Assembly: GCF_903853455.1 (NCBI RefSeq)
Contig: NZ_CAINTR010000186.1
Span: 1-64,000, forward strand
Source: an uncultured Magnetospirillum sp.
GTDB lineage: Bacteria > Pseudomonadota > Alphaproteobacteria > Rhodospirillales > Magnetospirillaceae
Direction: 5' to 3'
DNA length: 64,000 bases
Shown: positions 1 through 64,000 of the stretch, one piece after another
Numbering within the stretch: the first letter of the stretch is position 1
Layout of the letters: every line of letters begins with the position of its first letter
Position numbers and translations under genes: made by a program
The notes under the pieces: model-generated
The model's input: only the letters and a program-made list of their open reading frames with translations
Database searches by the model: none
Told to the model about the DNA's origin: nothing

Positions 1-1
1 G

Positions 2-310
2 ATGTGCGTGCGCAACACCAAGCTGGAGAACCTTCATGCGGGCGTGGTTCCGGCTACCAAGAGCGGGGACTATTCCGACGTGGTCGTCTTGGATGCCGAA
101 GGGCGGAAGATTCCGTGGGCCGAGGCATCACACATCGACGATGCCCAGATGCGCGAACTGATGAAGGACATCGTCGATCGGCTTTTTACGTTCCAGATGC
201 GGATTGAAGAACCGGAATTCCAGGCATGGATCGACCGCTGGGCCGCCGTTGCAGGGAAGTGGGATGATCCGGAACTAAACGAGGTCACTACGGGTCCTTC
301 TGGCAATTAA
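2..310 (+). CDS. Small conserved hypothetical protein, possibly 5'-truncated
   Basis: The frame reads 102 codons from an ATG at base 2. Because the window starts here, the true start may lie upstream. The product is soluble and acidic, with no membrane segment. It contains the stretch CVRNTKLENLHAG near the N-terminus, then a short aliphatic DVVVLDAEG strand and a charged helical half (residues about 45-85). I do not recognise the family with certainty; small proteins of this look often occur on mobile regions. It lies on the plus strand, convergent with the large gene that ends at 670. No function is assigned. Confidence 0.5.
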   Translation: MCVRNTKLENLHAGVVPATKSGDYSDVVVLDAEGRKIPWAEASHIDDAQMRELMKDIVDRLFTFQMRIEEPEFQAWIDRWAAVAGKWDDPELNEVTTGPSGN

Positions 311-669
311 GTGATCCAAAGGGAATAACCGTCAGTATAGGCGTGATCACGCTTCTTGACACCTTGACCATTCCTAATACTGGCGGCGGCCGTCACGACG
401 CGGTGCGCGCGTCTGCCGCCAGGTGCCTCACCCCCCTCGCCAGCTGACTTTTGCAAGAGTCCAATCGCGATTATCGCAGGTCAGCCACATTACGAATGCA
501 GGCCACTGCCATCCATGAGACGGACCGCCCGTTCCACGATCCGTTCGGCGACGATGGCTGGTTGGCTATGCTGCTGGGCAGGGCAGTTCGACCTGGTCCG
601 CGAACGCACTCGAAAGGCCGAGGTAGCTGCCCTCGTGGCGGGCGGGCCAAACCGGGCTCTACCTGTGGT
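311..669. other. Intergenic stretch with no supported gene
   Basis: About 360 bases separate the small protein from the end of the large minus-strand gene; both flanking genes point into it. Short open frames exist on both strands but are rich in Arg, Gly and Pro, have no clear ribosome binding site, and resemble no family I know. No hairpin-plus-T-run terminator was found. Confidence 0.5.
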
Positions 670-3600
670 TCATTGTCCATCCACGCCCCTGTCGTTTAGG
701 AGCGCTCTGTAGCTCAGATCGCCCCGCTCGGCCAGCTTGCCGACGATGCCGCGAGCGGTCTTAGCGACCCCTGGTAGTTCGGATTCAAGACCAATCCGGA
801 GGATGGCTTCCACGTGCTCCATGGCCATGGTGTGCCGCCATCCCTCTCGATCCGCCGTCACGAAGGCATCTAGGCCGTCTATCGCACATTTCATATCGGT
901 GGGCGCGATCGCGGCTAGACGGCCCACCACCATGCCAGGGTGGTCGACGTGGTCGGTCAGCTTCAGCACCTCGGCGAGCTTTCGAGCAGACCATTCGGGA
1001 TCCAGCTTGCCGTAGGCAAACCAGCCGCCAAAACTTGCCAGTTCCTCGCGATCGGCAGGGTCAGTGGATTCCCGCGCGACTTTCATGCGCCATTCCCATA
1101 GCGCCTTCATCTTTTCTTGAACGTCCGCGGGGACATCCCCCTCATGCGACGCGAGGCTGTTGGCGACAAACCACATCGCCTTCGACCTTGATTTGGGGAC
1201 GGCTCGATTCAGGAAGCGGACAAGAAGATCGCCTTCCTCCAATTGAACCTTGCCGCGCCAATAGAAAGCGAGAAGATGACAGGCGACGTTTTCCTCAGCG
1301 TGCCGCCAATCCTCCGGATCCTGGCTTTTGGGCGCGCCGGTATTCTGGCCCCAGGGCATCCTTTGAACGGCCAGCTCATAGGTAGGCCGGAGAATATCGA
1401 AGACCTGATCAAACGGACGAGCGTAGGTCGCATACACCGACCATGCCGCGCGCCAGAGATACAGGTCGTCGTTGGCGTCCGGAAACAAAAGCTGCGCTAC
1501 GCCGGCAGCCCAGCCAGCGTCCAGATAGACGAGGGCCGGGAAATATTGGGCATAAACCGAGCGCACAGCGGGTGAGGGATCTCGCTCCAGGTCAAGGTGA
1601 GCATCAAGCAATTCTTGAACCTCTGGCATGGCCTCGAAACCGCCAGACTCACCTTGATCGTTCATTCTCTGGCGACGCCAAATGGCATATTGAATGACAG
1701 AATGTATCGTTTTGCCGCGGACCGAATTGATCGCCAGCATTGCCGCCTCAAAAGCTCGACCGCGTTCATATTCGACCGTTGGGTCAGGATCTTCGGCAAG
1801 CTTCTCCAGAATCCCCCACACCATGGGACCGAGCGCCGGAGGGATAGTGGCCTTGGTGTTCTGGAGTCCGGCGCGCAAAACATCAGCCACGGCTCCCCTG
1901 GCGCCTTCCCAGCTCACGTCACCATTGCCGATGACATCTCGCGGTTCCTCTCCGCGAGGCTGGTCAACGACCCAGGCACAAAGAGCCAATACGGAGTCCC
2001 ATTGGATTTCCGTTCCTTGCTTGGCTTGGGTGTCGAGTCCCCAAATCAGGCTTCGAATCCAGGATTGGTGAACACCAATATAGGCTTCCGCCGCCGCCGA
2101 GAATTCGGACGTCCGCTCTTGCATTATCTGCGGCAGGATCGACGCCAGCTCTGAGGCCGGACCTCGCCCGCTCCCGGGCGGATTGGCTTTCAGGAAATCT
2201 GCGATCTCTGTCGCAGACATCGCACGAAGCTCCTCCTGGGTCTTGGGGCTGGCCTCAACACCAAACACGGACCATGGACGTTGTTCATGGTCAAATCCGC
2301 CCTCGATTTTCTCGAGAAGAGCGGCATCGTCAGCGGGCAATAATTCGGTCGGAATCCAATTCAAGCGCTCCCGGATCCAGACTTTCTTATAGCTTTCCAA
2401 CTGCTCAACGGTGGGTTTCACGCCATGCATGCGCTCCCAGCGGGACACGACGTTTGCAAGATCGGGGCCTTGCCTTACCCAATCGATAACCGCTGTCCGC
2501 TGCTCTACGGACAACTCGGCAAATCTTGCCTGCAGCAACCGACCGTACGGGCCTTCAAAGTCGCCCTCCCCGAATTCCGTTACGTTGGCCATCCTTTCGA
2601 TAGCCTTCCCGCTGGCATCGGGAGCCACTGAGGCCAAAAGGTAGAAAGATACGCACCCAAAGATTTTTCCGCGCTTCCGCTCGATAAGGGTCACGGCATC
2701 ATCGGCGTCGATGAACCCGGAGCGGATCGCCATCTTTGCTACCCGCACGATTGTCGTCGCGAACATGCTCCCAGGATCGTGAATTATTTCTGCGGCTGGC
2801 CATTCATCCTCGGCCGCGGAAAGATTCCGGCCGGTGATATTGGAACAATCCAATCCGTCTGGCCCAAGATACCCTTGCGCCTCTACGGCGGCATTGAGCT
2901 TGGAGCAAAGCGCCTGAATTAGCATTTTCGCGTTAACAGTCGCCAGCGCCGGTAGTATGATTTTTAGCCCTTCCTGAAATAGCCAGAGGTCACTCGCCGT
3001 GTCGGGGAAGGAAACTTCGTCAACGCTGTCGGCGGACTTAGTGCGACGGACAGAATACATCGCGTCAAACAGCTTGAAGGCGGCACGTGACTGGCCGCCG
3101 TTGGCGAGGTGAACAATCACTTTGGGTAGATTGTGCCAGAGGTTGAATGGTCGATTCTTCCCGCCGGCCATCTTTGCGAGAGGTTCGTCCAAGCGAGCTG
3201 CATGGAGCGGCGGCAGGGCAACAGCGATATCGACCAAATAGAATCCTACAATCCTGTTCGGCTTAACGGTAAGGCGCTCGAGTATCCCCGTCACGCGCTC
3301 GGGGTCGTGGGCGGCCATCCGAATTAGGAACGCCGACTCCGGCCAGTGGTCACCCTCCAGAAGATCATCGAAATAGCCCTTTTCATCGAGTGCCTGAAGC
3401 CACCCAGGGTCCTTCACACGCTCGAAGAAATAGTTGCGCACGCCGCCCCGACTGAGGAGCGCGATGAAAGCGTCGATGGTGTCGGGGGACGGTGCCGTGG
3501 TGAGCATGCCGTCGACCTCACCGAGTACGTCAAGGAAACGAGCGACCAGCGCAAATAAGATGCGTTCGAAATCGTTGAAGCGCGCAATCAATTCTGCATG

Positions 3601-4518
3601 GGTGCTTTTAGGCCCCTGATTTCCAACATGCGCATTTTCGACGGCCCATTCGCGGATAAAGTCCCAACGCTTGATCGCGAATTGCGCTGCTCCGCTCGTT
3701 GTGGCTCCAGACGCTTTCCGAAGAGCATCGAATAGAATGGTGGTCTTTTTACGATTCCGCGCTACCCCTTCGGCGTGTTCCCCCAATAGGGCGGCAATTT
3801 GCCGAGCTACCTCGAATGGGATTTTAACTTGGTTCTCCCCAGGCACGTCGACGCTCTCGATCGGCACTGGGAAAAGGTTGTCACCCAGGGGAAGGCCGGC
3901 TTGTTCCCAGGAGGAGCAAATCGGCTTGACCAGCGCCCGATAATTCACCTGTTCGGACGTTATCTCGTCAAGATAGCCAGGAAGCCTGTTCCCAATTTCC
4001 CGAATGCCATGAGCAACGAAATGCAGGCGCGCCGCCGATTCTGGCATGTGAATGAGGGTGACGATCTCCTGATAGACGCCCGCCAGAGGGGGCGCCTGAG
4101 TTTCTAGCCACTGCCGAATTTCTAGCCTGCGCCGGTTCCAAATTTCCGCCACATGATCCACCTGCGATTCACCAAGCTGCTGAACTGTATTCACGGCATC
4201 GGCCACTTTGCGGCGTATTCGCCCCATCCGCACTGCCTGGCGCTCAGCAGCAGTCATTGGGCGCTCTCCCTTGGGCTTGCGGCCTCGCCGGCCTGGCACA
4301 ACTCCAACGGCATCTGGCGCCGGCATTTGACCTACGGCAGCCTTACGAAATTCATCGTACACAGTCTCGACGGCCTTCTTCGCGTCCTCGACGCTGCTGC
4401 CAACTGGCACCAGAACGGCGCTGCCCCCTGAAGCGCGACAATCGAAGGCGCCATCATCGATAGAGATCATGCCCGCTTCGCTCGTCCAGTGCCCCGGCGC
4501 TTCTTCAGCCCACTGCAT
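670..4518 (-). CDS. Very large alpha-solenoid-like protein of unknown function, divergent from BREX
   Basis: The product is about 1282 residues from the ATG at 4518. Two upstream starts are possible: an ATG at 4530, and a TTG at 4572 that lies inside the promoter -35 box and is unlikely. The 4518 ATG has a GAGG 6-7 bases upstream. Residues about 70-100 are very basic, with an AT-hook-like RGRKPKGERP followed by a charged helix. From about residue 115 to the end the protein is almost entirely amphipathic helix with recurring Leu/Trp patterns, as in HEAT/ARM-type repeats. I see no Walker A motif, nuclease motif, signal peptide or membrane segment. Large helical-repeat proteins of this kind occur in prokaryotic defence islands, usually attached to or partnered with an effector, but here no effector domain is visible. 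It is divergently transcribed from brxR. A structural scaffold or sensor role is only an inference. Confidence 0.65.
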   Translation of the reverse strand: MQWAEEAPGHWTSEAGMISIDDGAFDCRASGGSAVLVPVGSSVEDAKKAVETVYDEFRKAAVGQMPAPDAVGVVPGRRGRKPKGERPMTAAERQAVRMGRIRRKVADAVNTVQQLGESQVDHVAEIWNRRRLEIRQWLETQAPPLAGVYQEIVTLIHMPESAARLHFVAHGIREIGNRLPGYLDEITSEQVNYRALVKPICSSWEQAGLPLGDNLFPVPIESVDVPGENQVKIPFEVARQIAALLGEHAEGVARNRKKTTILFDALRKASGATTSGAAQFAIKRWDFIREWAVENAHVGNQGPKSTHAELIARFNDFERILFALVARFLDVLGEVDGMLTTAPSPDTIDAFIALLSRGGVRNYFFERVKDPGWLQALDEKGYFDDLLEGDHWPESAFLIRMAAHDPERVTGILERLTVKPNRIVGFYLVDIAVALPPLHAARLDEPLAKMAGGKNRPFNLWHNLPKVIVHLANGGQSRAAFKLFDAMYSVRRTKSADSVDEVSFPDTASDLWLFQEGLKIILPALATVNAKMLIQALCSKLNAAVEAQGYLGPDGLDCSNITGRNLSAAEDEWPAAEIIHDPGSMFATTIVRVAKMAIRSGFIDADDAVTLIERKRGKIFGCVSFYLLASVAPDASGKAIERMANVTEFGEGDFEGPYGRLLQARFAELSVEQRTAVIDWVRQGPDLANVVSRWERMHGVKPTVEQLESYKKVWIRERLNWIPTELLPADDAALLEKIEGGFDHEQRPWSVFGVEASPKTQEELRAMSATEIADFLKANPPGSGRGPASELASILPQIMQERTSEFSAAAEAYIGVHQSWIRSLIWGLDTQAKQGTEIQWDSVLALCAWVVDQPRGEEPRDVIGNGDVSWEGARGAVADVLRAGLQNTKATIPPALGPMVWGILEKLAEDPDPTVEYERGRAFEAAMLAINSVRGKTIHSVIQYAIWRRQRMNDQGESGGFEAMPEVQELLDAHLDLERDPSPAVRSVYAQYFPALVYLDAGWAAGVAQLLFPDANDDLYLWRAAWSVYATYARPFDQVFDILRPTYELAVQRMPWGQNTGAPKSQDPEDWRHAEENVACHLLAFYWRGKVQLEEGDLLVRFLNRAVPKSRSKAMWFVANSLASHEGDVPADVQEKMKALWEWRMKVARESTDPADREELASFGGWFAYGKLDPEWSARKLAEVLKLTDHVDHPGMVVGRLAAIAPTDMKCAIDGLDAFVTADREGWRHTMAMEHVEAILRIGLESELPGVAKTARGIVGKLAERGDLSYRALLNDRGVDGQ

Positions 4519-4533
4519 CGCTCGCCTCATTTC

Positions 4534-4588
4534 GTGACTCACACAATATGAGGCGAGGCGGGTCTTCGTCAACTAATTTGTGACTCAC
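4534..4588. promoter_or_regulatory. Pair of GTGA-N-TCAC palindromes flanking the promoter
   Basis: The nine-base near-palindrome GTGACTCAC occurs at 4534-4542 and again at 4580-4588, 46 bases apart. The flanks are also similar: ATTT or TTTC before, and CAA..ATG after. One copy sits at the predicted transcription start and the other just upstream of the -35 box. This is the arrangement expected of a repressor operator pair. The binding protein is unknown; BrxR, encoded next door, is one candidate. Confidence 0.4.
4543..4572 (-). promoter_or_regulatory. Sigma-70-type promoter of the large solenoid gene
   Basis: On the minus strand TTGACG (4572-4567) is followed after 18 bases by TATTGT (4548-4543), a good match to -35/-10 boxes. 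The predicted start near 4536 gives a leader of about 18 bases to the ATG at 4518. The TTG at 4572 falls inside the -35 box, which argues against using it as the start. Confidence 0.5.
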
Positions 4589-4916
4589 GCAAATGCTGCC
4601 GCTTGTGTCTACCGCCTTAAATGGCGCCAAGCATAGGATATCTCGGATTTATAGGTGTACTCGATAGCTTTGGATTTCGCTGACGCCTTTCGCCTCGTTT
4701 CTGCATACAAGTATGGAACGAAGTCGCGCTCTGGAAGGTGATCTCCAACACTCCATTCCGCTGGCACTATGGCCCATTAAGCTATTGCCTGTGGACAACC
4801 GTATCAACCTAGGGCACCTTCAACCTCTATTCCGTAGACGTCACGTCGCCGAATAGCGTCCATAAAGTAGACGTATCATCGAGGGTGGTCAATCGCGTTT
4901 CAAGGGGGTCTGGCGA
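4573..4916. other. Divergent regulatory interval between the solenoid gene and brxR
   Basis: This 344-base interval between divergently transcribed genes is visibly richer in A and T than the core genome and holds no convincing ORF. It contains one of the GTGA-N-TCAC boxes at its left end and the direct GTAGACGT repeats near its right end (listed separately). Confidence 0.6.
4834..4874 (+). promoter_or_regulatory. Candidate BrxR operator: direct repeats upstream of brxR
   Basis: GTAGACGT occurs at 4834-4841 and 4867-4874, exactly 33 bases apart (about three helical turns), 43-83 bases before the brxR start. WYL-domain BREX regulators of the BrxR/CapW family are known to bind repeats in their own promoter and repress it, so these repeats are a reasonable operator candidate. 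The link to BrxR is inferred from position. Confidence 0.35.
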
Positions 4917-5771
4917 GTGCGCTGGGGGACCGAGCGGAGATTAGAGTTCATCGAGAGCCGCCTGTTCTGGGAGGGCATGGTCAACCGTGCCCACATTTCG
5001 GATACGTTCGGGATCTCGTCCCAACAGGCCTCGGCCGATTTCGCCCGCTACATGGAACTCGCTCCGGGCAACACGGCCTACGACCGCTCCCGCAAAGGCT
5101 ACATCGCCGCCGAGGGATTTCGGCCCGTCCTTTCCCAGCCGGATGCCGGGCGCTACCTCGCGCAACTGCGGCTCGTCGGCGACGGTGCGGTTCCCGTGGA
5201 CGACATCGACCTGCCTTTGCCGCCCTTCGACGTCGTGCCCGGTCCGGTGCGCCGCATCGAGGCCGGAGTGCTGCGGGCCATGCTGACGGCGATTCGCCGA
5301 CATCTGGCCGTCGAGGTGCTCTACCAGAGCATGTCCAAGCCGGAACCGTCCTGGCGCTGGATCGCTCCGCACGCGCTTGCCCATGACGGCTTCCGTTGGC
5401 ACGCCCGCGCCTTCTGCGAGAAGGACCGGGCGTTCAAGGACTTCGTTCTGGCCCGAACCCGGGAAATGCGCGCTACCCGCGCCACCAGCGCCGCTCCCGC
5501 CGCGGATTTGGCTTGGAGCGAGCGGGTGCGCGTCATCATGGGGCCGCACCCTGGGCTCTCCGAGGGCCAACGAAAGGCCATCGAATCCGATTACGCGATG
5601 ACTGGCGGCGTGTCGGTCGTAGACGTCAGAAGGTGCTTCCTGTGGTATTTCCTCAAGAGGTTCGGCCTGGACGTCGATGCGCGCCAACGTCGCCCCCAAG
5701 ACCAGCACATCGTGCTGCTGAACGACGAGGATGTGCTGGCCGCGCTGGCAGGGGGGCGCACGGATGGCTGA
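4917..5771 (+). CDS. brxR: BrxR-family WYL-domain transcriptional regulator of the BREX locus
   Basis: The protein has 284 residues. The start is a GTG at 4917 with a strong AAGGGGG ribosome site (4902-4908). Residues about 3-70 form a winged helix-turn-helix: RRLEFIESRLFWEG leads into a helix-turn-helix around ISDTFGISSQQASADFARY. A WYL-type domain follows at about 110-200, then a C-terminal WCX-like region. This is the layout of BrxR/CapW regulators, which sit at the head of BREX and other defence operons and repress them. It is the first gene of the plus-strand BREX cluster, 66 bases before brxE. The family call is firm; autorepression here is inferred from the family and the upstream repeats. 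Confidence 0.85.
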   Translation: MRWGTERRLEFIESRLFWEGMVNRAHISDTFGISSQQASADFARYMELAPGNTAYDRSRKGYIAAEGFRPVLSQPDAGRYLAQLRLVGDGAVPVDDIDLPLPPFDVVPGPVRRIEAGVLRAMLTAIRRHLAVEVLYQSMSKPEPSWRWIAPHALAHDGFRWHARAFCEKDRAFKDFVLARTREMRATRATSAAPAADLAWSERVRVIMGPHPGLSEGQRKAIESDYAMTGGVSVVDVRRCFLWYFLKRFGLDVDARQRRPQDQHIVLLNDEDVLAALAGGRTDG

Positions 5772-5837
5772 GGGGACAACATTTGGCATCGCCCGCGCTC
5801 GAAGCGGCCGGATTGGAAAGCGACAGGGGGATTTCCT

Positions 5838-6335
5838 GTGAACGACGATGTACTCGCCTTGCGTATCGCGGTCGGCCTGCTTGGAGAGAAGGACCAATTC
5901 GGTTGGTGGCCTTCCGGGTTCCTGGCGCCGACAAGCGTGGCCTTTCTGACTCCGGTGTTCGGCAAACACACCCTGCAGGCGAAGTATCAAGGCGTCGTCG
6001 AGGCGGCCCGAAAGGTCCATGACGACAGGATTGGCGTCGGTCGGGTGTTTCATCTGTTCCGCCTGCCGGAAACGATGGAGCAGCGCTTGTTCGAGTCCTT
6101 CGGAACGCAAGAGACGCAAAGCCGGCTGGAGCGCGTGGCGCATTCGCCGGCGGCGGCCAAGGACTGGCTGGCGGCCCTGGCGGGAGAACCTCTTGAATCG
6201 AAGCCGGGGCCCGTGCTGGTCGGCGGCGCCGATCGGCTCGACGGAAACAGCTGGGGGAAGGCTCTCGCCGCCAAATACGTCTCGGCGTTCAACTCCGGCA
6301 TCCAATGCTTCCCCTATTTCTCCGGGGCGCAATGA
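5838..6335 (+). CDS. brxE: BrxE-family protein
   Basis: The protein has 165 residues from a GTG at 5838, preceded by CAGGGGGA at 5824-5831. It is soluble, with alternating helices and a Gly/Trp-rich segment (GEKDQFGWWPSGFL) close to the N-terminus. Its length, sequence character and position directly before brxA match the small BrxE proteins found at the front of some BREX clusters, notably type 6. Its biochemical role is not known. Its stop overlaps the brxA start (ATGA at 6332-6335), so the two are probably translationally coupled. Confidence 0.7.
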   Translation: MNDDVLALRIAVGLLGEKDQFGWWPSGFLAPTSVAFLTPVFGKHTLQAKYQGVVEAARKVHDDRIGVGRVFHLFRLPETMEQRLFESFGTQETQSRLERVAHSPAAAKDWLAALAGEPLESKPGPVLVGGADRLDGNSWGKALAAKYVSAFNSGIQCFPYFSGAQ

Positions 6336-7114
6336 CGACGAAATACACCACCCAGCTGCAAGCCGGCCTCGGTCTCGTCGCCGAAACGACCCGGCTGCTC
6401 GACCTTTGGGAACCCGGCATGAGTGGCCAGGATCTGCTCAAAAGCGCCTTGGCATCCGGCAGCTTCCCGACGAAATCCGCGCGGCGCCTTCGTAACTTGA
6501 TCATCGAGGCGTTCGCCCCGCGCTTCTTGGTAGCCGACGCCGCCCCCGCCCGCCTGCTCAAAAGGATGGCCGGCGTCTTGGCGAAGGATGACTTGCGCTC
6601 CCTGTGCTTCCTGTTCTCGTGCCGAGCGAACCCGATCCTCGGGGACTTCGTTCGGGAGGTCTATTGGATACGCTACGCCGCGGGCGGAAATTCGGTGTCC
6701 AAGGAGGACGCCCTTCGGTTCGTGCAAGACGCCGTCCGCGACGGCAAGACTACGAGCCGTTGGTCGGAGACCACCATCGTCCGGATCGCCCGGTATTTGC
6801 TGGGAAGTTGCGCGGACTTCGGGCTCTTGGGAGCGATGAAGGCGGAAGCGCGCGGCATATGCTCGTATCGCATCACGCCGGCCATCGCCTCGATCCTCGC
6901 CCATGACCTCCACTTCAAGGGCCTCGGCGACAATTCCATGGTGAGGAGCCAGGATTGGGGGCTCTTCGGAATCGAGGCGGACGATGTGTTGGGGGAGTTG
7001 AAGCGGCTCGCGCTGCAAGGCGAGATCATCCTGCAATCCGCCGGCGCGGTGACGCACATCGCCTGGAAGTACAAATCAATGGAGGACGTCGCCCATGGCC
7101 TCGCTCAAGGCTGA
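6332..7114 (+). CDS. brxA: BrxA-family protein (DUF1819)
   Basis: The 260-residue product starts at the ATG at 6332, which overlaps the brxE stop. A longer frame beginning at 6305 is less likely. The N-terminal sequence TTKYTTQLQAGLGLVAETTRL and the helical body fit the DUF1819/BrxA family. BrxA proteins are small helical, DNA-binding components present in most BREX systems, and resemble the RNA-binding protein NusB in fold. No catalytic motif is expected or seen. The gene overlaps brxB by 20 bases, which supports one operon. Confidence 0.85.
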   Translation: MTTKYTTQLQAGLGLVAETTRLLDLWEPGMSGQDLLKSALASGSFPTKSARRLRNLIIEAFAPRFLVADAAPARLLKRMAGVLAKDDLRSLCFLFSCRANPILGDFVREVYWIRYAAGGNSVSKEDALRFVQDAVRDGKTTSRWSETTIVRIARYLLGSCADFGLLGAMKAEARGICSYRITPAIASILAHDLHFKGLGDNSMVRSQDWGLFGIEADDVLGELKRLALQGEIILQSAGAVTHIAWKYKSMEDVAHGLAQG

Positions 7115-7670
7115 CTTCGACGAGCTCATCCATCGGGTCGAAGCGGGTCGTGAGTTCGCGCATGCGAGCTACGAGCCGATCTTCTATCTGGTCTTCCACC
7201 CCCGTGACCTGCTCGACGTCAAACGCCTGATGCCGGCGTGGACGTCCCGGCTGAAGAACGATGGCTGGCAGGTCGAAACCTTCTCGATCGCCGAACACAT
7301 CGCCGACATCCTTGGGAAGGCTCCTCTACGCAAGGTCTGGCTGGCGGCCGACCGGAAGGAGCCCTTGGCGTGGGCGCGGACGAACAAGGCCCTTGGGAAC
7401 GCGTTGACCGCCCAAAACCGGCTCCAAGCCCGCCTGGAAGAAAGGCTCGCCGGACTTGAAGGGCGCTCGAACACGATCTTGCTGGTCACCGATGTCGAGG
7501 CCCTCCATCCCTACCTGAGGATCGGGGCGGTCGAAGCCCAGCTCCAAGGCAAGTTCCACGTTCCGACCGTCTTTTTCTATCCGGGCACCCGGACGGGCAA
7601 GACCCGCCTGCGGTTCCTCGGATTCTACCCCGAAGACGGCAATTATCGCTCTGTCCATGTCGGCGGCTGA
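7095..7670 (+). CDS. brxB: BrxB-family protein (DUF1788)
   Basis: The 191-residue protein starts at an ATG 9 bases after GGAGG (7081-7085), inside the end of brxA. The sequence has the DUF1788 look: YLVFHPRDLLDVKRLMPAW near residue 35, TILLVTDVEALHPYLR in the middle, and a C-terminal PTVFFYPG followed by LRFLGFYPEDGNYRS. BrxB is required for BREX defence in type 1 systems, but its molecular role is poorly defined. It lies 30 bases before brxC. Confidence 0.88.
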   Translation: MASLKADFDELIHRVEAGREFAHASYEPIFYLVFHPRDLLDVKRLMPAWTSRLKNDGWQVETFSIAEHIADILGKAPLRKVWLAADRKEPLAWARTNKALGNALTAQNRLQARLEERLAGLEGRSNTILLVTDVEALHPYLRIGAVEAQLQGKFHVPTVFFYPGTRTGKTRLRFLGFYPEDGNYRSVHVGG

Positions 7671-7700
7671 CCCATCAACCTTCACGAAAAGCATTTCGCC

Positions 7701-10700
7701 ATGAACCAGATCCGCAGCCTCTTCGACCCCGGCCGGGGCATTCAGCGCCCGATCGAGAAGGTCATCACCTATCAGGCGTCCCAAGAGCAGCGGCTCAAGG
7801 CCGAAATCTCGGAGTACATCGCCACCGACAGCATCGAGCAGCAGCTCGAACAGCTCTTGGAGAAGATGCACACCGCCATGGAATCCGGCGCCGGCCATGA
7901 GATCGGCGTGTGGGTCTCGGGGTTCTACGGATCCGGAAAAAGCTCGTTTACGAAATACCTTGGCCTCGCTTTCGACGAGCGGGTTACCATTGACGGCAAA
8001 CCGTTCCTCCGCCATCTGCAAGATCGCCTCCACCGGCCTACGACCAAGTCCTTGCTGTCCAAGCTGGCGGCCCGCTTTCCGGCCGCGGTGGTCATGTTGG
8101 ACCTCGCCAGCGAGCAGATCGCCGGGGCGACGTTGGCCGAGGTCTCGACGGTCCTCTACTACAAGGTCCTCCAATACGCCGGCTACTCCCGTAACTTGAA
8201 GGTCGCCGCGCTGGAGCGACGATTGCGCAAGGAGGGTCGATACGCGGAATTCGAGGCCGCGTTCTACGATGAGACCGGCGAAAGCTGGATCGACTACCAA
8301 AACGACGACCTCGTGGTTGATAGCCTGATCCCGCGCCTGGCCCACAAGCTCTACCCGGCCATCTTCCGCACCGACCAGTCCTTCACGACGGTCAGCAGCG
8401 ACGTCATCTACCTGATGAACGATCGCGTCCAAGAGATGATCGACATCGTTCGGGACGCCTCGAGCAAAGACCACATCATCTTCGTCATCGACGAGATCGG
8501 CCAATACATCGGCAGCCAGCAGAACAAGATCCTGGATCTCCAAGGGCTGGCGCAGAACCTGAAGGACCTCGGCGGCGGCAAGGTGTGGATCGTCGGCACG
8601 GCCCAGCAGACCCTTACCGAAGACGACCCCAAGGCCGCCATCAACTCGCCCGAGCTCTACAAGCTCAAGGATCGCTTTCCGATCCCCGTCGCGCTCGAGT
8701 CCAGCGACATCCGGGAAATCTGCTACCGGCGACTGCTCGGCAAATCGGCGTCCGGGGCCACCGATCTCGGCGCCCTCTTCGATCGACACGGCCAGGCTCT
8801 ACGGCAGCACACCAAGCTCATGGACGCCAAGTTCTACGACGCCGGATTCGATCGCGACACGTTCATCAAACTCTATCCGTTCCTTCCCGCGCACTTCGAC
8901 ATCCTGCTCCATCTCCTCGGCGCGCTCGCGAAATCGACGGGCGGAATCGGACTGCGGTCGGCGATCAAGGTAATCCAAGACATCCTTGTCGAAGGTACGG
9001 GTTCCTTGAAGCCGGTCGCCGATCGCGAGGTCGGATGGCTGGCCAACACCGTCACGCTCTTCGACGCGCTCGAAAAAGACATCCGGCGCGCCTTTCCGTC
9101 GGTCCACCATGCGATCGACAAGACCCTGATCCGCTTCCCCGACGACGAGCTCTGCCAAGGCGTGGCCAAGGCCGTAGCCGTCCTGCAAATCCTTGGGAAC
9201 CTGCCGGTCACCACGGACAACGTGGCCGCTCTGATGCATCCCGGGGTCGATTCGGCGTCCATGGCCGACAAGGTCAAGGAGGCCGTCGATCGGCTGTTGA
9301 AGGACGCCATCGTCCCTCTTGGAGAGAAGGACGGGTCCCTTCGCTTCTTCAGCGAGAAGCTCAACGACGTCGAGCAGGAGAGGTCGCAGCTCACCCCCCG
9401 CACCCCGGATCTGCGCCGCGTCTTCAACGAAGCCCTGAGGGAGGTGTTCGACCCGCTTCCCACCGCGCGACTGCACGGCACCCTGTCCGTGACGACGGGG
9501 CTGAAACATCTCGTCGGCGGCCAGCAGGCGTCCCTGGCCGGAGAACGGGAGCCTGTCCAGACCGTGGTTTCCTTCTCGGACGCGGCGGACTACGAGGCGG
9601 AACGCGCCCGCCTGACCGACGAATCCCGGCTGCGGCCCGCCGAGAGCACGATCTACCTTCTAACCCGGCGGTCGCCGGAATCCGACGACCTCGTCGCTGA
9701 AATCTGCCGCAGCCAGCGGATCGTCGAGCTCCACCGCAACGACCCCGATCAAGAGGTCAAGGACTACTGCCAGAGTCAGACCGAACGGGCCGCAAGACAA
9801 TCAAGGGAACTCGGGCAACGCATCGCGCGCAGCCTGTCGCAGGGCTCCTATCTCTTCCGTGGGAGCATCACCGCAGTCGAGAGCCTCGACCCGGTTCTGG
9901 CCTCGGCCGGCCGAAAGCTCCTGAACGACGTGGCGGAACAGGTGTTCGATCGGTATCAGGAAGCGCCGGTGCGCGCCGACACCGTGCTCGCCGAGAAGTT
10001 CCTCCGCAGCCCCAGCCTCCGCTCCATCACATCCCAGCTCGATCCCCTCGGGCTGGTCCAGGTGTCCGGCGGCTCGCCGTCCATCCGCACCGACTACAAG
10101 CCGCTGGTCAGCATCAAGGACTTCATCGAGCGGAATGGGACCGTCGAAGGCAAACGCCTGCTCGACCATTTCGGCGGCGCCCCGTTCGGCTGGTCGCCGG
10201 ACACCGCCCGGTATCTGCTCGCCGCGTTGCTCCTGGCCGGCGAAATCAAGCTGAAGGTCTCCGGACAGGAGGTCACCGTCAATGGCCAACAGGCCATCGA
10301 CGCCTTGAAGACCAACAACACCTTCAAATCGATCGGCGTGGCTTTGCGCGATGATCGCCCCTCCATGGAGGTGTTGGCCCGCGCCGCCGAGCGGCTGACG
10401 GATCTGGCCGGCGAGCCGGTCGTCCCGCTCGAAGAGGACATCAGCAAGGCGGCGCAGAAGCTGCTTCCGGCGTTGCAGCACAAGCTCGCTCCCCTGCCCG
10501 AACGCCTCGGTGCGTTGGGGCTGCCGGGCGCCGACGAAGTCCGGTCCGCCAATCAGCAGATCGCCGACCTTTTGCTGTCGGATGCCTCGGACGCGCCCCA
10601 GCGTTTCGGCGCCGAGCAGTCGCCGCTCTACGACGGTCTCAAATGGGCGCGCGCCGCCAAGCTGGCCTTCGATCACGGCATCGGGGATGCGGTGAAGCAA

Positions 10701-11333
10701 CTGCGCGCCATCGAGAGGGACATCTCCGAGCTTCCCGGCACCGGCGTTCCCCGGGATCTGCGGGAATCGGTCCGTGAGGACCTGAACGTCGCCTCGGACA
10801 TCTTGACCCGCGACGACTTCTTCAAGCACAAGGCCGACCTCAGCACGCGGATCACCGCGATCGAGGTGAAGATCGCCGAGTCTGTCAAGGCGATGCGCGC
10901 CGCCCAGTCCGAGCGCCTCCTCGCCGCAGAGCAGGACCTCTCCCTCCTGCCGGAATGGGTCGAGTTCACGGCCGAGGAGCAGGCGGGAACTCTTTCCAGC
11001 ATCCAAAACCTCGCCATCGCAGTGACGGAGGACATGGCGGGGCTCAAGCGGCTGGTTTCCCGGCAGTTCGACATTGAGGAAACCCTGGCCGAGACAAAGG
11101 CCCGAGTGGTCAAGGAGGGCAGGACGCGCCGACTGCCCCCACCCGCCCCGCCGCCGCCTCCTGGCCACCCGCCGGCCACTCCCGCGCCAAAGAAGGAGAA
11201 AGGGCGGAAGACCGTATCCATCCCGGCCAACATCTCCACGATCGCCGAGCTCGATGCGCTCATCCAATCGCTGGCGTCCTTCCGCCGGGACCTTGCAGAC
11301 AACGTGCTGGACATCGTCGTGAAGGGGGATTGA
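7701..11333 (+). CDS. brxC: BrxC, large P-loop ATPase of BREX
   Basis: The 1210-residue protein starts at the ATG at 7701. The N-terminus SLFDPGRGIQRPIEKVI is typical of BrxC. A Walker A motif, GFYGSGKSS, lies at about residues 76-84, and a Walker B-like IIFVIDEIGQYI at about 256-267. The rest is a long helical region, followed by a Pro-rich linker (about 1135-1165) and a short C-terminal helix. Length and order match intact BrxC/PglY proteins of about 1200 residues. In BREX this ATPase acts with PglX, PglZ and BrxB in modifying host DNA and blocking phage replication. The frame is fully open, in contrast to the damaged pglX immediately downstream (4-base gap). Confidence 0.92.
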   Translation: MNQIRSLFDPGRGIQRPIEKVITYQASQEQRLKAEISEYIATDSIEQQLEQLLEKMHTAMESGAGHEIGVWVSGFYGSGKSSFTKYLGLAFDERVTIDGKPFLRHLQDRLHRPTTKSLLSKLAARFPAAVVMLDLASEQIAGATLAEVSTVLYYKVLQYAGYSRNLKVAALERRLRKEGRYAEFEAAFYDETGESWIDYQNDDLVVDSLIPRLAHKLYPAIFRTDQSFTTVSSDVIYLMNDRVQEMIDIVRDASSKDHIIFVIDEIGQYIGSQQNKILDLQGLAQNLKDLGGGKVWIVGTAQQTLTEDDPKAAINSPELYKLKDRFPIPVALESSDIREICYRRLLGKSASGATDLGALFDRHGQALRQHTKLMDAKFYDAGFDRDTFIKLYPFLPAHFDILLHLLGALAKSTGGIGLRSAIKVIQDILVEGTGSLKPVADREVGWLANTVTLFDALEKDIRRAFPSVHHAIDKTLIRFPDDELCQGVAKAVAVLQILGNLPVTTDNVAALMHPGVDSASMADKVKEAVDRLLKDAIVPLGEKDGSLRFFSEKLNDVEQERSQLTPRTPDLRRVFNEALREVFDPLPTARLHGTLSVTTGLKHLVGGQQASLAGEREPVQTVVSFSDAADYEAERARLTDESRLRPAESTIYLLTRRSPESDDLVAEICRSQRIVELHRNDPDQEVKDYCQSQTERAARQSRELGQRIARSLSQGSYLFRGSITAVESLDPVLASAGRKLLNDVAEQVFDRYQEAPVRADTVLAEKFLRSPSLRSITSQLDPLGLVQVSGGSPSIRTDYKPLVSIKDFIERNGTVEGKRLLDHFGGAPFGWSPDTARYLLAALLLAGEIKLKVSGQEVTVNGQQAIDALKTNNTFKSIGVALRDDRPSMEVLARAAERLTDLAGEPVVPLEEDISKAAQKLLPALQHKLAPLPERLGALGLPGADEVRSANQQIADLLLSDASDAPQRFGAEQSPLYDGLKWARAAKLAFDHGIGDAVKQLRAIERDISELPGTGVPRDLRESVREDLNVASDILTRDDFFKHKADLSTRITAIEVKIAESVKAMRAAQSERLLAAEQDLSLLPEWVEFTAEEQAGTLSSIQNLAIAVTEDMAGLKRLVSRQFDIEETLAETKARVVKEGRTRRLPPPAPPPPPGHPPATPAPKKEKGRKTVSIPANISTIAELDALIQSLASFRRDLADNVLDIVVKGD

Positions 11334-11337
11334 GGCG

Positions 11338-14300
11338 ATGGCCTTTGATGACGCAACCAGGGGGCGGCTCCAAAAGTTCGTGGGTGAAGCGCGGGCCGTG
11401 TTGACGGACGAGTTCGCCAAGCAGCTCCAGCAGGATTACGGCCTCGACCCGCAATCGGGAGGGGTCGCCGAGCTGGACAGCCTGGCCCATCTGGACGATC
11501 AGCGCCTGGAAACGGCCCGCATCCTCCGCGAGATCCTCGACCACTACATGGCGTCGGGCACGGGCTCCGGGGTGGACGCCCGAAAGGCCGTGCTGGACCG
11601 CATGATGCGCGAGCAGGCCTTCACGGTACTGAACCGCCTCGCCGCGCTTCGGATGATGGAGGCCCGCGGCATCGTCATGGAGGCGGTGGCCAAAGGCTAC
11701 CAATCCAAAGCCTTCCAGCTCTACCAGCGGGTCGCCGGGTCGGCCCTGGGCGAGACGGGCGACACCTACCGCTCGTTCCTGTTCAGCCTCTGCGACCTGT
11801 TCGCGGAGGATCTTCCCGCTCTATTCGACCGCCACTCGCCTCATGGCCGGTTGTTCCCGCGCGAGCCCGCCTTGCTGGCGCTGCTGGATTTGCTGAACGC
11901 GGCGGATTTGGATGCCCTTTGGGGACAGGACGAGACGATCGGCTGGATCTACCAGTATTTCAATTCGAGGGAAGAACGGAAGGCGATGCGTGACGCCTCC
12001 CAAGCCCCGCGGAACAGCCGCGAGCTTGCGGTGCGGAACCAGTTCTTCACCCCACGCTACGTGGTCGAGTTCCTAGTCGACAACACTCTCGCTAGGCTCT
12101 GGTTCAACTGGACGGGAGCTCAGACGGGGCTGAGGGATCGCTGCCAGTATCTGCTGGCCAAACCCGACGAGGCGCCGACGCCCGCCCGGAGGCTCCGGGA
12201 TCCTCGGACCATCAAGCTGATCGATCCAGCCTGCGGCTCAATGCATTTCGGCCTCTACGCCTTCGACATCTTCCTCGAAATCTATCGCGAAGCCTGGGAG
12301 TGGGAGCAGACCCATGGGCCGGGATGTCTGGACGCCGAGACCGGAGGGAGCGACGCCCTTAAGCCGCTCAGCCTAACCTACCCGGACCAGGAGGCTTTTC
12401 TCCTCGATGTGCCCCGGCTGATCATCGAGCGCAACATCTACGGCGTCGATATCGACCCGCGAGCCGCACAGATCGCCTCCCTTGCCCTCTGGTTGCGGGC
12501 CCAGCGGGCCTGGCACGAAGCCGGAGTGAAGGCGACGGATCGGCCGCGGGTCGGGCGCGGGAACGTCGTGGCCGCCGTCGCACCGCCGGCTGAGGTTGAA
12601 CTCCGACAGGCCTTCATGAAGGACCTCGATCACCGGGACGCCAAGCTGTTCGAACAGACTCTATTCATGTTGAAAGGGCTTCCGGAGCTTGGGGTGCTTC
12701 TGCAGGTCGAGAAGGAGCTGCCCAGCCTGATCAGAAAGGCATTCGGAGAGCATGGAGGCATGTTCAAAACCGAAGATGCCGAGCGATGGAAGCAGGCTGA
12801 AACTCGACTTCAGAAGGCTTTGGCGGATTTTGCGAAGGCAGCTCAGTCAACCTACCAGGGGCGTCTGTTTGCCCACGATGCCTTGCAGGGTCTGCGTCTG
12901 GTCGATCTCTGCCGTGAGACTTTCGACGTAGCGGTCATGAACCCACCTTTTGGCGCTCTGGCCATCGGCACAAAGGATCAGCTCAATAAGGCATTCCCAA
13001 GCAGTAAAAACGACCTTATGGCCATTTTCGTTGAGCGCGGGCTGGAGTTGATGCGCGGCGGCGGACGTATCGGCGCAATTACGTCACGTACTTGCTTCTT
13101 TCTAAGCAGCTTTGAAAGATGGCGTGAAGACGTGGTGCTCGGAAAGTCTTGGCCGGAAATTATGGCAGATTTAGGTCATGGCGTAATGGATGACGCAATG
13201 GTTGAGGCAGCCGCATATGTATTGGAGAAGCAGAAATGACCCTATTTCTCCGACTTGCCACACCTCATGACAAAGAGGATGCGATGCGGCGTATGTGCGC
13301 CGAGCTCCGAGCGAATATTGCGGCATGTGATGTATTTGAGATTGAAATAAAAGAATTTTCATCAATCCCAGGCTCACCCTTTGCTTACTGGAGTAGCGAA
13401 GGGCTAAGAAAAAATTTTCGCGACCTCCCCCCGTTCGAACACGGGCGGAAGCCGTTGTGCACGAGTCGGACTTCAGACGTCAGACGATTTTAGGTTCGTC
13501 AGAACATTTTGGGAAGTATTACCAGAGGCAATGTTCAGTTCGTGGTATCCTTTTGTAAAAGGCGGAAATGCATCTAAGTTTTACGGCAACCTTTCACTAA
13601 TGGTACTATGGAAAGATGACGGAGCCGAACTTAAGGCGTGGTCAACTACGGTGAACAAGGGGCAACAGGTCAAGACAGCTTCGTAGCTACGAATTTTACA
13701 AGCGCAGCGGCTTAACGTGGCCGTTACGAGCCGCAGATCTTTCCCCATACCCCATGCCTGCAAACACCTTGTTTAGTATTCGTGGGGCTGTTGCATTTGA
13801 CAGTGCCGATAGATTACTTCCACTATTGGGCCTTATGGCGAGCCGACCCTTTGATTATCTTTACAAGCTGTTGCTCGGTAGGTTTGGCCACCCTGAATTC
13901 GGGATTGGGTCCTTGCAAAAGGTCCCCGTTCCATCGTCAATTCCCGAACACATGGGTAAATTGGCGCGCCGCAGTTGGTCGCTAAAACGTACTCTTGACA
14001 CTATCGAAGAAAACTCTCACGCATTTTTGCTTCCTGAAGTCTTACGGCCTCGTTTAGGTGGCTTTGATACCCAAGCTATAGAAGCCGAATTGATAAAAAT
14101 TCAGGACGAAATCGACTCCATTGCCTTCGTTCACTATGGCTTTTCCGTCGAAGACCGCGTAGCCGCACAGTCTGGACGTATCTCCGAGGTCAGAAATGAC
14201 GAAGCTGGCGATGTTGAAGATGACGGTGAGGACGAGGATAGTGCTGCCCCAATCGACCAAACCGCTGGCCTACTGAGTTGGGCCGTTGGCGTCGTTTTTG

Positions 14301-14958
14301 GCCGATTCGACTGGCACCTTGCCACCTATGAGCGCAACGTACCGGCGGAACCTGACCCGTTTGATTCACTGCCTGCAAAAAGCCCCGGAATGCTACCCGA
14401 TGGGGTTGAGACGTTTCACGGTCATACTGGCATCTTGATTGACGATCCTGGCCACACGCACGACCTGCCGCGCTTGATTGAAGAAGTGCTGGTGCGCGTT
14501 GAGGCTCCGATGCCGTCGGAAGTGCGCCGCTGGTTGCAACGGGACTTTTTTGCCTTCCACTTGCAGCGTTATACCAAAAGCCGCCGCAAGGCGCCCATCT
14601 ACTGGCCGCTGGCAACCGCCTCGGGCGGCTATACGCTGTGGCTCTATTACCCCAGCCTGTCCAGCCAAACGCTATACAGCGCCGTTAATGATTTCATAGA
14701 GGGGCCGACCGGCAAGCTCAATCGAGTAAGGCAGGAGCTTTCCGCTTTACGCGACAAAGGCAGCGCTCGCTCACGGGAAGATGACAAAGCTTTTGAGGCG
14801 CTCCAGAGCTTGGAGCTGGAACTGATCGATCTTCGCGACAGCCTGCTGAAGATTGCGGCAAGCTGGCAGCCCAACCACGACGACGGGGTGCAGATCACCG
14901 CCGCCCCGCTATGGCCGCTGTTCCGCCACAAGCCCTGGCAGAAGGTGTTGAAAGACAC
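11338..14958 (+). pseudogene. pglX: pglX, BREX adenine-specific DNA methyltransferase, broken by three frame changes and 3'-truncated
   Basis: The first frame (11338-13239) encodes the N-terminal and methyltransferase regions, with motif I LIDPACGS at about residue 295 and motif IV NPPF at about 534. PglX-like sequence then continues in other frames. It runs from 13236 (ending in SPFAYWSSEGLR and LPPFEHGR), then from about 13462 (VGLQTSDDFRFVR through WYPFVKGGNASKFYGN, stopped by TAG at 13684), then from about 13690 (SGLTWPLRAADL onward). The last frame reaches DGVQITAAPLWPLFRHKPW near 14938, close to the normal PglX C-terminus. Its last residues are missing because the sequence switches to a pglZ end. 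The segment from about 12.9 to 14.3 kb is clearly AT-richer than its flanks. PglX normally methylates the fifth adenine of a six-base motif. As read, no full-length enzyme can be made; sequencing error at three points is the alternative. Confidence 0.85.
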
Positions 14959-15006
14959 CTGGCCACCTACGCCTCGATCGAGCTGGAGACCGACTATGCA
15001 GTCTGA
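14959..15006 (+). pseudogene. pglZ: Probable remnant of the 3' end of pglZ
   Basis: In the frame offset from the pglX/brxL frame, bases 14959-15006 read LATYASIELETDYAV and then a TGA. This looks like a coding C-terminus, and its stop overlaps the brxL ATG at 14996, as coupled operon genes do. In type 1 BREX, pglZ lies exactly between pglX and brxL. The normal gene is about 2.5 kb and encodes an alkaline-phosphatase-superfamily protein that is essential for BREX. Only about 15 codons remain. Identity as pglZ is inferred from position and the overlap; 15 residues are too few to prove it. Confidence 0.5.
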
Positions 15007-17137
15007 TTACGTCATGGATCCGCTCGACAAGAAGCTCAACGACGTTCTCGACGGGAAGGTCGTGCGCAAGGATCTGCTGCACCGGATCAAGACCGGGACG
15101 AACATTCCGACCTTCATCTTGGAGTTCCTCCTCGCCCGGTATTGCGCCAGCAACGATCCCGCCGAGATCCAAGCCGGCATGGAGGCCGTCCTCTCGACCA
15201 TCCAGGAGAACTACGTCCGTCCGGACGAGGCCAACGCCGCCCAGTCCCGCGTGGCCATGAAGGGCAAGCACAAGTTCATCGACAAGGTCCATGTCCGCTA
15301 CGTCGAGAAGGAAAAGCGGCATTGGGCGTCCTTGGAAAACTTCGCGTCGCAACGGATTGCGATCGGGGAGAAGTTCTACCGCGACAACGATCGCCTGCTC
15401 GAAGGCGGGATCTGGGCCGAGGTCGTGATCGCCCACAACGACATCGAAGCGGACAAATACGCCTTCTACATCGAGGACCTCCGCCCCATCCAGCTCAGCC
15501 GCTTCAATTTCTCCTCCTACGGGGAAGCCCGAAAGGCGTTCGATCGGAACGAGTGGATGGACGTCATCCTCCGCTCCGTCGGTCTGGAACCCGCGAAGCT
15601 GACCCCGCGCGTCAAATTCCACTTCATCGCGAGGCTGGCGCCGCTGGTCGAACCGAACTTCAACTTCATCGAGCTGGGGCCGCGCGGCACCGGGAAGTCC
15701 TACTTCTTCAGCGAGTTCTCCCCCTACTCGACGCTGATCAGCGGCGGCCAAGCGACCAAATCGGTCCTCTTCTACAACAACGCCCGCCACAAGATCGGCC
15801 TCGTCGGCTTCTGGGACACCGTCGCCTTCGACGAGGTTGGCGGCATTCGGGTGAAGGATCCCGACACGATCCAGATCATGAAGGACTACATGGCCAACGG
15901 CCGGTTCTCCCGCGGCGCCGAGGTCATCGCCGACGCCAGCATGGCGTTCGTCGGGAACATCGACCAGTCCATCGAGCAGATCGTGAACTCCACCGAATAC
16001 GACTTGTTCCAGCCTTTGCCAGAACAGTTCGACCTGGCCGTGATGGATCGCTTCGCCTGCTACCTGCCGGGCTGGGAGATGCCGAAGAACAGCAGCAGCT
16101 TCCTGACCGACCGGTTCGGCCTCATCACCGACTTCCTGGCGGAGGCGTTCCATCATCAGCTCAAGCACAGCAACCGCTACGAGGAGGTCAGCAAGCGCCT
16201 GAAGCTCGGTTCCATGGTCGAGGGCCGAGACGAGAAGGGAATCAAGAAGACCCTCTGCGCGTTCCTGAAGATCCTCCACCCCTCCGATCAGCCCTCAGAC
16301 GTGGAGTTCGAGGAATACGTGGCCTACGCCATCGAATGCCGGCGGCGCGTCAAGGAGCAGATGAACAAGCGCAAACCAGACGACGAGTTCGCCCGGATCG
16401 ATCTGTCGTATTTTTCCAAAGGCGGCCAGGAAATCATCGTCCGGTGTCCTGAGACCATCAACGCCTCCGCGACCTTGGAGCCGGCCCGTCGTCGCCTTCA
16501 AAGGTCCTCGGACGCCGAAGACGCGCCGCGAAAGCCGACCGAACCCGCCGTCGTTGTGGAAACGCCCATTGTCTCGGCAGTCGCCCCCACGGCTCCTGCG
16601 CAAGGTCTCTCCTTGCCTCCTGAGCCGGCGCCCGCTCCGGCTGTGTCCGGGATGCCGGAAGAGCGCCACTACACCATCGCCTATGGAGACACAGGCCACT
16701 CCTACGACACCATTTTCGGCCCCTACTTCGCCGGCGCCAAATCGGTCTTCGTCGAGGATCCCTACATCCGGATGCCCCACCAGATCACGAACTTCGTCAG
16801 GTTCTGCGAAGCCGCCATCAAGGTGCCGACGATCCAGAACATCAAGCTGGTGACCAGCTATGACCAGCAGACGGATCTGGCCGCCATCCACGAAAAGCTC
16901 GATGAGCTCAAGCAGAGCCTTCTGGAATACGACGTCGTGCTCGACATCGAATTGAACGACAAGCTGCACGACCGAGAGGTTCGGCTCGACAACGGCTGGG
17001 TCGTGAAAATCGGGCGCGGCCTGGACTTCTTCCAAAAGCCCGACGGATGGTTCTCCGTAGGCGCGATCGATCTGAACCTTAGACGGTGCCTTGAAACCAA
17101 GGTTGATGTGTTCCGGGAGCCGCCGAAGGGCGGCTGA
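14996..17137 (+). CDS. brxL: BrxL-type AAA+ protein with a C-terminal MIT_C-like domain
   Basis: The 713-residue reading starts at the ATG at 14996. This frame is continuous with the upstream pglX fragment from 13754, so a pglX-brxL fusion is formally possible. The N-terminal half (MDPLDKKLNDVLDGKVV onward) and the Walker A GPRGTGKSY at about residues 228-236 are characteristic of BrxL, the Lon-related ATPase of type 1 BREX. After a Pro/Ala-rich linker (about 510-550), residues about 557-700 (HYTIAYGDTGHSYDTIF, then VEDPYIR and GRGLDFFQKPDGWF) resemble the phospholipase-D-like MIT C-terminal domain. A Lon protease domain with a Ser-Lys dyad is not seen. BrxL is a DNA-binding AAA+ machine needed for phage exclusion but not for methylation. 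A GCCGCC/GGCGGC hairpin overlaps the stop. Confidence 0.85.
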   Translation: MQSDYVMDPLDKKLNDVLDGKVVRKDLLHRIKTGTNIPTFILEFLLARYCASNDPAEIQAGMEAVLSTIQENYVRPDEANAAQSRVAMKGKHKFIDKVHVRYVEKEKRHWASLENFASQRIAIGEKFYRDNDRLLEGGIWAEVVIAHNDIEADKYAFYIEDLRPIQLSRFNFSSYGEARKAFDRNEWMDVILRSVGLEPAKLTPRVKFHFIARLAPLVEPNFNFIELGPRGTGKSYFFSEFSPYSTLISGGQATKSVLFYNNARHKIGLVGFWDTVAFDEVGGIRVKDPDTIQIMKDYMANGRFSRGAEVIADASMAFVGNIDQSIEQIVNSTEYDLFQPLPEQFDLAVMDRFACYLPGWEMPKNSSSFLTDRFGLITDFLAEAFHHQLKHSNRYEEVSKRLKLGSMVEGRDEKGIKKTLCAFLKILHPSDQPSDVEFEEYVAYAIECRRRVKEQMNKRKPDDEFARIDLSYFSKGGQEIIVRCPETINASATLEPARRRLQRSSDAEDAPRKPTEPAVVVETPIVSAVAPTAPAQGLSLPPEPAPAPAVSGMPEERHYTIAYGDTGHSYDTIFGPYFAGAKSVFVEDPYIRMPHQITNFVRFCEAAIKVPTIQNIKLVTSYDQQTDLAAIHEKLDELKQSLLEYDVVLDIELNDKLHDREVRLDNGWVVKIGRGLDFFQKPDGWFSVGAIDLNLRRCLETKVDVFREPPKGG

Positions 17138-17463
17138 AGCAGCAGTCCGGGAGCATTCCATGAACGGGAAAGGTTAGAAGCCGAAGGCCAAGGGACCGCT
17201 GCAGGACGCCGCTCACGCATTCGTAGTCGCCGCGCAATATCGATACGGCGCGGCGTGGCCCGTAATCATCAGAGACCGTGTTCCTGCACGCTGGCAGTGT
17301 GCTAACGGTGACCGTAAGTGCTTGATATTCCAGCGTAGAGGGTTAGGCAGCGGTTCCCTTTCCTACGCCAATAATTTCAATGAGTTACGGCGCTTTCTGC
17401 GGGCTGCAAATTATGTCCAGTAAGCACATAGTAAGCACGGATGTTGCTGTATTCTGAACGCCC
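17138..17463. other. Island-edge intergenic region
   Basis: The 326 bases after brxL hold the amber-interrupted ORF listed next and little else. Near 17419 a short direct repeat AGTAAGCAC occurs twice within 20 bases (17419-17427 and 17430-17438). No integrase or tRNA is visible, so I cannot call it an attachment site. Confidence 0.4.
17160..17423 (+). pseudogene. Possible small gene interrupted by an in-frame TAG at codon 6
   Basis: An ATG at 17160, preceded by GGGAG, reads MNGKG and then TAG (17175-17177). After that the same frame stays open for 81 codons to TAA at 17421. The open part includes AAHAFVVAAQYRYGAAWPV and ends RRFLRAANYVQ, which looks like plausible protein rather than low-complexity shadow. 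I do not recognise a family. It could be a gene killed by a nonsense mutation, a gene with a different start, or chance. Confidence is low. Confidence 0.25.
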
Positions 17464-17753
17464 TCACCGATCCCGCGATTGGTGCCAGACCGACAGGATA
17501 ACCGCAACCATCTCGCCCGAGCGAGGCGACTGCCGCAGATCATAGATCAGCAGATAATTCGGATAGCGGGTGACCACCCATTCGCGGGTGTCATCCTCGC
17601 CAGCATGGCCCTTGTATGGATGGTGGCCCAGGCTATCGCCAGCAGTGCGAATAGCCGAGATCACGGCTCGGCTGGCGGCCGTGCTACGGGCATGGAGGTA
17701 AGCGCGGATATCGTTGAGTCGGCCCGCGGGTCAGCGGACCAGACTACTTCCAC
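17464..17753 (-). pseudogene. RelE/ParE-family toxin with a frameshift
   Basis: Downstream of the antitoxin, a GTG at 17753 starts EVVWSADPRAD. Sequence in another frame then continues LNDIRAYLHARSTAASRAV into HPYKGHAGEDDTREWVVTR and the end at 17464. Together these form a typical ParE toxin of about 96 residues: an N-terminal helical hairpin, then a central RxW-type strand and the tail YLLIYDLR. The total length, 290 bases, is not a multiple of three, and the frame changes near 17725 (around GACTCAAC). ParE-type toxins poison gyrase or act on ribosomes. This copy is probably inactive unless the shift is a sequencing error. Confidence 0.65.
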
Positions 17754-17941
17754 GGCTGGGGCGCAGGCGGGGGAAGTTCGTTCAACGTATCCCAGGAGTC
17801 CATCCAGGCCGACATTTCGGCATGGCTGATAACTCCCTCCCGGTCCACAGACTCCTGCGCCTTCGCGATCACGCGACGCTTGGCCTCGCGTCCGGCATCA
17901 TGGCTGGGGCGTTGCGGTTCGAGCATAAGTATCGCAGTCAT
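17744..17941 (-). CDS. Antitoxin partner of the ParE-type toxin
   Basis: The likely product is 65 residues from the ATG at 17941; an upstream extension of the frame is low-complexity and unlikely. The C-terminal half (GVISHAEMSAWMDSWDTLNELPPP) is typical of short antitoxins paired with ParE toxins: a helix, then a Trp-containing segment and an acidic, Pro-rich tail that wraps the toxin. The stop TAG overlaps the toxin GTG start (17744-17753), the usual coupled arrangement. The antitoxin is intact although the toxin is shifted. Confidence 0.6.
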   Translation of the reverse strand: MTAILMLEPQRPSHDAGREAKRRVIAKAQESVDREGVISHAEMSAWMDSWDTLNELPPPAPQPWK

Positions 17942-18152
17942 GTGATGGTTTTTATGCGGAGATGGAGCTGAAGGCATCATTTTCCAAGATGCCCTCTCCC
18001 CATACCGACCTTGTCCGCCGAATCCGATAATCAGCTTGGATGGCGGAATACCCGGCCTCGTAGGCTTGTACGAGCATCGAGCTATCGCCGCTTGCCGCGC
18101 CGCGCGACCGCGGGCATAGTCCGCCTCCAATGAATGCGAGAGGGCGAATCTC

Positions 18153-18353
18153 ATGAGTGGTTTCCGCAGTCACGACGGCCAGCAGTCCGACCGCCAGCCC
18201 ATCAAGCGCACCGATGCCGACAAGCGTCGGCTGCTCCAGCGCCTGAAGGACGAGCAGGCTTCGTTCAAGCCCTGGGTCGCCGAGCCGATCAAGACCGCGC
18301 TGGCCAAGCGCATCGCCGAGTTGGAAGCCGACCTGGCGCCGGCTCGGCGCTAA
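18153..18353 (+). CDS. Small charged conserved hypothetical protein
   Basis: The product is 66 residues from an ATG at 18153, with AGAGGG about 10 bases upstream. It is very rich in Lys, Arg, Asp and Glu and predicted helical: RTDADKRRLLQRLKDEQASF, then AKRIAELEADL. There is no signal peptide or membrane segment. It lies 57 bases before dinB on the same strand and could share its transcript. The function is unknown. Confidence 0.55.
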   Translation: MSGFRSHDGQQSDRQPIKRTDADKRRLLQRLKDEQASFKPWVAEPIKTALAKRIAELEADLAPARR

Positions 18354-18410
18354 CAATTCCCTTTTTGTTCTTTCTGGGGTAGAGTCGCCGCGCGAAAGCG
18401 AGAGGTGACG

Positions 18411-19421
18411 ATGGCCGCCCTGTGCCGTGACTGTGGAACCACCGAGGACGCCGAGGCTTGCCCGACCTGCGGTTCCGCACGTCTGGTCCGCCATCCCGAA
18501 TTGCTCGACCTCGCCATCGCCCATATCGACTGCGATTCCTTCTACGCCTCGGTGGAAAAGCGCGACAATCCCGGCCTGCGGGACAAGCCGGTGATCGTCG
18601 GCCATCCCGGCGGCCGCGGCGTGGTCACCACCGCCTGCTATATCGCCCGCCAATTCGGCCCCCGCTCGGCCATGCCCATGTTCAAGGCGTTGGAGCTGTG
18701 CCCCCACGCGGTGGTCATCCCGCCCGACATCGCCAAGTACAAGCGGGTCAGCGCCGCCATCCGCTCGCTGTTCGCCCAGGCGACGCCACTGATCGAGCCG
18801 GTATCGCTGGACGAGGCCTATCTCGACCTGTCGCCGGGGGTCAGGCTGGTGGAGCGGCCGCCGGCGGTGCTGCTGGCCCGCCTGGTCACCGCCATCGAAA
18901 GCCGGGTCGGCATCACCGTGTCGGTGGGGCTCAGCTACAACAAGTTTCTCGCCAAGCTGGCCTCGGACCGCGACAAGCCGCGCGGCTTCGCCGTCATCGG
19001 CCGGACCGAGGCGACGCGGGTCCTGGCCGCGCTGCCGGTGCGCGCCCTGTGGGGAATCGGCGAGGCCACGGCCCGGCGCATGGCCGAGCAGGGCGTCACC
19101 ACCGTCGCCCAGTTGCAGGCCATGCCCGAGGCCGAGCTGTCGGCCCGCTGGGGCAAATTCGGCCGCCAGCTGGCGGGGCTGGTCCATGGCGTCGATCCCC
19201 GCCGCATCGTCCCCGACCGCCCGGCCAAGAGCGTCTCCACCGAGACCACCTTCGCCCGCGACATCAAGGACGCCACCGGCCGGACCGAGACGATCCTGCG
19301 GGCCGGGCGGGTGCTGCTGGACCGGCTGGCCGACGGCCGCGCCTTCCGCTTGATCGGCATCGGCGTCACCGACCTGTGCCCGGCGGCCGAAGCCGACCCC
19401 CCCGATCTGTTCGGATGCTAA
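18411..19421 (+). CDS. dinB: DNA polymerase IV (Y-family translesion polymerase)
   Basis: The protein has 336 residues from the ATG at 18411, which follows AGAGG by five bases; a GTG at 18405 is less likely. An N-terminal zinc-ribbon-like segment (CRDC and CPTC, residues about 5-22) precedes the palm domain. The catalytic motifs are HIDCDSFYASVE (about 42-53) and SLDEAYLDL (about 131-139). A helix-hairpin-helix region (ALWGIGEATARRMAEQGV) and the little-finger domain follow. The N-terminal ribbon is a feature of alphaproteobacterial DinB proteins. It is somewhat short at the C-terminus and lacks an obvious beta-clamp peptide at the extreme end. Role: error-prone bypass of DNA lesions. Confidence 0.92.
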   Translation: MAALCRDCGTTEDAEACPTCGSARLVRHPELLDLAIAHIDCDSFYASVEKRDNPGLRDKPVIVGHPGGRGVVTTACYIARQFGPRSAMPMFKALELCPHAVVIPPDIAKYKRVSAAIRSLFAQATPLIEPVSLDEAYLDLSPGVRLVERPPAVLLARLVTAIESRVGITVSVGLSYNKFLAKLASDRDKPRGFAVIGRTEATRVLAALPVRALWGIGEATARRMAEQGVTTVAQLQAMPEAELSARWGKFGRQLAGLVHGVDPRRIVPDRPAKSVSTETTFARDIKDATGRTETILRAGRVLLDRLADGRAFRLIGIGVTDLCPAAEADPPDLFGC

Positions 19422-19544
19422 AATCCGCATCGAACGTGATCGTTTCGATGGAAATCCGTGCAGGTTCCATGCAAGCTGGGGATGGAATGAATCATCCGGC
19501 GCCCCACAAGACCGGAAGCAAACAAACCGGGGGAGGACGACACG

Positions 19545-20522
19545 GTGCCAACAGCCCGCAGTGCTGAGTTCGCGCACGCCTTTGCCGTGCGGTTGATGCA
19601 ACATCTGGTGGTTCCCACCTTCGTGCTCGACGCCGAGCGCCGGGTCATCATCTGGAACAAGGCGTGCGAGCGCCTGACCGGGGTGACCGCCATGGAAGTG
19701 CTGGGAACCAGCGATCATTGGCAGGCGTTCTACGAAGCCCCCCGCCACTGCCTGGCCGACATCCTGGCCCTGGGCAGCACCGAGGAGCTGGACGCCCTCT
19801 ACGTCGCCCACTCCGAACCCGGCGAAAGCACCCACGGCCTCAAGGCCGAGAACTGGTGCGTCATGCCCAAGGTCAAGAAGCGGCTCTATCTCGCCATCGA
19901 CGCCGGTCCGATCTTCGACGAGGACGGCACCCTGCTGGCGGTGGTCGAGACGCTGCGCGACTACACCGAACAGAAGCTGGCGCAAATGGCGCTCCACAGT
20001 CTGGCGGTCAAGGACGGCCTGACCGGGCTGGCCAACCGCCGCAGCTTCGACGAACGGTTGGAATCCGACTGGCTGCATGCCCTGCGCGAACAGGTGCCCA
20101 TATCACTGCTGCTGGTCGATGTGGATCACTTCAAGCTCTACAACGACACCTACGGCCACCAGAAGGGCGATTCCTGCCTGAAGGCGGTGGCGGCGGTCCT
20201 GGACACCCAGGTGTTCCGCCCTTCCGACCTGGCGGCGCGCTACGGCGGCGAGGAATTCGCGGTGATCATGCCCACCACCGATCTGGACGGCGCCCTGCGG
20301 GTGGCTGATCGCCTCCGCGAGACGGTGATGGAGCTTGCCCTGCCCCATTCCGCCAGCCAGAGCGATGACCGGGTGACCATCAGCATCGGCGCCGCCTCGG
20401 CGGTTCCGACCATCGATCAGGGCTCGGCCGACCTGATCGCCGCCGCCGATGCCGCCCTCTACCGGGCCAAGCATGCCGGCCGCAACCGGGTGATGGGCGG
20501 CGAACTGGTGGCGGCGGAGTAA
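19545..20522 (+). CDS. PAS-GGDEF diguanylate cyclase
   Basis: The 325-residue protein starts at a GTG at 19545. A PAS domain occupies residues about 15-130 (FVLDAERRVIIWNKACERLTG) and a GGDEF domain about 150-320. The active-site loop reads GGEEF at about residue 234, so cyclase activity is expected. The RPSD motif five residues before it fits an inhibitory I-site for c-di-GMP feedback. No transmembrane segment is seen, so the signal is cytoplasmic. The gene stands alone between dinB and a convergent gene. It makes c-di-GMP, probably in response to a PAS-bound cue that cannot be named from sequence. Confidence 0.88.
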   Translation: MPTARSAEFAHAFAVRLMQHLVVPTFVLDAERRVIIWNKACERLTGVTAMEVLGTSDHWQAFYEAPRHCLADILALGSTEELDALYVAHSEPGESTHGLKAENWCVMPKVKKRLYLAIDAGPIFDEDGTLLAVVETLRDYTEQKLAQMALHSLAVKDGLTGLANRRSFDERLESDWLHALREQVPISLLLVDVDHFKLYNDTYGHQKGDSCLKAVAAVLDTQVFRPSDLAARYGGEEFAVIMPTTDLDGALRVADRLRETVMELALPHSASQSDDRVTISIGAASAVPTIDQGSADLIAAADAALYRAKHAGRNRVMGGELVAAE

Positions 20523-20697
20523 AGCCACGAAACCGTCCCTGGGCATGACCGAAAGAGGATTCACCGCCAAGACACCAAGAGGCCTCCTGGGTGGCGCCGT
20601 TCCATCTTCCGTCCGCGCGGCGGACAGTCATTTTATCGAAGCGGTGATGAAATCGGCGTCCATCCGAGATGACGGGAAGCAGATGTCCCGACCGTCC

Positions 20698-22127
<1,430 letters not shown>

Positions 22128-22192
22128 CGTCAAGAACCTATTGGAATCACACGATTCATTTCCATGGGTTGGGGTCTCCCCATCGGACGCAA

Positions 22193-22801
22193 CTACATAT
22201 ATTGCGCCACCGGGGCAAAGGAGCGGCGGTGATGGGGCGTCGGCCCCAGCTGTTTGAGGGCGGCGAGATGCTCCGCCGTGCCGTAGCCGGCGTTGCGCTC
22301 CCAGCCATAGCCGGGCCAGGCGGCGGCCAGATCGGCCATGATGGCGTCACGGCGGACCTTGGCCACCACCGAGGCGGCGGCGATGGACAGCGAGAGGCTG
22401 TCGCCCTTGACCACGCAGCGCACCGGGCAGGGCAGCCTGGGCGGCCGGTTGCCGTCCACCAGGGCGTGGTCCGCCTTGGTCGCCAGCGCGTCGTAGGCCC
22501 GGCGCATGGCCAGCAGCGTGGCCTGGAGGATGTTGACGCGGTCGATCTCCTCCACACCGGCCTCGCCGAAGCCGATGATGGCGGCCTCGGGAATCAGCTC
22601 CGCCAGTTCCTCCCGCAGCCGCTTGGACAGCGCCTTGGAATCGTCCAGGCGGTCCAGCAGCCGCCGGGGCAGGCGGGCCGGGTCGAGGATCACGGCGGCG
22701 GCGACCACCGGCCCCGCCAGCGGCCCTCGCCCGACCTCGTCGATGCCGGCGACCACGCCGCCCAGTTCGTTCTCCAGGCTTAAATCAGGCATCGGCGCCA
22801 T
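22193..22801 (-). CDS. rnhB: Ribonuclease HII
   Basis: The protein has at most 202 residues; the start may be the ATG at 22801 or the one at 22792. The N-terminal motif [17 protein letters not shown] near residue 19 is the RNase HII signature. The Asp/Glu pair there and a later Asp (HALVDG) form the metal site. The enzyme removes RNA from RNA-DNA hybrids and initiates ribonucleotide excision repair. The start overlaps the antiporter stop by 17 bases, and ccrM follows 95 bases downstream on the same strand. Confidence 0.93.
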
Positions 22802-24068
22802 CCTTCCGGGGACCGCGAGTCAGCAGCCGGGTCTTGCGGGCGACGCGGGAAATGGCCTGGGCATCCTCGCCGTAGAGCCGGCTGATCAGCTCGCGGAAGG
22901 TCACCACGTGCACGGCGGCCACCCGGTGCATGCGGCGCATGGTGAACAGCCAGAACGGCGACAGCACCAGCGACAGCACGGTGACCGCCACCACCAGCTT
23001 GGTTTCCTGGCTGGAGATCAGATGGCTGGCCTTGCCGGTCTCGGCCAGCAGGAACGAGAACTCGCCGATCTGGGCCAGGGCGACGCCGGCCAGGAAGGCG
23101 CTGGGCCAATCCTGCCGCAGCAGGCGCAACGCCAGGACGTTGAGCGCCGTCTTGAACACCGTCACCATGGCCAGCAGCAGCAGGACGGTGCCGAGATGCC
23201 GCCAGATGAACCCGAGGTCCAGCAGCAGCCCGATGGACAGGAAGAACACCATCAGCAGCACGCTCTTGACCGGCTGCGCCCGCTTCAGCAGCACCTCGCT
23301 CTGGGCGGTGTTGCCCAGGATCACGCCGCCGAGGAAGGCGCCATAGGCCGGCGACATGTCCAGCACGCCCGACAGCGCCGCCGCGCCGAAGCACCAGGTC
23401 AGCGCCGCCAGGGTGGACAGGTCCACGTCGTGGATCAGGCGCGAGGTCAGCGGCAGCACCAGCTTGCGCCGCGACAGCAGCCAGAACAGCAGAACCAGGA
23501 TCAGCATGGACAGCACCACCCGGCCGGCGTCCATGGGCTCGATGGTGCGGGTCTCCATGGCTTCCAGCATCAGCATCATGGGCACCACCGCCATGTCCTG
23601 GGCGATCAGGATGGCGACGGTGGTCCGCCCCACGGGAGTGTCCAGCTCCTCCGAGCTTTCCAGGATCTTGATCACCACCGCCGTCGACGAAATCGCCACG
23701 GCGCAGCCCAGCACCACCGCCAGCCCCAGGCTCCAGCCCAACAGATGGCGCAGCAGCAGCGCCGCCCCGACGCTGCCGGCGATCTGCAGGCAGGTGGCGA
23801 ACAGGGCGGTCTTCCACACCGCCATGAAGCGCCGCAGGTCGAGGCGCATCCCCACCACGAACAGCAGCATCAGCACGCCGAACTCGGCCAGGGTGGAGAT
23901 GGCGTCGCGGTTGCTGACCAGCGCCAGCCCCGACGGCCCCAGCACCACCCCGGCCAGGATATAGCCGACGATGGAAGGCTGACGGAAATGGCTCATCAGC
24001 CCGCCGCACAGGACGGCGGACATGGCCACGATGGCGGCGGCGGTCAGTTCGGGGTGATGAATATCCAT
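22785..24068 (-). CDS. Kef/CPA2-type cation:proton antiporter membrane protein
   Basis: The protein has 427 residues from the ATG at 24068 ([19 protein letters not shown]); the open frame extends upstream but without hydrophobic or conserved sequence. About 11-12 hydrophobic segments follow, with the family motifs [13 protein letters not shown] and [12 protein letters not shown] near the N-terminus and [19 protein letters not shown] mid-protein. It belongs to the CPA2 Na+/H+ and K+/H+ antiporter family. The C-terminal soluble RCK/TrkA-N domain found in KefB/KefC is absent; only about 55 residues follow the last membrane segment. Ion specificity cannot be assigned. It overlaps rnhB. Confidence 0.85.
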
Positions 24069-24194
24069 GGCCTCGGCTTCATAGCATGTCCGGAGCCCCG
24101 GGTTTAGGGGGTGGTTGTGGCGAGAGTATGGCGGGCGGCACCGCCAACCGAAGTCATATTGCCGCTTTATTGCGCAACTTTGGAATCGTGCTAA

Positions 24195-24200
24195 TATAAT
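24195..24200 (+). promoter_or_regulatory. Possible -10 box upstream of the chemoreceptor
   Basis: A perfect TATAAT sits in a locally AT-rich stretch 113 bases before the chemoreceptor ATG. The best -35 candidate, TTGCGC at 24170-24175, is 19 bases away, so the promoter is weak or needs an activator. The surrounding interval holds no gene. Confidence 0.35.
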
Positions 24201-24312
24201 AGGCACAATAAATGTACGGTTATGATTCGGGTGGGGATCCGGTCATCCGTTCACGCCGGCTTTCGCGAAAGTTCTGTCCGCGACGACCGACACTCCTGGG
24301 GGAATCCGGCAC

Positions 24313-26013
24313 ATGACCAAGCGACCCAATATCGCGACTCTCACCAATGTCCTGGCGGCGGCCGTCATCGCCGGCTTCGTGGCCATGATCGGCACCAGCG
24401 TCTGGGCCATCGGCGAGTTGAAGGTGGGCGGTCCCATCTACCAGCGCATCGTGCTGGGCAAGGATCTGGTCGCCGACATCCTGCCTCCCCCGGAATATGT
24501 GCTGGAGGCTTTCCTGGAGGTCAGCCTCGCCCAGGCCAATCCGGCCGATCTCGCCCCACGCAAGGAAGCCTTGGCCAAGCTGCGCAAGGATTACGACGAG
24601 CGTCACACCTATTGGCTGGCCCAGGACATGGACGCCAAGGTGCGCGACCGCCTGACCGTGGGCGCCCATGCTCCCGCCATGCGGCTGTGGCAGGTGACGG
24701 AGGGCCGCTTCCTGCCGGCCCTGGAGAAGGGCGACGTCGAGGAAGCCCGCCTCGCCTATGCCGCCATCGCCGAAGCCTATACCGCCCACCGTGCCGAAAT
24801 CGACGCGGTGGTCAAGGAAGCCGATCGCATGACCGCCGAAACCGAGGCCGAGGCGGCCCGGCAGGAAAGCGTCTTCATGTCGGTGCTGTGGACGGTCTCC
24901 GCCGTGGTGCTGGCCATCGGCCTGCTGAGCGTCGCCGGCCTGATCCTCGGCGTGGTCCGCCCGCTCAACGCCATGACCCGCACCATGGGGCTGTTGGCCA
25001 ATGGCGAGCTCGACACCGTCATCCCGTCCACCGCCCGCGGCGACGAGATCGGCGCCATGGCCCGCTCGGTCGACGTCTTCAAGGACAATGCCCGCAAGGT
25101 CGAGACGTTGCGGCGCGAGCAGGCCGACAGCGAGTGTCGTGTCGCCGTCGGACGCCGCGCCGATCTGCAGCACATGGCCGACAGCCTCGACGCCAGGGTG
25201 GGCGAGGTGATCGGCGTGGTCGCGTCGGCGGCGACGGAATTGCAGGCCAACGCCCAGGGCATGGCGGCCATTTCGGAACAGACCGTCCGCCACACCACCG
25301 CCGTGGCCGCGGCCAGCGAGCAGGCGGCGGCCAATGTGGCGACGGTGGCGGCCGCCTCCGAGGAATTGTCGGCCTCCAGCCATGAAATCGCGGCGCAGGT
25401 CAGCATGGCCAGCGAGATCGCCAAGAACGCCGCCGCCGAGGCCGAAACCACCGACGAACTGGTGCGCAGTCTGGCCGAAGCCGCCGGCAAGATCGGCGAC
25501 GTGGTCAGCCTGATCAACGACATCGCCGCCCAGACCAATCTTCTCGCCCTCAACGCCACCATTGAGGCGGCCCGCGCCGGCGACGCCGGCAAGGGCTTCG
25601 CCGTGGTGGCCAACGAGGTCAAGACCTTGGCCAACCAGACCTCACGGGCCACCGAGGAAATCACCGCCCAGATCGCCGGCGTCCAGCACCGCACCGAGCA
25701 GGCGGTGACCGCCATCCACAACATCGCCGGCACCATCGAGCGCATGAACGAGATTTCCGGCGCCATCGCCGTGGCGGTGGAGGAGCAAGGGGCAGCGACC
25801 CAGGAGATTTCCCGCAACATCCAGCAGGCCCACAGCGGAACCACCGAGGTCGCCAACACCATCGCCGACGTCAGGGACGGCGCCACCCAGAGCAGCACCG
25901 CCGCCCATGACGTGCTGGGCGCCGCCGACGACCTCAACCAGCAGGCGGAATCCCTGCGAACGGTGGTCGATGACTTCCTCGCCGGCATCCGCGCCGACGG
26001 GGCCGCCGCATAG
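24313..26013 (+). CDS. Methyl-accepting chemotaxis protein
   Basis: The 566-residue protein has a transmembrane helix at about 13-36 ([20 protein letters not shown]) and a periplasmic region of about 150 residues rich in helices. A second transmembrane helix lies at about 190-212, with HAMP at about 213-265. The long signalling domain has its tip around the conserved [20 protein letters not shown] (about 408-427). The periplasmic part resembles helical-bundle sensors, but no ligand can be named. There is no C-terminal CheR-binding pentapeptide. It stands alone, with no che genes nearby. Confidence 0.92.
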
Positions 26014-26115
26014 GATCAAGCCTCGCGAGGCGTGACGAGAGCCCCCTCCCAACCAGGGGGCTTACGTAGATTCCGATTCCCCTGTCGCGGGCATAACTTC
26101 TGCTAGGATGATTCG

Positions 26116-26147
26116 GGAACTTCCCTTTTCTCGAAAAGGGAAGTTCC
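26116..26147. repeat. Perfect 14-bp inverted repeat (strong hairpin)
   Basis: GGAACTTCCCTTTT at 26116-26129 is followed by a CTCG loop and its exact complement at 26134-26147. No T-run follows on the plus strand, so it is not a standard terminator. It could be an operator or an RNA hairpin in the leader of the kinase gene that starts 67 bases later. Confidence 0.6.
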
Positions 26148-26213
26148 AGGGAACAGCCCCAGCGGGGCCATCCGCATGCAGATGCTTCTCGGCCACGCGC
26201 AAAGGGGACGTCC

Positions 26214-27362
26214 ATGATTCCGGCCTCCGGCTCTCCTCTCCCCGCGCCGGCAGGCGCGGCCGCTGCGCAAGAGGCGCTGCGCGTTTCCGAAAGCCGTTAC
26301 CGGCGCTTGTTTGAAACCGCTCAGGACGGGATTCTGCTTCTCAACGCCGACACCGCCCAGATCGAGGACGTCAACCCATTCCTGATCAAGATGCTCGGCT
26401 ACTCCCATGCGGAGTTTCTGGGGAAAAAGCTGTGGGAAGTCGGCCCGTTCGCCGACATTGCCCAGAGCAAGGAAATGTTCGAGGTGCTGCTGGCGAAAGG
26501 CTATGTCCGATACGATGACCTCCCTCTGAAAACAATTGCAGGGGCGCGGGTCGCGGTCGAATTCGTCAGCAATTCCTATAGCTGCGAAGGCATCAAGGTC
26601 ATTCAGTGCAACATCCGCGACATTTCCGAGCGCAAGGCGGCCGAGGCGAAAATCCAGGTCAGTGGCAAGGAGCTCATGGAGTCCAACGCCGAGCTTGAGC
26701 AATTCGCCTATGTCGCCGCGCACGACTTGCGCGAACCGCTGCGAATGGTCAACACTTTCCTCACCCTTCTGGAGAGGCGCAATCCCCAGCTTGACGGCGA
26801 GTCAAAGGAGTTTCTGGCCTTCGCCAAGGAGGGCGCGGTGCGGATGGATCGTCTGGTGCACGATCTGCTGGACCTTTCGCGCATCAGCCGGAGCTCCGTC
26901 ACGCCCTCCCCGGTGGATAGCGGCGCTGCGGTCGAGGACGCCATTTCGGACCTTTTCATTCTCATCGGGGAAACCAAAACCGACGTGAGCGTGGCGCCCC
27001 CCATGCCGGTGGTGATCGGCAATAAAGAGGAACTGGTCCGGTTGTTTCTGAACCTGATCGGCAACGCCATCAAATACCGCCGGATGGGCCACCGCCCGGA
27101 GATCCGCGTCAGTTGCCGGCAACACCACGATGACTGGCAATTCGCCGTGGCGGATAACGGCATCGGCATCGACGCCGAATATTGCGACCGTATCTTCATG
27201 ATTTTCCAACGCCTGCACGTCCGTGACCAATACGAGGGAACGGGCATCGGCCTTGCCATCTGCAAGAAAATCGTCGAGGCCCACGGCGGCCGCATCTGGG
27301 TCGAATCGACGCCCGGCGAAGGCTCGACCTTCTATTTCACACTGCCCAAGGAGGGGGCTTAA
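26214..27362 (+). CDS. Soluble PAS-domain histidine kinase
   Basis: The 382-residue protein has a PAS domain at about 25-145 (SRYRRLFETAQDGILLLNAD) and a bacteriophytochrome-like HisKA region. The phospho-accepting His lies in [15 protein letters not shown] near residue 170, followed by a HATPase domain with N, G1 and G2 boxes (LIGNAIKYR, DNGIGID, GTGIGLAIC). No membrane segment is present, so it senses a cytoplasmic signal. Its kinase core closely resembles the C-terminal part of the kinase at 28720-31137, so the two are paralogues. No response regulator is adjacent. Its 3' end overlaps the convergent TPR gene by four bases. Confidence 0.88.
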   Translation: MIPASGSPLPAPAGAAAAQEALRVSESRYRRLFETAQDGILLLNADTAQIEDVNPFLIKMLGYSHAEFLGKKLWEVGPFADIAQSKEMFEVLLAKGYVRYDDLPLKTIAGARVAVEFVSNSYSCEGIKVIQCNIRDISERKAAEAKIQVSGKELMESNAELEQFAYVAAHDLREPLRMVNTFLTLLERRNPQLDGESKEFLAFAKEGAVRMDRLVHDLLDLSRISRSSVTPSPVDSGAAVEDAISDLFILIGETKTDVSVAPPMPVVIGNKEELVRLFLNLIGNAIKYRRMGHRPEIRVSCRQHHDDWQFAVADNGIGIDAEYCDRIFMIFQRLHVRDQYEGTGIGLAICKKIVEAHGGRIWVESTPGEGSTFYFTLPKEGA

Positions 27363-28711
27363 GGCCCCACCAATGCCCTCAGCGCCGCCGCCAGTTCCGC
27401 CACCGGCGTCTTGAAGTCGAAGGGATCGGGCTGACGGAACAGGCGCATGGTGGGATACCACGGCGAGGTCGATGGCTCGTCCTGCCAGCGCCAGTCGGAG
27501 ACATGGCGCAACAGCACCCAGACCGGCCGGCCCAGGGCTCCCGCCAGATGGGCGGTGGAGGTGTCGATGGTGACGATCAGGTCGAGACGCTCCATCACCG
27601 CGGCGGTGTCGGCGAAGCTGGCGAGCGCCGGAGCGGCGTCGATCACCAGCCGGTTGACCCCCAGCCGGGCGAGATCGGCGCTCCGTGGCCCCAGTTGCAG
27701 GCTGGTGACGGCGACGCGCGGGTCCTCCAGCAACGGTGTCAACTCCTCCAACGGCCATGACCGGTCGCGCGGCGTGGTCTTGCCGGCCCAGACCAGCCCC
27801 AGATTCAGCACCGCTCCGGGGAGCTTGGGCATGACCAGTTGCGGGCGGGGCGGCGCGGTCAGATAGGGGATGGCGGCGGGGATGGCGGCGAAGCGAGTGT
27901 CCATGAGATGAGGCAGGCTGGCCATGGGCGCCCAGACGTCGTAGGCCGGCACCGGCGCGCCCTTGGCCACCAGGGTGACCACCCCGGCCAGCCCGGCGAA
28001 CAGCTCGGCCAGTTCGGGCAGGCATTCCAGCACGATGGCGGCGCCGCGCTCCGCCAGCAGGGGGACGTAGCGGGCGAATTGCAGGGCGTCGCCGAAGCCC
28101 TGCTCGCTGGTCAGCAGGATAGTCTTGCCGGCAATGGGGCCGCCGGCCCAGCGCTCGCCGGGAAAGGGGCGCGGAGGATTGCGCGCCAGCCCCAGCCGTG
28201 CCTCGTAGCCGGCGAAACCGCGCCGGTAGTCGCCCTGATACAGCCGGGTCAGGGCAAGGTCCCACTGCACCTCGGCATTGTCCGGCTGAGCCGCCGCGAC
28301 CTGCTCCAGCAGGGCGGCGGCTTCCTCCATGCGGCGGCGATCCCGTAGCACCAGGGCGAAATTGTAGATGAAGCTGAGGGTGTCGGGCGCCAGGGAGACC
28401 GCCTGGGCCAGCGCCTCCTCCGCCTCGGCCAGCCGGCCGAGGTCGCGCAGCGCGTTGCCCAGATTGGACAGGGTGCCGGCCTGATCGGGCTCCAGGGCCA
28501 GGGACCGGCGATAGCACGGCACCGCCGCCTCGGGCTTGCCCCGGCGCCGCAGCACCGCGCCGAGATTGGCGTGGGCGGAGGCCAAGGACGGCAGCAACTG
28601 GGCGGCGTGGGCAAACCCGCGCTCGGCGTCTTCCAGCCGCCCGCCCTGCCAGGCCTGGGCGGCCATGGCGAAGGCCTGCCGCGCTTCGGCCTCGGAATCG
28701 ACAACGGACAT
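27359..28711 (-). CDS. TPR protein with a C-terminal glycosyltransferase-9-like domain
   Basis: The 450-residue protein has about four to five tetratricopeptide repeats at residues 10-170 (ASAHANLGAVLRRRGKPEAA; GTLSNLGNALRDLGRLAEAE). A Rossmann-like domain at about 190-450 follows, containing KTILLTSEQGFGDALQFARY and LDLIVTIDTSTAHLAGALG. These are typical of the heptosyltransferase-like TPR proteins of Magnetospirillum and relatives. It probably acts in the cytoplasm on surface glycans or protein glycosylation; the substrate is unknown. It sits between two kinase genes and ends eight bases downstream of the kinase at 28720, in the same direction. Confidence 0.8.
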   Translation of the reverse strand: MSVVDSEAEARQAFAMAAQAWQGGRLEDAERGFAHAAQLLPSLASAHANLGAVLRRRGKPEAAVPCYRRSLALEPDQAGTLSNLGNALRDLGRLAEAEEALAQAVSLAPDTLSFIYNFALVLRDRRRMEEAAALLEQVAAAQPDNAEVQWDLALTRLYQGDYRRGFAGYEARLGLARNPPRPFPGERWAGGPIAGKTILLTSEQGFGDALQFARYVPLLAERGAAIVLECLPELAELFAGLAGVVTLVAKGAPVPAYDVWAPMASLPHLMDTRFAAIPAAIPYLTAPPRPQLVMPKLPGAVLNLGLVWAGKTTPRDRSWPLEELTPLLEDPRVAVTSLQLGPRSADLARLGVNRLVIDAAPALASFADTAAVMERLDLIVTIDTSTAHLAGALGRPVWVLLRHVSDWRWQDEPSTSPWYPTMRLFRQPDPFDFKTPVAELAAALRALVGP

Positions 28712-28719
28712 GGGGCTCC

Positions 28720-31137
28720 CTAATTGGCCAGGGTGAACGAGAAGGTGGAGCCCTCGCCGGGAGCCGCCTCCACCCAGATCCGGCCGCCGTGGCGCTCGAC
28801 GATTTTCTTGCAGATGGACAGGCCGATGCCGGTGCCATCGTATTTCTCGCGAGTGTGCAGGCGATGGAAGATTTTGAAAATACGGTCGTAGTAGGGGGCG
28901 TCAATGCCGATCCCGTTGTCGGCGACGGAAAATTGCCAGTCCTCGCCCCGCCGCTCGGCGGTGACCCGGATCACCGGCGGCCGCGACGGCGCGCGGAACT
29001 TCACCGCGTTGCTGATCAGGTTCTGCAGCAGCAGGAAGACCTCGGTGCCGTTGCACACCACGACGGGCAGAGGCTCCGGGATCTCCAGGATGGCTCCGGC
29101 CTCCTCGATCGCCGGCGCCAACGCCGTCAGGACATCGGCCATGATGGCGTTGGTGGAGGTCGCCGCCGGCGACTCGGCGACGCGGCCGACGCGGGAAAAT
29201 TCCAGCAGGTCCTGAACCAGGCGGTCCATGCGGACGGCGCCCTCCTTGGCGAAGGCGATGAATTCGTGGCCGTCCTTCCCCAGGCGGTCGCCGTAACGCC
29301 GCTCCAGCAGGGCCATGTAGCTGCTGACCATGCGCAGCGGCTCGCGCAGGTCGTGGGAGGCCACATAGGCGAACTGCTCCAGGTCGGCGTTGGAACGCTC
29401 CAGCGCCTCGGTCCGTTCGGTCAGCGCCCGTTCGGCCTGCTTGCGTCCGGAAATGTCGCGCACCACCACCAGGATCGTGTCCTCTTCGGCGCCGGTGGGC
29501 GCGCGCCGCATGCCGACCTCGACCCAGAACAGGCGTCCGTCCTTGGCCCGCGCCCGCCATTCGAACAATTGCGGCTCGCCCGCCACCGCTTTGTCGAGCC
29601 AGATCCCGCCGGTCGCCGCGTCATAGGGCGCAACCCCCTCGCCCAGGTGACCGGCGGGTAGGCCGATCACCTCGGACGGATCGTCGAAGCCGTACATCTC
29701 GGTCATCCGCCGGTTGACCGCCAGGACGGCGCGGGTGTGGATATCGTAGATGAAGATGGCGTCGTCGATGTTGTCGAAGATGGCGCGGAAGCGGGCCTCG
29801 CTGGCGGCCTGCGCCGCCTCCGCCGCCTTGGCGGCGGACATGTCGGTAATGGTGCCGATATGGCCGCGAACCTGGCCGGATTCGTCGTGCCGGGGGCTCG
29901 CCTGCCCCAGGACCCAGGTGATCCGGCCGTCTGGCCCGGTCATGCGGAATTCCGCCTGGAACGGTCGGCCGTGACGGGCCGCCTCGGCCCAGAGGTCGAG
30001 GATGCGGGCGCGATCCTCCAGAACGACCCCATCCGACCATGCCGTCCCCAAGACGGCGGCGGCGGGGCGGCCGGTGATGGCCGACCAGCGCGCGTTGACG
30101 AAGATACATATGCCGGCGACATCGGTCTCGAACACCCCCACCGGGGTCAGGCTGACCAATTCGCGGTAATGCCGTTCGCTGACCTTCAGGGCGTCCAGGG
30201 TGGTGACCAGTTCGCGGGTGCGGCTGCGCACCTTCCGCCGCAGCCCCCAGCTCCAGATGCCGAGAAGCAGTCCTCCGCCGGCCGCCGCCGCCAAGCCCCA
30301 GATGGCGGCTTCAAGGGCGTGCTGGTCGTGTTGCGACAGGGACGAGCCCAGCCATTCGGTCTCGATCCGCCGCCGCTCTTCCGGGGTGATGCGGGCAAAG
30401 CCGTCCTCGATCAGGCGGAACATCGCCCGGTCGCCCTTGCGGACCGCCCAATGGAACTGGCCGGAATACAGCGGCGCGGTATGGCGGAACTCGGTCTCCA
30501 ACGACTTCTTGTACAAGAAGTAGGAGGCCGGCGGCTGATCGACGCAGAAGATGCGGATATCCTGCTTGCCGGCGGCGTCGATCATGGAATCGTAGCTGGG
30601 ATAGCGCTTCAGGCTGCGGATGGCGCGGGCCTCCAGCCATTCGATGCAGGCGTCGCCGTCCTTCACCCCGATGGTGAAGCCGCGCAGCGTGTCGGCGTCC
30701 GAAACCCCCGAGATGCTTTTGTGGAAGTAGATGGGGACGTCGATGGTCGCATAGGGCGCCGAGAAGTCGTAGACGCTCTCGCGGTCGGGCGTCTCGAACA
30801 GGGTGTCGATGGCGTCGGCCCCGCCGGCGGCCATGACGCCTTGGGCCTTGGCCCAATCCATGGCCAGCAGGACGACCGGGATGCCGGTCTTCCGGCTCCA
30901 CAGCTCCCACATGTCCTTCAGGATGCCGTGCAGGGCGCCGTCGCCGGTCCGGAAGATGTAGGGCGGGTAATTGTCGTCGATCACCACCGTGACCGAGGTG
31001 GGAGAAAGAGAAGTGGCAGGCTCGGCGTCGGCAAGGGGAGTCGCCAAGGCCGACAGGAGGAACAGGCATGCCGCCGCGAGGCAACGGCACATGGCCGAAA
31101 TGCCCGAACGTCTTCCCGCCAAGGTCCCTGCCCTCAT
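28720..31137 (-). CDS. Histidine kinase with periplasmic solute-binding sensor and two PAS domains
   Basis: The 805-residue protein has a signal or anchor sequence at about 16-38; the ATG at 31092 is an alternative start. A type-3 solute-binding domain follows (about 45-270, [19 protein letters not shown]), then a transmembrane helix at about 285-303. Two PAS domains (about 330-440 and 455-570) come next, then HisKA with His in [15 protein letters not shown] near 590, and HATPase to the end. The layout resembles EvgS/BvgS-like periplasmic Venus-flytrap kinases, but with no receiver or HPt domain. The ligand is probably a small amine or amino acid, by family only. No partner regulator is adjacent. 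The kinase core is a paralogue of the one at 26214. Confidence 0.9.
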
Positions 31138-31258
31138 GGCGAACCGCTATATCTGTCGAAATGCCCCTTACGATACGCCGGCGAGCCTCGCCCGGCAATA
31201 CGGGCGGGGCGATGATTTGCAATGAATTGTTACGGAGACGGCAAGGGCGAAACCACCG

Positions 31259-31678
31259 TTAGCTGGTGGGTGGTTCGACCTGACGCGCCAGCACCTCGTC
31301 CAGGCAGGCGCGTTCGCTGACGCTGGTCCCGCCGGGGCTGCGCACGGCGAAATGGGCCACGACGCGGCTGTCGCCCTCGTCGTAGAGGAACAGGTCCAAG
31401 GTGCAGGCGTGGACGCGATACTGCCAGATCTCGGCCGGCGGGTCGCGGCGGCGGAAGCTGGGCGCTCCCAACTCGCTTTCCGCCTGGGCGGCGGTCAGCC
31501 CCTTCAGCGCCTCCGGCACCAGCCGGCCGGTGCGCGACGGCAGCGTCGCCGTCTCGGCGCGCGGCGACGTGGCGTTCGGCGACGCGGTCACTACCGGGCC
31601 GCCGCCGGTCTGGGAACCGCTGCCGCAGGCGGCGACCAGCGTCAGCGACGCCATCATCAGGAGGTGGGTGCTTTTCAT
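31259..31678 (-). CDS. Lipoprotein of unknown function
   Basis: From the ATG at 31678 the product has 139 residues. A signal peptide ends in a lipobox, LVAAC, with the lipidated Cys at about residue 18. A Ser/Thr/Gly-rich linker leads to a compact domain (about 55-139) with [33 protein letters not shown] and a second Cys near the end. The middle resembles SmpA/BamE-like small folds, but that is weak. It lies seven bases downstream of the EI24 gene on the same strand and is probably co-transcribed with it. Confidence 0.7.
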
Positions 31679-31685
31679 GGCGCCA

Positions 31686-32366
31686 TCATAGCCGCGCCGG
31701 AGCCGGCCGCAACCCCTGGACCACATGGACCATGAAGGCGGTGGCGATCACCGGCGCCGCCAGATTGAGCAGGGGAATCTGGAACAGCAGGTTGATCACC
31801 GCGCCGCACAGCCACAGCCGCCCCAGATTGTTGCGGTAAAGCAGGCGGGCCGGCTCCGCCTCCAGCCGGCGACAGGCCACCAGCTCGAAATACTCCCGCC
31901 CCAGCAGGTAGCCGTTGACGGCGTAGTTCAGCACCACCCCCAACCCCACGAACAACAGCGCCAGATAGAGCGGCGCCGCCGCCAGGGTGACCAGCACCAT
32001 CACCAGCAGGAAGCGGGTCGAACCCAGCAGGATCTCGCCCCAGCCGGCCACCCGCGCCGGCCCGAGAGTGGGGTAGTGGCGGGCCTCCACCCCGGCGGCG
32101 ACGTCGTCGAGGAAGAAGCTCATGACGAAGGTGGCCAGCGCCGAGAAGAACAGCAACGGCACCAGCAGCGCCGCCACCCCCAGCGCCGCCCCGGCGCCGG
32201 CATCGGCCCAGCCGTTGGCGAAGAAATGGGTGCTCCTCACCACCACCGAGGCGACCGCCGCCAGACCGATCCAGCAGCCCAGCGCCACCAGGACGCCGAT
32301 CGTCAGCACCCGGCGCAGGCGCGGGTCGCTCAGTTGGGCGAAGGCCTTGATCAGAGCGGACAACAT
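31686..32366 (-). CDS. EI24/CysZ-like membrane protein
   Basis: The 226-residue protein has about four to five strongly hydrophobic segments (about 22-45, 60-90, 115-150, 185-215). Between them are the conserved EI24-family features GVEARHYP and [19 protein letters not shown]. In Escherichia coli the relative CysZ helps sulfate uptake, but in Alphaproteobacteria the function of this family is not established and no sulfate genes are nearby. It heads a two-gene unit with the lipoprotein at 31259 and is divergent from the adenosine kinase. Confidence 0.8.
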
Positions 32367-32449
32367 GAGGGATAGGCTCCAAGGCCATGAAAACCGCCCG
32401 ATTCAAGCATGGCATGCGCGGCCGGCCAAGGGGGTTGCAGCGGTTTTTG

Positions 32450-32477
32450 TTGTTTATGGCGGTTTGGGCGGTATACT
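32450..32477 (+). promoter_or_regulatory. Sigma-70-type promoter for the adenosine kinase-typA unit
   Basis: TTGTTT at 32450-32455 and TATACT at 32472-32477 are separated by 16 bases, about 92 bases before the kinase ATG. The spacing is one base short of optimal. It is the only good match in the divergent interval on this strand. Confidence 0.45.
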
Positions 32478-32568
32478 GCGCCGCAAAATAGCTCCCCGGG
32501 CCGCGAGAATCGCCCCGGGGCGGCTCGACTTGTTTTCGGGCCAGACTTGCGAAAGGCTGCTTAAGACC

Positions 32569-33582
32569 ATGGCTGACAACAGCACCCACGTCGCCGGCAT
32601 CGGCAACGCGATCGTCGATGTGCTTGTGCATGCCGACGACCTCCTGCTGCACAAGCTCGGGCTGACCAAGGGGGTCATGACCCTGATCGACGCGGCGCAG
32701 GCCGAGGCCATCTACGCCCAGCTGCCGCCCGGCATCGAGTGTTCCGGCGGCTCCGCCGCCAACACCATCGTCGGCATCGCCGCCCTGGGCGGCCGTACCG
32801 CCTATATGGGCAAGGTCAAGGACGACCAGTTGGGGCAGGTGTTCCGCCACGACATCCGCAATTCCGGCGTCGCCTTCGACACCCAGCCCGCCGCCGCCGG
32901 CCCGTCCACCGCGCGCTGCTTCGTGCTGGTGACCCCCGATGCCCAGCGCACCATGCTGACCTATCTCGGCGCCTGCGTCGATTTCGGGCCGCAGGACGTG
33001 GACGCGGCGGTGGTCGCCAAGGCCGCCGTGACCTATCTCGAAGGCTACCTCTACGACCCGCCCCAGGCCAAGGAGGCCTTCGTCCAGGCCGCCGCCACCG
33101 CCCACGAGGCCGGCAAGCTGGTGTCGCTGTCGCTGTCCGATCCGTTCTGCGTCGATCGTCACCGCGCCGCCTTCCTCGACCTGGTCTCGGGCCATGTGGA
33201 CATCCTGTTCGCCAACGAAGCCGAGCTGTGCTCGCTCTACCAGACCGAGTCGTTCGACGACGCCGTCCGAAGCGTGCGCGGCCACTGCCGCGTCGCCGCC
33301 GTGACGCGCGGCGCCCTGGGCTCGGTGGTCGCCACCGACGAGGACATCTTCGTGGTCGGCGCCGACGCGGTCGAGGCGGTGGTCGACACCACCGGCGCCG
33401 GCGACCTCTATGCCGCCGGCTTCCTGTTCGGCTTCACCCAAGGTCGCGACCTTGCCACCTGTGCCATGCTGGGCGGCATCGCCGCCGGCGAAATCATCTC
33501 CCACTTCGGAGCCCGCCCCGAGCGTCCGCTCAAGGATTTGGCGCGTGCCAAATTGGGCTCCCACATCATTGAGACTGTCTGA
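32569..33582 (+). CDS. Adenosine kinase (PfkB/ribokinase family)
   Basis: The 337-residue protein starts at the ATG at 32569; the frame runs further upstream, but without related sequence. It has the N-terminal [15 protein letters not shown], a substrate-binding [16 protein letters not shown] near residue 63, and the PfkB signature 2 [16 protein letters not shown] near 270. The latter includes the catalytic Asp and anion hole. It phosphorylates adenosine (or a related nucleoside) to AMP for purine salvage. The typA start follows four bases after its stop, so they form one transcript. Confidence 0.88.
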
Positions 33583-33586
33583 GATT

Positions 33587-35407
<1,821 letters not shown>

Positions 35408-35762
35408 ACGCTTGTCTCGTCACCCCCGCGAAAGCGGGGGGCCATGTTGGGGCGATTCTCCCGCGCCACAACACGATATGGATTGCTGATGCATGGATTC
35501 CCGCTTTCGCGGGAATGACGAAAGCAGACTGTTGGGGCGCTTCCGTGTCATGCGGAAGCGCCCTTTTCGTGTCCGTCATCGCCGGGTCTCGTCGCGAGCC
35601 CATGCCCTCGTGGGAAGCGAAAAGGCTTCCTATTCATGACCCGTTCACGGCCAACGCCAAACCCATTGGCGCGCATACGCTATATGGGGCTATGTGCATT
35701 TACACAGTTCCGGTTCATTGGTATGGCTCTTCCGTGACAGGTGGGAAATGAGGGGGCGATTC
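35408..35762. other. Intergenic region carrying a REP-like element
   Basis: The 355 bases between typA and the globin chemoreceptor contain the paired palindromes at 35416-35520. The following stretch has no supported ORF. The chemoreceptor promoter should lie in 35600-35740, but no strong -35/-10 pair was found. Confidence 0.6.
35416..35520 (+). repeat. REP-like paired palindrome, copy 1
   Basis: The element has two hairpins: CACCCCCGCGAAAGCGGGGG at 35421-35440 and ATTCCCGCTTTCGCGGGAAT at 35497-35516. They are separated by about 50 unrelated bases and bounded by CTCGT and GACG. The reverse complement of the whole unit matches the ends of the element at 46482-46588 almost perfectly, while the middle differs. 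This is how BIME/REP pairs look. Confidence 0.75.
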
Positions 35763-37340
35763 ATGGCCGACGACGATCTTCTGGAAAAACGCCTGGCGGT
35801 TCTGTCGATCGTTCAGGCGGACAAGGAGTTGTTGCGCGCCTTCCGGCCGACCCTGGACGCCTGCCTGGATCAGATCCTCACCGATTTCTACCGCCACATC
35901 CGCTCGTTCCCCGAGCTTGAGCGCCATTTCCCCGACGAGGCCACGGTCGCCCGGGCCAAGGCCGCCCAGAAGGTCCATTGGCAGCGGCTGTTCTCCGGTC
36001 AGTTCGACGTGGACTACATGCATTCGGTGCGGGCGGTGGGACGCATGCACAGCCGCATCGGGCTGGAGCCCCACTGGTATATCGGCGGCTACGCCATCGT
36101 ACTGGGCCGGCTGCTGGGCGTCGCCACCACGGCCAACACCGCCTGGCTGCTCACGACGAAGGTGAAGGACGGGCTGGGGCAGGTGCTGTCGGTGCTGACC
36201 CGCACCGTCCTGCTCGACATCGACCTCGCCGTGTCGGTCTACCTGGAGGAACAGCGCAAGGAAGCCGAGCTGGAGCAACGGCGCCGCGAGGAGGTCATCG
36301 TCGCCGAGTTGACCGAGATCGTCGGGGCGGCCAGCCAGGGCGATCTCGACCAGCGCATCCAACTGGCCGGCAAGGATGGCTTCTTCCTCGACCTGTGCCG
36401 CTCGGTCAACGCCCTGGTGGAGAATACCGGCCTGACCTTGGCCGACGTGGCCCGCGCGCTGGGCGCGGTGGCCCATGGCGACCTCGGCACTCGGATCGAC
36501 GCCGAGTATCACGGCGTGTTCGGCCAATTGAAGGACGACGTCAACGCCACGGCCGAGCAACTGACCCAGGTGGTCACCGGCATTCACGCCGCCACCAAGG
36601 AAATCGCCGCCGCCGCCGGCGAGGTCGCCGCCGGCAGCCACGACCTGTCCGAGCGTTCCGAGGATCAGGCCAGCAGCCTGCAACAGACCTCCGCCGCCCT
36701 CACCGAACTGGCCGCCACCGTGCGCAAGAACGCGGCCAGCGCCAACCAGGCCAACCAGTTGGCGGCGGGCGCCCGCGAAATCGCCGCCGGGGGCTGCGCC
36801 GTGGTCGGCGACGCCATCACCGCCATGGGCCGCATCGAGGCCTCGTCCCAGAAGATCGGCGACATCGTCGGCATGATCGACGAGATCGCCTTCCAGACCA
36901 ATCTGCTGGCGCTGAACGCCGCCGTCGAGGCGGCGCGGGCCGGCGATGCCGGCCGGGGCTTCGCCGTGGTCGCCCAGGAGGTGCGCAATCTGGCCCAGCG
37001 CTCGGCCCAGGCCTCCAAGGAGATCCGCCACCTGATCGCCGACAGTTCGGCCCAGGTGCAGGCCGGCGCCGAACTGGTCAAGGGCACCGGAACCACCCTG
37101 GACGAGATCGTCGGCTCGGTGCGTCAGGTCGCCGACATCGTCGCCGAAATCGCGGTGGCCAGCCGCGAGCAGTCCAGCGGCATCGAGCAGGTGACCGGCG
37201 CCGTCACCCGCATCGACGAAACCACCCAGCAGAATGCCGCCCTGGTGGAGCAAAGCTCCGCCGCCGCCACCTCCCTGGAAGACCAGTCCCAGCGACTGGC
37301 CGAACTGGTCGGGTTCTTCAAGCTGAAGACGGGACGGTAG
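35763..37340 (+). CDS. Globin-coupled soluble chemoreceptor (HemAT-like oxygen sensor)
   Basis: The 525-residue protein starts at the ATG at 35763, which follows AGGGGGCG; earlier in-frame starts lack a ribosome site. Residues about 5-165 are a protoglobin sensor domain. The likely proximal heme ligand is His96 in [18 protein letters not shown]. There is no transmembrane helix. A linker with two short HAMP-like repeats (about 180-280) leads to the signalling domain, with its tip at [20 protein letters not shown]. By family it binds oxygen (or CO/NO) at heme and steers aerotaxis, which suits a microaerophilic diazotroph. Its 3' end overlaps convergent nagB by 23 bases. Confidence 0.9.
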
Positions 37341-38124
37341 CGCTTTTCCCGACGAGCTGCGCCCTGACCCCGGCCTCCGCTGCGTAGTCGTCGCGGTATC
37401 GCAGCTTCGCCGCCGCCGCCTCGTCCAGCAGCACCACCGCGTCGGCATGCATCTGCAAGGCCGAGGCCGGCACCCGCGCGGTCAGCGGGCCTTCGATGAA
37501 TTGGGCGACGATCTCCGCCTTGGCGGCACCGGTGGCCAGCAGCAGCACCAGCCGCGCGTCCAGGATGGTGCCAATTCCCATGGTGACGGCGGCGGTGGGC
37601 ACCTCTCCGGGAAACGGAAAGCCGGGCCGGTTGACGGCGCGGGTCGAGGCGGTCAACGCCACCGGATGGGTGCGGCCGGACAAGCTGCTGCCCGGCTCGT
37701 TGAAGCCAATATGGCCGTTCATGCCGAGGCCGAGCAATTGCAGGTTGATGCCGCCGGCCTCGGCGATCTTGCGCTCATGGGCGGTGCAGTACGCGGTTAC
37801 GTCGCCGGACGGGATGGCGTCCAGCAGATGGACCCGCGACGGCTCCAGATTGACCCGGTCGATCAAAGCGTGGCGAAGGGCGCCGGTGCAACTGGCGGGG
37901 TGGTCCACCGGCAGGTCAACATATTCGTCGAGGCCGAACACGGTAAGGCCGGCAAAGTCCAGGCCCTCGCCATGACGCCGCACCAGATCCTGGTACAGTC
38001 CGCGCGGCGTCGCCCCAGCCGCCAGTCCCAGCACGGCGCGGGGATTGCGCGTGATCAGATCGGCGACCAGCGCGGCAGCGCGGCGGCTAACCGCCGGGGG
38101 ATCGGCCTCGACCAGGATCAGCAT
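37318..38124 (-). CDS. nagB: Glucosamine-6-phosphate deaminase
   Basis: The 268-residue protein carries [14 protein letters not shown] near residue 34, the catalytic FGLDEYVDL near 63, and [15 protein letters not shown] near 133, all NagB signatures. The enzyme converts glucosamine-6-phosphate to fructose-6-phosphate and ammonia. Length is typical (about 266). It lies five bases downstream of mtnA on the same strand, with no other amino-sugar gene in view. Its role is probably amino-sugar recycling. Confidence 0.92.
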
Positions 38125-38129
38125 GGGGG

Positions 38130-39218
38130 TTACGCCTTTTCGGGAAACAGCCCCTTCAGGCCTTCCGGGCTGGCGGCGCAGATGCCGCGTTCGGTGATCA
38201 GGCCGGTGACGAGGCGGGCCGGGGTGACGTCGAAGCCGTAATTCAGCGCCGCCGAGCCGTCGGGGATCACCTGGACCTCCACCACCTTGCCGTCGGGGCC
38301 CTTGCCGAAGATGTGGCTTTGCTCGCGGGCCGAGCGCTCCTCGATGGGGATCTCCTTGACCCCGTCGGCGACGGTCCAGTCGATGGTCGGGCTGGGCAGG
38401 CCCACATAGAACGGCACGGCGTTGTCCTTGGCGGCCAGCGCCTTGAGATAGGTGCCGATCTTGTTGCAGACGTCGCCGTCGCGGGTGGTGCGGTCGGTGC
38501 CGACGATGACGAGGTCCACCAGACCGTGCTGCATCAGATGACCGCCGGTGTTGTCGGCGATGACGGTATGGGGCACCCCGTGCCAGTTCAGCTCGCGCGC
38601 CGTCAGGCTGGCGCCCTGGTTGCGCGGCCTGGTCTCATCGACCCAGACATGGACGGGAATGCCGGCGTCGAACGCCTTGTAGATGGGGGCGATGGCGGTG
38701 CCCCAATCCACCGTCGCCAGCCAGCCGGCATTGCAGTGGGTCAGCACGTTGACAGGCTTGCCGGTGCGCTGATGGATTTCGGCGATGATCTTGGCGCCAT
38801 GCTCGCCCAGGGCGGAATTGGCGGCGGCATCCTCGTCGCAGATCCCGGCGGCGCGGCCATAGGCGGCGGCGGCGCGCTCGGGCAGCGGCAGCGGCCGCAA
38901 GGTCGCGATCATCTCGTCCAGTGCCCATTTCAGGTTGATGGCGGTGGGCCTGGTGGCGTGCAGCACCTTGTAGGCGTGGTCGAGAGCGGCGTCGGAGGCG
39001 TCGGCGCGGGCGGCCAGGGCCATGCCGTAGGCGGCGGTGGCGCCGATCAGCGGCGCGCCCCGCACCCACATGTCGCGGATGGCGGTGGCGGCATCCTCCA
39101 GGCTCCGCAGCGTCACCGTCACGAATTCGTGCGGCAGGCGGGTCTGGTCGATGATCTCGACCCCCACGCCGTCGGCGGCCAGCCAGATGGTGCGAAACGG
39201 GGTGCCGTTGATCTTCAT
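38130..39218 (-). CDS. mtnA: Methylthioribose-1-phosphate isomerase
   Basis: The 362-residue protein shows the eIF2B-like isomerase fold with [18 protein letters not shown] near residue 53, the catalytic-Cys region [17 protein letters not shown] near 160, and [18 protein letters not shown] near 240, with its catalytic Asp. It belongs to the methionine salvage pathway, converting 5-methylthioribose-1-phosphate to the ribulose form. Other salvage genes are not in the window. It is the first gene of a two-gene unit with nagB. Confidence 0.93.
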
Positions 39219-39270
39219 GCGCGCTCTCCAGGACGGGACGGCGCACTGTAATGGAAGCGATTGCGAGTTT

Positions 39271-42200
39271 CTAGCCGCCGTCGCCCACCAGCGAGAACGG
39301 CGCCCAGAAGGTGGGATGGGCGTAGACGAAAGCCTCCTTGCCGGCGCCGTCCTTGGGGCCGGGACCGTCGATCAGGGCCAGCATGGCGCTTTGCATGGCC
39401 TTGGCGCGGGCGAGGCCGGAATCTTCGGCCTGCCGGCGGAACAGGTCTGTGGTCAGCATGCGGGCCGAGGTGGTCTCCACCGGCCAGTTGCTGACCAGCA
39501 AGGCCCGCGTCCCGGCATAGAAGAAGGCGCGGCCCAGGCCCGACACCGCCTCGGCGCCGGCGCCCTCGCCGGCGGCGGTGTTGCAGGCCGACAGCACCAC
39601 CCAGTCGGCGTCGAGCTTGAGCCCCATGATGTGTTCCATGGTCAGCAGGCCGGACGAGCCGTCGCCGGTGACCGCCGGCGAGGTCAAGGCCAGGGCCGGC
39701 TGGTCCAGTCCGGTGAGGTCGCCGGGGATCAGGCCATGGGTGGCGAACATGACGATCCGCCATTGCGACAGGTCGAGCTTGTTGAGATTGGCCTCGCTGG
39801 CGCGGGCCTCCAGGAACAGGTCCCGCTCGGGATCGGCCTTCAGCACCGCCGCGATGCTTTTCACCTCCTCGGCGGTGTCGGGCAGGCGCGGCAACTGGGC
39901 CAGATCGGTGGAATAGTCGGGGCTGGGCTTGGGGGCGCTGCGGCGCTTGAAGCCCCGGCTGGTGAGGGTGGTCGCCTCGGTCGCCGCCTCCTGGGCCTGC
40001 TCTTGATTGAACAGGGGATCGCCGAAGGCCAGGAAGGTGCGGCGCGGCGCATGGCGCTCGGGCAGGGCGCGCAGCGTGGTCAAGGCCCCCACCGACGGCA
40101 GTTGGGCGATGGCGACCTTGCGCGCCAGCCAGGCCACGTCGCGATACTTGGCGAACAGCACTCCCGCCGGCACGGCCGCCTTGCCGGCGGCGGCCTTCTG
40201 GGCCGGGGCGGGCTTGGTGGTGGGCAGCAGGGCGAGGGGCAACTGCCCAAGAGGGCCGTGGGGAACGACGAACAGCAATCCCGCCTGTCCCCAGCTGGCC
40301 TCGGTGGGCTGCATCAGCCCGGCGTAAAGACCATAGGCGGCGGCGAGGTCGAAGTCGGGGATTTCATCGACGCCGTTGACCGACAGGTCGAGCGCTTCCC
40401 GCAGATGGTGAATGGTGGCGTCCAGGGCGGCGGAACCCACGGGCGAAACGGCGACGGCCGGCGGGCCGGCGGCCGGGATCGCCCAGGCATAGGTGCGGTC
40501 GTCGGCGCTGTAGAAGGCGACCATGGCCTCGCCGGGTTTCAGCTTGGCCTGGACCTCCGCCACCGAAACCGGCTGCGGGTTGAGCATGCGGCCGTATTCG
40601 GGGAATTTGGCGGCGATCTGCCTGAGCTCGTCGCGGCGGCTGTCGCGCAGGGCGGCGATGCGGCCCTTCAACGCCTTGAGGGCCTCGGCGTCCTGGTCCT
40701 CGGCGCGGGCGCTGATGGCGTTGGCCAGCAAGCCGTTGAGGGCGGCGATCTGCTTGTCGGAATCCTGGGCCCGGCGGGCCAGATCGGCCAGGGCGGGATT
40801 GCCGGCGGCGGCCCGCACCGCCGAGGCGGCCAGGGCGCGCTGGACGGACCGGCCGCGCGCCGCGTCGGCGAGGCGGAAGGATTCGGCCACGGCGTCGGGC
40901 GCTTTCGCCTTCAGCAACTGCTCCATGTCGGATTCCAGGATCAGCCGCAGCTTCTGGTCGCGGGCGCGGTTGCCGGTTTCCTCGTCCTCCTCGCCGGAGC
41001 CGGCGGTCAGCACCGGAACCGCCAGGGCGAATTCCCGCAACGCCTCGTCGTCGCGCCCCAGCGCCGCCAGGGCCGCCGCCCTGAAGCCACGCGCCTGGGC
41101 GGTGGTGTAATTGTCCTCGCCCAGCTTGGCGCGAAAATCCTCGAAGCTGGCGGTGAACAGGGGCAGCGCCGCGGCGGCGTCGCCGGATTTAAGCATGGCC
41201 AGGGCATAGGAAGGGTTCTGGCGGATAAAGGCCTCCCAGCCGTCGGGATCGTCCTCGTATCCCGCCTTCATGAGGGCGTATTGCTCGCGCGCCTCCTTCC
41301 AACGGTACTGCCCCACCAGGATATCGGCCAGGGTGCCGGCCCCGCCCCGGCCGGAGGCGCTGGAGGTCTTGGTCACCTCGATGCCCTTGCGCGCCAGGGC
41401 CTCGCCCTCCTTCAGGCGGCCCTGCTCGGCGATGATGCGCCCCAGCGACAGCAGGCCCATGCCGGTGCGCTGCGAGGCAGTGCCCACCGTGTTCTGATAG
41501 ATGGTCAGCGCGATGCGGGCCTCGTTCTCCGCCTCGGCGAGGCGGCCCTGCTGACGCAGGTTCTCGGCCAGTTGCAAGTGCCGATTCCCGACCGTGTAGG
41601 TGCCGCGGGTGTTGGGGGAATCCTCGTAGACGGCGATGACCTTGCGGATCAGCGGCTCGGCCTCGCTCAGCTTGCCCTGGGCCACCACCACCGCGATGTC
41701 GCAGCGCAGTTCGTTGGTCTCGCGCCAGACGCGGTAGTCGTAATTGCGCTCGGCGCGGTCGAGGGCGGCCTTGCGCGACGCGGCGACGCATTCCTCGCGG
41801 GTCGCGGTGGCGCCGTCCACATTGCCCAGCTTGGCGTATTGCTCGGTGATCAGGGCCAGGTTGCGCAGGATCAGATTATCCTTGCCGGTGGTCCGGGTGG
41901 CCTCGCGCAGGTCGGCGATGGCGGCGCCGACCCGCCCCAGATTCATCTCGGCCTGGGCGGTGTTGTAGAAGACCTGGGTATGCAGGCTGCCGTTGGGGCC
42001 GACCAAATGGCCGGCCGTCTTCAACTCGCGCAGGGCGTCGCCCTGGCGGCCCAGAGTGAGGAGGGCCATGCCGCGGCCGAAATGGAACTGGGCCAGGGTG
42101 TCCCCGTCGCTGGTGTCGGGAGCCGGCTCCGCCAGCTTGGCCTGGGCGCGGACCTGCTTTTCCTTGTCGCTGAGCAGGGAGTCGTCCAGCAGCCGGTCGG

Positions 42201-42315
42201 CCGAGGCCTCGGTCGCCTTGCGCTGCATGGGTCCGGGGCTGTCGTCTTCCTGGGCCAGGGCCGGCAAGGCCGACATCACAACGGCGCAGACGACCAGGAT
42301 GCGGGAAATGATCAT
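39271..42315 (-). CDS. Exported TPR-CHAT protein (caspase-like protease domain)
   Basis: The 1014-residue product from the ATG at 42315 has a signal peptide ([17 protein letters not shown]). About 400-450 residues of tetratricopeptide-like helices follow, then a coiled-coil-like Ala/Lys/Arg-rich segment. The C-terminal CHAT domain, about 300 residues, has the catalytic His in [12 protein letters not shown] and Cys in [13 protein letters not shown], so the dyad is intact. CHAT proteases belong to the caspase/separase clan. In this exported TPR form they are widespread in Proteobacteria, but their substrates are unknown. It is a single gene; no gasdermin-like or RAMP partner is adjacent, so it is not a recognisable immune operon. 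Confidence 0.85.
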
Positions 42316-42452
42316 GTCTACCCTCCGACGCGGCGGAAGGCCGATTTTACGCCTGCCCGGCGCGGCTTGGGAAGCCCCGCGCATGACGTGGGGACTTGAC
42401 GCGGTGATGATTGTGACGTCCCATCCTGAGGGAATTAGGGGGATATTCGGCC

Positions 42453-43226
42453 ATGGCGCACCGCAACTTATCGGCAGCTCTCCTGCTCGCCGCCGCCCTG
42501 ATCGGCCTCGACACCCGCCTGGCCTCGGCCAAGGAGGTGTCGGTGGTGATCGGCTTTTCCCTGTCGCCCTATGTCATTCCCGACGAGCAGCGCGGCATGG
42601 AATACGACATCGTCAAGGAGGCGCTGGCCCTGGAAGGCCACACCATGGTGCCGCAATATGTGCCGCTGGGCCGCGTCGCCAAGGTAATGGAGACGGGGCG
42701 GACCGACGCCGCCATGACCCAGCGGGTGGAGGTCGGGGTCGCCGCCAACTACTCCGACGTCTACATCGCCTACCGCAATTACGCCATCACCCTGGCGTCG
42801 CGCGACCTCAAGATCGACCGCGTGGAGGATCTGGCCGGCAAGTCGATCCTGGCGTTCCAGAACGCGACGATCTATCTGGGGCCGGCGTTCAAGACGGTGG
42901 TGGCCGGCAATCCCACCTACCGCGAGGAGGCCAAGCAGATCTCGCAGCCGATCCTGCTGTTCCTCGGCCGCATCGACGTGGTGGTCGCCGACCGCAACAT
43001 CTTTTCATGGTTCGCCCATGCCCCCGAGGTGGCCGGCAAGGTGGACACCACCCAGGCGGTGCGGTACCACCCGCTGTTTCCGCCCACCGAATACCGCATG
43101 GCGTTCCGCGACGCCGTCCTGCGCGACAGTTTCAACCGGGGGCTGGCATCGCTGCGGGAAAGCGGGGAATATGCCCGCATCGTCGCCCGCTACTCCCCCC
43201 TGATGGTCGAGGAAAACAAGCCATGA
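42453..43226 (+). CDS. Periplasmic solute-binding protein, family 3
   Basis: The 257-residue protein has a signal peptide cleaved near ASA (residue 26). Two lobes of a type-2 periplasmic-binding fold follow (GFSLSPYVIPDEQRGMEYDI; DLAGKSILAFQNATIYLG). No permease or ATPase gene is adjacent, so it is either an orphan receptor or a sensor partner. Its stop overlaps the enoyl-CoA hydratase start (ATGA at 43223-43226). The ligand cannot be inferred. Confidence 0.82.
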   Translation: MAHRNLSAALLLAAALIGLDTRLASAKEVSVVIGFSLSPYVIPDEQRGMEYDIVKEALALEGHTMVPQYVPLGRVAKVMETGRTDAAMTQRVEVGVAANYSDVYIAYRNYAITLASRDLKIDRVEDLAGKSILAFQNATIYLGPAFKTVVAGNPTYREEAKQISQPILLFLGRIDVVVADRNIFSWFAHAPEVAGKVDTTQAVRYHPLFPPTEYRMAFRDAVLRDSFNRGLASLRESGEYARIVARYSPLMVEENKP

Positions 43227-43987
43227 CCGAGCTGGTCCTGTCCCATGTGGATGCCGGCGTTCATGTGATCCGCATGAACCGGCCGGACAAGAAGAACGCC
43301 CTGATCGGCGAGATGTATGTGGCCCTGGCGGAAGCTTTCGCCCGGGGCGAGGCCGACGACGCGGTCGGCGTGTTCCTGATCGTCGGCAGCGACACCGACT
43401 TCACCGCCGGCAACGACCTGCCCGACTTCCTGACCTGGAAAAGCCTGACCGGCTCGGTGGCCGACGGTTTCATCCGCGCCGTCGCCGGGGCGAAGAAACC
43501 GGTGGTGGCGGCGGTCCGTGGCGCCGCCATGGGCATCGGCGCCACCCTGCTGCCCCATTGCGACCTGGTCTACGCCGCGCCGGGAACCAAGTTCCTGACG
43601 CCGTTCATCAATCTGGGCATCGTGCCCGAGGCCGCCTCGTCCATGACCCTGCCGCAGCTGGCCGGCCATCGCCGCGCCGCCGAGATGCTGCTGCTGGGCG
43701 AGCCGTTCGACGTGGACAAGGCCCTGGCCGTCGGTCTGATCAACGCGGTGGTGCCGGGCGACGAGTTGGAAGCCGCCGCCATGGCGGCGGCCCGCAAGCT
43801 GGCGGCCAAGCCGCGCGCCACCCTGCTGATGATCAAGGCGCTGATGAAGACGCCGGCCGAGCCGGTGGAGGACCGCCTCAGCCGCGAGGCGGCGGTGTTC
43901 GACGAGTGCCTGGGCCGTCCCGAACTGAAGGAGGCGGTCGCCGCCTTCGCCGAAAAGCGCCCGCCCGACTTTTCCAAGTGTAGATAA
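43223..43987 (+). CDS. Enoyl-CoA hydratase/isomerase-family protein
   Basis: The 254-residue protein starts at the ATG at 43223. It has the crotonase fold with NRPDKKNALIGEMY, TDFTAGNDLPDF (first oxyanion loop) and AAVRGAAMGIGATLLPHCDL (second). The Glu positions seen in classical hydratases are not both evident: one is replaced around LGIVPEAASS, which keeps a Glu. The exact reaction (hydration, isomerisation or other) is open. It is coupled to the solute-binding gene, an unusual pair. Confidence 0.85.
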   Translation: MTELVLSHVDAGVHVIRMNRPDKKNALIGEMYVALAEAFARGEADDAVGVFLIVGSDTDFTAGNDLPDFLTWKSLTGSVADGFIRAVAGAKKPVVAAVRGAAMGIGATLLPHCDLVYAAPGTKFLTPFINLGIVPEAASSMTLPQLAGHRRAAEMLLLGEPFDVDKALAVGLINAVVPGDELEAAAMAAARKLAAKPRATLLMIKALMKTPAEPVEDRLSREAAVFDECLGRPELKEAVAAFAEKRPPDFSKCR

Positions 43988-44137
43988 GCCTTTTCAGCCC
44001 CTCAATCGCCGGGCGGCGGACCTCCGTCCGCCTTGGCTTTCGCGCCATGTGGCGCGCCGGGCTTTGCCCGCAACTCCGAGCCTGCGGCTCGTCGGTCACT
44101 CCCTAATCCCTCCCCCGTTGTCGCATCCACGACGCTC

Positions 44138-44153
44138 TGTCGGAGATGCGACA
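44138..44153 (+). promoter_or_regulatory. NifA upstream activator site
   Basis: TGT at 44138-44140 and ACA at 44151-44153 are exactly ten bases apart, the TGT-N10-ACA consensus for NifA. The centre lies about 78 bases before the predicted start of transcription. A near match (TGT-N10-ACG) is present at 44119-44134. Confidence 0.75.
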
Positions 44154-44196
44154 GCGGACAAACCCAGCAATTCCGCCATTTTTCGCGATGCAGCAA

Positions 44197-44213
44197 CTGG
44201 CATCCCCATTGCA
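44197..44213 (+). promoter_or_regulatory. Sigma-54 (-24/-12) promoter of nifB
   Basis: CTGGCATCCCCATTGCA gives GG at 44199-44200 and GC at 44211-44212 with exactly ten bases between them, close to the TGGCAC-N5-TTGCA consensus. Transcription should start near 44223, about 28 bases before the nifB start. Confidence 0.85.
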
Positions 44214-44251
44214 ACACCCCTGGTGACCATCCCTTGATGAGGAGGCCGCCG

Positions 44252-45742
44252 GTGTCCAGCAACGTCGTACCCCTGAGCAGCATTTCCCGGACGCGTCCGG
44301 TTCCCCAAGCGGAACCCGCCGCCAGCGCCGGAGGCTGTTCCTCCAAGTCCTGCGGCTCGTCCGATGCGCAGGGCGACATGCCCGCCCACATCTGGGATAA
44401 GGTCAAGGACCACCCCTGCTACAGCGAGGAAGCCCACCACTACTTCGCCCGCATGCATGTGGCGGTGGCCCCGGCCTGCAACATCCAGTGCAATTACTGC
44501 AACCGCAAATACGACTGCGCCAACGAGTCGCGGCCCGGCGTCACCAGCGAGAAGCTGACCCCGGAGCAGGCGGCGCGCAAGGTGGCGGCGGTGGCGGTCA
44601 AGGTGCCGCAGCTGTCGGTGCTGGGCATCGCCGGACCGGGCGATTCCCTGTTCGACTGGCGCAAGACCTCGGCCACCTTCCGCGAGGTCTCCAAGCTGCT
44701 GCCCGATCTGAAATACTGCATCTCGACCAACGGCCTGGCCTTGCCCGACCATCTGGACGAGTTGGCCGAGTACAATATCGACCACGTCACCATCACCATC
44801 AACATGATCGACCCCGAGATCGGCGCCCTGATCTATCCCTGGATCTACTACAAGGGGAAGCGCTACACCGGTGTCGAGGGCGCCCGCATCCTGCACGAGC
44901 GCCAGATGGAAGGTCTCGACGGCCTGACCGCTCGCGGCATCCTCACCAAGATCAACTCGGTGATGATCCCCGGCGTCAACGACCAGCACCTGATCGAGGT
45001 CAACCGCGAGATCAAGGCGCGCGGCGCCTTCCTGCACAACGTCATGCCGCTGATCTCCGACGCCGCCCACGGGACCCATTTCGGCCTCACCGGCCAGCGC
45101 GGCCCCAAGGCCTCCGAGTTGAAGGACCTTCAGGACAAGCTGGCCGGCGGCGCCAACCTGATGCGCCACTGTCGCCAGTGCCGCGCCGACGCCGTCGGCA
45201 TGCTGGGCGAGGACCTGTCGCAGGACTTCACCCTGGACAAGCTCCCCGAGGCCCCGGCGGCCTACGACCCCGAGCCCCGGCGCCTCTACCGCGAAGTGGT
45301 GGAGCGCGAGCGCGCCGACCGCAACAAGGCGGTCGCCTCGGCCGAGGCCGAGTTGGCCGACACCACCCCCGAGGCACCGACCAAGCTGGTGGCGGTCTGC
45401 ACCAAGGGCGGCGGCCGCATCAACCAGCATTTCGGCCACGCCAAGGAATTCCAGGTGTTCGAGGTGGACGCCCACGGCGTGCGCTTCTCCGGTCATCGCA
45501 AGGCCGACAACTACTGTGTCGGCGGCTATGGCGACGACGACAAGCTCGACATCGTCCTGGCGGCACTGGAAGGGATCGACACCGTCTTTGTCGCCAAAAT
45601 CGGCCGCTGCCCCAAGGACGACCTGAAAAAGGCCGGAATCGAAGCTGTGGATCAGTATCCGTTCGATTATATAGAGACCGCCGTTGCCGCCTGGTACGCC
45701 GAGAAGTTCGGCAGCCAGTCCGACTCGGCGTCCATCGCGTAA
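44252..45742 (+). CDS. nifB: NifB, FeMo-cofactor core (NifB-co) synthase
   Basis: The protein has 496 residues if started at the GTG at 44252, which has an ideal GAGGAGG seven bases upstream; an ATG at 44237 is in frame but overlaps that ribosome site. An N-terminal Cys pair (CSSKSC) precedes the radical-SAM domain, whose CNIQCNYC motif at about residues 76-83 binds the [4Fe-4S] cluster. The C-terminal domain from about 380 ([20 protein letters not shown]) is NifX-like. NifB fuses two [4Fe-4S] clusters and inserts carbide to make NifB-co. It is the first gene of the NifA-controlled unit. Confidence 0.96.
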
Positions 45743-45773
45743 CCTTTACTTAAAGAGAGAGAAGGAGACCATC

Positions 45774-45959
45774 ATGGCCCTTAAGATTGTTGCCGACGAT
45801 TGCACCTCCTGCGGCGCCTGCGAGTTCGAGTGCCCCAACGCCGCCATCAGCATGAAGAACGACGTCTACGTCATCAAGGCGTCGGGCTGTACCGAGTGTG
45901 ACGGCGACTCGCCCAAGTGCAAGGCGGTCTGCCCGACCGACTGCATCGTCCAGGGCTGA
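45774..45959 (+). CDS. fdxN: 2[4Fe-4S] ferredoxin of the nifB operon (FdxN-like)
   Basis: The 61-residue protein follows AGAAGGAGA by a few bases. Two cluster motifs are visible: [12 protein letters not shown] (residues about 10-21) and the expanded [16 protein letters not shown] (about 39-54). The longer spacing in the second motif is typical of FdxN-type ferredoxins encoded immediately after nifB. It probably supplies electrons for NifB maturation or to nitrogenase. It lies 31 bases after nifB. Confidence 0.85.
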
Positions 45960-45992
45960 ACCTGAATCTAGCGCTTACGGGAGGGTGCCGCG

Positions 45993-46253
45993 ATGCAAGG
46001 CGATCAGTCCGAATTGTACGACCAGCCGGTCTTCGAACGAGGCCAGCAGGTCGTCTCTCAGAAAGACGTCCGCAACGACGGTACCTTTCCCGGAGCCAAG
46101 ATGGGTGAGGTTCTGATCCGCAAGGGCGAGGTCGGCTACGTCCACTCGGTTGGAACCTACCTCAACCGCTTCTACGTCTACGGCGTCGAATTCGTCGATG
46201 CCAACCGGGTGGTGGGAATGCGGGCCCACGAATTGGAGAGGAAAGCCTCATGA
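45993..46253 (+). CDS. nifZ: NifZ-domain protein
   Basis: The 86-residue protein starts after GGAGGGTGCCGCG. The central motif VRNDGTFPGAKMGEVLIRKG and the following GYVHSVGTYLNRFYVYGVEF match NifZ. NifZ assists P-cluster formation in the MoFe protein. It is short, containing only the core domain. The stop overlaps the nifT start (ATGA at 46250-46253). Confidence 0.82.
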   Translation: MQGDQSELYDQPVFERGQQVVSQKDVRNDGTFPGAKMGEVLIRKGEVGYVHSVGTYLNRFYVYGVEFVDANRVVGMRAHELERKAS

Positions 46254-46465
46254 AGGTCATGCTGCGTAAGCTCGGCGACGTCTACGAAATCTATGTCCCC
46301 AAGAAGGACCTGGAGGAGAAGGTCGTCGAGATGGAGAAGGAGACCCTGTGGGGGGGCTGGATCAAGATCGCCAACGGCTGGACCTTCGCCATGCCCGACA
46401 TGCCGGTCGACACCAAGCTGCCGATCACGGTGGAAGCCCGCAAGCTCAGCGGCGACGACGACTGA
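46250..46465 (+). CDS. nifT: NifT/FixU protein
   Basis: The 71-residue protein has the family sequence MKVMLRK, VPKKDLEE and WGGWIKIANGWTFAMPDM. NifT/FixU is a small conserved protein of nif clusters with no defined biochemical role. It is translationally coupled to nifZ. Confidence 0.88.
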   Translation: MKVMLRKLGDVYEIYVPKKDLEEKVVEMEKETLWGGWIKIANGWTFAMPDMPVDTKLPITVEARKLSGDDD

Positions 46466-46481
46466 TCTTTCCCCCCTTAAT

Positions 46482-46588
46482 CGTCATTCCCGCGAAGGCG
46501 GGAATCCATGTCGCAACGAACGCAAAACAGTGTGGGTAGGCCATCGGCGGGCCGCACCATGGCCCCCCGCTTTCGCGGGGGTGACGAG
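46482..46588 (+). repeat. REP-like paired palindrome, copy 2, inside the nif unit
   Basis: CATTCCCGCGAAGGCGGGAAT starts at 46485 (one mismatch in the loop side) and GCCCCCCGCTTTCGCGGGGG lies at 46562-46581, bounded by CGT and GACGAG. The ends match the reverse complement of copy 1 (35416-35520), while the central 47 bases do not. It separates nifT from the SIR2-like gene. Confidence 0.75.
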
Positions 46589-46608
46589 AGAAAATGGAGG
46601 ACGCGACC

Positions 46609-47463
46609 ATGCTCGACTCCCCGACATCGCTGCTGAAAGGAATCGGCGGTGAAATCGCCGCTGGCCATCTGATCCCGTTTCTGGGACCGGACGTCCTGGC
46701 GCTGGGTGGTGAACCGGTGGTGCCGAACGGTGCCCGCGCCCTGGCGCTGGCGCTGTCCTCCAAGGTCGGCGTCCCCGGCCGCATCAAGCAGAATCTGTGG
46801 CATGCCGCCCAGTACATCGAGACCCACAAGCATCGCGTCACCGTCGACAAGATGATGGCCGAGATCTTCAAGACCATCCCCGAGCCCAACGCGCTGCATC
46901 TGTGGCTGGCCGGGCTCGAGCGGCTGCCCATGGTGGTCGACACCTGGTATGACGGGGCCATGCGCGCCGCCTTCGTCGCCAAGGGCCGCACCGACTGGGG
47001 CCAGATTCAGGGCGCCTCCAAGGCGCGGCGCCTGGACGGCGGAGTGTGGGCGCGTGCCGTCGGCGCCGATGGCGCCACCGTTGCCGACGACATCGTCGAG
47101 GCTTGGCGCACCGTCCTCTACAAGCCTCACGGCGCGGCCCAGCCCACCGGCGACGTGCTGGTCTCCGACGCCGATTACGTCGAGGTGCTGACCGACATCG
47201 ACATCCAGACGCCGATCCCCGAGGCGGTCAAGATCCGCCGGGCCGGTCGCGGCTTCGTCTTCCTGGGCTGTCGCTTCTACGACCAGATCCTGCGGACCTT
47301 CGCCCGTCAGGTATGCAAGCGCTCCGGCGGACCGCGCTTCGCCGTGGTCCCCGACGAGCTGACCCGCAACGAAATCAAGTTCCTGGAGATCGAGGGCATC
47401 CAGCCCTTGACCATGCCGCTGGCCGAGGCTGTCGCCATCATCACCAGCACGGCGCCAGGTTGA
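46609..47463 (+). CDS. SIR2-like protein encoded in the nif unit
   Basis: The 284-residue protein starts at the ATG at 46609 after GGAGG. It has a SIR2-type Rossmann region: HLIPFLGPDVLAL near residue 18 in the place of the usual GAG-S motif, and GRGFVFLGCRFYDQILR near 220. The usual catalytic His region is not clear, so NAD hydrolysis or deacetylase activity is uncertain. SIR2-family proteins of this kind are known in the nif clusters of some Alphaproteobacteria next to nifT and a ferredoxin; their role in nitrogen fixation is undefined. Base composition matches the neighbours. It is followed by the [2Fe-2S] ferredoxin. Confidence 0.7.
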   Translation: MLDSPTSLLKGIGGEIAAGHLIPFLGPDVLALGGEPVVPNGARALALALSSKVGVPGRIKQNLWHAAQYIETHKHRVTVDKMMAEIFKTIPEPNALHLWLAGLERLPMVVDTWYDGAMRAAFVAKGRTDWGQIQGASKARRLDGGVWARAVGADGATVADDIVEAWRTVLYKPHGAAQPTGDVLVSDADYVEVLTDIDIQTPIPEAVKIRRAGRGFVFLGCRFYDQILRTFARQVCKRSGGPRFAVVPDELTRNEIKFLEIEGIQPLTMPLAEAVAIITSTAPG

Positions 47464-47518
47464 GCACCGCCGACCAGTCCCGGCGGGAATAACAACACTT
47501 AGAGCGAGAGGGAAAAGC

Positions 47519-47902
47519 ATGGCGAACGTGACTTTCAGCGCGCCCACCCTGGACAAGGACGTCACCGTCTACGCGGTGGCGGGCGATAACCGGACCCTGC
47601 TGGGCGTGGCCAAGCAGAACAATGTCGCAATCCCTTGCCAGTGCCAGGACGGCGAGTGCGGGTCGTGCCTGATCAAGGTGACCATCCTCGACAAGAAGCG
47701 GCCGGCGGCCGTCAACCTGACCGAGAAGGAGAAGCTGACGCTCTCCGTCAACGGCAAGATGACCAAGGCCCAGCTGGCCGACGCCGAGACCAACGACATC
47801 CCGCCGCACTACCGGCTGGCCTGTCAGTACATCGTCCGCAACGAGGATATCCTGGTGGAATTCTCGGGTGAGCCGGGCGTCGAGATCGATCTGCGGCGAT
47901 AG
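47519..47902 (+). CDS. Plant-type [2Fe-2S] ferredoxin of the nif unit
   Basis: The 127-residue protein has the ligand pattern C-x4-C-x2-C in CQDGECGSC (about residues 41-49), an extra Cys just before it, and a final Cys in YRLACQYIV near 102. This matches the FdxD/Shethna-like ferredoxins found in nif clusters. The insertion between the ligands (about 55-90) is rich in Lys and Glu. It probably protects nitrogenase or donates electrons to it. It is the last gene before a strong terminator. Confidence 0.82.
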   Translation: MANVTFSAPTLDKDVTVYAVAGDNRTLLGVAKQNNVAIPCQCQDGECGSCLIKVTILDKKRPAAVNLTEKEKLTLSVNGKMTKAQLADAETNDIPPHYRLACQYIVRNEDILVEFSGEPGVEIDLRR

Positions 47903-47925
47903 GTGGCGGAAGCACGCAGATCGAC

Positions 47926-47959
47926 GAAGGGGCGCCCCGCGGGCGCCCCTTCATTTTTT
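47926..47959 (+). terminator. Rho-independent terminator ending the nif unit
   Basis: GAAGGGGCGCCC (47926-47937), a three-base loop and the exact complement (47941-47952) are followed by six T residues (47954-47959), 24 bases after the ferredoxin stop. Confidence 0.9.
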
Positions 47960-48070
47960 GTCCCCTCCGTTGCGCCTCCATCCTGGCTCGGCGGGAAAGC
48001 CAGGATTGCCAGCGACGGTGGCGAGGGCTACCCTGTCGCCTCGCTCCAACAGCAGGCTTGCGCCCCTCCC

Positions 48071-48493
48071 ATGTCGAACACTTGGCAAAACGCGATGAAG
48101 GTGGGGATCGAGGTGGTCGACGAGGACCACCGACAGCTCTTCGCGCTGATCCAGGAATTCCACGCCGCCGCCGATTCCCAGGGCGGCGTGGTCAACGGCG
48201 AGCAGATGGCGGGCATCCTGTCGCGGCTGGACGCCTATGTGAAGGAGCACTTCGCGCGCGAGGAGCTGTTGCAGGTCGAGGCTGGCTATGACGGCTACGA
48301 GGAAAACAAGCGCCAGCACGACGAGTTGACCCACACCCTGGCGGTCTTCATTGAGAAGTTCCACAGCGGCGCCGCGGGCGAGGCCAAGGCGGCGACCGAG
48401 AAGATGAAGTCGTTTCTCGGCGTCTGGCTGGGCCAGCACATCCTCAAGACCGACCTGAAGATGCGGGGGCGAATCCTGCCCTGGGCGGGATGA
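48071..48493 (+). CDS. Bacteriohemerythrin
   Basis: The 140-residue product starts at the ATG at 48071; the open frame begins further upstream but crosses the terminator. The diiron ligands of the hemerythrin fold are visible: His in DEDHRQLF, His and Glu in KEHFAREE, His in KRQHDELT, and His and Asp in GQHILKTD. It binds oxygen reversibly in the cytoplasm, as storage, delivery or sensor. Placed right after the nif unit, it fits oxygen management in a microaerophilic nitrogen fixer. The stop overlaps the hydrolase start by four bases. Confidence 0.9.
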   Translation: MSNTWQNAMKVGIEVVDEDHRQLFALIQEFHAAADSQGGVVNGEQMAGILSRLDAYVKEHFAREELLQVEAGYDGYEENKRQHDELTHTLAVFIEKFHSGAAGEAKAATEKMKSFLGVWLGQHILKTDLKMRGRILPWAG

Positions 48494-49473
48494 GCAGGTT
48501 TTCGGCTCTCATCCTGCTGGTCCTGGTCTCGGCCTGCGCCACCCAGCTTTACCCCAGAGGCCTCACCGTCATGCAACCCGTCATCGAACCTGACTCTTGG
48601 CGTGCCGACGACGGCGCCCGGCTGCCGCTGCGATCATGGCTGCCCGAGGGCGCGCCCAAGGCGGTGGTCCTGGCCGTGCACGGCATGAACGACTATTCCA
48701 ACGCCTTCGACGCGCCCGGCAAAGTGCTGGCGGCCAAGGGCATCGCCACCTACGCCTATGACCAGCGCGGCTTCGGGGAGGGTCCGCATCCCGGCTTCTG
48801 GTCCAGCACCGCCACCATGGCCGGCGACCTGCGCGCCGTCGCCGCGTTGCTGCATGCCCGCCATCCCCAGGTGCCGCTCTATGTCCTTGGCGAGAGCATG
48901 GGCGGCGCCGTCGCCATGGTCGCCGCCGCCGGAACACCGCCACCGGGCGTTGCCGGGCTGATTCTGTCCGCCCCTGCGGTGTGGGGGCGTTCCTCCATGG
49001 GCGTCTTCCAGTCCGCCGCCCTGTGGCTGGCCTACCGCGTCGCGCCGGGCTGGGCCCCCACCGGACGCGGCCTCAAGATCCAGCCCTCCGACAACATCGA
49101 GATGCTGCGCGCCCTGTCACGCGATCCGCTGGTGATCAAGGCGACCCGCATCGACGCCATCCATGGGCTGGTGGACCTGATGGACGCGGCCCAGGAGGAC
49201 GCCGGGCGGATCACCCTGCCCGTCCTGGTGCTGTACGGCGAAAAGGACGAGATCATTCCGGCGGATCCCACCTGGGACGCCATCCGCAGCCTGCCCGATC
49301 TGGGCCGCGGCCAGCGGGCGGCGCTGTACCCCAATGGCTGGCACATGCTGCTGCGCGACCTTCAGGCCCGGGTGGTGGTGGACGACATCGCCGCCTGGAT
49401 CGAGGCCCCCGCCGCGCCGCTGCCGTCGGGCGCCGACCGCCGCGCCCAGGAAAAGCTTGCGGAGATACGATGA
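48490..49473 (+). CDS. Alpha/beta-hydrolase lipoprotein (lysophospholipase-like)
   Basis: The 327-residue protein has a lipoprotein signal peptide with lipobox LVSAC, so the Cys at about residue 16 is lipidated. The hydrolase core contains the oxyanion region VLAVHGMNDYS, YAYDQRGFGEG, the nucleophile elbow LGESMGGAVA, a late Asp in LYGEKDEIIP and a C-terminal His in NGWHMLL, so the Ser-Asp-His triad is complete. It belongs to the monoacylglycerol lipase/lysophospholipase group. It probably acts in the periplasm or outer membrane on lipids; substrate unproven. Confidence 0.88.
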   Translation: MSRFSALILLVLVSACATQLYPRGLTVMQPVIEPDSWRADDGARLPLRSWLPEGAPKAVVLAVHGMNDYSNAFDAPGKVLAAKGIATYAYDQRGFGEGPHPGFWSSTATMAGDLRAVAALLHARHPQVPLYVLGESMGGAVAMVAAAGTPPPGVAGLILSAPAVWGRSSMGVFQSAALWLAYRVAPGWAPTGRGLKIQPSDNIEMLRALSRDPLVIKATRIDAIHGLVDLMDAAQEDAGRITLPVLVLYGEKDEIIPADPTWDAIRSLPDLGRGQRAALYPNGWHMLLRDLQARVVVDDIAAWIEAPAAPLPSGADRRAQEKLAEIR

Positions 49474-49526
49474 CGGAAGCGGCTGGTCGTGTCATACTTC
49501 GCACATGCAACCAGGACGGAGGTCCC

Positions 49527-50144
49527 ATGCGGGAGCCAAGGCGGATATCGGTGATCGCGATTCTGGCGTTCCTGGCCTCCGGCGACGTCTGGGCCGACCC
49601 GCGCGCCGTCGCGGCCCTGAGCACGGCGCTGCCCCAGCCGGGAGCGGCCTATGACGATGTGCGCCAGATCAAGCTGGACCCCGGTCAGCGGCTGGTCTGC
49701 GACAGCGACAGCGACAAGCCCAAGCTGGCCAATCCGGCCCTGATGGAACATCAGGGCGGCCGCGGCCCCACCCATGTTCGCCGATGTTCGGTGTTCGCGC
49801 CCGGCGGCGAGAGCGGCTGGGTGCAAGGGGAAGTGCCAAGCCTGGCCGGACCGGCGCGGCTGTGGCTGACCTTCGTGGAACAGGGAACCGACGGACGTTA
49901 TCGCCTCGCCCAGTTCAGCCTGTGGGCCAAGCGGGATGGCTGGGACAAGGTGGTCAAGTCCATGACCGACATCCACGGCCCCTGCACCGCCGGTACCGAC
50001 CGTTTCCTGACCTGGCAGGACGAGCAGCACGAAACCATGATGTTCGTCGACGAGAAGAATCCCGACGAGTTCGCCATCGCCATCGGCGATCTGCGACTGC
50101 GCCGCCTGCTGAAATCACCCGGAACCTTCAGCCGCATAGAGTGA
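49527..50144 (+). CDS. Secreted hypothetical protein (first of a related pair)
   Basis: The product is 205 residues from the ATG at 49527, which has GGAGG five bases before it; an in-frame ATG at 49470 overlaps the hydrolase end but would put about 20 residues before the signal peptide. The signal peptide ends near VWA (residue 22). The mature part has VCDSDSDKPK, a single Cys in RRCSVF and DIHGPCTAG. It resembles the next gene in the KLVC/RLVC-x-x-D-DKP and RC-x-x-F motifs, suggesting a duplicated family. The function is unknown. Confidence 0.65.
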   Translation: MREPRRISVIAILAFLASGDVWADPRAVAALSTALPQPGAAYDDVRQIKLDPGQRLVCDSDSDKPKLANPALMEHQGGRGPTHVRRCSVFAPGGESGWVQGEVPSLAGPARLWLTFVEQGTDGRYRLAQFSLWAKRDGWDKVVKSMTDIHGPCTAGTDRFLTWQDEQHETMMFVDEKNPDEFAIAIGDLRLRRLLKSPGTFSRIE

Positions 50145-50148
50145 GACC

Positions 50149-50751
50149 ATGCGTCAATTTTTACTTTTCGTCGCCGCGCTTTTGTTGACGGCGGGCGGAG
50201 CCGCCGCCCAATCCTCGGGCAAGCCCTACGACATCGGATTGGCCCAGATCGGCATGCGGCTCAACCAGCTGCGCTTCGCCGCCTTCCCCGCCAACACCAA
50301 GCTGGTCTGCTCGCAGGACCAGGACAAGCCGCCGGGCGCCGAACACGCCCCGCTGGGCCTGCCCGGCGCCATGGTCACCGCCAAGGTGGCCCGCTGCGCC
50401 CTGTTCACCGAAGCCGCCAAGGATCAGTGGATTTTGCGTCAGGTGCCGCTGGCCGGAACCCTGACCGAGTTCTGGTTCATGGCCATCGAGGACGAAAGCG
50501 GCAGCGAGCGCATCTTCCAGATGACCGCCCGCCAGCCGCGCGAGGTGTTCGACAAGACCGCCGCCGCCCTGGTCGAACGCTGGGGTCAGCCGGTCCAGAA
50601 GACCCCCCACTTCATCCGCTGGGTGTCGGGCACGGTCGAGGCCCAGATGGCCGACGACAACGAAGGCACGGTGATCTTCCTGTTCGACAACAAGCTGCAC
50701 CAGTTGCTGGAATCGCGCATGCCCAAGGGCAAGCCCAGGAAGACGGAATAG
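50149..50751 (+). CDS. Secreted hypothetical protein (second of a related pair)
   Basis: The 200-residue protein has a signal peptide ending in GGAAA near residue 20. The mature protein begins with DIGLAQIGMRLNQLRF and includes KLVCSQDQDKPPGAE and ARCALF, which align with the preceding gene's motifs; a C-terminal RWGQPVQKTPHFIRWVSGTV follows. It lies four bases after the stop of the first copy and is probably co-transcribed with it. The family is not recognised; it may be periplasmic. Confidence 0.65.
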   Translation: MRQFLLFVAALLLTAGGAAAQSSGKPYDIGLAQIGMRLNQLRFAAFPANTKLVCSQDQDKPPGAEHAPLGLPGAMVTAKVARCALFTEAAKDQWILRQVPLAGTLTEFWFMAIEDESGSERIFQMTARQPREVFDKTAAALVERWGQPVQKTPHFIRWVSGTVEAQMADDNEGTVIFLFDNKLHQLLESRMPKGKPRKTE

Positions 50752-50766
50752 GGGAGTTTCCCGCTC

Positions 50767-50899
50767 CCCTCGCCCGCTTGCGGGAGAGGGAGGGGCCCGC
50801 CGCGAAGCGGTGGGAGGGTGAGGGGGCTTCTTTGTTCAGGCAGACGAGCCCTCACCCGGCTCGCTCTGCTCGCCACCCTCTCCCGCAAGCGGGCGAGGG
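50767..50899. repeat. 133-bp long inverted-repeat element next to lpxC
   Basis: The outer arms are 24-base perfect inverted repeats at 50767-50790 and 50876-50899, with cores CGCCCGCTTGCGGGAG and CTCCCGCAAGCGGGCG. Inner arms GGGTGAGGG (50816-50824) and CCCTCACCC (50849-50857) also pair. The element ends four bases before the lpxC stop side and encodes nothing. It differs in sequence from the REP-like pairs above. It is probably a small dispersed non-coding element, possibly a bidirectional terminator. Confidence 0.75.
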
Positions 50900-50902
50900 T
50901 CT

Positions 50903-51898
50903 TCAGGCGACGGCGACGGCCCCTGACGCGGACGAGGCGGCGAAGGGAGCGGCGGCCGAGCCGGGAGCGACGGTGGTCATTTCCCAGGCGGTCTGGTCGG
51001 CGAACAGGGTGCGCAGCAACTGGTTGTTGAGGGCGTGGCCACAGCGAACGCCGTGGAAATGACCGATCAGCGGCGCGCCGGCCAGATAGAGGTCGCCGAC
51101 CGCGTCCAGCACCTTGTGACGGACGAATTCGTCGGGATAGCGCAGGCCGTCGTCGTTGAGGACGCGCGAACCGGTGGAGTCGATCACCACCGCGTTGTCC
51201 AGCGAACCACCGCGCGCCAGACCGTTGGCGCGGAGATAGGCCACTTCCTGCTCGAACCCGAAGGTCCGCGCCCGCGAAATTTCCGACTTGAAGGTGCCGC
51301 GCGACAGGTTGACGAAGAATTCCTGGCGCGAAATGGCCGAGCTGGCGAAGTCGATCTCGAACCGCACCGAAAAGCCCGAGGACGGGGTCAGCGAGGCGGT
51401 GCGGTCGCCGTCCTTGACGCTGACACGCTTGAGGATCTTGATGGCCTGACGGGGAGCGGACAACTCGACCACGCCGGCGCATTCGATCAGGAACAGGAAG
51501 GGAGCGGCGGAACCGTCCATCACCGGCACTTCCGGGCCGTTGATATCGATCAGGCAGTTGTCGATCTGCATGCCGGCCAGGGCGGCCATCAGATGCTCGA
51601 CCGTGCCGACCACCACGCCGTCGTCGTTCTTCAGGCAGGAATTCATGCGGGTGTCGTGCACCGCCGACCAGATGGCCGGGACGATGGCGCCGCCGCCGGC
51701 GATGTCGACGCGGCGGAAGCGGATGCCGGTGCCGGCCTCGGCCGGATGCAGCACCATGGTGATCTTGGCGCCGGAATGAAGACCGATGCCGGAGCAGCCG
51801 ATGCTGGTCTTCAGGGTGCGCGAGCGAATTGCGTTGGAATCGGAAACACTGGTGAGCGCGCTTGATCCGGGTAGCATGTCGGCAACGATGTTGTTCAC
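50903..51898 (-). CDS. lpxC: UDP-3-O-acyl-N-acetylglucosamine deacetylase
   Basis: The 331-residue protein has the two-domain LpxC layout. The zinc-binding motif TVEHLMAAL lies near residue 90, and [14 protein letters not shown] and [14 protein letters not shown] near 255 and 275 supply the remaining zinc and catalytic residues. It catalyses the first committed step of lipid A synthesis. The alphaproteobacterial form is slightly longer than the Escherichia coli one (305). The usual ftsZ neighbours are not here. It is divergent from lepA. Confidence 0.94.
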
Positions 51899-52100
51899 GC
51901 CTGGTCCCCTTTAATCTTTTGTCCGCGCCGGCCAGCGATCCTGCAACCGCCGCGAACCCCGCTTTTCACGCTGTTAGGTCTACCAGCCGGGCGTCCAGGC
52001 CTCAAATCAATCATTGTTGCCAAATATTACACTGCAGCATAAACCGTGAAACATTGCGTGGAACGGCTGCGGGCTTTATGGTCCGGCAGCCTTAGGAAAC

Positions 52101-53912
52101 ATGACGCCCATGACCAAACTCGAGCACATCCGCAATTTCTCCATCGTCGCCCATATCGACCACGGCAAATCGACCCTGGCCGACCGGCTGATCCAGGCCT
52201 GCGGCGCCATCGAGGCGCGCGACATGAAGGAGCAGATCCTCGACTCGATGGACATCGAGCGCGAACGCGGCATCACCATCAAGGCCCAGACGGTGCGGCT
52301 GTCCTATACCGCCAAGAACGGCAAGACCTATCAGTTGAACCTGATGGACACCCCCGGCCATGTGGACTTCGCCTACGAGGTCTCGCGCTCGCTGGCCGCC
52401 TGCGAGGGCTCGCTGCTGGTGGTCGACGCCTCGCAAGGCGTCGAGGCCCAGACCCTGGCCAACGTCTACCACGCCCTGGACGCCGGCCACGAAGTGGTGC
52501 CGATCCTCAACAAGATCGACCTGCCCGCCGCCGAGCCCGAGCGGGTCAAGCAGCAGATCGAGGACGTCATCGGCCTCGACACCACCGACGCGGTGATGAT
52601 CTCGGCCAAGACCGGCATCGGCATCGATCTGGTGCTGGAAGCCCTGGTCAACCGCCTGCCCTGCCCGGAAGGCGACGAGAGCGCCGAACTCCAGGCGCTG
52701 CTGGTGGATTCCTGGTACGACGCCTATCTCGGCGTCATCATCCTGGTGCGCATCAAGAACGGTATCCTCAAGAAGGGCCAGAAAATCCGCATGATGGCCA
52801 CCGGCATCGCCTATCAAGTGGACACGGTCGGCTATTTCACCCCCAAGATCATCCAGTGCAACGAGCTGAAGCCGGGCGAGATGGGCTTCTTCACCGCCGG
52901 GATCAAGGCGGTGGCCGACACCAAGGTGGGCGACACCGTCACCGACGACAAGAAGCCGGCCAGCGCGCCGCTACCGGGCTTCAAGCCCAGCGTGCCGGTG
53001 GTGTGGTGCGGGTTGTTCCCCATCGACGCCGCCGATTACGAGGACCTGCGCGACAGCCTCGCCAAGCTGCGGCTCAACGACGCCAGCTTCCAGTACGAGC
53101 CCGAGACCTCGGCGGCGCTGGGCTTCGGCTTCCGCTGCGGCTTCCTCGGCCTGCTCCATCTGGAGATCATCCAGGAGCGGTTGGAGCGCGAATTCAACCT
53201 GGACCTGATCACCACCGCGCCGTCGGTGGTCTATCGCGTCCACCTGACCAACGGCGAGATGCACGAATTGCACAATCCCGCCGACATGCCCGACCCCGCC
53301 CGCATCGACCACATGGAAGAGCCGTGGATCAAGGCCACCATCATGGTGCCCGACGAGTATCTGGGCACGGTGCTGACCCTGTGCACCGACCGGCGCGGCC
53401 AACAGGTGGACCTGACCTATGCCGGCTCGCGCGCCATGGCGGTCTACAAGCTGCCGCTGAACGAGGTGGTGTTCGACTTCTACGACCGCCTGAAGTCCAT
53501 TTCGCGCGGCTATGCCAGCTTCGACTACGAGGTCGATTCCTACGCCGAAAGCGATCTGGTCAAGGTCTCCATCCTGGTCAACGCCGAACCGGTGGACGCG
53601 CTGTCCTTCGTGGTCCACAAGGCCAACGCCGAAGCGCGCGGCCGCGGTATCTGCCAGCGCCTCAAAGAACTGATCCCGCGCCAGATGTTCCAGATCGCCA
53701 TCCAGGCCGCCATCGGCGGCCGCGTCGTGGCGCGCGAAAGCATCAGCGCGCTTCGGAAGGACGTGACCGCCAAGTGCTATGGCGGCGACGCGTCGCGCAA
53801 GCGCAAGCTGCTGGACAAGCAGAAGGAAGGCAAGAAGCGCATGCGTCAGTTCGGCAAGGTGGAAATTCCGCAATCCGCCTTCCTGGCCGCCCTCAAGATG
53901 GGCGACGACTGA
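52101..53912 (+). CDS. lepA: Elongation factor 4 (LepA)
   Basis: The 603-residue protein starts at the ATG at 52101, after TTAGGAAAC. The G-domain motifs [17 protein letters not shown] and NKID are present. LepA-specific domains follow, ending in the C-terminal domain with a basic helix ([20 protein letters not shown]) characteristic of LepA. Length is typical. It promotes ribosome function under stress. It is transcribed divergently from lpxC. Confidence 0.95.
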
Positions 53913-53914
53913 TA

Positions 53915-54053
53915 CCATGTCTCGCTGATCGTAACCGATCAGCGACGCCCTCGAGCGGCGGGCGGGCGCGAGCGCCCTTGCCTTCCGCGGCATGAGCCGC
54001 GCGGCGCGTTGCGCCTAGCCAGATCTCTATGAGTTCGTGTCAGCGAGACATGG
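53915..54053. repeat. Hairpin-rich 139-bp intergenic element bounded by a 14-bp inverted repeat
   Basis: CCATGTCTCGCTGA at 53915-53928 is matched by its exact complement at 54040-54053. Inside lie three further hairpins: CGCTGATCG/CGATCAGCG (53923-53944), GGGCGC/GCGCCC (53964-53977) and CGCGGC/GCCGCG (about 53987-54002). It fills the whole gap between lepA and the convergent cation transporter and encodes nothing recognisable. It could be a small non-autonomous element or a structured bidirectional terminator. Confidence 0.6.
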
Positions 54054-54059
54054 GATGAG

Positions 54060-54995
54060 TCAGCAGCCGTCGCCGCCGCAGGGATGGACTTCCACGGTGA
54101 CGTGGCTCAACTCGTGCACCCCGGCCAGCAGGCCCTTGTAGTGGGCCGGCTCGCGGGGGGCGTGGGTGACGATGGCCACGATGGCGCCCCAATGCCCCGG
54201 CCCCACCTGCCAGAGATGGAGGTCGGACAGCCGGTTGTCGGCGTCGCCCTCGATGGCGGCCCGCACCTCCTCCCGCAGTTCCGGGTCGTCGCTGCGATCC
54301 AGCAGCACCGCCGCCGTCTTGCGCATCAAGCTCCATGACCAGTTGACGATCACGGCGGCACCGACGAAGCCCATCACCGGGTCCATCCACCACCAGCCGA
54401 GATACTTGCCCAGCACCAGGGCGGCGATGGCCAGCACCGAGGTGAAGGCGTCGGCCAGGACATGGATGTAGGCGGCGCGAAGATTATGGTCGTGATGGGC
54501 ATGACCGTGGTCGTCATGGACATGCTCATGGTGGTGCCCGTGCCCGCCGAGGATGACGGCGCTGACCAGATTCACCGCAAGGCCGATGACGGCCACCCAC
54601 AGGGCCTCGTCGAAGGCGATGGTCTGCGCCGTGGTCAACCGGTTGGCCGATTCCCACACCATCAACAGCGCGACGATGCACAGGATGATGGCGCTGGTGA
54701 AGCCGCCGAGCGCCCCGACCTTGCCGGTGCCGAAGGCGAAGCTCTGGTCGTCGGCGTGACGGCGGGCGAAGCCATAGGCGAAGGCGGCGATCCCCAAGGC
54801 GCCGGCATGGGTGGACATGTGCCAGCCGTCGGCCAGCAGCGCCATGGAGTTGAAGACCGTGCCCGCCGCGATCTCGGCGACCATCATGACGACGGTGAGG
54901 CCGACGACGATCTTGGTCCGCCGTTCCGCCGCCGCTTCCGTCCCGGTCTGGAAATGATGGCTGTGCTGCCATGGCGACAGGTTGTGGACATGCAT
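54060..54995 (-). CDS. Cation diffusion facilitator family transporter (DmeF-like)
   Basis: The 311-residue product starts at the ATG at 54995, giving the N-terminus MHVHNLSPWQHSHHF; the frame extends 11 codons upstream. It has six membrane segments. The metal-site residues lie in ALLADGWHMSTHAG and the later HVLADAFTSVLA. A His-rich cytoplasmic loop (HGHHHEHVHDDHGHAHHDHN) lies between helices, and a C-terminal cytoplasmic domain ends in CGGDGC. The double-His N-terminus and loop resemble DmeF-type Co/Ni exporters. Specificity is inferred. Confidence 0.87.
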   Translation of the reverse strand: MHVHNLSPWQHSHHFQTGTEAAAERRTKIVVGLTVVMMVAEIAAGTVFNSMALLADGWHMSTHAGALGIAAFAYGFARRHADDQSFAFGTGKVGALGGFTSAIILCIVALLMVWESANRLTTAQTIAFDEALWVAVIGLAVNLVSAVILGGHGHHHEHVHDDHGHAHHDHNLRAAYIHVLADAFTSVLAIAALVLGKYLGWWWMDPVMGFVGAAVIVNWSWSLMRKTAAVLLDRSDDPELREEVRAAIEGDADNRLSDLHLWQVGPGHWGAIVAIVTHAPREPAHYKGLLAGVHELSHVTVEVHPCGGDGC

Positions 54996-55054
54996 GACCG
55001 CTCTCCAGACCGCGAAACCCGGCGGCATGGTAGGTCAAACATCCCTGCCCCACC

Positions 55055-55086
55055 AAAGAAAAATCCCCGCCGGCGACCCGGCGGGG
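55055..55086 (-). terminator. Rho-independent terminator of the response-regulator gene
   Basis: On the minus strand CCCCGCCGG, a four-base loop and its complement CCGGCGGGG (55086-55065) are followed by ATTTTTCTTT. It lies nine bases after the regulator stop at 55095. Confidence 0.85.
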
Positions 55087-55094
55087 CGCGCGCC

Positions 55095-55826
55095 TCAGGC
55101 CATGGCCGTCATGGGGCGCTGGCGCAGTTCGATCGGCGCCGTGAAGGCATAACCGATGCCGCGGGCGGATCGGATAGGCAACATCTCTCCGCTTGCCATC
55201 TTCACCTTGCGGCGCAGGCGGGCCAGGACGGCGTCGACGCTGCGGTCGTCGTAGCCCCCCATCGCCTTGCCCAGGGAGATGGCGATCTCCTCCCGTTTCA
55301 CCGAAACCCCCGGCTTGACGATCAAGGCCTGCATCGCTCGGTATTCGGCGGTGGTCAGCGGCACGGTTCCGCCCTTGGGAGAGGTCAGCGCCCAGTCCGT
55401 GGCGTCGAAGCTCCAGGCTCCCTGGCCGTCCACGCCGGCATCCTGCTTTTTGTGGTGCGGAGTATTGTCCAACCGGCGGAGCAGGCTGCGGATCGTCGCC
55501 TCAAGCTCACGCAATTGAGCGGGCTTGGCCAGGCAGGCGTCGGCGCCGGCGGCCAGGCCCGCCACCTTGTCGTCAAGGCTGTCACGCGCCGTCAGGACAA
55601 GGATGCCGATCCGGGTGGTCGCACGCAGGCGGGCGGCGATGGACAGGCCATCCTCGCCCGGCAAATCGGCGTCGAGAACCAACAGGTCGGGCGAGGACGC
55701 CGACAGCAGCCGGTCAAGCTCGGCACCGGACCCGGCCCGGCCGACATTCATCCCCACCAGGGTGAGATAGCGGCCCATCGCCTCTCGTTGTTCGGGATCG
55801 CTCGCGACCACGATGACATGTGCCAT
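55095..55826 (-). CDS. OmpR-type response regulator, next to the hybrid kinase
   Basis: The 243-residue protein from the ATG at 55826 follows AAGGGG; an ATG at 55832 has poor spacing. The receiver domain (residues 1-115) has the phospho-acceptor Asp in LLVLDADLPG (near 51) and the conserved Lys in CLAKPAQ. The winged-helix DNA-binding domain occupies about 140-235 (VPLTTAEYRAMQALIVKPG; DRSVDAVLARLRRKVK). It is divergent from the hybrid kinase gene that starts at 56032. It is a likely output regulator of that kinase, inferred from position. Confidence 0.88.
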   Translation of the reverse strand: MAHVIVVASDPEQREAMGRYLTLVGMNVGRAGSGAELDRLLSASSPDLLVLDADLPGEDGLSIAARLRATTRIGILVLTARDSLDDKVAGLAAGADACLAKPAQLRELEATIRSLLRRLDNTPHHKKQDAGVDGQGAWSFDATDWALTSPKGGTVPLTTAEYRAMQALIVKPGVSVKREEIAISLGKAMGGYDDRSVDAVLARLRRKVKMASGEMLPIRSARGIGYAFTAPIELRQRPMTAMA

Positions 55827-56031
55827 CGGCATTTCCCCTTCTGCAATTCCTGCGGCGCCGGTCGGCGGCCGCCCCCTCTTCCCGGAGCTTGTTGTAGAGC
55901 AAGGGTATGGACGCAATGTGGACGGGATGTTGACGGCCGTTCACATGGCGACGCGGCGGGTACGACGCGGCTGGACGCCCTCGACGCGGAGCGGATACCT
56001 TCCCGCACGGAATAAATGTCGGAGAGAGGGT

Positions 56032-59000
56032 GTGCGCGGAGTTCTGCTGTTTCTGCTGGCGGCGTGTCTTGCGACCGGGGCGGCCTTCGCCGAGGAGGGC
56101 GGGCCGGCCGCCTCCGGCTGGATCGACGCGGAGCCGAATGCCTGGGACAGCGTGGTGCCGCCGGTATTCAGCCATCTGACGCCCGCCGACGGGTTGCCCT
56201 ATCCCGTGGCGCTGGGCCTGGCCCAGGATGGCAAGGGCTTCATCTGGGCCGCCACGCCGGGCGGAGTCGCCCGTTGGGACGGCTACCAGATGACGGTGTT
56301 CCGTCACGACGACAAGGACGCCAACTCCCTGCCCGAGAACATCGTGACCGCCGCGCTGACGGACGAGCAAGGCCGGCTGTGGCTGAGCACCGCCTCGGGG
56401 GTGGTCGTCCGCTACGACGAGGCGATCCAGGGATTCGTCGCCTATCGCGACCGGGGCAGCAGCTTTGGCCGCCCTCGCGGAATGGCCGGCGACGGCAAGG
56501 GTGGCATCTGGATCGCCAGCCAGTTGGGGCTGGCGCGTCTCGACGTCGCCGCCCAGAGCTGGCGGCACGAAGCCGGCATCCCCGCGGGCGAGGCGGGAAG
56601 CGTCATGATCGACCGCTCCGGGCGGGTGTGGGCCGGGACGGTCGCGGGCCTCATGCGGCGACCGGGCGACGACCGGCCGTTCGAACCGGTGGCCACGCCC
56701 GCCGAGATGGAAGGAGACATGGTTTCCGCCCTGTTCGAAGACGGCGGCGGAACCATCTGGTTCGGAACCCGGCGGGGCCGGGTCGGACGGATCAAGGCCG
56801 ATGGCGATCGGGCGACGCTGGAACCCTCGTTGCCGCCATCCGGGCACCGCGTCACCGCTTTCGCCGAACTCCGGCCGGGCATGCTCTGGATCGGCGAATA
56901 TGGCGGCGGCATCCGCGAATTGCGCGGAGGATCGGGCGCGGTCCGGCGGTTTTCCCACGACCCGGCGGACAGCAACAGCCTGGGCGACAATTCCGTCACC
57001 GGATTTCTGATCGACCGGTCCGGCCTGGTCTGGGTCAGCAGCCTGCACGGCATCCACCGGCACATTCCCAGCAACCAGCGCATCATGACCGTCATTCCCC
57101 ACGGCCCGGACGGCCTGTTGGGACCCGACGTGCGGAGCGTCGCGGCGACCGCCGACGGCAAGGTGTGGCTGGGGTTCCGGGCCGAGGGACTGGCCTTGAT
57201 GGACCCCATGGCCAATGTGATCAAGACCGTGCCGCCGGGCCGGCGGCTGACCGATCTGCCCGAAGGGACCATCCAGGCCATCGCCGACACCGCCGACGGC
57301 GACCTGTGGGCCGCTCAACTCGACGGCCTGTTCCAGGTCGACACGGCGACCGGGCGTACCGTGCCGTATGTGCCGCTGGCCGGCGCCAACATCCTCGCCC
57401 TGCGTCACGACGGAGCCGACCTGTGGGCCGGCGGCTCCATGGGGCTGGCGCGGATTCCCCTGGACGGCGCCCGGCCGCGATTCTACCGCTCCGACCGCGA
57501 GAACCCGGAGAGTCTCAGCGACAACAGTGTGCAGGCGGTGTTTCGCGACCACGCCCAGCGGCTGTGGCTGGGCACCCAGCGGGGATTGAATCTGCTCGTA
57601 GACCCCGAGGCGGGTCGGTTCCGGCGCATCTTCAGCGATCCTGACGATCCCGGCGGCCTGCCCAGCGACATCGTCAACAGCATCGCCGAGGACCAATCCG
57701 GCCGGTTGTGGCTGGCGACCGCCAACGGCATCGCCGTTTTCGACCCAAGACAGACCGGCAAGCCCCGGTTCATCCGCCTGGGAACCGCCCAGGGCTTGCC
57801 CAGCGCCACCATCTTGTCGGTAGTGAAGGACGTGGACGGCCGGATCATCGCGGGAACCGGCGGCGGCCTGTCCGTCATCGACCCGGAAACCCTGGCGGTT
57901 CGCACCTTCGGCCCGGCCGAGGGCTTGCATGTGGGGACGTTCTGGGCGGGCGCGGCGACGCGAATGTCCGACGGCACCGTGATCCTGGGCGGATTTGGCG
58001 GGATGGCGGTCGTTCGTCCCGCCGTCTTGCCAAGATGGGACTACCGCCCGCCGGTGGTGGTGACGGAAATACAGGTGGGAAGCCGGACGATTCCCTTGCC
58101 GGAAGAACTCCTGGTTCATCCCGAGGATGGCGGGTTCCAGGTGGATTTCTCCGCCCTGGATTTCTCGGCCCCGGAGCGCAACCGCTATGCCTATCGCCTG
58201 GAGGGGAACGACGGCGACTGGATCGCCACCGACGCCCACCACCGTACCGCCCGCTACACCAACCTTCCGCCCGGCCGATACCGGCTGGAGATCCGGGGCA
58301 GCAACAGTGTCGGCGACTGGAGCGACCGGACTCTGACCCTCCCCGTCCGGGTCCTGCCGGACTGGTATCAGACGGCGTGGTTCCGCCTGCTGACGGCCTT
58401 GGTCGTCATCGCCGCCCTGGTCGGGATCGCCCAGGCGCGCAAGGCGTATTACCTGCGCCGCGAGCGCGAACTCACCCGGCAGGTGGCCGCCATGACCGCG
58501 GAAGCCGAAGCGGCGAAACAACGGGCGCTGGCCGGAGAGGAGGACGCACGGCAGGCGAAGGAAGCGGCGGAAGCGGCCGACCAGATGAAGTCCCGCTTCC
58601 TGGCCGTCATCGGCCACGAGATCCGGACTCCGCTCAACGGCCTGCTGGGCATGCTGCAGGTGCTGGATCCCCGGGCGCTCGAAAAAGGGCCGCGCGAACT
58701 GCTGGCCACCGCCAAGGAAGCGGGCGAAACCCTGCGGCATCTGGTGGAAAGCGTCTTCGAATATGGCCGCGAGGGGGCCTGGAACACCAAGGTCACCCCT
58801 CACGACGTGGATCTTCGCCGCCTTGCCACCGCGACCTTGGAGTTGATGCGCCCGCAGGCCGAAGCCAAAGGCTTGCCGCTTACTCTGAAGTTGGAGCCGG
58901 AGGGGCCGGTCTGGATTCGCTGCGACCACGCCAAGCTGTCGCGCATCCTGATCAACCTCGTCGCCAACGCCATCAAGTTCACCGAACAGGGATCGGTTAC

Positions 59001-60096
59001 CGTGGATATCGCCGTCGCCACGGTGGACGGCGAGGACCGGCTGTCGCTCAAGGTCGCCGACACCGGCATCGGTGTCGCGCCGGAGATGCGTGACGCGATC
59101 TTCGGGGATTTCGTGCAGGCCGATGATTCCATCACCCGGAGATTTGGCGGTGCCGGGCTGGGCCTTGCCATTTCCCGACGCATGGCCGCTCAGATGGGGG
59201 GAGCCCTGACCGTGGACGACACCACGGTGGACGCCGGCAGCACCTTCCTCCTCGACATTCCGGTCGAGGCGGGAACCGCCGTCGCCGCCCCCGTGATCGA
59301 AGCGCCCGGCCCGAGCGGCCCGAGCCTGCGGGTGCTGGTGGTGGACGACGACGCGATCAACCGGCAGGTGGCCGAGCGCCTGCTGACCAGCCTGGGCCAC
59401 CGCTCCGACGCGGTCGCGGGCGGGGCGGTGGCGCTGGCGGCTTTGGCCGTCGCCGACTTCGACGTGATCCTGATGGATTTGCGCATGCCCGGCATGGACG
59501 GCATGGAAGCCGCCCGGCGGATTCGGCTCTGGGAAGAGGGCCGGCGGACCAAGGTTCGAATCGTCGCCATGACCGCGGATCTCACCGACCAGATCTGGGA
59601 GCAATGCGAGGCGGCGGGCATGGAAAGCGGGGTGCCCAAGCCGGTGCAACTTGAAGACCTGCGCAAGGCCCTTGGCGCGACCGAGGACCCGAATCTCCCG
59701 GCCTTCCTGCGGAAAGGCCTGCTGGATGTGGAATTCCTGACCATGCAATTGGACATTCTCGGCCCGGAGGAGATGATCCGGTTGGGGCGCCTGTTCCAAA
59801 GGACCGCGCGCCAGATCATCCGATCCATGGACGCCGCGGTCAAAGCCGGCGACCGGGCGGCCGTCAAGGCCCAGGCCCACCAGTTGCGCAGCGCCGCCGG
59901 CTCCCTCTGCCTGCTGGATGTGACGAGCAAGGCGGCGCGGCTTCAGGCCGAGGCTCCCCTGGCGGAGTTGCCCCAGCTTCAGGCCCAGGTCGCGCTTTTG
60001 CGGGAGGCTTGCCGGACCGGATTGAAGGCCCTGGGCAGCATGTCGCGGACGATCACCTCCGGTCACAGCGGGTCGATGGCGACCCCGAACCTGTAG
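56032..60096 (+). CDS. Hybrid sensor kinase with periplasmic two-component propellers, receiver and HPt
   Basis: The 1354-residue protein starts at the GTG at 56032 after a strong GGAGAGAGGG. A signal peptide with an LLAAC-like lipobox (near residue 12) is followed by about 14 short Reg_prop-type repeats (about 50-640, each with a GIWIA/RLWLGT-like strand), a Y_Y_Y domain (about 680-765) and a transmembrane helix near 785-803. Next come HisKA with His862 in VIGHEIRTPLNG, HATPase (about 925-1080), a receiver domain with Asp1149 in ILMDLRMPG, and an HPt domain with His1283 in AQAHQLRSAAGS. It resembles the hybrid one-component propeller kinases best known from Bacteroidetes. It probably phosphorelays to the two flanking response regulators. 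Confidence 0.9.
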   Translation: MRGVLLFLLAACLATGAAFAEEGGPAASGWIDAEPNAWDSVVPPVFSHLTPADGLPYPVALGLAQDGKGFIWAATPGGVARWDGYQMTVFRHDDKDANSLPENIVTAALTDEQGRLWLSTASGVVVRYDEAIQGFVAYRDRGSSFGRPRGMAGDGKGGIWIASQLGLARLDVAAQSWRHEAGIPAGEAGSVMIDRSGRVWAGTVAGLMRRPGDDRPFEPVATPAEMEGDMVSALFEDGGGTIWFGTRRGRVGRIKADGDRATLEPSLPPSGHRVTAFAELRPGMLWIGEYGGGIRELRGGSGAVRRFSHDPADSNSLGDNSVTGFLIDRSGLVWVSSLHGIHRHIPSNQRIMTVIPHGPDGLLGPDVRSVAATADGKVWLGFRAEGLALMDPMANVIKTVPPGRRLTDLPEGTIQAIADTADGDLWAAQLDGLFQVDTATGRTVPYVPLAGANILALRHDGADLWAGGSMGLARIPLDGARPRFYRSDRENPESLSDNSVQAVFRDHAQRLWLGTQRGLNLLVDPEAGRFRRIFSDPDDPGGLPSDIVNSIAEDQSGRLWLATANGIAVFDPRQTGKPRFIRLGTAQGLPSATILSVVKDVDGRIIAGTGGGLSVIDPETLAVRTFGPAEGLHVGTFWAGAATRMSDGTVILGGFGGMAVVRPAVLPRWDYRPPVVVTEIQVGSRTIPLPEELLVHPEDGGFQVDFSALDFSAPERNRYAYRLEGNDGDWIATDAHHRTARYTNLPPGRYRLEIRGSNSVGDWSDRTLTLPVRVLPDWYQTAWFRLLTALVVIAALVGIAQARKAYYLRRERELTRQVAAMTAEAEAAKQRALAGEEDARQAKEAAEAADQMKSRFLAVIGHEIRTPLNGLLGMLQVLDPRALEKGPRELLATAKEAGETLRHLVESVFEYGREGAWNTKVTPHDVDLRRLATATLELMRPQAEAKGLPLTLKLEPEGPVWIRCDHAKLSRILINLVANAIKFTEQGSVTVDIAVATVDGEDRLSLKVADTGIGVAPEMRDAIFGDFVQADDSITRRFGGAGLGLAISRRMAAQMGGALTVDDTTVDAGSTFLLDIPVEAGTAVAAPVIEAPGPSGPSLRVLVVDDDAINRQVAERLLTSLGHRSDAVAGGAVALAALAVADFDVILMDLRMPGMDGMEAARRIRLWEEGRRTKVRIVAMTADLTDQIWEQCEAAGMESGVPKPVQLEDLRKALGATEDPNLPAFLRKGLLDVEFLTMQLDILGPEEMIRLGRLFQRTARQIIRSMDAAVKAGDRAAVKAQAHQLRSAAGSLCLLDVTSKAARLQAEAPLAELPQLQAQVALLREACRTGLKALGSMSRTITSGHSGSMATPNL

Positions 60097-60818
60097 CCGA
60101 CGCCGGTGACGGTGACGATCATGGCGCCGCCGTTGTCCAGCGGGTTCAATTTCCGGCGCAGACGGGCGACCAGCGAGTCCACCGTCCGCGTGTCGCCTTC
60201 CCCCGAGCGGCTGCTCACCACCTCGGCCAGATAGTCCCGGTACAGGGGACGCCCATCCGCCTCCACCAGGGCCGCCAGCAGGTCGAATTCGCCACGGGTC
60301 AGATGGATCGGCTCCCCGGTCTTGGAAGCCAGCTCGCGGCGGGTCAGATCCAGGACGAGGGTGCCGAAGGTGATCACGGTCCGGCGGGAGCCGGGCGCCC
60401 GGTCCAGTTTCCGGCGCCGCAGCAACGCCCGCGCCCGCGCCATCAACTCCCGGAGGTTGATGGGCTTGGTGACGTAGTCGTCGCCCGCCGTCTCCAACCC
60501 GACGACACGGTCGATCTCGCTGTCCTGCTGGGTCACGAAGATGATGCCCACCGGGCTGCCGGCCCGGATTTCCTGGGCCAGCACGATTCCGTTGGCGTCG
60601 GGCAGATGGATGTCCACGAAGATGAGATCGACCGCGCCACGCCGGAGGATGGCGCGGCACTCCGCCGCCGAGGCGGCTTCCTGGACGTCGAACCCTTCGT
60701 TGGAGAAATACCGCACGATCATCGATCGCGTCACCGGATCGTCATCCAGCACCACGAGAGTCGGGCGAAGGTCCCGGCTGGCCGCCCCGGTGGCCGACCG
60801 GCTTTCATGCTCTCCCAT
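60063..60818 (-). CDS. OmpR-type response regulator, overlapping the hybrid kinase end
   Basis: The 251-residue protein starts at the ATG at 60818, after GGAGG. The receiver has Asp in LIFVDIHLPDANG (near residue 70) and Lys in YVTKPINLREL, and a winged-helix output domain at about 150-245 (IHLTRGEFDLLAALVEADGR; GYRF at the end). The 3' end overlaps the convergent hybrid kinase by 34 bases. Together with the regulator at 55095 it makes two possible targets for one hybrid kinase. Confidence 0.88.
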   Translation of the reverse strand: MGEHESRSATGAASRDLRPTLVVLDDDPVTRSMIVRYFSNEGFDVQEAASAAECRAILRRGAVDLIFVDIHLPDANGIVLAQEIRAGSPVGIIFVTQQDSEIDRVVGLETAGDDYVTKPINLRELMARARALLRRRKLDRAPGSRRTVITFGTLVLDLTRRELASKTGEPIHLTRGEFDLLAALVEADGRPLYRDYLAEVVSSRSGEGDTRTVDSLVARLRRKLNPLDNGGAMIVTVTGVGYRFGVAIDPL

Positions 60819-60936
60819 TCTCCCTCCTTTCCCGTCTGGCCCCGGCACTATATCAGTCCCATGACATGCTGACTAATGCCGTTGGTCTTGGCCACGCCCC
60901 CCAAAGGCGGGGACGTCCATCGTACCCGAAAAGAGA

Positions 60937-60968
60937 AACCCCAGGGAATCCATGGATTCCCTGGGGTT
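60937..60968 (-). terminator. Terminator of glnA (32-bp perfect palindrome)
   Basis: The whole 32 bases form one perfect palindrome with 16-base arms; the half-site begins AACCCCAGGGAATCCA. On the minus strand it is followed by a T-rich run (TTCTCTTTTC). It lies 58 bases beyond the glnA stop. Confidence 0.85.
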
Positions 60969-61026
60969 GGATCGTCACGCGAAAGACTGCCGTATTCCGC
61001 CACGAGGGCCGAATACGGCGTTCTTA

Positions 61027-62439
61027 TTACACGCTGTAATACATCTGGAACTCGACCGGATGCGGGGTGTGCTCGAAACGGTAGACTTCCTCGTACTTGA
61101 GCTCGATGTAGCTCTCGATGAATTCCTTCGAGAACACGTCGCCCTTGCACAGGAAGTCGCTGTTGGCGCGCAGGGCCTCGAGGGCCTCACGCAGGCTGCC
61201 GCAGACGGTCGGAACCAGGGCGAGCTCTTCCGGGGGAAGGTCGTACAGGTTCTTGTCCATGGGATCGCCGGGGTGGATCTTGTTGGCGATACCGTCGAGG
61301 CCGGCCATCAGCATGGCCGAGAAGGCCAGGTAGGGGTTCGCGCCCGGGTCGGGGAAGCGGACCTCGACGCGCTTGCCCTTCGGCGAGGCCGAGTAGGGGA
61401 TACGGCAGGAGGCGGAACGGTTGCGGGCCGAGTAGGCCAGCAGGACCGGAGCCTCGAAGCCGGGGATCAGGCGCTTGTAGCTGTTGGTCAGCGGGTTGGT
61501 GAAGGCGTTGATCGCCTTGGCGTGCTTGATGATGCCGCCGATGTAGTACAGAGCGGTGTCGCTGAGGTCGGCGTAGCCCGAACCGGCGAACAGGGGCTTG
61601 CCGGCCTTCCAGATGGACTGGTGGACATGCATGCCCGAGCCGTTGTCGCCATAGATCGGCTTCGGCATGAAGGTCGCGCTCTTGCCGTAGGAGGCGGCGA
61701 CGTTGTGGACCACGTACTTGTAGATCTGGATCCAGTCGGCGGCCTGCACCAGGCTGCCGAACTTCATGCCCAGCTCGTGCTGCGACGAGGCCACTTCGTG
61801 GTGATGCTTCTCGATGGGCAGGCCCATCTCGCCCATGACGGTCAGCATCTCGGCGCGCAGGTCGACCGAGGCATCCACCGGCGGAACCGGGAAGTAGCCG
61901 CCCTTGACGCCCGGACGGTGACCCAGGTTGCCCTCGGCGAAGTCCTTGCCCGACGACTCGACGCCGTCCTCGGAGTTGAGCTCGTAGTAGCCCTTGTTCA
62001 TGCCGACGGAGAACTTGACGTCGTCGAACACGAAGAACTCGGCCTCGGGGCCGAAATAGGTGGCGTCGCCCACGCCCGACGACTTGACGAACGCCTCGGC
62101 GCGCTTGGCGATGGAGCGCGGGTCGCGGTCGTAGAGCTGGCCGGTGGAGGGCTCGACGATATCACAGTTGATGATCAGCTGCGGCTGGGCGGCGAACGGG
62201 TCCATGACCGCCGACGAATTGTCGGGCTTCAGGATCATGTCGGACTCGTTGATGCTCTTCCAGCCGGCGATCGACGAACCGTCGAACATGATGCCTTCAT
62301 TGAGCATCTCGGCGTCCACGGTGGACACGTGCTGAGCGGTGTGCTGCCACTTGCCCCGGGGGTCGGTGAAACGGAAATCGACGTACTTGACGTCGTTTTC
62401 CTTGATCATTTCGAGGACCTTCTTGACATCGTCAGACAT
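61027..62439 (-). CDS. glnA: Glutamine synthetase type I
   Basis: The 470-residue protein starts at the ATG at 62439; a GTG six bases upstream is an alternative. It has the GS beta-grasp and catalytic domains with [35 protein letters not shown] and the NRSASCRIP arginine loop. Tyr399 in NLYDLPPEE is the adenylylation site, so the enzyme is probably controlled by GlnE. It makes glutamine from glutamate, ammonia and ATP. It lies 72 bases downstream of glnB in the same direction, as in Azospirillum and Rhodospirillum. Confidence 0.97.
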
Positions 62440-62511
62440 GGTCACATTCCTGATAGTTGTGAGTGTGATGAAACGGTTCGAGGTCGGCCACCCCCTGGAT
62501 GGCCTCGACCT

Positions 62512-63198
<687 letters not shown>

Positions 63199-64000
63199 AT
63201 GACCGCGAAGTCTCCTTCCCTGCCACGCGCCTGCGCCATCGTCGGCCCGTTCGCCAGCGGTAAAACCAGCCTGCTCGAAGCCATGCTGCTCGCCTGCGGC
63301 GCCATCGGCCGCCAGGGCAAGATCAAGGACGGTTCCACCGTCGGCGATGCCAGTCCCGAGGCCCGCGCCCGCTTCATGAGCGTCGAGCCCAACATCGCCT
63401 CGGCCGAATATCTGGGCGAGCGCTGGAGCTTCATCGACTGCCCCGGCTCGGTGGAATTCCAGCAAGACAGCTACAACGCCCTGATGGCGGTGGACGCCGC
63501 CCTGGTGGTGTGCGAGCCCGACCCGGCCCGCGCCGTGATGGTGGCGCCGGTGCTGAAGTTCCTGGACGAGCGCAAGATCCCCCACATCTTGTTCATCAAC
63601 AAGATCGACGCCGCGGGCACGCGCCTGCGCGAAACCCTGGAAGCCTTGCAGGCGGTGTCGGACCGGCCGCTGATCATGCGCGAGATTCCCATCCGCGAGG
63701 GCGATTCCGTCACCGGCTACATCGACCTGGTCAGCGAGCGGGCCTACAAGTACCGCCCGGGCCAGACCTCGCAGATGATCAAGATCCCCGAGGCGCTGAA
63801 GACCGAGGAGGCCAAGGCGCGTCAGGAGTTGCTGGAACATCTGGCCGATTTCGACGACCACCTGATGGAAGAACTGCTGGAAGACATCCAGCCCCCTACC
63901 GACGAGGTCTACCAGGACCTGGGCAAGGACCTCACCGACGACCTGATCGTGCCGGTGTTCTTCGGCTCGGCCGAGAATGACGGCGGCATCCACCGCCTGC
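63199..64000 (+). CDS. EF-G-like GTPase, 3' end beyond the window
   Basis: The frame is open from the ATG at 63199 (ribosome site GGAGGG at 63190-63195) to the end of the window, 267 codons. The P-loop GPFASGKTS lies near residue 17, DCPGSVEFQQ is the DxPG switch II, and NKID the G4 motif, as in translation GTPases. The P-loop lacks the AHVDHGKT form of EF-G, and Switch I is short. The sequence is closest in character to the EF-G-like FusA2-type paralogues of Alphaproteobacteria. Its function is unknown, and the missing C-terminal two-thirds prevent a firmer call. Confidence 0.75.
   Translation, partial: MTAKSPSLPRACAIVGPFASGKTSLLEAMLLACGAIGRQGKIKDGSTVGDASPEARARFMSVEPNIASAEYLGERWSFIDCPGSVEFQQDSYNALMAVDAALVVCEPDPARAVMVAPVLKFLDERKIPHILFINKIDAAGTRLRETLEALQAVSDRPLIMREIPIREGDSVTGYIDLVSERAYKYRPGQTSQMIKIPEALKTEEAKARQELLEHLADFDDHLMEELLEDIQPPTDEVYQDLGKDLTDDLIVPVFFGSAENDGGIHRL

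Follow-up and report, generated by a model that had tools for sequence, protein, structure and literature searches.

A type 1 BREX operon in which pglX runs almost directly into brxL raises the question of what became of pglZ, and of whether the genes that remain still form a working defence system. In the window, by which we mean the whole stretch of 64,000 nucleotides from an uncultured Magnetospirillum sp. that was analysed here, the ORF list together with PADLOC and Pfam models delineates a plus-strand type 1 BREX operon consisting of a WYL regulator, brxA, brxB, brxC, pglX and brxL, yet the pglX-brxL interval, the expected site of pglZ, holds no pglZ gene. As set out below, comparison with related loci indicates that this is very probably a type 1 BREX locus that lost its function recently, disabled through a CTGG-CTGG deletion and carrying two frameshifts in the second of its pglX genes.

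The operon is headed by a WYL-domain regulator in a BrxR-like position (4917-5771; PF13280 and PADLOC WYL models), followed on the same strand by intact brxA (6305-7114; PADLOC BrxA at 5e-104, PF08849), intact brxB (7095-7670; PADLOC BrxB at 1e-100 over its full length, PF08747) and intact brxC (7701-11333), the product of which matches the PADLOC BrxC model over nearly its full length and is 78% identical, over its whole length, to BrxC of Microvirga splendida (L001). Downstream lies pglX1 (11338-13239), an intact gene for the methyltransferase part of pglX, which is naturally split here, with an Eco57I domain and a match to positions 1-659 of 1332 in the PADLOC PglX model at 3e-270. It is followed by pglX2 (13236-14962), the target-recognition/C-terminal half, which frameshift-aware alignment with four intact relatives identifies as a pseudogene with two frameshifts and its last ~60 codons deleted, and, beyond the deletion junction, by intact brxL (14996-17137; PF20442, PF13337 and PF16565), whose product has a C-terminal PLD/HKD-like domain and is 81% identical to that of L001. 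When checked for the components of a type 1 system, the window thus contains brxA, brxB and brxC in order as well as brxL; pglZ is absent but for 15 codons, and pglX is without a complete target-recognition part. On the minus strand, a 1300-codon ORF without a Pfam match adjoins the operon (670-4572).

The initial view of pglX is refined by these comparisons, which show that the gene is naturally two overlapping genes, the second with two frameshifts. pglX1 ends in an ATGA overlap with the second ORF, which starts at 13236, and the same split is found in L001, L002 and L004-L010. That the pglX1/pglX2 pair might be a single gene broken by a frameshift was considered and rejected, as relatives carry the same ATGA-overlapping pair. 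Split pglX genes occur in 33 of 60 classifiable loci, mostly with the ATGA overlap, and the other 27 have a single long pglX; the split ORFs comprise ~630 and ~640 codons, and PADLOC includes models fitting each half. In the published PglX structure, residues 672-1221, C-terminal to the methyltransferase, resemble type I specificity subunits, and the target-recognition domain lies at 662-849 (PMC11341690); the split therefore falls between the methyltransferase and specificity parts. The arrangement looks HsdM/HsdS-style; no description of pglX split into two ORFs was found in the literature searched, and the split merits separate study.

Within pglX2, frameshift-aware alignment with the four relatives places the changes of frame at ~13446-13476 and ~13654-13687, and the broken frame brings normal translation from 13236 to a stop at 13493. 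The remaining brx ORFs, 9.06 kb in all, show no frameshift; were the two placed uniformly, the chance of both falling in pglX2 would be ~0.026, a weak indication. G+C content is 0.49-0.54 at 12600-14400 vs ~0.65 in the preceding part of pglX1, a drop consistent with a separately exchanged target-recognition region.

For the junction between pglX2 and brxL, the comparison set comprised 80 loci encoding relatives of the window BrxL, and in the nearest of these the gene order is brxC-pglX1-pglX2-pglZ-brxL. The preliminary description had proposed that pglX C-terminal coding abuts a 15-codon ORF end overlapping the brxL ATG, and that an internal deletion of ~2.5 kb or more had removed pglZ from a type 1 BREX locus; both proposals are borne out. 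Aligned by blastn against relatives, the region 11338-17300 gives two clean blocks with each, the pglX block ending at 14962 in most and the second block starting at 14958-14984 in most and continuing into brxL, such that both deletion edges align to intact homologous BREX loci. In the frameshift-aware comparison, the PglX alignment stops exactly at 14962 (...KPWQKVLKDTW), and the PglX2 stops of the four relatives lie 59-62 residues beyond this point. The other frame at the junction reads LATYASIELETDYAV-TGA, with the stop at 15004-15006, and this LATYASIELETDYAV end, which the preliminary description had suggested comparing with related PglZ C-termini, aligns to them gap-free; among the best is L005 (...LAQYASLELETDYAV), with 13 of 15 residues identical. 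The pglZ remnant (14963-15006), delimited by alignment with PglZ C-termini of nine relatives, accordingly comprises the last 15 codons and the stop, the first of these codons beginning within the junction bases at 14959.

What was lost is the final ~60 codons of pglX2 along with the whole of pglZ but for 15 codons. By blastn coordinates, the missing interval measures 2640-2677 bp in eight relatives (L001, L003, L005, L006, L007, L009, L010 and L011), about the size first estimated, and ~4.46-4.47 kb in L004 and L100, the latter from a genome of the same order; in L004 the extra length is accounted for by a gene of GmrSD type (type IV restriction) that separates pglX2 from pglZ. Judged from these alignments, the size of the deletion is at least ~2.64 kb, a lower bound that allows for an ancestor with the extra gene of L004. 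GmrSD-type genes between pglX and pglZ were seen in both L004 (5572-7485) and L014 (5662-7470). The junction itself (14958-14962) consists of CTGG, or possibly CCTGG, which the two ancestral edges shared, judging by the relatives' breakpoint sequences and the ends of the blast blocks: the pglX edge in relatives is mostly ACCTGG and the pglZ edge is CTGGC in several, and the join therefore probably came about through a match of 4-5 bases.

A pglZ gene located elsewhere could still complete the system, and the whole assembly (5.18 Mb, 223 contigs) was accordingly searched. No PglZ was found in it by the Pfam PglZ model, by one PADLOC PglZ model or with the full-length PglZ of the closest relative as query. 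The last of these searches was added because the Pfam model alone can miss PglZ: genome G249, which by that model seemed a second case of brxL without PglZ, was rejected when a PADLOC model showed a diverged PglZ adjoining brxL. As positive controls, a full-length PglZ query recovers its homologue from a genome in which PglZ is known to occur, and the Pfam model scores the closest relative's PglZ at 53 bits. PglZ precedes BrxL in 80 of the 80 related loci, as far as each contig reaches, and in the window there is none. Searches with the junction in 17 same-genus genomes did not reveal the scar a second time and otherwise matched just 32 bases, in G013, and among the matches listed from plasmid records there was only brxL at 65-75% identity and no copy of the window locus.

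While alignment to intact relatives thus establishes the deletion and the two frameshifts in the assembled sequence, the lesions admit other explanations. The true genome might possess an intact pglX2-pglZ that was corrupted in sequencing or assembly, given that the assembly is a draft of 223 contigs and that frameshifts and a deletion within one gene could be local errors; we consider this unlikely, as an assembler would hardly connect sequences through a match of 4-5 bp in the interior of a contig of 90,952 bases, no other contig holds PglZ in a genome whose completeness is rated at 100%, and both frameshifts, as aligned, lie beyond the closest homopolymers of at least five bases (A6 at 13409, C6 at 13427). 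The same two tracts, ~15-35 bases ahead of the first frameshift, could be taken, together with the frequency of pglX disruptions and the reported phase variation of pglX (PMC9122589), to mean that the pglX2 frameshifts represent a reversible phase-variation off state, with pglZ lost in a separate event. This is barely credible: the frameshifts are two and separate, there is no long simple repeat, the frame is kept past both tracts, and a reversal of the switch would bring back neither the deleted C-terminus nor pglZ. A further possibility concerns the 1127-codon frame 13754-17137, which, as the preliminary description stated, runs through the scar without a stop, and which combines a C-terminal piece of PglX with complete BrxL; the same description's suggestion that it might encode a PglX-BrxL fusion, here weighed as a possible new effector, fares less well. 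The frame has neither a genuine start nor an uninterrupted PglX part, and because its ATG at 13754 corresponds to ~codon 170 of pglX2 rather than to a pglX start, and pglX2 is itself broken twice upstream, it probably does not represent a fusion gene. Ahead of 13754 there is no evident ribosome-binding site, whereas the brxL ATG at 14996 is preceded, 7 bases away, by GGAG (14985-14988), a probable ribosome-binding site inside the pglZ remnant, and several of the ten relatives shown have GGAGACCGACTATG around this site unchanged, the rest having it almost unchanged. In addition, the fusion is absent from all eleven nearest relatives, the frames would match by chance in 1/3 of cases, and the junction is only ~34 bases from the brxL start. 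Separate translation of BrxL from its own start appears the simpler reading, and a real fusion protein is very unlikely.

There is a small chance that the remnant partly works without PglZ and PglX, for example through the HKD-like nuclease domain of BrxL acting alone or with BrxABC. The brxABC, pglX1 and brxL frames are all still open, brxC, pglX1 and brxL show purifying selection like that of intact relatives, and in the same genus G013 likewise retains most of brxL in an open frame with no PglZ. However, recent loss accounts equally well for the intact frames. The pN/pS of brxC, pglX1, pglX2 and brxL vs relatives resembles that among intact relatives and is not raised, a pattern that points to recent decay and does not show continued function. 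Knock-outs elsewhere also argue that pglZ is needed: in E. coli BREX, deletion of the pglZ homologue led to loss of both methylation and protection (PMC6326788), and in Acinetobacter BREX, pglZ deletion abolished methylation and slowed growth (PMC9122589). Moreover, BrxL expressed alone was toxic in E. coli (PMC6326788, PMC9122589). A related proposal holds that the remnant is retained for use, with the BrxL HKD-like nuclease, free or fused to the PglX piece, working without PglZ and the pglX2 frameshifts selected to remove PglX toxicity after the loss of pglZ; we judge it distinctly unlikely.

The brxC-pglX1-pglX2-(pglZ)-brxL order is common to the window and to intact alphaproteobacterial type 1 BREX loci, such as those of Microvirga splendida (L001, 78% identical to the window in both BrxC and PglX1 and 81% in BrxL), Roseomonas (L006, L007) and others, but the window differs from these in retaining only 15 codons of pglZ, in lacking the end of pglX2 and in its two pglX2 frameshifts. 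Its BrxL is of the BrxL-HKD variant (PMC12839542), in which the Lon-like domain is replaced by a PLD-like PF16565 domain, here encoded by the C-terminal 140 codons and bearing an HxRx4D motif (HDREVRLD); BrxL-HKD loci nearly always retain active PglZ (PMC12839542), whereas the window locus does not. Another inactive locus is the StySA BREX of the Salmonella laboratory strain ER3625, which has a defective pglZ and has lost both restriction and methylation (PMC9009780). In StySA, however, pglZ (with an early stop) and brxC are multiply mutated and pglX is wild type, while in the window pglZ is deleted and pglX2 is broken.

In the reading favored here, a deletion between short CTGG matches took the last ~60 codons of pglX2 together with pglZ except its last 15, and two frameshifts, acquired before or after this deletion, broke the half of the methyltransferase gene that specifies target recognition. 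A cell lacking both PglZ and a functional PglX would be expected to have neither BREX methylation nor phage exclusion, and we infer that the locus is inactive, dead or dying. Survival without pglZ may depend on pglX2 being broken, because in another type 1 BREX system BrxC and PglX are toxic together and BrxB and PglZ give partial relief (PMC12205998).

Damage of this kind is not confined to the window. A strong BrxL match was found in 13 of 317 genomes of the order, and within the genus distant BREX systems that include PglZ are present in G001 and G006. In G013, also of the same genus, brxL residues 102-709 share one open frame with the start of another gene (L099, 14238-16397), apparently, by eye, one for a secreted phospholipase-D-like protein; this remnant is like the window in its BREX decay, open brxL frame and lack of PglZ, but unlike it in that only this part of brxL is left, with neither pglX nor pglZ adjoining. 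In G134, of the same family, an in-frame deletion has removed most of the ATPase domain from brxL (L101, ~3640-4555), the C-terminal PLD-like part remains open, and no PglZ was found by the Pfam model. Because G013 and G134 thus also have damaged brxL without PglZ found, BREX decay is recurrent in the window's group. More widely, a survey recorded PglZ in 88% of 3937 canonical BREX taxa (PMC12839542), and PglZ-less BREX loci are therefore not unheard of.

Viewed in this context, the window locus represents ordinary gene decay of a defence island, a fresh example of a known event. For annotation, it serves as a warning that a locus can contain brxABC, BrxL and an apparent PglX without being a working BREX system. 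For the biology of BREX, the natural double lesion, with pglZ lost and the specificity half of PglX broken, agrees with laboratory reports of BREX being harmful in the absence of PglZ and of such constructs acquiring damage in other genes; were the order in which the lesions arose established in related strains, it would provide natural evidence for PglZ restraining PglX.
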